A DNA stretch of 37,837 bases from Rhodobiaceae bacterium (lineage in GTDB: Bacteria > Pseudomonadota > Alphaproteobacteria > Puniceispirillales > Puniceispirillaceae): NCBI GenBank assembly GCA_018624035.1, contig JAAZUU010000007.1:1-37837 (forward strand), read 5' to 3'. Below, piece after piece: positions 1 through 37,837 of the stretch. Within the stretch, counting starts at the first letter, position 1, and each line of letters starts with the position of its first letter. The translations under genes were made by a program, and so were the position numbers. Under the pieces are notes generated by a model. It was given only the letters and a program-made list of their open reading frames with translations. It searched no databases and was not told where the DNA came from.

Positions 1-432
1 CTGGTGACGAATTTTGTCGAGGCGCGCCAGACGACGACCGATACGCACCGGCTTGCGGCAGAAATTTCCGATGAGCCGGTGACGGTGTCGGTTCATGATG
101 GAAGAATTGTCCAGATTCTCGACAATCTGCTTGGCAACGCGGTGTCCTTCGCGCCGGCCGACAGTCAGATCACCGTCTGTGTTGATGTGGGCGAGAACGG
201 GATGGCGCGACTTGCGGTCAGGGATCGGGGTCCGGGAATACCGCCCGGCCGGTTGCAGGAGATTTTCAACCGATTCTATTCTGAACGTCCGCCAAGCGAG
301 GCTTTTGGTGAGCATTCCGGTCTCGGATTGTCGATTGCTCAGCAGATTGCGCATGGATATGGCGGCGATCTCGTCGCCTCGAACGATGAGGGGGCCTGTT
401 TCACCCTGACCCTGCCGCTGGCGCATTCCTAG
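1..432 (+). CDS. Sensor histidine kinase, C-terminal fragment (ChvG-like)
   Basis: This is the 3' end of a gene that begins before the window; the frame is open from base 1. The 143 residues are the ATP-binding half of a two-component histidine kinase. Visible are the N-box (ILDNLLGNAVSFAP), the G1 box (DRGPGIP), the F-box-like segment (IFNRFYSERP) and the G2 box (GLGLSIAQQI), followed by a typical C-terminal strand. The FYSERP...FGEHSGLGLSIAQQI segment resembles ChvG/ExoS kinases of alphaproteobacteria, and the neighbouring rapZ fits the usual chvI-chvG-hprK-rapZ region. The input and dimerisation domains and the phospho-accepting His lie outside the window, so the ChvG assignment is an inference from similarity and neighbourhood. 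The stop is 39 bases before rapZ. Confidence 0.85.
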   Translation: MVTNFVEARQTTTDTHRLAAEISDEPVTVSVHDGRIVQILDNLLGNAVSFAPADSQITVCVDVGENGMARLAVRDRGPGIPPGRLQEIFNRFYSERPPSEAFGEHSGLGLSIAQQIAHGYGGDLVASNDEGACFTLTLPLAHS

Positions 433-471
433 CCCCTGTTGCGGCGCTTTTGAAACTGATATTGTCCTGTC

Positions 472-1344
472 ATGAACGATGATACGCCACGTTTTATACT
501 TGTGACCGGAGCTTCCGGTGCAGGCTTGTCGACAGCGCTCAATATTCTCGAGGATAGCGGGATCAAGGCTGTCGACAATCTGCCGCTGGCGATGATCGAC
601 ACATTGGTCGCGATGGAGGTGGAGGCCGGTGGCCACAGCCTCGCCATCGGTCTGGATGCCCGCACCACAGGCTTTTCCGTTGGTGCCGTCGAAACGCTTG
701 TCAGCAATCTTCGGCGCAAATTCGCCAGCCGGTTCACGGCGATCTATATTGCGGCCTCGCAGGATGATCTGCTGCGGCGGTTCAATGCGACACGCCGCCA
801 GCACCCGCTCGCCGCAAGCGGGTCGCTCACTGACGCCATTGCGGCTGATCTTGACCGCATGGAGAACATCGCGCCACTTGCCGACATAAGGCTCGATACC
901 AGCGGCACAAAGCCGTCCGATCTTCGCCAGTCACTGCTGGCCAGTCTCGGGATTGCGGAGGCATTCCAGATCAATCTGCGCCTGCTCAGCTTCTCCTATC
1001 GCCGGCGCATTCCGGACCATAGCGACATGGTCATCGACATGCGCTTTGCCGAGAATCCACACTGGGTGGCCGGGCTTCGTACCCAGGACGGGCGTGATGA
1101 CGAGGTTGCGGGCTTTCTGAATGACGATGAAACGGCCATGTCCGTTCTCAATTCCCTCAGGGCCATGCTGGCCGAGATGCTGCCGCGGATGTCGCGCGAG
1201 GGCCGGCCTTTGCTGACCATCGCCTTTGGATGTACCGGCGGCCAGCATCGATCGGTCTGGGCTGTTGAAACGATGGCCAGCTGGCTGCGGGACGAAGGTT
1301 ATGGCGTGAAGGTTGCGCACCGCGAGCTTGGGGACTCCCGATAA
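472..1344 (+). CDS. rapZ: RapZ family nucleotide-binding protein with altered P-loop
   Basis: RapZ proteins (formerly YvcJ/YhbJ) bind nucleotides, and in E. coli RapZ is an RNase adaptor that controls glucosamine-6-phosphate synthase through small RNAs. The 290-residue length is usual. The N-terminal P-loop region (residues 11-20, GASGAGLS) is followed by the family signature NILEDSGIKAVDNLPL. The C-terminal domain carries the family motif FGCTGGQHRSVWAVE near residue 260. The invariant P-loop lysine is replaced by Leu19 (codon TTG at 526-528), so classical phosphate binding may be weakened. The gene follows the sensor kinase by 39 bases. The HPr kinase gene that often separates them is absent, as are the EIIA-Man and HPr genes that often follow. 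No clear Shine-Dalgarno is seen; the start was chosen because the family sequence begins right after it. Confidence 0.92.
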   Translation: MNDDTPRFILVTGASGAGLSTALNILEDSGIKAVDNLPLAMIDTLVAMEVEAGGHSLAIGLDARTTGFSVGAVETLVSNLRRKFASRFTAIYIAASQDDLLRRFNATRRQHPLAASGSLTDAIAADLDRMENIAPLADIRLDTSGTKPSDLRQSLLASLGIAEAFQINLRLLSFSYRRRIPDHSDMVIDMRFAENPHWVAGLRTQDGRDDEVAGFLNDDETAMSVLNSLRAMLAEMLPRMSREGRPLLTIAFGCTGGQHRSVWAVETMASWLRDEGYGVKVAHRELGDSR

Positions 1345-1431
1345 CATGTCGCGGGCCAATTCGCTTTCCTTGCCCCCCGATATCTGATAAGCCACCTGCG
1401 AATTCCATTTAAACCGCTGACGGGATGTTCG

Positions 1432-2826
1432 ATGTCCAAAGATTATATTGTGGCCGACCTGGGCCTCGCCGACTGGGGCCGCAAGGAGCTGTCCATCGCC
1501 GAGACCGAGATGCCGGGCCTCATGGCGCTCCGTGATGAATTCGGCGCGACAAAACCACTGAAGGGCGCGCGCGTCGCCGGGTGCCTGCATATGACGGTGC
1601 AGACCGCAGTGCTGATCGAGACATTGGTGGCGCTTGGCGCCGATGTTCGCTGGGCCTCCTGCAACATTTTCTCGACCCAGGACCAAGCGGCGGCGGCGAT
1701 CGCGGCGGCCGGCGTGCCGGTCTTCGCCAAGAAGGGCGAGACACTGGCCGAATATTGGGAATATGTCGATCGGATTTTCGACTGGGCCGATGGCGGCACC
1801 GCCAACATGATCCTCGATGATGGCGGCGATGCCACCATGTATATTCTTCTCGGGGCCCGCGCCGAGGCCGGTGAGGATGTGCTTGCCACGCCGGCTTCCG
1901 AGGAAGAGGAATTCCTGAAGGCGCAGATCCAGACCCGCCTCGCCAGCAGCCCCGGATGGTTCACCAGTCAGCGTGACGCGATAAAGGGTGTGTCGGAGGA
2001 AACCACCACCGGTGTCCTGCGGCTGTATCAGCTTGCCGAGGCAGGTGGCTTGCCGTTCCCGGCGATCAACGTCAATGACTCAGTGACCAAATCGAAGTTC
2101 GACAATCTTTATGGCTGTCGCGAATCGCTGGTCGACGGCATTCGCCGCGCCACCGATGTGATGCTTGCCGGCAAGGTCGCGGTTGTAGCCGGCTATGGTG
2201 ATGTCGGCAAGGGCTCGGCGGCATCGCTCCGCCAGGGCGGTGCCCGCGTCATGGTGACCGAGATCGACCCGATCTGCGCATTGCAGGCGGCGATGGAAGG
2301 CTATGAGGTCGTGACCATGGAGCAGGCGGCGCCGAAAGCCGATATCTTTGTCACCGCGACCGGCAACCGTGATGTCATCACGGTTGACCATATGCGTGAC
2401 ATGAAGGACCGCGCCATTGTCTGCAACATCGGCCATTTCGATAACGAGATCCAGGTATCGTCCTTGCAGAACATGAACTGGTCCGAGGTCAAGCCGCAGG
2501 TTGACGAGATCGAATTCCCGGACGGCAAGCGGATCATCATGCTGGCAAAGGGGCGGCTGGTGAATCTGGGCTGCGCTACCGGCCATCCATCCTTTGTGAT
2601 GTCGGCTTCCTTCACCAACCAGGTTCTGGCGCAGATGGAACTCTGGAACGAGGGCGAGGGTTACGAGAATCGTGTCTACACCCTGCCGCGCCATCTCGAT
2701 GAAAAGGTGGCTGCACTGCATCTCGCCAAGGTCGGGGCGACACTCTCGCAGCTCAGCAACGACCAGGCCTCCTATATCGGGGTTGAACAGCAGGGGCCGT
2801 TCAAGAGCGAGCAATATCGCTATTAG
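1432..2826 (+). CDS. ahcY: Adenosylhomocysteinase (S-adenosyl-L-homocysteine hydrolase)
   Basis: AhcY is a cytosolic NAD-dependent enzyme that reversibly splits S-adenosylhomocysteine into adenosine and homocysteine, removing the product that inhibits methyltransferases. The 464 residues match the long bacterial form. Diagnostic segments are [11 protein letters not shown]-like ([10 protein letters not shown]), the substrate/NAD region [20 protein letters not shown], the Rossmann loop [10 protein letters not shown] starting near residue 254, and a C-terminus ending SEQYRY, equivalent to the family's conserved KxxxYRY tail that reaches into the neighbouring subunit. The start follows a GGGATG stretch a few bases upstream. 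The 87 bases between rapZ and this gene show no riboswitch fold that I can recognise. tsaE begins five bases after the stop, so the two are probably co-transcribed. Confidence 0.98.
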
Positions 2827-2831
2827 GCCAG

Positions 2832-3320
2832 ATGACGCGGCTTGATCTGACTCTTCGTGACCCGGCCGCGACCGAGCGGCTGGGTCATTTCATTGCGGGC
2901 TGGTTGAAGGCCGGCGATGTGGTGGCGCTCGATGGCCCGCTTGGTGCTGGCAAGTCGGTTCTCGCACGCGCGATCATCCGGCATCTCTGCCCGCAGGAAG
3001 ACGATATCCCCAGCCCGACCTTCACGCTGGTGCAGACCTATGAGACGGCTGGGGGCCCGCCTCTCATGCATTTTGATCTCTATCGGCTGGACTCGCCCGA
3101 GGACGCGCTGGAACTCGGGATCGAGGATGCCTTTATCGACGCTGTCTGTCTGATTGAATGGGCGCAGCGCCTTGGCCCCTATCTGCCACGCACCGCGCTG
3201 AATGTCGCCATCGACCCTGGCCCGGACCATGCCGATACACGCACTGTCTCGCTTGTCGGTGGCGCCGGGTGGCAGCCTTTGCTGACCGGTATTGACGCCC
3301 ATATGAAGGATGTGGGCTGA
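2832..3320 (+). CDS. tsaE: tRNA threonylcarbamoyladenosine biosynthesis ATPase TsaE
   Basis: TsaE is the small ATPase that works with TsaB and TsaD to place t6A at position 37 of tRNAs decoding ANN codons. The 162 residues include the P-loop GPLGAGKS (residues 35-42), the switch-like SPTFTLVQTYE, the HFDLYRL motif followed by a short DSPEDALELG segment, and the IEWAQRLGPYLP region, all usual for the family. The start lies five bases after the ahcY stop. In many alphaproteobacteria the genes for an AmgK-type sugar kinase and a MurU-type nucleotidyltransferase sit between tsaE and addB; here addB follows after a 68-base gap, so both are missing from this site. Confidence 0.95.
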   Translation: MTRLDLTLRDPAATERLGHFIAGWLKAGDVVALDGPLGAGKSVLARAIIRHLCPQEDDIPSPTFTLVQTYETAGGPPLMHFDLYRLDSPEDALELGIEDAFIDAVCLIEWAQRLGPYLPRTALNVAIDPGPDHADTRTVSLVGGAGWQPLLTGIDAHMKDVG

Positions 3321-3330
3321 CGGGATTTTG

Positions 3331-3360
3331 AACCGCCTTTCCCCGTTTTGGCGGTGTTTT
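3331..3360 (+). terminator. Possible weak terminator after tsaE, with tandem 11-mer
   Basis: ACCGCC (3332-3337) can pair with GGCGGT (3350-3355) across a 12-base loop, followed by GTTTT. The 11-mer TTTTGGCGGTG occurs twice in tandem, at 3346-3356 and 3357-3367, so the second copy offers a competing right arm. The stem is short and the T-run weak, so termination would be partial at best. Confidence 0.25.
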
Positions 3361-3388
3361 GGCGGTGCGTTGCCTGTATGATTACGGC

Positions 3389-6300
3389 ATGACGTCCGCT
3401 GCCCCCGCGCAAAATCTTCATTCCATCCCCGCAGGTGTGCCCTTTGCCACAACACTTGCCGCCGGCATCGTCGATCTTGCCGGAACGGCCGAAACCCTGG
3501 CGCGGGCCACCATTCTGGTGCCGTCTCGCCGCGCCGCGCTGTCGCTTCGGGCGGCGTTCCTGGAAATCAGGGGTGATGATGCCACCCTGCTGCCACGGAT
3601 CGAGCCGATTGGTGATGTCGAGGAGGATTCGCCTGAAATCCTGGGCTTTGCGGTGGATGGGGCGGCATTGCCGCCAGCCATGGACACGCTGTGCCGACAG
3701 CTCTGGCTGGCGCGGCTCCTGCAGGGATTCCATATGGGCGGCGTGGCCCCGACACCGCCGCAGACCATGCAGCTCGCTGAGTCGCTGACACGGCTTCTCG
3801 ACGCGCTGTGCAATGTCGATTCGACGCCGGAACAGCTTGCAAGCCTTCTTCCCGAACGGTTTTCACGCCACTGGCAGGACATTCTGAAACTTCTGACCAT
3901 CCTGATTGACCGCTGGCCGGCCATTCTTGCCGAACAGGGCGTTCTCGACCCCGGGGACCGGCGCAACAGGCTGATCAGGCTACGCTGTGAGGCCTGGCGC
4001 CGCTCCCCACCGCAGGGGCTGGTGGTGGTGGCGGGTTCGACAGGTACCTTTGCTGCGACGCGCGAGCTGATTGCCTGCGTTGCTTCCCTGCCGAACGGCC
4101 ATGTGGTGTTGCCCGGTCTTGATCACGGGGCTGTCGATCATTGGCCGGAGATCGAGGCTGATGCCGGCCATCCGCAGCATCAGCTCTCGGTGCTTCTTGG
4201 GGTGCTTGGCGTCACGGTGGTCGATATCTCCACCTGGATGGCGGCCGGCTTTGCCGAGGCAGGCCATCTGCGGCGTGAACTGATGCGCGAGGCCTTCAAG
4301 CCGGCGGCCCTCAGCGCGGACTGGCGTCAACTTGGCACTACAAGGCCCGAGCTTGGCCGCGACGCTCTTGACGGCATGTCGATTGTCGAATGCGGCACGC
4401 GGGCCGAGGAGGCGGGGCTGATTGCCGTGGCCATGCGCGAGGTTCTGGAAACGCCGGGCCGCACGGCGGCGCTTGTGACGCCGGACCGGCAGCTTGCCGA
4501 GGCGGTGATCGCGGCGCTGCAACGCTGGCGGATCGAGGTTGATGATTCGGCCGGTCGGCCTCTGTCCGCCTGCCCGGTCGGCGGCTTTCTGCAAAGCATG
4601 ATCACGATGATTGCCGAGGGGTTCGCGCCTGTTCCGACGCTGGCATTCCTGAAACATCCGCTTGTCGCCGGCGGTATGGCGCCAGCCCGGTTCAGGTCAC
4701 ATCTTCGGGGGCTGGAGCTGGCGGCATTGCGCGGGTACCGGCCGGCCGAGGGGCTGGAAGGCATCAGGGACCGGCTGGCCGGTGACGACTCGCTGCTCGG
4801 CTTTTTCGAGTCGCATGTCGTCGCCCCGCTGACCCCGCTGATTGATGCCTGGTCAGCGTCGGCGCCCGACCTCTCGTCGCTGGCACGTGCGACCGGCAGC
4901 GCAGCCGAGGCGCTCGCGGCGCGGCGAAGCGAAGCTGACGGAAGCATCGATCTTGCCGACGGGGCGCTTCATGTCTGGGCCGGCGAGGATGGCGAAGCGG
5001 CGGCGCAGCTGCTTTCCGCCCTGGCTGAACATGGCGCGGTCTATGCTGCCGATCCGGCTTCCTTTCCGCAGATTCTGGCACAGCTGATGGCGTCAAGAAC
5101 GGTGCGCCGCAACTGGCAGACGCATCCCCGGCTTGCCATCCTCGGGCCGGTGGAGGCGCGCATGCAGAGCGCCGACAGACTGATTCTCGGCGGCTTCAAC
5201 GAGGGCAACTGGCCGCCGCGCCCGGACATCGATCCCTGGATGAACGCCGAGATGCGACAGGCCGCCGGCCTGCAGCCGCATAACTGGCGTACCGGGCTGA
5301 GCGCGCATGATGTCTGGATGGCGGCCACGGCGCCGGAGGTGATCATCACCCGCTCGCTGCGTGACGGTGATGCGATAACGACGCCGAGCCGCTGGCTGCA
5401 GAGGCTTGGCGCGGTGCTGGGCGCGCTGAGCATCGATCAGGCCGTTGATGATGGCCGGCGCTGGCGTGACCAGCTTGTCGCGCTGTCACCGGTGCCGCCG
5501 ATGAGGCCCTGCGACCGCCCACGGCCGGCACCGCCCGTCATGGCGCGGCCACGGCGGCTTTCCGCGACCGAGATTGATGACTGGATTGCCGACCCCTACA
5601 GCCTCTATGCCAAGCGGATACTCGGTCTGCGGCAACTTGACGAGATCGACCGGCCAATCGATGCCGCGCTTCGCGGCAATCTTGTTCATGACACGCTGGC
5701 GGCCTTTCTGGTGGCGCACCCGCAGGGCGATCTGCCCGATGACGCGCTTGATCGGTTGCTGGCCATCGGGCGACGGCATTTCGATCCGTTCTGGCGGGTC
5801 CCGACGGTTCGGCATTTCTGGTGGCCGGCCTTTCGCACCATGGCGGCCTGGTTTGTCGAGACCGAGACGCGCCGACGCGCCAGCTTGCAGGTCAGCCATG
5901 CCGAGGTGAAAGGTGCCATCGACGTGGAGGCGCCGGACGGGCCGGTGACATTCACCGCGCGCGCCGACCGGATCGACCGTTTTGCCGGTGGCGGGCTGGC
6001 CGTGCTTGATTACAAGACGGGACAGGCGCCCAGCGCCGGTGATGTGGCGAAGGGGCGGCGAACCCAGCTTGTCACCGAAGCGGTGATCGCCGCGTATGGC
6101 GGTTTTGCCGGAATCGAGGCAGCGGACGTCCTGGAGATGGAATATTGGCGGCTGACCGGAAGGCGCGGTGAGCCCGGATCGCGAAAGCCTGTGCAACCAC
6201 CGGACTGGGATGCCGCCGCGGCGCGGGACAGTCTGGCGCGACTTGCGGCGCGGTTTGATGACCCGGCGATGCCCTATGCCAGCCGGCCGGACCCGCAACT

Positions 6301-9300
6301 GGGTACGGCATTCCCGCTTTATGACCATCTGGCGCGGGTCGATGAATGGCGCATCGGGGAAGCCGGTCCGGTCAATGCCGGTGTGCCGACGATATCGGCA
6401 GACGAAACGCCGGTCACACCCGGCTTTGATCCGGCGGTGGCCAGCGAGGCATCGGCGCAGCAGGCGGCGGCGTCCGACCCCGAAAGCTCGGCTCTGGTGT
6501 CGGCCAATGCGGGAACCGGCAAGACAAAGCTGCTGACCGACCGCGTGTTGCGCCTGATGCTGGACGGAGCGCCGCCGGACAGTATTCTGTGTGTGACCTA
6601 TACACGCGCTGCCGCCGCCGAAATGCGCAACAGAATCTCGGCGCAGCTGGCGAAATGGGCGATCGCAAGTGGTACGGTGCTTCGCGCCCAGCTTGCCGGT
6701 ATGGGGATTGCCACCCCCACCCAGATGATGCTGGCGCGCGCACGAAGCCTGTTCGCCGAAACGCTGGACAATGATGACGGGCCGCGTGTCGAGACGGTCC
6801 ATTCCTTCTGCCAGTCGGTGCTCCGCCGGTTTCCTATCGAAGCCGGGATCATGCCGCAGGCCGAACTTGCGGATGAATTTGAACAGGCCAGGCTGAAATC
6901 CCGGGCACGGGACAATCTGCTGATGGGCTCCGATGCCGATCTCGCGCGGCATATCGCGCTGCTGGCCGAGCAGACCAGCGAGGGCAATGCCGAGACCGTG
7001 CTGAAGGAACTGCTCGCCAAGGAAGATCGTATCGGCGAGCCGCTGTTGCTGGACCGGCTTGAACGGCATTTCACCGAAGCATGCGGGGTCAATACCGGTC
7101 TCGATCTGGACGCGATGATCGCGGAGGTGGTGTCCGGGCTTGATGAGGAGGGGTTGCGCGCCGCCGCCATCGCCCTCGAGACAAGCGGCGTTGACGGGCA
7201 GGTCAGGCGCGGGGCGCGGATCACCGCCTGGCTTGGTGAGACGCTGGAGGGGCGCAGCCGCCATATCAACCGGTTGATTGACGCATTGTTCACCAATGCG
7301 GGACTTCCGCTGGCCGAGCGCAGCCTGTCGAACGCCGGGATCAGGAAGGACTTCCCCGGCATTGTGGCGGTCCAGCAGGCGGCGCAGGACGCGTTGATGT
7401 CGATACAGGCGGCGCGCGCCGCGGTGCGATGCTGGCAATTGACGATGGCGCTCTATCAGGTCGGCACCGCGTTCGCGGCGGAATATGCCAGGCTGAAGGC
7501 GCAGCGGGGACTGCTTGATTATGATGATCTGATCAGCCTGACCAACAACATGCTTGCCAATGGCGAGGCGGCGCAGTGGGTGGCCTGGAAGCTTGACAAT
7601 GGCATCCGCCATATGCTGCTCGACGAGGCGCAGGATACCAGCCCGGCGCAATGGCGGTTGCTGCGCCGCCTGAGCGACGAGTTCTTCGAGCCGGCGGCGG
7701 GCGATGACAGGCCGCGCACCCTGTTTGTGGTCGGTGACTTCAAACAGTCGATCTATTCCTTCCAGGGAGCTGATCCGGCGGTGATGGGGGAAAACCGGCT
7801 TGATTTGCGGCAGCGGGCGGAGACGCGGCGCGCGCCGCTCCGCGAGGTCGGGCTTGATGTGTCCTTCCGTTCGGCGCGGCCGGTGCTTGATCTTGTCAAT
7901 CTTGCCGTGCCCGATCTTGCCGGCATCACCGATCCGCGCATGCCTGGCTTCCAGGCGCATCGCTCGGCCCGCGCCGATGCTGGCGGCTTTGTCGAAATCT
8001 GGCCGGTGATCAGCGATGACAGCGAGGCGCCGGACCTGCCGTCATTCGCCCCGCCCGAGATCAGCCAGCCGCGTGATGCGGCGGCGCTGTCGGCGACCAG
8101 GCTGGCTGAACGGCTTGCCGGCTGGATGGGCACCCGCCTGTTGCCATCCGGGCGGGTCATGCGGGCCGGTGACGTCATGATCCTGCTACGCAAGCGCGGG
8201 CGCTATCACCGGCTTGTGCTGGCGGCATTGCAGCAGGCCGGCATTCCGGTTGCCGGCGCCGACCGGATGAAGCTTGAAGACCAGATCGAGATCAGGGATC
8301 TGCTGGCGCTTGGCGATGTGATGTTGCTTCCCGAGGATGATCTGCAGCTTGCCGCGGTGTTGAAATCACCGCTGTTCGGGCTGGACGAGGAGGCGCTCTT
8401 CACACTGGCCCATGACCGGGGCAAGAGCAGCCTTCACGCGCGACTGATGGCGCATGCCGGTGGTGTGGATGCGATGGGGCGGGCGGCGGATCGCCTGCAG
8501 CATTTCAGGAACCTTGCCGATGACATGTCGGTCTTTGCCTTTTTCAGCGCGGTTCTGACCGAGACGCGGCAGGATTTCCGGCGGCGGCTCGGCGCGGCTG
8601 TTGACGAGACGCTCGACCATTTTCTCGGGCTGGCGCAGAGTTTCGGTGCCGGCGGCGGCGTGGCGCTGACCGTCTTCCTTGCCGAGCTGCGTGGCAGTGG
8701 CGGCGAGGTGCGCCGCGATATGGACGGCGCTGCCGCCAACGAGGTGCGGGTGATGACGATCCATGGCGCGAAGGGGCTGGAAGCGCCGGTGGTCGTTCTT
8801 CCCGACATGCTGAAACCGGCCGGTGTGGCTGATCAGCTGGTGCGCGACCCTGACAGCGGCTTTGTCTATTGGGCACCCGGCGCGGCGCGTCCGGATTTTG
8901 TCACCGCCGTCCGAGAGGCCGCAGGTCAGCGGGACCGGGAAGAGGAGAACAGGCTGCTTTATGTCGCGCTGACCCGGGCCCGTGACGGCATCATCATCGG
9001 CGGCTGGCAGGCATCGCGTCGCCGGCGTCTGGAGGGCAGCTATTACGAGCATCTGCTGGCCATGATCGAATCCATGCCCGGGGTAGTCGCCATCGAGGGT
9101 GGCGGGCTTCGTGTCGAAACCGCCGGCAAGGTGGAAGCCGGCCCAGCCGGCCTGCCGACCCCGCCGCGCGAGGAGGCGACAGAAGAGATTCCAGGCTGGC
9201 TGTTCCATGCCGCGCCAGCCGAACCGCGTCCGCCCCGTCCGTTGCGCCCCTCGGTGCCGGATGGCGCTGCCAGCGCCGCAGCCGCGCCCGGGACGCGCTT

Positions 9301-9817
9301 TATCTCCGCCACCACGGCACTGGCACGCGGCCGTCTGGCGCACCGCATGTTCGAGGTGTTGCCGCATCTGCCAGCCGATCGGCACGATGCTGTCATCGCG
9401 GCGATGATTGAGGCGCAGAAGGAGTTGTCGGCGGAGGCCGCCATGGCGCTCGCCACCGAGGTCAGGCATGTGGTGGCAATGCCGGAACTGGCGGCGCTAT
9501 TCGGCCCTGACGCGCTTGCCGAGATTTCGGTCAGCGGCCTGGTGCAGGGGTTGGGTGTCGCTGGCCAGATCGACCGGCTGCATGTCGATTCGACGCGTGT
9601 GTTGATCGGCGATTTCAAGACCGGGCCACGGCCTGCCACAACGCCGGATGCCTATGTCAGGCAGATGGCGCTCTATGGTGCGTTGATGGCACAAATCTAT
9701 CCGCAGCATGAGATTGTGACATGGCTGATCTGGACCGAGGTAGCAGCGGTCGAGGCGGTTGCCCCGGCGGCGCGCGATGCGGCGCTGGCGGCACTTGCCG
9801 GTGAGTCCACGCCTTGA
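3389..9817 (+). CDS. addAB: Fused AddB-AddA helicase-nuclease
   Basis: A single 2142-residue frame carries both subunits of the AddAB double-strand-break resection complex, which unwinds and degrades DNA ends before RecA loading. Residues 1 to about 985 are alphaproteobacterial-type AddB: helicase-like N-terminus and a C-terminal RecB-family nuclease with RADRIDR and VLDYKTG (Asp874, Lys876), ending YDHLARVDEW. After about 20-30 linker residues comes AddA: Walker A NAGTGKTK (1040-1047), DEAQDT (from 1412), GDFKQSIYSFQG (from 1449), TIHGAKGLE (His1792), LLYVALTRAR (from 1856), then a second nuclease with IGDFKTG (Asp2075, Lys2077). All key motifs are intact in both halves. These are normally two adjacent genes. 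I chose ATG 3389 over an upstream in-frame TTG at 3359 because AddB homology begins there. trxA follows, as usual for this block. Confidence 0.93.
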   Translation: MTSAAPAQNLHSIPAGVPFATTLAAGIVDLAGTAETLARATILVPSRRAALSLRAAFLEIRGDDATLLPRIEPIGDVEEDSPEILGFAVDGAALPPAMDTLCRQLWLARLLQGFHMGGVAPTPPQTMQLAESLTRLLDALCNVDSTPEQLASLLPERFSRHWQDILKLLTILIDRWPAILAEQGVLDPGDRRNRLIRLRCEAWRRSPPQGLVVVAGSTGTFAATRELIACVASLPNGHVVLPGLDHGAVDHWPEIEADAGHPQHQLSVLLGVLGVTVVDISTWMAAGFAEAGHLRRELMREAFKPAALSADWRQLGTTRPELGRDALDGMSIVECGTRAEEAGLIAVAMREVLETPGRTAALVTPDRQLAEAVIAALQRWRIEVDDSAGRPLSACPVGGFLQSMITMIAEGFAPVPTLAFLKHPLVAGGMAPARFRSHLRGLELAALRGYRPAEGLEGIRDRLAGDDSLLGFFESHVVAPLTPLIDAWSASAPDLSSLARATGSAAEALAARRSEADGSIDLADGALHVWAGEDGEAAAQLLSALAEHGAVYAADPASFPQILAQLMASRTVRRNWQTHPRLAILGPVEARMQSADRLILGGFNEGNWPPRPDIDPWMNAEMRQAAGLQPHNWRTGLSAHDVWMAATAPEVIITRSLRDGDAITTPSRWLQRLGAVLGALSIDQAVDDGRRWRDQLVALSPVPPMRPCDRPRPAPPVMARPRRLSATEIDDWIADPYSLYAKRILGLRQLDEIDRPIDAALRGNLVHDTLAAFLVAHPQGDLPDDALDRLLAIGRRHFDPFWRVPTVRHFWWPAFRTMAAWFVETETRRRASLQVSHAEVKGAIDVEAPDGPVTFTARADRIDRFAGGGLAVLDYKTGQAPSAGDVAKGRRTQLVTEAVIAAYGGFAGIEAADVLEMEYWRLTGRRGEPGSRKPVQPPDWDAAAARDSLARLAARFDDPAMPYASRPDPQLGTAFPLYDHLARVDEWRIGEAGPVNAGVPTISADETPVTPGFDPAVASEASAQQAAASDPESSALVSANAGTGKTKLLTDRVLRLMLDGAPPDSILCVTYTRAAAAEMRNRISAQLAKWAIASGTVLRAQLAGMGIATPTQMMLARARSLFAETLDNDDGPRVETVHSFCQSVLRRFPIEAGIMPQAELADEFEQARLKSRARDNLLMGSDADLARHIALLAEQTSEGNAETVLKELLAKEDRIGEPLLLDRLERHFTEACGVNTGLDLDAMIAEVVSGLDEEGLRAAAIALETSGVDGQVRRGARITAWLGETLEGRSRHINRLIDALFTNAGLPLAERSLSNAGIRKDFPGIVAVQQAAQDALMSIQAARAAVRCWQLTMALYQVGTAFAAEYARLKAQRGLLDYDDLISLTNNMLANGEAAQWVAWKLDNGIRHMLLDEAQDTSPAQWRLLRRLSDEFFEPAAGDDRPRTLFVVGDFKQSIYSFQGADPAVMGENRLDLRQRAETRRAPLREVGLDVSFRSARPVLDLVNLAVPDLAGITDPRMPGFQAHRSARADAGGFVEIWPVISDDSEAPDLPSFAPPEISQPRDAAALSATRLAERLAGWMGTRLLPSGRVMRAGDVMILLRKRGRYHRLVLAALQQAGIPVAGADRMKLEDQIEIRDLLALGDVMLLPEDDLQLAAVLKSPLFGLDEEALFTLAHDRGKSSLHARLMAHAGGVDAMGRAADRLQHFRNLADDMSVFAFFSAVLTETRQDFRRRLGAAVDETLDHFLGLAQSFGAGGGVALTVFLAELRGSGGEVRRDMDGAAANEVRVMTIHGAKGLEAPVVVLPDMLKPAGVADQLVRDPDSGFVYWAPGAARPDFVTAVREAAGQRDREEENRLLYVALTRARDGIIIGGWQASRRRRLEGSYYEHLLAMIESMPGVVAIEGGGLRVETAGKVEAGPAGLPTPPREEATEEIPGWLFHAAPAEPRPPRPLRPSVPDGAASAAAAPGTRFISATTALARGRLAHRMFEVLPHLPADRHDAVIAAMIEAQKELSAEAAMALATEVRHVVAMPELAALFGPDALAEISVSGLVQGLGVAGQIDRLHVDSTRVLIGDFKTGPRPATTPDAYVRQMALYGALMAQIYPQHEIVTWLIWTEVAAVEAVAPAARDAALAALAGESTP

Positions 9818-9891
9818 CGGTTCGGGGCGTGGCTCCTACCTTGAGTTGGCGGGACAATCCGCCGATCCGACTTTCAAGGGGGCATCTCAAG

Positions 9892-10215
9892 ATGGCGACG
9901 ACGAAGACAACCGACAGTGATTTTTCTGCCGACGTCCTGCAGGCTGATGGGCCTGTGCTTGTTGATTTCTGGGCAGAATGGTGCGGCCCCTGCAAGGCCA
10001 TCGGACCGGCGCTCGAGGAACTCAGCGACGCGCATGGCGAAGCCATCTCGATCGTCAAGCTGAACATCGATGAGAATCCGCTGACCCCGCAGCAATATAA
10101 TGTCCGGGGCATCCCCACCCTGCTGATTTTCAAGGGTGGCGAGGTGGTTGCCGAGAAGATCGGCGCGGTGCCGAAGTCACAGCTCGAGGCGTGGATCACC
10201 AGCACCATCGCCTGA
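9892..10215 (+). CDS. trxA: Thioredoxin
   Basis: This is a cytosolic thioredoxin of 107 residues, the standard length, which reduces protein disulfides such as those of ribonucleotide reductase. The redox motif WCGPC is at residues 30-34 with Asp25 ahead of it, and the cis-proline segment GIPTLLIFKGG follows in the usual place. The start ATG at 9892 follows a good ribosome binding site (AAGGGGG, about nine bases upstream), which decides it over an in-frame start at 9814 that would overlap addAB. It is convergent with folC, with only 19 bases between the stops. The trxA position next to addA is the common alphaproteobacterial arrangement. Confidence 0.97.
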   Translation: MATTKTTDSDFSADVLQADGPVLVDFWAEWCGPCKAIGPALEELSDAHGEAISIVKLNIDENPLTPQQYNVRGIPTLLIFKGGEVVAEKIGAVPKSQLEAWITSTIA

Positions 10216-10234
10216 CCATTTGCATGGCGCGCTG

Positions 10235-11554
10235 TCAGTCGGGAAGACTGTCATTCTGTATCAGAACATGACCCGCCAGATATAGCGACCCGCAGATCAT
10301 CACCGGCAGCCCCCCGTCATCGGGGCCGTCCGCCAGCGCCTGCAATGCGCCGCTGAGCGACGAGGCGATGCGTGCCGCCGGAAAGCTTTGTCGCGCGGAA
10401 TCGGCCAGCGCCTCCGCTGTCAGGCTGGCCGGCTGGTCCGGTATCGCAAGGCAGGTAATCGAGGCCGCAAGCGGCGCGATTCGGTGCAGGAATTCATCGG
10501 CCGGCCGGGTATCCAGCGCACCGCAGATAAAATGCCATTTGCGGCCGTCAACGGCCGGCAGGGCGGCGGCGAGGGCGTCGGCGCCGTGGGCATTATGCGC
10601 CCCATCGATCCAGATCTGACGGCTGGCAAGACGCGCCAGCGGGCCGTCGGCGAGCCGGTGCAGGCGCCCCGGCCACAAGGCCTGCGCGACACCGGTGGCA
10701 AGCGACCTGTCAGGCAGACCGGGCACCACACTGACAAGCGCCGATGCGGCGAGCGCCATATTGGCCTGCTGATGTGGCCCATGAAGTGACGATGCCGGCA
10801 GATGAAGGCGGCGTCTACCTGTCTCAAGGCCGATCCCGCCATCGGCCCGTGGTGTCCAGTCGATGTCCCTGCCGATCGCCGTCACAAAGGTTCCGATCTG
10901 CGCGGCATGGGAATCGAGCGCGGCCATCACATCCGGTGCCTGCGCGGCGCTGAAACAGGGCACTGACCGGCGCATGATACCGGCTTTCTGGCCGGCAATG
11001 CCGGCAAGATCGCTGCCAAGAAAATGTTCATGATCCCGCGCTATCGGCGTGATGATGGTGGCTGCCGGGGCGCTTAGCACATTGGTTGAATCGAGCATTC
11101 CGCCAAGCCCGGTTTCCAGCAGCAGAAGATCGGCCTCGATACGCGAGAAGGCCAGAAAGGCGGCGGCGGTCGTGACCTCGAAGAAGGTGACCGGCATGTC
11201 GCCATTGGCGGTCTCGACCTCTTCCAGCAGGTCGGCAAGCTGATCGTCACCGATCAGGCGGCCGGCAAGACGTATGCGTTCATTGAAACGACACAGATGT
11301 GGCGAGACATAGCAATGGACGCGAAGGCCGGCCGCCTCTGCCATGGCGCGCATCAGCGCTATCACCGATCCCTTGCCGTTGGTGCCGGCGACGTGAATCA
11401 CCGGTGGCAGCCGATGATGCGGGTCGCCAAGCCTTGCAAGCAGGTCGAAGGTGCGGTCGAGTCCGAGGTCAATCAGCTTGGGGTGCAGCGCTGTCAGACG
11501 GGTGAGCGCGCCATGCGCCCGCCGCGCATCGTCCGGCCCCGTTTCTGTCGGCAT
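10235..11554 (-). CDS. folC: Bifunctional folylpolyglutamate/dihydrofolate synthase
   Basis: FolC joins glutamate to dihydropteroate and then adds further glutamates to folates, using ATP in the cytosol. The 439 residues show the Mur-ligase-like P-loop HVAGTNGKGS (P-loop residues 57-63), SPHLCRFNERI, FFEVTTAAAFLAF, ETGLGGMLDSTNV, and the C-terminal WIDGAHNAHG motif. ETGLGG is followed by Met-Leu-Asp where the family usually has Arg-Leu-Asp, a mild deviation. The start codon overlaps the accD stop by one base (TGATG at 11552-11556 on the minus strand), indicating translational coupling. It is the last gene of the aroA-to-folC block and ends tail to tail with trxA. Confidence 0.95.
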   Translation of the reverse strand: MPTETGPDDARRAHGALTRLTALHPKLIDLGLDRTFDLLARLGDPHHRLPPVIHVAGTNGKGSVIALMRAMAEAAGLRVHCYVSPHLCRFNERIRLAGRLIGDDQLADLLEEVETANGDMPVTFFEVTTAAAFLAFSRIEADLLLLETGLGGMLDSTNVLSAPAATIITPIARDHEHFLGSDLAGIAGQKAGIMRRSVPCFSAAQAPDVMAALDSHAAQIGTFVTAIGRDIDWTPRADGGIGLETGRRRLHLPASSLHGPHQQANMALAASALVSVVPGLPDRSLATGVAQALWPGRLHRLADGPLARLASRQIWIDGAHNAHGADALAAALPAVDGRKWHFICGALDTRPADEFLHRIAPLAASITCLAIPDQPASLTAEALADSARQSFPAARIASSLSGALQALADGPDDGGLPVMICGSLYLAGHVLIQNDSLPD

Positions 11555-12423
11555 CAGGCGGCCCTTGTGGCCTCGCGCTGGTCCATCAGAAAGCCCAGAA
11601 TGCGGCCGATATAGGATGGCTGCTCGGCACGGGGAATGACGGCATCGACCATTCCGTGATCCTGCAGATATTCCGCTGTCTGGAAGTCATCGGGAAGCTT
11701 TTCGCGAACCGTTTCCTCAATGACGCGCCGGCCAGCGAAGCCGATGATGGCGCCGGGTTCGGCGATTTGAAGATCACCAAGCATGGCAAAGGAGGCGGTG
11801 ACACCGCCGGTTGTCGGGTGGGCCAGCAACACAATATGTGGCAGGCCCGCGGCCCGTACTTTTTCAACAGCCAGGATTGTGCGCGGAAGCTGCATCAGCG
11901 ACAGCACGCCTTCCTGCATCCGCGCCCCGCCTGTCGACGGAATTGTGATCAGGGCTGCGTCATGCGCCACGGCTGCCTCGGCGGCGGCGATAATTCCATT
12001 GCCGACCATACGCCCCATCGATCCGCCCATGAAGCGGAAATCGAATGCGGCGATCACCGCCTTGCGGCCGCCGATGAGACCATGCGCCACTGCGATGGCG
12101 TCCTTGACGCCGGTCTTCGACCGGCTGTCCTTCAGACGGTCGGCATAGCGCCGGGAGTCGCGGAATTTCAGCGGGTCATCATCGATCGCCGCCAGCTCGA
12201 CTGTCTCGAAGCTCGCATCGTCGAAAATCATCGCGAAACGCGCCTCAGGCGGCAGCGGGGCATGGTGTCCGCAGGTTGAGCAGCAATTATTGGCCTGTTC
12301 GAACTCGCGGTGAAAGATCATCTGGCCGCAGGCCTTGCATTTGATCCACAGATTGTCGGGAACGTCATTTGCCGTAACAAGCGCCTTGATCTTCGGCAGC
12401 ACCGCGTTGGTGATCCAGTTCAT
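11554..12423 (-). CDS. accD: Acetyl-CoA carboxylase carboxyltransferase subunit beta
   Basis: AccD with AccA transfers the carboxyl group from carboxybiotin to acetyl-CoA, making malonyl-CoA for fatty acid synthesis. The 289 residues begin with a short helix and a four-cysteine zinc ribbon (Cys29, Cys32, Cys48, Cys51), then the crotonase-type core with GGSMGRMVGNGI, the acyl-CoA oxyanion segment STGGARMQEG, and HPTTGGVTASFAMLGD. Length and order match the family. AGGGAG lies about nine bases before the ATG. It follows trpA by 52 bases and overlaps folC by one base. accD-folC following trpA is the standard alphaproteobacterial order. Confidence 0.97.
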   Translation of the reverse strand: MNWITNAVLPKIKALVTANDVPDNLWIKCKACGQMIFHREFEQANNCCSTCGHHAPLPPEARFAMIFDDASFETVELAAIDDDPLKFRDSRRYADRLKDSRSKTGVKDAIAVAHGLIGGRKAVIAAFDFRFMGGSMGRMVGNGIIAAAEAAVAHDAALITIPSTGGARMQEGVLSLMQLPRTILAVEKVRAAGLPHIVLLAHPTTGGVTASFAMLGDLQIAEPGAIIGFAGRRVIEETVREKLPDDFQTAEYLQDHGMVDAVIPRAEQPSYIGRILGFLMDQREATRAA

Positions 12424-12475
12424 CGGTCAAACTCCCTTCTTCGCCGATTCCTGATGGTCACGGAATCGGGCCTGT

Positions 12476-13309
12476 TCATCCGCGGCGGCCTGCCGCCGCC
12501 ACACCGCTGGCAAGTTCGCCGACAAATGCGGCGATTTTGGACACGGTTTCGGGGGTGCCACGGCCATCATCGCCAAGATTGTCGGCAATGATGTCAACAA
12601 TGGCGGATCCGATGACGGCACCGTCCGACAGGCTGGCGGCCTCACCGGCCTGTTCCGGTGTCCTGATACCGAAACCTGTCACGATCGGCAGATCGGTTGC
12701 TGCCGAAATCCGGCTATAGGCTGCGGAGATACTGTCGGCGGCGGCGCTTCGCGTGCCGGTGATGCCGGTGATGGCGACGTAATAGACAAAACCGCTGGCG
12801 GTGCCGAGAACGACGGGAAGCCGCACGGCGTCACTTGTCGGGGTGACAAGGCGGATGAAGTCAAGCCCGGCCTCGCGGGCCGGCAAATACAGCTCGTCAT
12901 CTTCTTCCGGTGGCAGATCGACGACGATCAGACCGTCAACACCGGCCGCCACCGCGTCGGCAAGAAAAGCTTCCACGCCATAGATGTAGATCGGGTTGTA
13001 ATAGCCCATCAGCACCAGCGGCGTGTCAGGATGATGGGTGCGGAAGGCACGCGCCATTTCCAGCGTGCCGGCAAGTGTCATGCCCCCTTTCAGCGCCCGC
13101 AGCGAGGCGGCCTGAATGGCGGGACCATCGGCCATCGGGTCGGAAAAGGGCATGCCAAGTTCAATCATGTCGACCTTTGCCTCGACAAGAGCGTCGAGGA
13201 TCGCGCCGGACGTCTCGCGGTCGGGATCACCGGCCGACACAAACACGCCAAGAACGCCGCGGTCTTCGGCGCGGGCTCTGGCAAAGGCAGCTTCGATTCG
13301 TGAAGTCAT
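12476..13309 (-). CDS. trpA: Tryptophan synthase alpha subunit
   Basis: TrpA cleaves indole-3-glycerol phosphate to indole, which passes by an internal tunnel to TrpB. The 277 residues form a TIM barrel. The catalytic acids are visible as Glu50 (in [12 protein letters not shown]) and Asp61 (in MADGPAIQ). The phosphate-binding end of the barrel is present as GFGIRTPEQ and GAVIGSAIV. The gene follows trpB by 69 bases and precedes accD by 52 bases, all on the minus strand. The C-terminus ends in a short glycine/arginine tail with no further domain. Confidence 0.97.
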
Positions 13310-13378
13310 TGTCAGGGTCTTTCCATCTTGGGTTGGCGGCCATTCCGGGTGACATCCGGGGTGACGATGCGATGCCGC

Positions 13379-14602
<1,224 letters not shown>

Positions 14603-14654
14603 GGTCCATCCGGTCATGGCGGCAGCTGCCGCGTGTTTGTGTGAAGTCAGGAAT

Positions 14655-15335
14655 TTACCCCAGCTGGGCCTTCGAGACAAAGTTGCGAATGCGGTCTGCG
14701 TCTTTTTTTCCGGGGGCCGTTTCCACACCACTGGACACATCGACGGCGCTGGCACCGGTCACCGCGATGGCCCGCGCCACATTCTCCTGAGACAGGCCGC
14801 CGGCAAGCATCCATTTTGTCCGGCCCGCATGGTTGGCAAGAAGAGTCCAGTCAAAGACATGGCCAGTGCCACCCGGAAGTCCGCCGGGATCACCCTTGGC
14901 ATCGAAAAGAAGCCATTCGGCCACCCCCTCCCATGCCTCGCAAATCTCCAGATCCTCGGCGCTGGCGACACGGATGGCGCGGATCAGCGGTAGGCCGAAA
15001 CGATCGCGGACGCGGCTGGCGCGTTCAGGGGTTTCATGACCGTGAAGCTGGATGAAATGCGGGCGCGCCGCCTCAATGACGCCGACAAGTTCGTCATCTT
15101 CCATATCCACTGTCAGTGCAACGCGCGCCGGTGACGCGTCATGTCGATGTGTCTGCTCGGCATGATCGGCGATGCCACGTGCGGCGTCGAGATCAAGGTG
15201 ACGCGGTGAACGTGGATAAAACACCATGCCGACAAAGGCGGCGCCGGTATCCCGGCATACATCATAATCCCGTGTCGAACCGATGCCGCAGATCTTCACG
15301 GCGATGTTGCGAGCCGGTGCCTGGTTCGATGTCAT
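14655..15335 (-). CDS. trpF: Phosphoribosylanthranilate isomerase
   Basis: TrpF is the TIM-barrel enzyme that performs the Amadori rearrangement of phosphoribosylanthranilate in tryptophan synthesis. The 226 residues show the catalytic cysteine motif VKICGI (Cys16), [36 protein letters not shown] and the C-terminal DVSSGVE with the catalytic Asp. It overlaps lapA by four bases (ATGA), so the two are likely translationally coupled. It heads the trpF-trpB-trpA group; the other trp genes are not in this window. Confidence 0.96.
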
Positions 15336-15685
15336 GACGGGCCTCCAAGGGCGGTTGGCGAAGACGATGTGGCAGTTTCATCCTCTACCTCCGCAAGTCT
15401 GTTTTCGGCTTTGGCGGCACGCTGTTCCGCCTTGCCGAGCTGGCGTTTCAGCCGCCAGTTGCGTGACCGTGCGGCGACAAGTGACAGCCAGACGACGCCG
15501 CCGCCGACAATCGCGCCGGCACAGGCGGCACCAAGCGTCAACATCCATGTGGCAAGTTCAAGCTGTCCGGTCAGGGGCCAGAACTTCACACTGGCCGGGT
15601 GATTGTTGGATACGGCGAAGACCATCGCGACCGCGGTGGTGGCAAGCGAGATGATCACCCAGAAAAAACGGCCGAGAAAACGCAT
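15332..15685 (-). CDS. lapA: LapA-domain inner-membrane protein
   Basis: This is a 117-residue protein of the LapA (DUF1049) type, which in E. coli works with LapB in controlling LPS synthesis. Two membrane segments are visible, residues about 6-25 (FFWVIISLATTAVAMVFAVS) and about 47-68, separated by the family motif NNHPASVKFWPL. A charged, coiled-coil-prone cytoplasmic tail follows (about 72-105). No LapB (TPR) gene follows it, as is usual in alphaproteobacteria, where the trp genes come next. It lies 12 bases after ihfB and overlaps trpF. The role in LPS control is an inference from the family. Confidence 0.85.
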   Translation of the reverse strand: MRFLGRFFWVIISLATTAVAMVFAVSNNHPASVKFWPLTGQLELATWMLTLGAACAGAIVGGGVVWLSLVAARSRNWRLKRQLGKAEQRAAKAENRLAEVEDETATSSSPTALGGPS

Positions 15686-15697
15686 GGCCGTCGCCTG

Positions 15698-15976
15698 TCA
15701 GCGGTTCAGCCGCTCACGCATACCCTTGCCCATCTTGAAGAAAGGAACTTTCTTCTCGGCAACCTCGACGCTGGCCCCTGTACGCGGGTTCCTGCCGGTA
15801 CGCGCCTTGCGGTGACGAACGGAAAATGCGCCGAATCCACGCAGTTCAACGCGGTCGCCGCGTTCAAGTGCGCCACCGATCTCGTCAAGGATGGTTCCGA
15901 CCAGCCTTTCGATATCTCGGTGATACAAAGCAGGGTTCTTTGCCGCCAGTCTGGCGATGAGTTCAGAACGTGTCAC
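15698..15976 (-). CDS. ihfB: Integration host factor subunit beta
   Basis: IhfB pairs with IhfA to bind and sharply bend DNA at specific sites. I start at the GTG at 15976 (92 residues, [17 protein letters not shown] onward) because family homology begins exactly there and a GGTGGGG ribosome site lies just upstream. A TTG 21 bases farther upstream is in frame but adds non-homologous residues. The DNA-intercalating arm [14 protein letters not shown] with its tip proline is intact, as is the GFGAFSVR beta region and the C-terminal [14 protein letters not shown] helix. A strong terminator lies between rpsA and this gene, so it probably has its own promoter, within 15977-16126, or depends on read-through. 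Confidence 0.95.
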
Positions 15977-16020
15977 GGCCCCACCCACTGTAATCAAAGG
16001 AAAAACGAAACAAGAGCATG

Positions 16021-16086
16021 CCTGCTGCTGAAAAGCAGGTCAACAATCTTGCCTGTCAAAGCCGCCGGTTTCGAGGTTTTGGCGGC
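16021..16086 (-). promoter_or_regulatory. Two hairpins in the ihfB leader
   Basis: Upstream of ihfB, between it and the rpsA terminator, are two inverted repeats. One is GCCGCCGG (16061-16068) with TTGGCGGC (16079-16086), an eight-pair stem counting two G-T pairs. The other is CCTGCT (16021-16026) with AGCAGG (16034-16039). Neither is followed by a T-run in the minus direction that would make a clear terminator. They could structure the ihfB leader; this is inference. Confidence 0.35.
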
Positions 16087-16126
16087 AAATCGTAGTGAAA
16101 TGGCCGTTATTTGCCGGCCTTATTGC

Positions 16127-16171
16127 AAAAGAAAAAGGAACGAATCGATACACATGGCGTCGGTTCGTTCC
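16127..16171 (-). terminator. Strong rho-independent terminator after rpsA
   Basis: A 12-pair stem is formed by 16137-16148 and 16160-16171 (one G-T pair) with an 11-base loop. Read on the minus strand it is followed at once by TTTTTCTTTT. It lies 17 bases after the rpsA stop and would separate rpsA from ihfB. Confidence 0.9.
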
Positions 16172-16188
16172 GGGATTTGGTGTCAGAC

Positions 16189-17904
<1,716 letters not shown>

Positions 17905-17909
17905 AGAAA

Positions 17910-17915
17910 TCTCCG
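17910..17915 (-). promoter_or_regulatory. Ribosome binding site deciding the rpsA TTG start
   Basis: On the minus strand CGGAGA precedes the TTG at 17904-17902 with a normal spacing. No other start with such a site lies near the beginning of S1 homology. Confidence 0.75.
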
Positions 17916-18026
17916 TTTTCGCCTGTGGCCGGCCGCAGCATTCGGCGGTTGGCCATAAATCCTCAGCTGGCGGGTGAGGGCCGGTCAGGCTGAACATGGT
18001 TTCCTCGCGGCTCTTTGCCGTCATGT

Positions 18027-18064
18027 TCCGCCAGAGGCGGATCGAGGAAACCCAGGCCGGGTTT
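18027..18064 (-). promoter_or_regulatory. Hairpins in the rpsA leader
   Basis: Two compact inverted repeats lie about 120-160 bases upstream of rpsA. AAACCC (18048-18053) pairs with GGGTTT (18059-18064) around a five-base loop. TCCGCC (18027-18032) pairs with GGCGGA (18036-18041) around AGA. S1 is known in E. coli to regulate its own translation through leader hairpins; whether these do the same is inference. Confidence 0.4.
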
Positions 18065-18109
18065 TTGGTGGCGAATGGTTGGTTTGCCGCCAGCGTTTCC
18101 TGTTTCACA

Positions 18110-18141
18110 AATAAAGGATCGGCCGTTCAGTCTGCCGGTCC
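18110..18141 (-). terminator. Probable terminator after cmk
   Basis: On the minus strand GGACCGGC (18141-18134) can pair with the stretch ending GATCC at 18116, giving an eight-position stem with one mismatch. It is followed by TTTATT. It begins six bases beyond the cmk stop. It may reduce read-through from aroA-cmk into rpsA. Confidence 0.45.
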
Positions 18142-18147
18142 TCCGGT

Positions 18148-18789
18148 TCACTGTTCCCGGTGATTTTCGATATGGCGGAGAGCTGCGGTGAACACACCGT
18201 CGGCATCCAGCCTTGTCGTGTCGATGATCATCGCGCCATCGGCGGCCTTCAAAGGTGCCGTGCTGCGCTCCCGGTCACGCCGGTCACGATTCCGCATATC
18301 CTCGAGAACGTCGCGGAACATAACGGATTGCCCGGCATCTTGCAACTCCCGGGTGCGGCGCGCGGCGCGCTCCTGCAGATCGGCGTCGATGAAGAACTTG
18401 AAATCGGCATCCGGCAGGATCACGCTGCCGATATCGCGCCCGTCGAGAATGGCGCCATCATGCGAGGGAGTATTGTCGGCGAACCGCCTCTGGAACGTCA
18501 GGAAATTCTGTCTGACCGATGGCATGGCAGCCACAATGGATGCCATGCCGGCAACGGCATCGGTGCGAATGGCCGCGGTGCCGGCCATCGAGAGATCAAG
18601 CCTGTCGACCGCCGCCGCGGCTATTTTTTCGTCAATGGTTTCAGGTAGATGGCCAGATTTCAGTAGATCCAGTGCCAGGCATCTATAGAGTGATCCCGTG
18701 TCGAGATGCGCCAGATTGAAATGCAATGCGAGCCGTTTGGCCAGCGTTCCCTTGCCGCTGGCGGCCGAACCGTCAACGGCAATGATCAT
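18148..18789 (-). CDS. cmk: Cytidylate kinase
   Basis: Cmk phosphorylates CMP and dCMP with ATP in the cytosol. The 213 residues start MIIAVDGSAASGKGT, with the P-loop at residues 7-15 and its lysine at Lys13. The substrate region HLDTGSLYRCLA has Leu where most family members have Met (TGxMYR), and DGRDIGSVILPDADFKFF is the conserved CMP-binding stretch. The C-terminal RDRRDRERSTAPLKAADGA lid is complete. The start overlaps the aroA stop by four bases (ATGA), so I prefer it to an in-frame upstream start inside aroA. Order aroA-cmk-rpsA is standard. Confidence 0.96.
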   Translation of the reverse strand: MIIAVDGSAASGKGTLAKRLALHFNLAHLDTGSLYRCLALDLLKSGHLPETIDEKIAAAAVDRLDLSMAGTAAIRTDAVAGMASIVAAMPSVRQNFLTFQRRFADNTPSHDGAILDGRDIGSVILPDADFKFFIDADLQERAARRTRELQDAGQSVMFRDVLEDMRNRDRRDRERSTAPLKAADGAMIIDTTRLDADGVFTAALRHIENHREQ

Positions 18790-20141
18790 GAAGATCCGGT
18801 GGCGCGAAGCGCGCCGCCGCACCCGTTCATGCTGTCGGCAAATCCCGGAAAACTTGTATTGATGGTGGCGCATCCGCTGACGGTCATTGGCGCCGCAGAC
18901 ACCATGCCAAGTGTCAGGAATGACATCGCAATCCGGTGGTCATGCTGCGAATCGATGGTGATGCCGCCGGAAATGGCACCGCCGGTCACCGTCATGCTGT
19001 GATCATCATAGGCAACATTGCCGCCGGCGGCAGCGATTCCGTCGGCCACAACGGCAATCCGGTCGGTCTCCTTGACCCGCAATTCCTCCACGCCAAGCAT
19101 CCGGGTGACGCCCTCGGCCTGGGTCGCGGCGACGGCCAGAATGGGATATTCGTCGATCATCGAGGCGGCGCGTGCCGGTGGCACGTCAATGCCATGAAGG
19201 CGGCTGTGCCGCACCCGCAGATCGGCGACATCCTCGCCGCCCTCGGTTCTTTGACCGGTGATCTCGATATCGCCGCCCATCTCGCGCAGCGTCCGGATCA
19301 GGCCGGTGCGAAGCGGGTTCATGCCAACTGCCGGGATAGTCAGATCGCTGCCCTCGGTGATTAGCGCCGCCACCATCGGGAAGGCGGCCGACGAGGGGTC
19401 GCGTGGCACGATGATGTCGCTGGCGGTCAATGTTGCCTCACCCTCGAGTTCGACAATATGCGTTCCGTCCGGGTCGGTGCGGGAGCGCACCGTGGCCCCG
19501 AAATGGCGCAGCATCGCCTCGGTATGGTCGCGCGACGCCGTCGGCTCGCGGACAATGCTGGTGCCGCGCGCATTCAAGGCTGCCAGAAGGACGGCTGATT
19601 TGATCTGCGCCGAGGCGACCTTGCTTGTGTGGTCGGCCGCCAGCGGTGTCTGCGATCCGGTAATCGTGACAGGCAGCCTGTCGCCGTCGCGGGCGGTGAT
19701 GTCGGCGCCCATGGCGGCGAGGGGGTCTGTCACACGGGCCATCGGACGACGGCTCAGCGACGCATCGCCGCAGAAGATGGCAGTCAGGGGTTGGCCGGCG
19801 ACCACGCCCATCAACAGCCGCACGCCGGTGCCGCTGTTGCCAAGGTCAAGCGGGCTTTCCGGTGGCACGAGGCCTGACGTGCCGACACCCGCAACATGCC
19901 AGATACCGTCCTCGTCGCGCGTGATGCCGGCGCCGAGAGCCTGCATGGCGCGGCCGGTGGCCATGACGTCCTCACCTTCAAGAAGGCCGGTGACCTTCGT
20001 GGTGCCAATGGCAAGCCCACCAAGGATCAGCGAGCGGTGGGATATGGATTTGTCGCCGGGGACATCAAATCGTCCGGTCAGGCCCGAATGCTGTCCTGAC
20101 TGAAGGATTTCATGTGCTGTGAGCGAGGTTTCGCTTGGCAT
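18786..20141 (-). CDS. aroA: 5-enolpyruvylshikimate-3-phosphate synthase
   Basis: AroA joins phosphoenolpyruvate to shikimate-3-phosphate in the aromatic pathway. I start at the ATG at 20141 (451 residues) because AAGGTAG lies just upstream and homology follows with FDVPGDKSISHRSLIL (Lys31). The PEP loop reads LGNSGTGVRLLMGVVAG, and FCGDASLSRRPMARV and IVPRDPSSAAFPMVAAL are also clear. Overall it resembles the class II alphaproteobacterial enzymes, but at the loop position where the tolerant CP4 enzyme has Ala there is Gly, which suggests ordinary glyphosate sensitivity (inference). It leads the minus-strand block, overlaps cmk by four bases, and is divergent from the FYDLN-acid gene. Confidence 0.96.
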   Translation of the reverse strand: MPSETSLTAHEILQSGQHSGLTGRFDVPGDKSISHRSLILGGLAIGTTKVTGLLEGEDVMATGRAMQALGAGITRDEDGIWHVAGVGTSGLVPPESPLDLGNSGTGVRLLMGVVAGQPLTAIFCGDASLSRRPMARVTDPLAAMGADITARDGDRLPVTITGSQTPLAADHTSKVASAQIKSAVLLAALNARGTSIVREPTASRDHTEAMLRHFGATVRSRTDPDGTHIVELEGEATLTASDIIVPRDPSSAAFPMVAALITEGSDLTIPAVGMNPLRTGLIRTLREMGGDIEITGQRTEGGEDVADLRVRHSRLHGIDVPPARAASMIDEYPILAVAATQAEGVTRMLGVEELRVKETDRIAVVADGIAAAGGNVAYDDHSMTVTGGAISGGITIDSQHDHRIAMSFLTLGMVSAAPMTVSGCATINTSFPGFADSMNGCGGALRATGSS

Positions 20142-20445
20142 CGATAACGCTACCTTGTTGTCGTGGCGCCGTGATCCCGGATGGTGTCGGCGCGCGCGGG
20201 GCTTTTGCTGCGCGCAGTGATAACATCCTTGGCTGCCGCTAGGCAATGATGCGGCGATCTGGCCCGTCATGCGGTTCGGGCGCTGGCGAAAGCGCGTTGA
20301 AAATATGCCGCGCGTGAATTTTGTTTTTGACAGCGATGACAAATTGTATCAAATCGCACCTGTATGTTCTGACTGGACATTATCGTGATCATGTCGCCCT
20401 TCTCGCTGTCAACGGCACAGGGCGCGGCTTGGATGGGTTTGTGAA
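20142..20445. other. Divergent promoter region between aroA and the FYDLN-acid gene
   Basis: These 304 bases hold no convincing gene. They must carry promoters for both flanking genes. A perfect TTGACA at 20327-20332 (plus strand) and a TTGATA on the minus strand near 20350 lie in an AT-richer patch, but neither has a good -10 box at the right distance. No terminator or RNA gene is seen. Confidence 0.4.
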
Positions 20446-20838
20446 ATGGCGAAAGCTGAACTTGGTCTGAAGCGCACCTGCCTTTCATGCGGCATGCGCT
20501 ACTATGATTTCAACAGGACGCCCATAATATGTCCCGGGTGCCAGACCGAATTCGACCCCGAACTTGTGGTACGCAGTCGGCGGGGTCGTGCGGTGCCAAA
20601 AAGCGATGGCAAGGCCGACAAGGCCGAGGCCACGACATCGCTTGAAGATGCTGCATCGCCCGAGGAGGGCGAACAGCAAGCCGACGAAGAGACCCCGGCA
20701 ACCGAAGAGACCGAAGACGAGGCCGGATTCGTTGATGATGACATCGATGTAGACAATGATGACGATGCCGGCCTGATCGCCGACGCCATTGACGAGGATG
20801 ATGAACTCATCCCCGGCATCCCGAAGAATGACGAGTAG
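20446..20838 (+). CDS. TIGR02300 family (FYDLN acid domain) protein
   Basis: This 130-residue protein belongs to a small alphaproteobacterial family of unknown function. The first 45 residues form a zinc-ribbon-like module: LGLKRTCLSCGMRYYDFN, with CxxC, then PIICPGCQTEFDPE, with a second CxxC. YYDFN corresponds to the family's FYDLN signature. The remaining two thirds is very rich in Glu and Asp, ending IPKNDE, and is probably disordered. GGATGGG lies upstream of the ATG. It is divergent from aroA and just upstream of tRNA-Ala, its usual position in this group. Function is not known; the acidic tail suggests a binding role, but that is speculation. Confidence 0.88.
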   Translation: MAKAELGLKRTCLSCGMRYYDFNRTPIICPGCQTEFDPELVVRSRRGRAVPKSDGKADKAEATTSLEDAASPEEGEQQADEETPATEETEDEAGFVDDDIDVDNDDDAGLIADAIDEDDELIPGIPKNDE

Positions 20839-20972
20839 TCCGGCTTTCCGGCTCCCACATTTTTTGCTTGCCCGGCCGGTGGTGGCTGGGATAGACAATG
20901 GGGCGTCCGGGCGGTGCCCTGACGCGGTTCCGGTTGGAACGACAGATCACGGATCACCAGATCAGATGTGAC

Positions 20973-21048
<76 letters not shown>

Positions 21049-21059
21049 ACCGCTTCATG

Positions 21060-21084
21060 AAAACCCGCCAGTCGGTGGGTTTTT
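21060..21084 (+). terminator. Rho-independent terminator of tRNA-Ala
   Basis: AAAACCCGCC (21060-21069) pairs with GGTGGGTTTT (21074-21083) across loop AGTC, with one G-T pair, ending in a T-run. It begins 12 bases after the tRNA. On the minus strand it also ends in four T, so it may serve ptsN as well. Confidence 0.88.
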
Positions 21085-21115
21085 GTCTTTTGAACGTCAG
21101 ATTAATCGGTGCTGA

Positions 21116-21565
21116 TCAGGCGGCAACAAGCCGACCTGTCACGGCGTCATTCAATGCCGCTTCACTATCGGCGGCACGCAGGATATCGCACGCGGCCCGA
21201 AGCTGACGCGAGACGACGCCAAGCGCGGCAGGATGGCCGGCCCCATCGTGATCACTGCCGAGTATCAGCATGATGATATCGACAGGCTTGCCATCGGGGC
21301 TGTCGAAATTTACCGGCTGTTCCAGCGTTGCAAGCAGGGTGCTGTTTGCCGTCGCGCCGGCGATGGTTGCATGGGGCAGCGCGATGCCGTCGCCAATGGC
21401 CGTGCTGCCGAGCTTCTCGCGCTCGAGAACAGAATCAAGGACCAGCCGCTCGCACAGATTGCCGTGGTGGGCCACGCGTTTGCACAGGCTTTCCAGAAGC
21501 TGTTTTCTGCTGGTCACGGGATGTCGGCACAGCAGGATGCCCGGCATCAATTCCGGTTGGATCAT
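21116..21565 (-). CDS. ptsN: PTS IIA-like nitrogen regulatory protein PtsN
   Basis: PtsN (EIIA-Ntr) is the last phosphate acceptor of the nitrogen-related phosphotransferase chain and regulates other proteins, such as potassium systems, by binding. The 149-residue form starts at the ATG at 21565; a longer in-frame version adds unrelated residues. The phosphorylated histidine lies in AIGDGIALPHATI, matching the family's GIGxGIAIPHGxL. Further family features are LEQPVNFDSPDGKPVDIIMLIL and the SDHDGAGHPAALGVVSRQL helix. In most relatives rpoN and hpf lie between lptB and ptsN; here ptsN follows lptB after about 150 bases with neither. Confidence 0.93.
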   Translation of the reverse strand: MIQPELMPGILLCRHPVTSRKQLLESLCKRVAHHGNLCERLVLDSVLEREKLGSTAIGDGIALPHATIAGATANSTLLATLEQPVNFDSPDGKPVDIIMLILGSDHDGAGHPAALGVVSRQLRAACDILRAADSEAALNDAVTGRLVAA

Positions 21566-21716
21566 GGGGTGGCACTCAAGAAAATCATGAAACCGCAACG
21601 GAACCGCAAGGCCCGACCAGCCCTGTCCGTCGCGAAGTGGCGGGAACCTAGATGCAACAACTGTGCCTGTCAAGGCACCATCTGGCAGGCCCCGATATTG
21701 ATTTCAGATACTGATT

Positions 21717-22502
21717 TCAGATTGAAAAACGGTCACCCAGATAGACCTGCCGGACGCCCTGGTGTCCGATTACCTCGTCCGGTGTGCCTTCCATCAGCAC
21801 CGTGCCATCATGAATAATGTAGGCGCGGTCGACTATGTCCAGCGTTTCCCTGACATTATGGTCCGTGATGAGAACGCCGAGCCCGTGCATCTTCAACTGT
21901 GCGATCAGGTTTCTGATGTCGGTCAGGGCGATCGGGTCAATGCCGGCAAGTGGTTCATCGAGAAGCAGGAATGTCGGGCGCATCGCCAGCGCCCGCGCAA
22001 TCTCGAGTCGCCGCCGCTCACCGCCCGACAGGTTGATTGCCGATGTGTTGCGAAGATGCGCAATCGAGAATTCAGCCATCAGGTCATCAAGGATGGCGTC
22101 ATGGTCCTCCTTGGTTCCTTCGGTCGTTTCGAGAACGGCGCGGATATTCTGTTCGACGGTCAATCCCCTGAAGATACTGGATTCCTGGGGAAGATAACCA
22201 AGGCCAAGGCGCGCTCGCTGAAACACCGGCAGGTCGGTGATTTCGGTGCCGTCGAACTGCACATTGCCTTCATCCGCCGGGAGCAGGCCGACAAGAATGT
22301 GGAACGTCGTTGTCTTGCCAGCCCCGTTGGGCCCCAGCAAACCGACAGCCTCGCCACGTTTCAGTTGCATCGACACGTTGCGGACAACGCGTTTCCCGTT
22401 GAAACTCTTGCCAACGCCACTCGCCACCAGGCCTTCCTGGTGCGACACGATTCGTGGGCGGTTCGGTTCAGCCGACGCGAAGTGGTCTTTCTCAATCGTC
22501 AT
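21717..22502 (-). CDS. lptB: LPS export ABC transporter ATP-binding protein LptB
   Basis: LptB is the ATPase that, with LptF and LptG, extracts LPS from the inner membrane and pushes it along the Lpt bridge. The 261 residues contain Walker A GPNGAGKT (residues 57-64), the Q-loop in GYLPQESSIFRGL, the signature LSGGERRRLEIARAL (from about 158), Walker B LLLDEPLAGID and the H-loop ITDHNVRE. The first 25 residues are an extra polar leader compared with many LptB proteins, so a start closer to the ABC domain cannot be excluded. The gene follows lptA by 88 bases. lptF and lptG are not in the window. Confidence 0.96.
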   Translation of the reverse strand: MTIEKDHFASAEPNRPRIVSHQEGLVASGVGKSFNGKRVVRNVSMQLKRGEAVGLLGPNGAGKTTTFHILVGLLPADEGNVQFDGTEITDLPVFQRARLGLGYLPQESSIFRGLTVEQNIRAVLETTEGTKEDHDAILDDLMAEFSIAHLRNTSAINLSGGERRRLEIARALAMRPTFLLLDEPLAGIDPIALTDIRNLIAQLKMHGLGVLITDHNVRETLDIVDRAYIIHDGTVLMEGTPDEVIGHQGVRQVYLGDRFSI

Positions 22503-22590
22503 AATATCTCATCTGATAACAGGCGCTTAGCCTACCGTCATTTTCAGCAAAGCTCAACGGTCTATCGCCGGCCTTCAAAGCTGTTCCCGG

Positions 22591-23391
22591 TCAGTTTGAC
22601 TGCAGGACACCACTGACCCGGCCGCCGGTTCCCCGGGACAGCATCCGGCTGTTGCCGGTTTTCAGGTCAATCTCCGCGCGGTCACCAAGCATTCTGCTGC
22701 CGCCATCAATGATTTCGACATTGCCGGTAACGGTCGCCGATTCGGATCCTGCGTCATAGGTCGCGGCATCACCGGTGGCCTGCCGGCCGTTGGCGCTCGT
22801 CACCTTCACGTCTCCCTCCGCGTCAATTGCCGTCAGGCTGCCATCCGCGGCGAAATGCGCGTTCACGAGATCGCCGGCAAACAGGCGGCCATCCGAGTCG
22901 GTGTAGATGGCGTTGCCGATGGCTGTCATCTTCTGGGTCTCGTCGGCCCGGGTATCGAGGTCAATTGATGTATTGGCCGTGATCGTTCCGCGCGCCCCGG
23001 AAACCAGCGCATCGGGACCCTCCACACGGTAATCCCGGTCCTCGATCCGGTAGATGAACTTGCTGCCCCTGGCGCGCGATGTGTCATCCTTGAAAGCGGC
23101 CCCGCCTGTTGCCGTCACGGTGTCAATGTCACGTCCTTCGCTGTCGGGATCATAGGTCGCAACAAGCAGGTCGCCGCGGATTTCCCGTGCCCCCTGGATG
23201 GCGACGGCATTGCCGCGTGCCGTATAGATGCCGTCTGTCTGGTTCCATTCCAGAAAGTCATCCGCCTCGATTGTCAGAGGTGTGCTTTCCTGCGCGGCCA
23301 GGCCTGTCGGCAATGTGGCGAGGGCGACAAGACAAAGGCCTATAAAACCCGACCCGACCTTGCGTGACTTTGCTGGCAATGTTTCAGACAT
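22591..23391 (-). CDS. lptA: LPS transport periplasmic protein LptA
   Basis: LptA forms the periplasmic filament that carries LPS from LptC to LptD. The 266-residue protein starts with a signal peptide (hydrophobic about 13-31, cleavage likely after Ala33, L-A-A before QES). The mature part consists of repeating OstA-type beta strands, for example LTIEADDFLEWNQTDGIYTA and VTATGGAAFKDDTS, continuing to the end. It is longer than E. coli LptA (about 185 residues), with extra strand repeats, which is common in this class. GAGGAAA lies just before the ATG. It stands between lptC and lptB as expected. Confidence 0.92.
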   Translation of the reverse strand: MSETLPAKSRKVGSGFIGLCLVALATLPTGLAAQESTPLTIEADDFLEWNQTDGIYTARGNAVAIQGAREIRGDLLVATYDPDSEGRDIDTVTATGGAAFKDDTSRARGSKFIYRIEDRDYRVEGPDALVSGARGTITANTSIDLDTRADETQKMTAIGNAIYTDSDGRLFAGDLVNAHFAADGSLTAIDAEGDVKVTSANGRQATGDAATYDAGSESATVTGNVEIIDGGSRMLGDRAEIDLKTGNSRMLSRGTGGRVSGVLQSN

Positions 23392-23440
23392 GTTTTCCTC
23401 TTATAATGTGCCTGCTGCGGGTGCGGTCATCCGGTGCCGC

Positions 23441-24088
23441 TCAGGAACCGCTTCCCCGGTTGTGGAGTGTCATTCTCGGCTTGTCGGTAAAAATGATGGT
23501 GCTGCCCCTGTCGGTAACCCGCATGCCGCCGGCAAGTATGACCCCATTGTCATTTTCGACCCGCACCGGTCGGTCGGTCGTCATATGACCTTCTTCAAGA
23601 TTTGCGTGGATGACCTCGGCCAACATGACGAGCCCGGTATCGCGGCTGGTAATCACCACGTCACCTATGAGGTCAATTTCGGTCACGCCCGGAAAATAGA
23701 CGCCTGTGGCCGAAGTCACATTCATCACGTCACCGCTGTCACGACGCAGTTCGGCAGTTGGTGATGACAGGTCGACAACACCGTTATCACGTTCACGCGC
23801 GATCTCGGCGGTGATCTCGAAAGGTTCACCACGCACCGTCTGCCCGCGATAGACGGCACCGGTCAATTCGACATCACCGGTCTCGTCGACGTTGATGTCG
23901 CTGATCTCCAGCCGGATCTCATCCTGCTGATTGAACAGGCCAAGCCACAGGACGGTACCGAACGACATGAAAACGCCAAGCCCGATGAGCAGCAAGCTGG
24001 TCCGGAAGCCCCGTCTTTCGGGGTCGGCCTGTCTGGCGCGCGGGGCGAATCTGGGTGCGGGCTGGTCGGTGCCCTGTTGCTTTGCCAT
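23441..24088 (-). CDS. lptC: LPS export protein LptC
   Basis: LptC is an inner-membrane anchored protein that passes LPS from LptBFG to LptA. The 215 residues show a basic N-terminus, one membrane segment at about 31-52 (SLLLIGLGVFMSFGTVLWLG) and a periplasmic beta-jellyroll with repeated strands ending near TIIFTDKPRMTLHN. I start at the ATG at 24088, which has AAGG upstream; a TTG just before it is in frame but less likely. The gene is 11 bases after rnd and 49 before lptA. Confidence 0.9.
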   Translation of the reverse strand: MAKQQGTDQPAPRFAPRARQADPERRGFRTSLLLIGLGVFMSFGTVLWLGLFNQQDEIRLEISDINVDETGDVELTGAVYRGQTVRGEPFEITAEIARERDNGVVDLSSPTAELRRDSGDVMNVTSATGVYFPGVTEIDLIGDVVITSRDTGLVMLAEVIHANLEEGHMTTDRPVRVENDNGVILAGGMRVTDRGSTIIFTDKPRMTLHNRGSGS

Positions 24089-24099
24089 CAACGGTAACC

Positions 24100-24711
24100 T
24101 TAATGATGGAAAATATCGAGATCTGCGAAACCGCCAAGGTCCATGCCGGCGCGAACCGGCAGGAACGCGAAACAGGCCTGTGCGATGTCGCTGCGTCCTT
24201 CGCGCGCCAGCATATCGTCCAGCACCGCCCGCAGCCGATGCAGATACAACACATCGCTTGCCGCATATTCCTGCTGCGCCTCGCTGAGCGACGCGGCACC
24301 CCAGTCCGAAGATTGCTGCTGTTTGGAGATTTCAACGCCGATGAGTTCAGCACACAAATCCTTCAGACCATGCCTGTCGGTATATGTGCGGCAGAGTTTG
24401 GAGGCGATTTTCGTGCAATAGATCGGACCCTTGATCGGGCCGACCGACTGCGCCAGCGCGGCCAGATCGAAGCGCGCGAAATGAAACAGCTTGGTTACCG
24501 CCGGATTTGCCAGCATCGCCGCAAGATTCGGCGCCGGCTGGAGTGGATGCGCCATTTTGACAAGATGCGCGTCGCCATCTCCGGATGACAGCTGGACAAG
24601 GCAGAGCCTGTCGCGATGTGGGTTAAGCCCCATCGTTTCGGTATCGATGGCGATATTCTGGCCAAGGTCGATTCCGTCCGGCAGGTCATCATGGTGAAGA
24701 TGTATGGCCAT
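24100..24711 (-). CDS. rnd: Ribonuclease D-like 3'-5' exonuclease (short form)
   Basis: This 203-residue protein is a DEDDy-type 3'-5' exonuclease like RNase D, which trims tRNA 3' ends. Exo I is IAIDTETMGLN (Asp23, Glu25), Exo II is KLFHFARFDLAAL, and Exo III is YAASDVLYLHRL with its tyrosine. The C-terminal HRDC domains of E. coli RNase D (375 residues) are absent; such single-domain versions are common upstream of lptC in alphaproteobacteria. It is the first gene of the rnd-lptC-lptA-lptB-ptsN group and is divergent from the oxidoreductase at 24946. Confidence 0.9.
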   Translation of the reverse strand: MAIHLHHDDLPDGIDLGQNIAIDTETMGLNPHRDRLCLVQLSSGDGDAHLVKMAHPLQPAPNLAAMLANPAVTKLFHFARFDLAALAQSVGPIKGPIYCTKIASKLCRTYTDRHGLKDLCAELIGVEISKQQQSSDWGAASLSEAQQEYAASDVLYLHRLRAVLDDMLAREGRSDIAQACFAFLPVRAGMDLGGFADLDIFHH

Positions 24712-24821
24712 CCCGCTGTTTGTCCCCAGATTGTCAGCGTCCGGTCTGGTGCCCGGATCAATGGCCTACACTACAGGAACAGAAACACGAAATACCAGCT
24801 AAACCTGTCCAGCCATCCGTA

Positions 24822-24850
24822 TTGACAGGGACCTTGTCACTCGGCGGAAT
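24822..24850 (+). promoter_or_regulatory. Palindrome overlapping a candidate promoter
   Basis: The 17-base stretch 24823-24839, TGACAGGGACCTTGTCA, is an imperfect palindrome of form TGACA-RGGNCCY-TGTCA. It overlaps a perfect -35 hexamer TTGACA (24822-24827), with CGGAAT 17 bases later as a weak -10. It lies about 110 bases upstream of the oxidoreductase at 24946 and looks like an operator for a dimeric repressor. The regulator is unknown. Confidence 0.5.
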
Positions 24851-24945
24851 TGGCGCAGTTCCGGTCGCTGGCGCGAAAATAGGTGGACAAGCCGCAAGTA
24901 CAGATTGATCCTGTCAGGGTTTCCGGATCTGTGGGGGAGAAGGAC

Positions 24946-27351
24946 ATGAAATCGCACTATCGCGTGGTGGTCATCGGTGGCGGCGTCGTCGGTGCGTCGA
25001 TCATCTATCATCTGGCGAAGATGGGATGGTCGGATATCTGCCTGATTGAACGTTCGGTGCTGACGGCTGGGTCGAGCTGGCATGCCGCCGGCGGCGTGCA
25101 TGCGCTGAATGCCGATCCCAATATTTCCGCCCTGCAGGCCTATACGATCGACCTTCTTGGCAAGATTGAGGAAGAAAGCGGACAGTCGGTCGGCATGCAC
25201 ATGACCGGCGGACTGACGTTGGCCGGCACGCCGGATCGCTGGGAATGGCTGCAATCCGCCTACCGCGTCTATCAGAGTATCGGTATCGAGGATGTGAGGC
25301 TTGTCACGCCCGCGGAAGCCGGCGAGATGTGTCCGGTGCTGTCGACAGACCGGATCCTTGGCGGGCTGTGGGCTGACCGCGAGGGCTATGTCGATACAAC
25401 GGGAACTGTGCTTGCCTATGCCGGCGCGGCAAAGAAGAACGGCGCCACCGTGATTGAACATAACCGCGTTCTCGAACTCAACCAGACCGCCGAAGGATGG
25501 GATGTCGTTACCGAGAAGGGCACGATTTCCTGCGAGCATGTGGTGAATGCCGCCGGTCTGTGGGCCAAACAGGTTGGCCGTATGGCTGGCATCGAGCTTC
25601 CGGTCTCGCCGCTGTCGCATCATTATCTGCTGACCGAGACCATCCCCGAAATTGCTGAGCTGGACCATGAATTGCCGCTTGTCGTCGATCTTGAGGGGTT
25701 CACCTATATGCGGCAGGACCAGCAGGGCATGCTGCTTGGTATCTATGAGATCAACCACCAGCACTGGATGATGGACGGCGCCCCGTGGGATTACGGCATC
25801 GAGCTTTTGCAGGAGGATGTCGACCGCATCGAGAACGAGCTGACCATGGGATTCGAGCGCTATCCGGTGTTGCAGACGGCCGGTGTGCGGAACTGGGTCA
25901 ACGGTGCTTTCACTTTCTCGCCCGATGGCAACCCGCTTGTCGGGCCGGTGCCCGGCAAGCGCGGCTACTGGTCGGCCTGCGCGGTCATGGCCGGGTTCCT
26001 GCAGGGCGGCGGTGTCGGCAAGTCGCTTGCTGAATGGATGATTCATGGCGAGCCTGAGGCCGATGTCTACGGCATGGACGTCGCGCGCTACGGCCCCTTC
26101 GCTGAAAACAGGGAATATATAAAACAGACAACCGGCCAGTTCTATTCACGCCGGTTTGTCATGACCTATCCGAACGAACAGCTTCCGGCGGGGCGCCCGC
26201 TGAAGATGGCGCCGGCACATTCCGACATGGATGCGGCAGGCGCGGTCTGGGGCAACAGCTGGGATCTTGAGGTGCCGCTCTATTTCGCGTCGCAGGACTT
26301 TGCCGAAGCGCCGTCACTGAAGCGCTCGAACGCCTTTGACATTATTGGCGGCGAATGCCGGGCGGTGCGCCGCGATGTCGGTCTTCTGGACATCACCGGT
26401 TTCTCGCGCTTCGAGGTCAGTGGCCGGAATGCCGAAGCCTGGCTCCATACGGTGTTTGCCACGAAGCTGCCGGCACCGGGGCGGGCACGGCTTGCCGTCG
26501 CGCTTGGCCATGATGGGCGTCTGAAGGGCGATCTGACGCTGTTCAACTGGGGTGACGGCACCTGGTGGATCATGGGATCGTATTATTTGCGGCGCTGGCA
26601 CATGCGCTGGTTCGATGACCACATGCAGGACGGCGTGCAGGTGCGCGACCTTGGCGAGGAGATGGCCGGATTCTCGCTGTCCGGTCCGAATTCCCGCGCC
26701 GTACTGGAACAACTCACTGACGGCCCGCTTGACGAATTGTCCTTCATGGGATGTGGCAGTTTCGATATTGGTCTTGTTCGTGCGCGGGTTGGCCGACTGT
26801 CGGTCACCGGCGAGGCGGGATATGAGATCAGCTGCCGCATGGGAGACCATATCGCGTTGCGGCAGATGCTGCTTGAGGCCGGGTCCGGTCTCGGCATTGC
26901 CGAATATGGCTTCAACGCCCTGTTGTCATTGCGGCTGGAGAAGAGTTACGGCATCTGGTCGGCCGAGTTCACGCAAGGCTACACGCCCGGCATGACCGGC
27001 ATGGACCGGTGGATCGACTGGGACAGGGCCGGCTTCATCGGCCGCGATGCGGCCATCGCCGAACGCGAGGGCAATGGCCCGGCACAGCGCCTCGTGACGC
27101 TCGAGGTGGCGGCTGAAGATGCCGATGCCAGCGGATATGAGCCCATCTGGTCGGGAGACCGCCGGGTCGGCTTCGTGACATCCGGCGGCTATGGTCATAC
27201 GGTCGGGACATCGCTGGCCATGGCGCTAGTCGATAGTGATCTCGCCTCGGTCGGCAATGATCTCGGCGTTCATATTGTCGGTGTGGAACGCGACTGCCGG
27301 GTCATCGCGCCGTCACCCTATGACCCGGCCGGCGCGGTGATGCGCGGGTAA
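24946..27351 (+). CDS. FAD-dependent dimethylglycine/sarcosine dehydrogenase-like protein with GcvT domain
   Basis: This 801-residue protein has the layout of dimethylglycine and sarcosine dehydrogenases, which remove methyl groups from N-methylated glycines and pass them to folate. The N-terminal FAD domain has the Rossmann motif VVVIGGGVVGAS (loop residues 11-16) and TAGSSWHAAGG, whose His46 corresponds to the residue that binds FAD covalently in dimethylglycine dehydrogenase. The C-terminal half, from about residue 430, is GcvT-like: LLDITGFSRFEVSG, GFSLSGPNSRAVL, VTGEAGYEIS and GFIGRDAAIAERE. The start at 24946 follows a strong GGGGGAGAAGG site. It precedes the next FAD gene by 40 bases. 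Substrate is not certain; relatives act on dimethylglycine, sarcosine or other methylated amines. Confidence 0.88.
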   Translation: MKSHYRVVVIGGGVVGASIIYHLAKMGWSDICLIERSVLTAGSSWHAAGGVHALNADPNISALQAYTIDLLGKIEEESGQSVGMHMTGGLTLAGTPDRWEWLQSAYRVYQSIGIEDVRLVTPAEAGEMCPVLSTDRILGGLWADREGYVDTTGTVLAYAGAAKKNGATVIEHNRVLELNQTAEGWDVVTEKGTISCEHVVNAAGLWAKQVGRMAGIELPVSPLSHHYLLTETIPEIAELDHELPLVVDLEGFTYMRQDQQGMLLGIYEINHQHWMMDGAPWDYGIELLQEDVDRIENELTMGFERYPVLQTAGVRNWVNGAFTFSPDGNPLVGPVPGKRGYWSACAVMAGFLQGGGVGKSLAEWMIHGEPEADVYGMDVARYGPFAENREYIKQTTGQFYSRRFVMTYPNEQLPAGRPLKMAPAHSDMDAAGAVWGNSWDLEVPLYFASQDFAEAPSLKRSNAFDIIGGECRAVRRDVGLLDITGFSRFEVSGRNAEAWLHTVFATKLPAPGRARLAVALGHDGRLKGDLTLFNWGDGTWWIMGSYYLRRWHMRWFDDHMQDGVQVRDLGEEMAGFSLSGPNSRAVLEQLTDGPLDELSFMGCGSFDIGLVRARVGRLSVTGEAGYEISCRMGDHIALRQMLLEAGSGLGIAEYGFNALLSLRLEKSYGIWSAEFTQGYTPGMTGMDRWIDWDRAGFIGRDAAIAEREGNGPAQRLVTLEVAAEDADASGYEPIWSGDRRVGFVTSGGYGHTVGTSLAMALVDSDLASVGNDLGVHIVGVERDCRVIAPSPYDPAGAVMRG

Positions 27352-27391
27352 GCGACTGTCAATCTTTTGATTTTTTACCAAGGGGAATCTG

Positions 27392-28699
27392 ATGAGCCAA
27401 CAGCCTGATGCAATCATCATCGGTACCGGCGTGATCGGCACCGCGGTGGCTTTTGAAATGGCGAAGGCCGGCTGGAAGACGCTGTCGCTGGATCGCAACA
27501 CGCGGATCGGTCACGGTTCGACGGCCGGATCATGCGCCATTATCCGCATGCATTATTCCACCTTCGACGGCACCGCCTTCGCGTGGGAGGGATATCATTA
27601 CTGGCGCGACTGGGAGTCCTATCTCGGCCTGCCAGCCGATGCTGATCTGGCGAAATTCAAGGAATGCGGCTGCATGGTCATGCGCACGGCGGCGAATGAT
27701 TATCTGGACAAGCATCTTGCCAATAGCCGCGACCTGGATATTCCGGTCGAGGAATGGGACGGCGACGCCATCCGCGAGAGGTTGCCGATCTATTCGCTTG
27801 AAAGTTTCGCACCGCCGCGCCGCATCGACGATCCGACCTTCGGCACACCGAATGGCGACAGGATCGCGGGCGCGCTCTACTGGCCGAATGGCGGCTATGT
27901 CACCGACCCGTCACTGTCCAGCCAGAACCTTGCCGATGCGGCAAGACTGCATGGCGCCGAATTCCGGCTTGGCGCCGAGGTGGTGGAGATCCTGAAATCG
28001 GACGGGCGTGTCGCCGGCGTCCGGCTGGCCTCCGGCGAGGAGATCAACGCGCCGGTGGTGGTCAATGTCGCCGGGCCGGCCTCGGCCCATATCAACGGGC
28101 TGGCAGGCGTGCTGGACGAGATGACGATCGAGACAAGGCCGCTCCGCCAGGAGGTGGCGCATGTGCCGGCACCTCAAGGGTGTGATTTCGATGATATCGG
28201 CATGGTCGTGTCGGATTCCGATATCGCCTGCTACATCCGTCCCGAACATGGCAACAACATCCTGATCGGCAGCGAGGACCCGCCCTGCGATCCGCAAATG
28301 TGGGCCGACACCGATACCGACTATGCACGTGACTTTACCGAGCAGTGGAACAACCAGGTGATGCGCTATGGCCAGCGGGTGCCAAGCCTCGGCATCCCGT
28401 CGCAGGCGCGCGGCGTTGTCGACCTCTATGACGCCTCGACGGACTGGATCCCGATCTATGACAGGACCTCGCTTGACGGCTATTACATGGCCTGCGGGAC
28501 CAGCGGCAACCAGTACAAGAATGCGCCGATCGCCGGCAAGATGATGGCCGCCCTGATCGATTATTGCGAGGGCGGTGCCGATCATGACGTCGCGCCTCTG
28601 CATTACACGCTTCCCTATATCCAGCGTAAGATCAATGTCGGCTTCTATTCCCGCAAGCGCGAGATCAACAATGAGAGCAGCTTCTCGGTTCTGGGGTAG
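27392..28699 (+). CDS. FAD-dependent amine/amino-acid oxidoreductase (DAO family)
   Basis: This 435-residue cytosolic flavoprotein belongs to the DAO family, related to the beta subunit of sarcosine oxidase. The dinucleotide motif AIIIGTGVIGTAVAFEMA has its glycines at residues 11-16. An STAGSCAIIRMHYS segment follows, at the site that contacts FAD in this family, and VVNVAGPASAHI is the second FAD-contact strand. AAGGGG lies just upstream of the ATG. It sits 40 bases after the GcvT-fused dehydrogenase, so the two are probably co-expressed for a shared methylated-amine or imino-acid substrate. Which substrate cannot be told from the sequence. Confidence 0.85.
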   Translation: MSQQPDAIIIGTGVIGTAVAFEMAKAGWKTLSLDRNTRIGHGSTAGSCAIIRMHYSTFDGTAFAWEGYHYWRDWESYLGLPADADLAKFKECGCMVMRTAANDYLDKHLANSRDLDIPVEEWDGDAIRERLPIYSLESFAPPRRIDDPTFGTPNGDRIAGALYWPNGGYVTDPSLSSQNLADAARLHGAEFRLGAEVVEILKSDGRVAGVRLASGEEINAPVVVNVAGPASAHINGLAGVLDEMTIETRPLRQEVAHVPAPQGCDFDDIGMVVSDSDIACYIRPEHGNNILIGSEDPPCDPQMWADTDTDYARDFTEQWNNQVMRYGQRVPSLGIPSQARGVVDLYDASTDWIPIYDRTSLDGYYMACGTSGNQYKNAPIAGKMMAALIDYCEGGADHDVAPLHYTLPYIQRKINVGFYSRKREINNESSFSVLG

Positions 28700-29054
28700 G
28701 GCCGCCAATATCGCTGGCAGACGGCTCACGGCCCGCGATTCTGCATAGTGGTCATGTGGTAGGCTAAGGGAAACGTCTGCAACGGTGAAAGTCGCGCATC
28801 TGAAGAAGACATCTCCGACCGAGGCGCGGCAGGCCGGTACCTTGATGCTCCGGCGGGATGACGTCTTCGGCTTTGGACGACTGGCAGGCGCGTCTTTGCA
28901 ATTTGTTTCAATCTTCTGACATTCTGCAAATTTCAAGCGGCGGATTACACCATTTGCAGCCTTTGAATGGCTGCTGAAATGACCGATGCTGTACGGCCAT
29001 CAAGGCGTCGGTCTGTTCGCGGAACGCTCAGACCGTCTTTACAGGTTTTGGATC
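28700..29054 (+). other. Long leader region before the inverse autotransporter gene
   Basis: These 355 bases carry no convincing gene. A 39-codon frame (28858-28977) after a CGGCGGG stretch is possible but has no recognisable features. The sequences TTTGCA/TGCAAA recur three times around 28898-28960. Just before the barrel gene lies a hairpin described separately. I find no clear promoter. Confidence 0.4.
29009..29035 (+). promoter_or_regulatory. Hairpin 19 bases before the barrel gene start
   Basis: CGGTCTG (29009-29015) pairs perfectly with CAGACCG (29029-29035); inside the loop TTC and GAA can add a short inner stem. TCTTT follows directly and the ATG is at 29055. It could act as an attenuator, an end signal for the preceding operon, or a control of translation start. 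Confidence 0.45.
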
Positions 29055-30035
29055 ATGCGTTTTGCCTTATATCTGGTTTGTTCGAGCTTCCTGGTCCTTC
29101 CGGTAAAGCTTGCGGCTGAAAGTTCCGTCTCGCCATCGCAACTTCCATCGACCGTGAAGTCGCTGGCAACAGCGGCCGAACAGGACAGGTTCGAGCTGGC
29201 GGCGGCGAATGAACTGGCCCGGGCCGCGCTGAACGAGGCGAATGCGCAGCTGGACAAGGTCGAGGACGGTATTCTGTCGACGACCAATTTCACGCATCTC
29301 GACATCAGGTTGGGCTCCGACAGTTTCGGGCTTGATACCGGCACCAAGACCAAGACCGAGATCATCTCCACCCTGCGCCTTCGCGAGACCGCGAACGGGT
29401 TCCTGTTCAACCAGACATCCATTGTCGATTTCGATGACCGGACGACGGTGAATTTCGGACTTGGCTATCGGAATATCAATGACGCCGACACGGTGATTGT
29501 TGGGATCAACGGATTTTATGATTACGAGCTGGACGCCAAACACCGCCGTACAGGCATGGGTGTGGAATATCTCACCTCGCTGGCCGAGTTCCGCTACAAC
29601 AGCTACAAGGCGCAGAGCAACACCCGCCTGCACAAAGGCATCAATGAAAGCGCGCTCGATGGCAATGACTACAAATTGACAGGGAACCTTCCCTATTTCT
29701 ACGCCTCGGATGTGTATTACAACCGCGCCAAATGGAAGGACGGTGCCGGCTATAAGGTCACGCAGAAGGAATGGGGACTGACCGCCGAAATCATTCCGAA
29801 CGTGACGATGGCGGCCGCCAGACAGCAGACAAACAGTGGCAAGCGGTCATCCACGACTTCCATTTCCTACGCCATTCCGCTTGGCGGACCGGCGCTGGCG
29901 CCACGCGAGATGCAGGACGGATCATGGACAACGCGACTCAAGCCTATCCGCGACCAGCTCTACAGGCCTGTCGAACGCGAGAACAGGATCATGAAAAAAG
30001 CGCTTAAGCTTGGCGTCGTGGTGAGCGGGTATTGA
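29055..30035 (+). CDS. Inverse autotransporter beta-barrel protein without passenger
   Basis: The 326-residue protein has a signal peptide (hydrophobic 3-17, cleavage near Ala21) followed by a short Ala-rich helix and an intimin/invasin-type beta-barrel (type Ve secretion). Family features are alternating strands, FNQTSIVDFDDRTTVNFGLGYR, VGINGFYDYELDAKHRRTGMGVEYL (around residues 148-172), a plug-like GLTAEIIPNVTMAAARQQ strand pair, and the closing PVERENRI motif. In intimins this motif leads into an exported passenger; here the protein ends about 20 residues later, so it is a barrel alone. I chose ATG 29055 because the signal peptide begins there; an in-frame ATG at 28986 would bury it. It overlaps the next gene by one base. 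Confidence 0.85.
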   Translation: MRFALYLVCSSFLVLPVKLAAESSVSPSQLPSTVKSLATAAEQDRFELAAANELARAALNEANAQLDKVEDGILSTTNFTHLDIRLGSDSFGLDTGTKTKTEIISTLRLRETANGFLFNQTSIVDFDDRTTVNFGLGYRNINDADTVIVGINGFYDYELDAKHRRTGMGVEYLTSLAEFRYNSYKAQSNTRLHKGINESALDGNDYKLTGNLPYFYASDVYYNRAKWKDGAGYKVTQKEWGLTAEIIPNVTMAAARQQTNSGKRSSTTSISYAIPLGGPALAPREMQDGSWTTRLKPIRDQLYRPVERENRIMKKALKLGVVVSGY

Positions 30036-31003
30036 TGATGAAAAACGCGATCAGAATCCTGGCTGTCCTGCTGAGCTGTCTCGGTGTTGTCAACGCGGCG
30101 AAGGCACAGACGAGCGTCGCCTATTCAGGCTCGGGTGATCCTGTTGACTGCCCGACGGCAAGTGGTGGCGGGGTCGCGGCGATTTCTGTTGCCGACGGGA
30201 CCCGTGCGAACCGGGCGCGCTGCGTGACCGATCTCGACAAGTTCAAGATTGACATCTACAAGATCGGCATCTGCCGGTCCGCGCCGGACAGCACGAATCC
30301 GGCCAGTGACTGGTCAGGCAAATGTGCGTTCATTCTTGACCGGACAACAGCGCTCGAAACCGAACTTACAACGACGACTTCCGTCGACCTCGCCAGCTAT
30401 GTCGATCTCAGCACCCTGACCGAGGGGACTTATACACACGCCGTTCTGTTGATCGGCAACACCATGTACAGTCAGATGCGCAAGCAGTTCGCGCAGACCT
30501 TCATGGGACGCACCGGCGTGGGAAGCTATTGCTACAGCATTGACGGGGCAGAGTATCTGGACAACCGTCCGACACGTGCCCAACTCGCCACCGAATGCGT
30601 CGCCAATGAAGCCGCCATGGATGCGGCTGGCAATCACGGCTACATGGCGCGCACGCAGGTCAATTTCAACGGCTCGGTCTCGAAGACCGCCGGTGATGGC
30701 GCGAATGTCTTCCTGATGGCGGATGCGACCACCCTGGCGACACTTACGTCGTCCTCGTCGGACGCAACGAGGCTGGCAGGCGTGATCACGTTCGACACTT
30801 CCAAGGTCATCTCGGCGAATACCGTCAGTGTCAATCTTGGCTTCCAGCTGACCGATCAGGGGCAGGTGCAATTCTCGACAAGCAGCGGCGGGTCGGGCGA
30901 ATGCGATGCCACAGACCGCGCGGCGGCGGATTCAACCAGCACCGTCGCGTGCATCAATGCCATGCGCAACTACGGTGTCGGGTTCCGGTTCACCGTGCAA
31001 TAG
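30035..31003 (+). CDS. Secreted cysteine-containing protein coupled to the barrel gene
   Basis: I do not recognise this 322-residue protein. It begins with a clear signal peptide (hydrophobic stretch about 5-19, cleavage after AKA near residue 24). The mature part has eight cysteines spread along its length, suggesting disulfides in an oxidising compartment. It is rich in Ser, Thr and Ala, with strand-like segments such as FKIDIYKIGIC and GTYTHAVLLIG. The end, NYGVGFRFTVQ, looks like a final beta strand. The start ATG at 30035 shares its A with the barrel gene stop (TGATG); an ATG three bases on is equally possible. The coupling suggests the barrel and this protein work together, perhaps as a separated partner or passenger. 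That role is inference. Confidence 0.7.
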   Translation: MMKNAIRILAVLLSCLGVVNAAKAQTSVAYSGSGDPVDCPTASGGGVAAISVADGTRANRARCVTDLDKFKIDIYKIGICRSAPDSTNPASDWSGKCAFILDRTTALETELTTTTSVDLASYVDLSTLTEGTYTHAVLLIGNTMYSQMRKQFAQTFMGRTGVGSYCYSIDGAEYLDNRPTRAQLATECVANEAAMDAAGNHGYMARTQVNFNGSVSKTAGDGANVFLMADATTLATLTSSSSDATRLAGVITFDTSKVISANTVSVNLGFQLTDQGQVQFSTSSGGSGECDATDRAAADSTSTVACINAMRNYGVGFRFTVQ

Positions 31004-31015
31004 ACCCTGACGGCA

Positions 31016-31041
31016 CCCGCATGCGACGCTGGCATGGCGGG
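31016..31041 (+). terminator. Possible terminator hairpin after the secreted-protein gene
   Basis: CCCGCATGC (31016-31024) pairs with GCATGGCGGG (31032-31041) apart from one bulged G, giving nine pairs. There is no T-run on either strand, so it may only mark the ends of the convergent genes. Confidence 0.35.
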
Positions 31042-31084
31042 ATGCTCGCCGACCGGTGTCAACAGGCACGCGGGGGATGACAGC

Positions 31085-31303
31085 CTAGCCTTCGGAGCCG
31101 GTCTTTCGCGGCTTGCGGGTGACCAGCTTCAAAAAGACCATCACGAAGATCACCATCGCCACATAGAGGATCAGGACCTGCGGATGCTCCTGAAGCCCCT
31201 CATGGAGATTGTCATTCATGCAGACAAAATCCTTCCTGAATTGGCTGACCCTCTCGCTCTGTGAAAGAACCTGACAGGCATTGATCTTGTCTTCGGTCAT
31301 CAT
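31085..31303 (-). CDS. Small single-pass membrane protein
   Basis: I do not recognise this 72-residue protein. A polar N-terminal half with two cysteines is followed by one membrane segment, about residues 43-62 (VLILYVAMVIFVMVFLKLV), and a short basic tail (TRKPRKTGSEG). The positive tail suggests the C-terminus faces the cytoplasm. Its start overlaps the stop of the upstream membrane-protein gene by four bases, so the two are probably made together and may form one membrane complex. Two adjacent ATG codons (31303 and 31300) are possible starts. Confidence 0.6.
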   Translation of the reverse strand: MMTEDKINACQVLSQSERVSQFRKDFVCMNDNLHEGLQEHPQVLILYVAMVIFVMVFLKLVTRKPRKTGSEG

Positions 31304-31767
31304 CCCACTCCCAGACTGTCACTCAGCAGAATGTCCTTCAGGAACATCAGCGTGAAATAGCCTGCATTCGTCATTACCACGAAACAGATGAACAGGCGCA
31401 ATTCGGCCTGCAGATCATCGCCAAGCAGACGTTTGAAAAAGCCGCGTGACAGCAGAATTGAATATTCGATGACATAAAGGGCAAGAACACCGGCATTGAG
31501 GAACAGCACCGTCGTCATGCCGGCCTGCTGGTCGGCGATCAGGCTGGCTGCCGTGATCAGCGCCGCCATTGTCGCTGCCAGCACGAGCCGGCCATGCCAG
31601 CGACCCGCGATGATCGCAAATCTGCCAAGGGTCGAGGAAGGCTGGCCATGAGCCAACACGAACAACAGGCTGAGGCTTGCCGCGTGAAGCGCGAATACCG
31701 CCAGAAGCTTGGCCGAGGCCAGCCCGTCACGTTGTCCGAAGATCAGGTCTGTCGCGTTGCTGTCCAT
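31300..31767 (-). CDS. Multi-pass membrane protein of unknown function
   Basis: This 155-residue protein has about four hydrophobic segments, near residues 19-38, 60-77, 84-107 and 125-146, separated by short charged loops. No family is recognised. I start at the ATG at 31767 because AGGA and GGAG stretches lie just upstream; an in-frame ATG at 31836 adds a polar leader with no homology visible. It overlaps the small membrane protein gene that follows. It comes 98 bases after the oxidoreductase gene on the same strand, so a common transcript is possible. Confidence 0.6.
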   Translation of the reverse strand: MDSNATDLIFGQRDGLASAKLLAVFALHAASLSLLFVLAHGQPSSTLGRFAIIAGRWHGRLVLAATMAALITAASLIADQQAGMTTVLFLNAGVLALYVIEYSILLSRGFFKRLLGDDLQAELRLFICFVVMTNAGYFTLMFLKDILLSDSLGVG

Positions 31768-31865
31768 GCTCCAACATCCTGCTGGCCAGTCCGCTCCCCC
31801 TGACAACCAAATGGGGCTTTGCCGGCGCGTGTTCAATGTGGCGGCGACATTCCGGCGCAGGGCTG

Positions 31866-33206
31866 TCAGCTGTCAAGAAGCGCCTCGGTTTCGGCGCGAA
31901 GCGTGAAGGCAAGCGGGCTGGAATCAATCTCGACATCATCAAGAGTGATGATTTCATCCAGAGCGACGTCACGCTTGAGGATGGCCCCGTGTGACAGCCC
32001 CAGAGGCAGATAACGGCCGGCGGTGGAATGCGGGGCCGGGCGAAGCCCGCCATAAACGGTTGCGCCACCCTCGCCATCAAGTACCGAGCCGGACCGCAGC
32101 CGGCCCTTGGAGACCGCACAAACATCGCCGATAAACCGCGACGGTGTGCCGGTGGTCTCGCGTCGGGCGCCGACATGCGCCACCGACATGCCGAGCTCCA
32201 GGCCGATCAGATGAAAACGCTTGTACATCGCACAATAGCGGCCTGAGCTGTCGGTCACGACGCCATATTCCTCGAAACAGTTCCTGATATAGTCGGTGTC
32301 CCCCTCGACGCAGACCCAGATGCCCTGACGGATATCATAGCCGACATGGCTGCCATCCTCGCGAAGCGACGAAATAACCTCGACCATGCCACGCCTTTCA
32401 AGCGCCCCACCCTCGTCTCGCGGGCGCATCAGCTGCGGGATGGATTCAACATCGCCTGCCGGAAAGGCAAGTCCCTCAGCTGGAACCGACAGGCCTGTGG
32501 CGTTGGCGATGGCGGCTGATTCAATGGCCGGCTTGGACCCGTCAAGGAACGAATTGAACATCTTCGGATTGAGGCGCCCGCGCGCCGCCTGCTCGGCTGT
32601 CAGCCCCCAATAATTCCACACGGTGTCAGGCGTCGAAAGACGGAAATGCGGCTGCCATTTATGACCACGGCCAGCGGCCATGACATGAAAGCCGCAACAG
32701 CGCGCCCAATCGACAAGTTCCGCCCCGAGCGCCGGTTGGTCGCCATAGGCCAGCGAATACAGAACACCGGCATCGCGGGCCCGCCTGGCGAGGCCGGCAC
32801 CGCAATAGGAATCCGCCTCGACGGTTACATTCACCACATCCTTGCCGTGGTCAAAGCTGCTGACGATATGGTCGACAGCGGCGATCGGATCGCCGGTCGA
32901 TTCAACAATCACATCAATGAACGGGCTGGCGGTTATCGCTGCGGTATCCTCGGTCAGGAAAATGCCACCTGTCCCGGCAGCCTGCTCGGTGGATATGGCG
33001 TTCAGTGCGTCTGCCGGCCAGCCGATGAATTCAAGGTTTGAACGTGCCCGCGCGACGGACAGGTCGGCGATGCCGACGATCTGGACGCCGGGAAGCTTGC
33101 GGACCTGGGCGAGGAACATGCTGCCGAACTTGCCGGCGCCGATCATGCCGACGCGGATTGGCCGGTTTGTCTCCTGAAGCTGAAGAAGTTTGCCGTAGAG
33201 TGACAT
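31866..33206 (-). CDS. Homoserine-dehydrogenase-like oxidoreductase with SAF-type C-terminus
   Basis: This 446-residue protein matches the COG4091-type predicted homoserine dehydrogenases. The N-terminus has a Rossmann fold (RVGMIGAGKFGSMFLAQV, loop residues 23-28, and IVGIADLSVARAR). The middle has IDVIVESTGDP and VVNVTVEADSYCG, as in homoserine dehydrogenases. The C-terminal 70 residues, with LPLGLSHGAILKRDVALDEIITLDDVEI, look like a SAF domain, as found in sialic acid synthases and altronate dehydratases. GGAG lies eight bases before the ATG. Relatives often act on sugar acids or branched substrates, but the true substrate is unknown. The gene is divergent from the small protein at 33489. 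Confidence 0.82.
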   Translation of the reverse strand: MSLYGKLLQLQETNRPIRVGMIGAGKFGSMFLAQVRKLPGVQIVGIADLSVARARSNLEFIGWPADALNAISTEQAAGTGGIFLTEDTAAITASPFIDVIVESTGDPIAAVDHIVSSFDHGKDVVNVTVEADSYCGAGLARRARDAGVLYSLAYGDQPALGAELVDWARCCGFHVMAAGRGHKWQPHFRLSTPDTVWNYWGLTAEQAARGRLNPKMFNSFLDGSKPAIESAAIANATGLSVPAEGLAFPAGDVESIPQLMRPRDEGGALERRGMVEVISSLREDGSHVGYDIRQGIWVCVEGDTDYIRNCFEEYGVVTDSSGRYCAMYKRFHLIGLELGMSVAHVGARRETTGTPSRFIGDVCAVSKGRLRSGSVLDGEGGATVYGGLRPAPHSTAGRYLPLGLSHGAILKRDVALDEIITLDDVEIDSSPLAFTLRAETEALLDS

Positions 33207-33488
33207 GGCGGGTCTCCATGAAGATAGTTATCCCAAGCAGGGTAGGCGCAGTCACCGCCGTCGTTAAGAGCGCAATTGAAACCGTGACAATGTTTCAGGT
33301 GGCGGGCCGGAGACGCGGTTTCGTGAATCCGGGTTAGACTGTGCCGGTTCCGGGCCGCCATTGGCCAGATATGGTCTGCCACGGCTCAACAAAGGGAAGC
33401 TGCGGGGCGGTGTCAGCGGTGCCGTGTTCGTATGGATTTGCAGCGCGACATGACAGGAGGTTTGAACGCAGAAACAAGGAGTCCCGAA
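33207..33488. promoter_or_regulatory. Divergent intergenic region with inverted repeat
   Basis: The region separates the oxidoreductase and the gene at 33489. It holds a perfect six-base inverted repeat, TGAAAC (33277-33282) and GTTTCA (33292-33297), with a nine-base spacer, about 70 bases upstream of the oxidoreductase start. This spacing suits a dimeric regulator. I see no strong sigma-70 promoter. Confidence 0.35.
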
Positions 33489-33923
33489 ATGGGAAAACCA
33501 CTTCAAATCATCACCATCGCCCTTGCGATTGCCATCGCCGCCGGCATTCAGTTCATGATGGCGGGCATTCAGGCCAGCATGACCGGCATCATTGCCACCG
33601 ACGCTGTGGCATGTACGCGCAAAAGTCATTCTTCCCTCGGGTTCACCAGTGCTCGTGCCTTTGACGCCTGGTTCCCGAAGACCATCTATTTCTACCATAA
33701 GGCGGCGCAGCCGGCGAAGCGTGGTCGCCTCACATTCGGCGACAGGTCGGGATACTACATCAAAGATGGCAGGAGCTATTGGCTGGCACCGGGCCTCAAA
33801 TGGGAAATGCTGCCGGATGGTCGGCTCTTCGCCCATTTCCCACAGAAAAGTGGCTATATGCAGATCGAAACACAGAGATATGAATGCAGTGAAACCGTTG
33901 CCGGGATCCTTGCCAAACGGTAA
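33489..33923 (+). CDS. Small membrane-anchored or secreted hypothetical protein
   Basis: I do not recognise this 144-residue protein. The N-terminus has one hydrophobic stretch, about residues 5-30 (IITIALAIAIAAGIQFMMAG), which could be a membrane anchor or signal. The rest is rich in aromatic and basic residues, with YYIKDGRSYWLAPGLKWEML and two cysteines, one near residue 42 and one near 133. The start at 33489 is well supported by AAGGAG eight bases upstream. It is convergent with the mini-MotA gene and stands alone on the plus strand. Confidence 0.65.
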   Translation: MGKPLQIITIALAIAIAAGIQFMMAGIQASMTGIIATDAVACTRKSHSSLGFTSARAFDAWFPKTIYFYHKAAQPAKRGRLTFGDRSGYYIKDGRSYWLAPGLKWEMLPDGRLFAHFPQKSGYMQIETQRYECSETVAGILAKR

Positions 33924-33982
33924 CCGGCGAGGCCGGCGTCAGATCCGACAGGGGATGCGACCTTGCTTTCAGCCTTGTGGCC

Positions 33983-34336
33983 TCAAGTTCGGTTCGTGAA
34001 AGCCAGGCTGATCAGTTTCACCATATAGCCATAGAACAGGGTCAGCATGGCCACCGCCAGGGCTGGCCCCATCCTGTCCAGGTCACCCCAGTTGTCGAAT
34101 GCGCCGGATGCCATGGCAATCAATCCGACGAGCGTTCCCAGCCAGCCGAAATAGACAGCGCCGGTGCCAAACTGCGCGACATGCGTGCCCTTGCCACCAG
34201 TCATCAACGTATATCCGACCCCGCCGCCGAGGACGAACAGCAGGCTGTTGATGTCCAGGTAAAGATGCGGCCCGATCTGAAACAGGGCTCCGCCAACGAT
34301 TAATAGACAGATGCCGATTCCCAGATAATGTGTCAT
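33983..34336 (-). CDS. Miniature MotA/ExbB-like membrane protein
   Basis: This 117-residue protein has about four membrane segments. The N-terminal half (GIGICLLIVGGALFQIG, then LDINSLLFVLGGGVGYTL) resembles the first two helices of MotA. The C-terminal half (YFGWLGTLVGLIAMASGAF and MGPALAVAMLTLFYGYMVK) resembles the helix pair of the MotA/TolQ/ExbB proton-channel family, including the GTLVGLI turn. The large cytoplasmic domain that normally lies between them is missing, making the protein less than half the usual length. No MotB or TolR partner gene is adjacent. I start at the ATG at 34336; an upstream ATG at 34369 lacks a ribosome site. The family assignment is from pattern only. Confidence 0.55.
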   Translation of the reverse strand: MTHYLGIGICLLIVGGALFQIGPHLYLDINSLLFVLGGGVGYTLMTGGKGTHVAQFGTGAVYFGWLGTLVGLIAMASGAFDNWGDLDRMGPALAVAMLTLFYGYMVKLISLAFTNRT

Positions 34337-34426
34337 GTCCTGTTCTGTTCCCTTTGTGTTGAAGGCCATTCGGTTTCGGTGCGCGGTCCGGTTATGGGCT
34401 GACAGCCTGCGACAGGGTGATCGGAT

Positions 34427-34894
34427 TTATTCATTTTTGTATCTGACGCCGAGGATCTCGCAACGGTCGGCAAGGCCGATCTGTTGTCGCTGATCATCGA
34501 TCATCCGGACCCATACGTCATGTCCGATGCGGTTTGACATTCTGCCAGTGATCACCTGAAGGATCTTTTCGCACTGGCCGGTGTCCCCGGCTTCAATACC
34601 CTCATCACCATGTCCGCAGATCGCGTCGGAATTGCGGATGACCTTGCCGGCAGCATCTCGAACGAGAACACTGACGGCCTCGATGTTCCGTCTGGACTGA
34701 TTCTTGTATTGCAGGCGCAACGCGAAATAGGTCGCCACCCCGTCATCATCATTCTCGAACAGCACATCGATGGAACAATGCGCCTTGTTCTTTTCATGAG
34801 CGTGCGACATGACCGGAAGCATGGCGGCCGACAGCGCGAGGAAAAGTACGATCGCCAGATCGGACTTGACCGCCGATCCGTAGCTGAGCGCCAT
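34427..34894 (-). CDS. Secreted hypothetical protein
   Basis: This 155-residue protein has a signal peptide (hydrophobic about 13-29, cleavage after SHA near residue 32) and a periplasmic domain of about 120 residues with four cysteines (CSIDV, AICGHG, GQCEKIL, DRCEILG) that could form two disulfides. Beta strands alternate in ATYFALRLQYKNQSRRNIEAV, a pattern of a compact immunoglobulin-like or similar fold, but I cannot name a family. The start at 34894 is supported by AAGGTGG eight bases upstream. It lies 90 bases ahead of the mini-MotA gene on the same strand. Confidence 0.6.
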   Translation of the reverse strand: MALSYGSAVKSDLAIVLFLALSAAMLPVMSHAHEKNKAHCSIDVLFENDDDGVATYFALRLQYKNQSRRNIEAVSVLVRDAAGKVIRNSDAICGHGDEGIEAGDTGQCEKILQVITGRMSNRIGHDVWVRMIDDQRQQIGLADRCEILGVRYKNE

Positions 34895-35125
34895 TGCAAG
34901 CCACCTTGATGTGCCTGCCATCATCAGCCTCGCATCATACCAAACCAAACCACATGTCTCTACAGTAGGTCCTCGTCGTCACGTCCGTCAATTCGCCTGA
35001 TCCGATATATCCAGCATGCGCCCCGGGGCAACCGGCCACAAACGGAAGGCCATCGCGCGGACCGGAGTTGGTCACCTGACCCGGGGCACCGGACGGTGTT
35101 GGGATCTCATCAACCCGTTCTGCTG
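34895..35125. other. Intergenic region with no recognised feature
   Basis: These 231 bases between the secreted-protein gene and the MFS gene end contain no convincing coding frame. A promoter for the secreted-protein gene must lie here, but none is clear. Confidence 0.4.
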
Positions 35126-36319
35126 CTATGCCACCTTCCTGAGATAAACCGAGACACCGAGAGCGATGGCGCCGCCGGCCAGCATCATCAACAGGATCGC
35201 ATAATCTATGCCCATGATGTCGCCAAGATATCCGATGAGAACGCCGCCGGCGACAAGGCTGCCAAAGGAAATCGTCGACCACCATGTCATCACCCTGGCC
35301 CGGTAACGTTCTTCCACCTCCAGCTGGATGACGGTCTGCGCCCCGATCCCGGTGATGGTCGCGGTAAAGCCGGTCACGATAAAAATCAGGCTCAGCGGGA
35401 TCAGACTGTCAAACGGATTGAGCAGCGCCGTCATGGCAATGCCAACAATGACCATTGGCCACAGAAATGCCCGTATCCGGGATTTGTCAAGACGACCAAG
35501 ACCGATCCACCCGGAAGCCAGCAATGATCCAAGACCGGCTGCCGCGGTCACAATGGCCAGAGCATGGCTTCCGCCGCCAAGAATTTGACCAACGATGGCC
35601 GGCTGGATTTCCAGCACGCCCCGAACGAAAAAGCTGTTCACGCTGACAAGACACAGTGTTGAAAAAATGATCGGTGTGCCGAGCGCCACCGCGCCCCCGT
35701 CGATCATCCTGTCAAGAAAGCCGCCGGTCTCGTTCCTGTCGGACATGCGGGGCTGAAGGACCAGAAAATAAAGCGAAAAGATCAGCGGCACATACAGAAT
35801 GGTGGCGATGAAGAAAGTCTCTGGCAGCCCCATGAAGTGAATGGTCAGGCCGGCCAGGCTGGGGCCGACTATTCGCGACAGGTTCCAGGATACCGAATTC
35901 AATCCGACAGCACTGGCCAGATATGGCCTTGGTACAACCAGGGAGATGAACACCAGTCTGATCGGGTGGTGGAAGGCGCTGAGCAACCCGATCGCGGTTG
36001 AACAGGCAAGCAGGGTGATCAGGTTATGCTTGTCGAGAAGCTGCGTGATGAAGATCACGATACTGATGCCGACCATCATTATTTTTGTGGCCAGCATGGC
36101 CCGGCACGCATCCCAGCGTTCCGCGAAGACAGCAATGAACGGGCCAAGGAAGCCGACCGGGGCCATCAGCAGCAGCGACACAACGCTTGTCCAGAATGTC
36201 GACTCCGTGATCTGCCAGGCCAGCCAGCCAAGCCCGATTTTCTGCACCCAGGTTCCCAGAAGAGATAATGTGTTCGTTACGAAGTAACCGACAAAGGTTG
36301 GGATTGTGAGCGCATTCAT
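35126..36319 (-). CDS. MFS transporter (MFS_3/EntS-like)
   Basis: This 397-residue inner-membrane protein has about twelve hydrophobic segments. The N-terminal GYFVTNTLSLLGTWVQKIGLGWLAW and the cytoplasmic loop FAERWDACRAMLATK after the second helix fit the EntS-like drug and siderophore exporter group. The segment LNSVSWNLSRIVGPSLAGL at the fourth and fifth helices is also typical. The start overlaps the hydrolase stop by four bases (ATGA), implying translational coupling. The substrate is unknown; the group usually exports small molecules. Confidence 0.85.
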   Translation of the reverse strand: MNALTIPTFVGYFVTNTLSLLGTWVQKIGLGWLAWQITESTFWTSVVSLLLMAPVGFLGPFIAVFAERWDACRAMLATKIMMVGISIVIFITQLLDKHNLITLLACSTAIGLLSAFHHPIRLVFISLVVPRPYLASAVGLNSVSWNLSRIVGPSLAGLTIHFMGLPETFFIATILYVPLIFSLYFLVLQPRMSDRNETGGFLDRMIDGGAVALGTPIIFSTLCLVSVNSFFVRGVLEIQPAIVGQILGGGSHALAIVTAAAGLGSLLASGWIGLGRLDKSRIRAFLWPMVIVGIAMTALLNPFDSLIPLSLIFIVTGFTATITGIGAQTVIQLEVEERYRARVMTWWSTISFGSLVAGGVLIGYLGDIMGIDYAILLMMLAGGAIALGVSVYLRKVA

Positions 36320-37200
36320 GTGTTTGTGTGGCTGATGATGAATTGCTCGACCAGCCGGTTGAACTCATCCGCGTCCTCGCAATAGGGCGCGTGTCCGACA
36401 CCCGCCATTTCGACATGCCGCGCATGCGGCAGACCGGCAATCAACGCATTGAGGGCGTCAGGTTTGACAACAATGTCATCCGCCGCGGACAGAATGAGCG
36501 TTGGAACCTTTATGTCCGCAAGATATGGAGTCGTATCGACATACTGAATCCCGCCGCCGCCCCACCTGATGCCCTCGACACTGATCTCCCCGGCGATGGA
36601 CGCCAGAAATGCATGCTGGTCTGGCGGTAATCGGCGCGACAACATGCGTTCGACCCTGAGGCTGCCGAATGCCTGGTCGTCAAGGCGCAGGCGTTCCTGA
36701 ACGCGCTTCTCGACCTCTTCGGACAGCGGCTCGCCCTCGGCCTTGCACCGTCCCTTGTAGGTGCAGGACAGAATCAGTCCCGAGCACCGCTCACCGCTCA
36801 ACGCGGCCAGGATTTGCGCGACCATCCCGCCCATGGAATGTCCGACCAGCCAAAAGGACCGCAGATCAAGGTCCGACAACAACAAGGCCACTTCATCGGC
36901 GAACCCGGCGATGCCGCCCTCAAAGACCGAGCTTCCGCCAAATCCCGGCGCATCAATCGAGATCACGCTGAATGCCGTGAAATGACGGAACTGGTAATGC
37001 CAGCTCTTGCTGCTTCCGTTGTTGCCATGCAGGAACACAAGGGCGGGTGTTGCCGCGTCCGTTACCGCCGGGCCCTGGCGCCGATAGGAAATGGACCTTC
37101 CTGACGTCGGATTTTTGTGAATCTGCTTGTCGGGGAGACTTGGGAGGGTACTGGCCATCTGTTTGTCCCAGTTAAAGGGTGGACAACAATTTTTTTTCAT
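36316..37200 (-). CDS. Alpha/beta hydrolase
   Basis: This 294-residue protein has an alpha/beta hydrolase fold. The oxyanion segment is FLHGNNGSSKSW, the nucleophile elbow LVGHSMGGMVA (Ser122), the acid SAADDIVV (Asp241 or Asp242) and the catalytic His270 in GVGHAPY. The start at 37200 has AGGAA upstream; a later start at residue 15 is possible because the first 14 residues, including two cysteines, are not typical. No signal peptide is visible, so it is likely cytosolic. It overlaps the MFS gene and is divergent from an ABC solute-binding protein gene, with 42 bases between. The substrate, perhaps an ester or lactone, is unknown. Confidence 0.88.
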   Translation of the reverse strand: MKKNCCPPFNWDKQMASTLPSLPDKQIHKNPTSGRSISYRRQGPAVTDAATPALVFLHGNNGSSKSWHYQFRHFTAFSVISIDAPGFGGSSVFEGGIAGFADEVALLLSDLDLRSFWLVGHSMGGMVAQILAALSGERCSGLILSCTYKGRCKAEGEPLSEEVEKRVQERLRLDDQAFGSLRVERMLSRRLPPDQHAFLASIAGEISVEGIRWGGGGIQYVDTTPYLADIKVPTLILSAADDIVVKPDALNALIAGLPHARHVEMAGVGHAPYCEDADEFNRLVEQFIISHTNT

Positions 37201-37242
37201 TGAATAGTTCCTGAATAATAATGAATTCTATGGGAGAAAACC

Positions 37243-37837
37243 ATGACAGTGCTTCGACTATTTACGCTTGGCGTTGCGGCCATGCTGTTCTCGGCAACCG
37301 CGATGGCGGCGGAAATGCGAGTGGGGTTGAAATCCGAACCCAGCTCCATCGACCCCCACTATCACAATCTGGGGCCGAATAACGCCTTCGCGACACAGAT
37401 CTTCAGCTCGCTGGTGGGAAGTGATGAAAATCAGCAGCACTATCCTGACCTTGCTGTGTCCTGGAAGCCGATCAATGACACAACCTGGGAGTTCAAGCTC
37501 CGGAAGGGCGTGAAGTGGCATGATGGCAGTGATTTCACGGCGGATGACGTGATCTTCACCGTTGAGCGTGCGCAGAATGTCCCCAACTCGCCGTCAAGCT
37601 TTGTCACCTACCTCAAGGGTAAGACTTTCGAAAAGGTCGACAGTCACACCATCCACATCAAAACCGAAAAGCCCTATCCGCTGATGCCCAATGATATGAC
37701 GACTGTCAAAATCATCTCGGCAAAGGCCGGCAAGGGCGCGTCGACAGAGGATTACAACAGCGGCAAGGCCGCCATCGGCACCGGACCATACAAGTTTGTC
37801 GAGTGGGTGCCTGGTGACCGCATCAGATCGGAAGAGC
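37243..37837 (+). CDS. ABC transporter solute-binding protein, family 5, partial
   Basis: The 5' part of a gene that runs off the right end, about 198 codons. It has a signal peptide (cleavage after AMA near residue 23) and then the family 5 (peptide/nickel/opine) binding-protein pattern: RVGLKSEPSSIDPHYHN, LAVSWKPINDTTWEFKLRKG, VKWHDGSDFTADDVIFTVER and IGTGPYKFVEWVPGDRI. GGGAGAAAACC precedes the ATG at 37243. The last 13 bases of the window match an Illumina adapter, so codons after GDRI are probably not genuine. The permease and ATPase genes would be expected further on and are not in the window. Confidence 0.9.
   Translation, partial: MTVLRLFTLGVAAMLFSATAMAAEMRVGLKSEPSSIDPHYHNLGPNNAFATQIFSSLVGSDENQQHYPDLAVSWKPINDTTWEFKLRKGVKWHDGSDFTADDVIFTVERAQNVPNSPSSFVTYLKGKTFEKVDSHTIHIKTEKPYPLMPNDMTTVKIISAKAGKGASTEDYNSGKAAIGTGPYKFVEWVPGDRIRSEE
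37825..37837 (+). other. Probable sequencing adapter at contig end
   Basis: The final 13 bases, AGATCGGAAGAGC, are identical to the common start of Illumina TruSeq adapters. They follow GGTGACCGCATC, where the protein family normally continues GDRI then a different sequence. They are best treated as artefact. Confidence 0.88.

Follow-up and report, generated by a model that had tools for sequence, protein, structure and literature searches.

The question raised by this locus is whether AddB and AddA, which usually are two polypeptides, are encoded as one in a 37,837-nucleotide contig stretch (hereafter, the window) of a Rhodobiaceae bacterium (GenBank contig JAAZUU010000007.1), as had been proposed by an earlier, sequence-only reading of this DNA. 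The translation of the window confirmed the claimed one-frame fusion: from the ATG at 3389 (an in-frame TTG lies upstream, at 3359) to the TGA at 9815-9817 there are 2142 codons with zero internal stops, and the usual two-polypeptide arrangement is replaced by a single unbroken frame. Both halves were matched over their full profiles and above the curated NCBIfam cut-offs, i.e., by the alpha-type AddB model TIGR02786 with 841.8 bits (cut-off 486.5 bits; residues 10-988, profile positions 2-1024 of 1024) and by the alpha-type AddA model TIGR02784 with 928.5 bits (cut-off 860.75 bits; residues 1024-2121, profile positions 2-1135 of 1138). The features of the locus are summarized in Table 1.

Table 1. 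Features of the addBA locus and its conserved neighbours (positions within the window)
Feature	Position	Strand	Residues	Basis or remark
tsaE, conserved upstream neighbour	2832..3320	+		PF02367, synteny
addBA, fused AddB-AddA ORF	3389..9817	+	2142 aa	TGA stop
AddB half: helicase-like region and C-terminal PD-(D/E)XK nuclease	3389..6352	+	1-988	TIGR02786
AddB PD-(D/E)XK nuclease domain	5555..6280	+	723-964	PF12705
Linker between the profile matches	6353..6457	+	989-1023	length and sequence vary; disorder predicted
AddA half: SF1 helicase and C-terminal nuclease	6458..9751	+	1024-2121	TIGR02784
AddA Walker A, AGTGKT	6509..6526	+	1041-1046	sequence, motif alignment
AddA nuclease motif, GDFKTG	9608..9625	+	2074-2079	sequence, motif alignment
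trxA (thioredoxin), conserved downstream neighbour	9892..10215	+		PF00085, synteny; start read from sequence

The nuclease motifs of both halves and the complete set of AddA helicase motifs, which the sequence-only reading had listed, were found in the protein, as was the decapeptide YDHLARVDEW at the end of AddB (6320-6349). Each half carries its own PD-(D/E)XK nuclease active site, that of AddB with the motifs GNLVHDT at residue 763 and LDYKTG at residue 873 (their cores are kept in 16 fusions), and the SF1 helicase motifs I-VI of AddA are intact; the AddB nuclease and AddA helicase domains were both matched by Pfam as well. The catalytic cores are intact in all of the 16 full-length fusions compared, save for a Walker A variant, AGAGKT, in one of them (G299). 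No second AddA or AddB copy was found in the window's genome, where the sole other match to the fused protein was a weak one to a UvrD-type helicase (33 bits), and RecC (TIGR01450) was not matched in seven fused genomes, with a positive E. coli control. The fused gene therefore appears to be the only source of an AddAB/RecBCD-type enzyme.

The window belongs to a genus of ocean bacteria of the SAR116 clade, 12 genomes of which were searched. The gene was found in 11 of them (eight copies of full length and three, in G007, G009 and G011, on broken contigs), and in all 11 the junction is read through without a stop; the twelfth genome (G005), in which no addAB was found, is 58% complete. The full-length copies share 61-93% identity and come from several independent assemblies. 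With dS values among the genus members from 0.3 to about 1, both halves showed dN/dS of about 0.10-0.19, i.e., purifying selection. This survey supports the view that the frame is a genuine in-frame AddB-AddA fusion, fixed across the genus.

Sister genera of the same family carry two genes, in most cases with the addA start lying a few bases before the addB stop at an offset of one frame. In several of them a GGAGG-like addA ribosome site could be read within the last addB codons, and the addA frame is open for 19-118 codons upstream of Walker A. Whether their two genes are fused or split, members of the family share the gene order rapZ-ahcY-tsaE-addB-addA-trxA-folC-accD-trpA, which indicates that the fusion arose in place. 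When the two forms were aligned, the old addA start fell on the D of FDP/IDP in the window's genus, and the stretch from the end of AddB to Walker A turned out to be longer by roughly two dozen codons in the fused genus; the addB stop, the addA start and the addA ribosome site of the split form are gone. A stop between the halves, which had been named as a finding that would speak against the fusion, occurs only beyond the genus, in relatives that have separate genes, and in no copy within it. In the window, addBA comes directly after tsaE, and amgK and murU, which lie between tsaE and addB in other Alphaproteobacteria, are absent from the intervening 3321-3388. In one split-gene relative (G456, loci L044 and L094), the reading frame of addA shifts after about 200 codons and the gene is thereby interrupted, which reflects either an error or decay.

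The layout of the sister genera bears directly on whether the join could be an artefact of sequencing or assembly. It had been argued that an assembly indel would break such a frame and not join it; this was wrong, as overlapping genes lying out of frame can be joined by one indel and, the addA frame being open upstream of its start, a single false indel before the addB stop would be enough. The artefact is excluded by the relatives and not by that argument: 11 genomes of the genus, the products of several separate assembly projects, share the join, and the spacing was rewritten by added linker sequence and not by one base, which leaves this explanation a practically negligible probability. 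It is rather improbable, too, that the gene is fused and the working enzyme still consists of two proteins, released by cleavage of the linker or by an internal start of AddA. The linker is poorly conserved and predicted to be disordered, as a cleavable site could be: about 26 of the 35 residues between the profile ends (989-1023) form its variable part (20-30 residues had been claimed earlier), it evolves faster than both halves (always in frame) in the genus comparison, and the structure prediction gave pLDDT of about 30-43 across most of residues 964-1022. Several in-frame GTG or ATG codons lie within it. Yet no Shine-Dalgarno-like sequence was found before any in-frame start between the end of AddB and Walker A in the eight full-length copies of the genus, and neither the ribosome site nor the ATG position of the ancestor has been retained. 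The GTG at 6383, which had been pointed out as an in-frame candidate without a clear ribosome site, fits that description and is not conserved (it is present in G000 and G002, and absent at that place in G001, G010, G008, G004 and G003), while the GTG at residue 1017, recurrent in several members of the genus, is a valine codon at the edge of AddA, again without a ribosome site. Separate subunits could still arise by proteolysis or by weak initiation within the frame.

The sequence-only reading had suggested a search for other proteins carrying both profiles and forming a clade; the fusions of the genus do form one, and an independent parallel exists in a second alphaproteobacterial family (f38). 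Its own fusion was detected in all five genera sampled, the 16 genomes comprising eight with full-length fusions, four with copies on partial contigs or with broken frames, and four without any AddAB match. When both halves were used to build a tree, the two fused groups came out as distinct clades with supports of 100 and 99, and forcing all fused rows together was rejected by the AU test (dlnL 1194, p-AU 1e-56), the tree being a quick one under a single-matrix model with uneven composition flagged. As estimated in this way, a single origin of the genus and f38 fusions is rejected in favour of two independent origins. Within f38, one genus (g50; G425, G428, G429, G430 and G432) includes four genomes, 97-98% complete, without an AddBA match, and in G432 the fused gene is in three pieces with a TGA. 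The absent or broken addBA of g50 suggests that some species have lost the enzyme or are losing it by decay.

The wider distribution was screened with a 604-residue junction query. Among the matches listed for 289 genomes of the class, an unbroken join was present only in the window and three f38 genomes, and no further one was found among those listed for 398 genomes of the phylum, samples in which, with only the top matches listed, weak-scoring fusions could be missed. Contiguous matches in four other families (L127 of G147, L128 of G256, L129 of G152 and L130 of G323) were rejected as fusions, addB and addA being there in the same frame and split by a single stop; as read from their sequences, these pairs are one substitution away from a fusion. 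A contiguous match in G209 was rejected as well because of three stops between the halves, and so was a 2226-codon open frame in G068, where AddB lies in another frame. No relative was found in viral contigs, and in a phage collection 44 records were matched, none of them across 80% of the query.

Apart from being one chain, the protein is AddAB by every test applied. It shares with the two-gene alphaproteobacterial AddAB the full-length match of both halves and the same neighbour genes, and differs from it in forming one chain with a new linker. The window AddB showed, on inspection, neither a GKT-type Walker A near the N-terminus nor a C-terminal cysteine cluster, features that only some AddB proteins have. 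Mycobacterial AdnAB and E. coli RecBCD belong to the same enzyme class, but are built of separate subunits and have a second active motor (AdnA/RecD), and RecBCD includes the RecC subunit that was not found in the seven fused genomes. A predicted model of residues 690-1889 (1200 residues; pLDDT 70, pTM 0.56) is of moderate confidence, with the docking of the halves not established; it shows ordered AddB nuclease and AddA motor regions with a low-confidence stretch around the linker between them. The best Foldseek matches were the AddA chains of Bacillus subtilis AddAB (PDB 3U44, 4CEH-4CEJ), an enzyme of two proteins whose likeness to the single window chain lies in the AddA motor region, and the AddB nuclease region aligned with a region of AdnA (6PPU_A; Z 15.1, rmsd 3.9, 225 residues). 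Helicase and nuclease are also combined in one chain in Dna2 and bacterial Bad (PMC7430649), which have one helicase and one nuclease module, whereas the window chain has two nucleases, one motor and one helicase-like region derived from two former subunits.

Taken together, these data make it very probable that the locus encodes a natural single-chain helicase-nuclease of the AddAB type, born of a real gene fusion. As described for studied AddAB enzymes (PMC4824097), the N-terminal helicase-like region of AddB is the hotspot scanner, and the two strands are acted on by nuclease domains that follow the AddA motor; the fused chain matches all of these parts (the helicase-like region, the motor and two nucleases), and we infer that it forms the normal complex within one molecule, with the parts fixed at 1:1. 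Ancestrally, addB and addA would have overlapped in different frames, the end of addB containing the ribosome site of addA. In the common ancestor of the genus, a shift of frame within the overlap and the addition of sequence would then have removed both the addB stop and the addA start and left the parts joined by a flexible linker, the extra sequence of which must have come with the joining indel or after it; the states before and after are taken from comparison, and we infer the order of the steps. Co-translational folding most probably brings the chain into the usual arrangement of AddAB, in which the AddA part would unwind DNA and cut one strand, and the AddB part would contribute a scanner-like helicase-related domain and the second nuclease, in line with the role of AddAB, which trims the ends of broken DNA ahead of RecA-dependent repair. 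The 1:1 ratio of the parts, formerly kept by overlap-coupled translation, would now be secured by the fusion.

Such a single-chain enzyme is also compatible with a neutral accident, which differs only on whether the tether matters: the overlapping heterodimer genes may have drifted into one frame with the working and control of the enzyme unchanged. We consider this a serious possibility, if somewhat short of an even chance, given that the sister-genus genes overlap by only a few bases and that the step is a short one, since in four other families just one stop codon divides two genes that share a frame. Against it stands the retention of the fusion in all carriers of both fused clades found, a point weakened by those f38 species that have no copy of the gene or a broken one. 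It seems unlikely that the tether alters assembly, processivity or the response to hotspots in comparison with two-subunit AddAB and was selected twice independently.

The joining of adjacent subunit genes is a familiar evolutionary event, which limits the surprise. The case is nevertheless worth recording: a core repair enzyme was fused twice independently, and no report of a natural AddA-AddB fusion was found in the open-access literature searched. If made as one chain, the protein would be a natural single-polypeptide AddAB that has arisen twice independently, and would offer ready material for single-chain structural and single-molecule work and for testing whether end resection depends on the stoichiometry or exchange of subunits. 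The case also exemplifies how an overlapping gene pair may become one gene. Elsewhere in the window, a 323-aa frame without a Pfam match (30032-31003) directly follows a stand-alone inverse-autotransporter beta-barrel of 349 aa (PF11924), encoded on the forward strand at 28986-30035.
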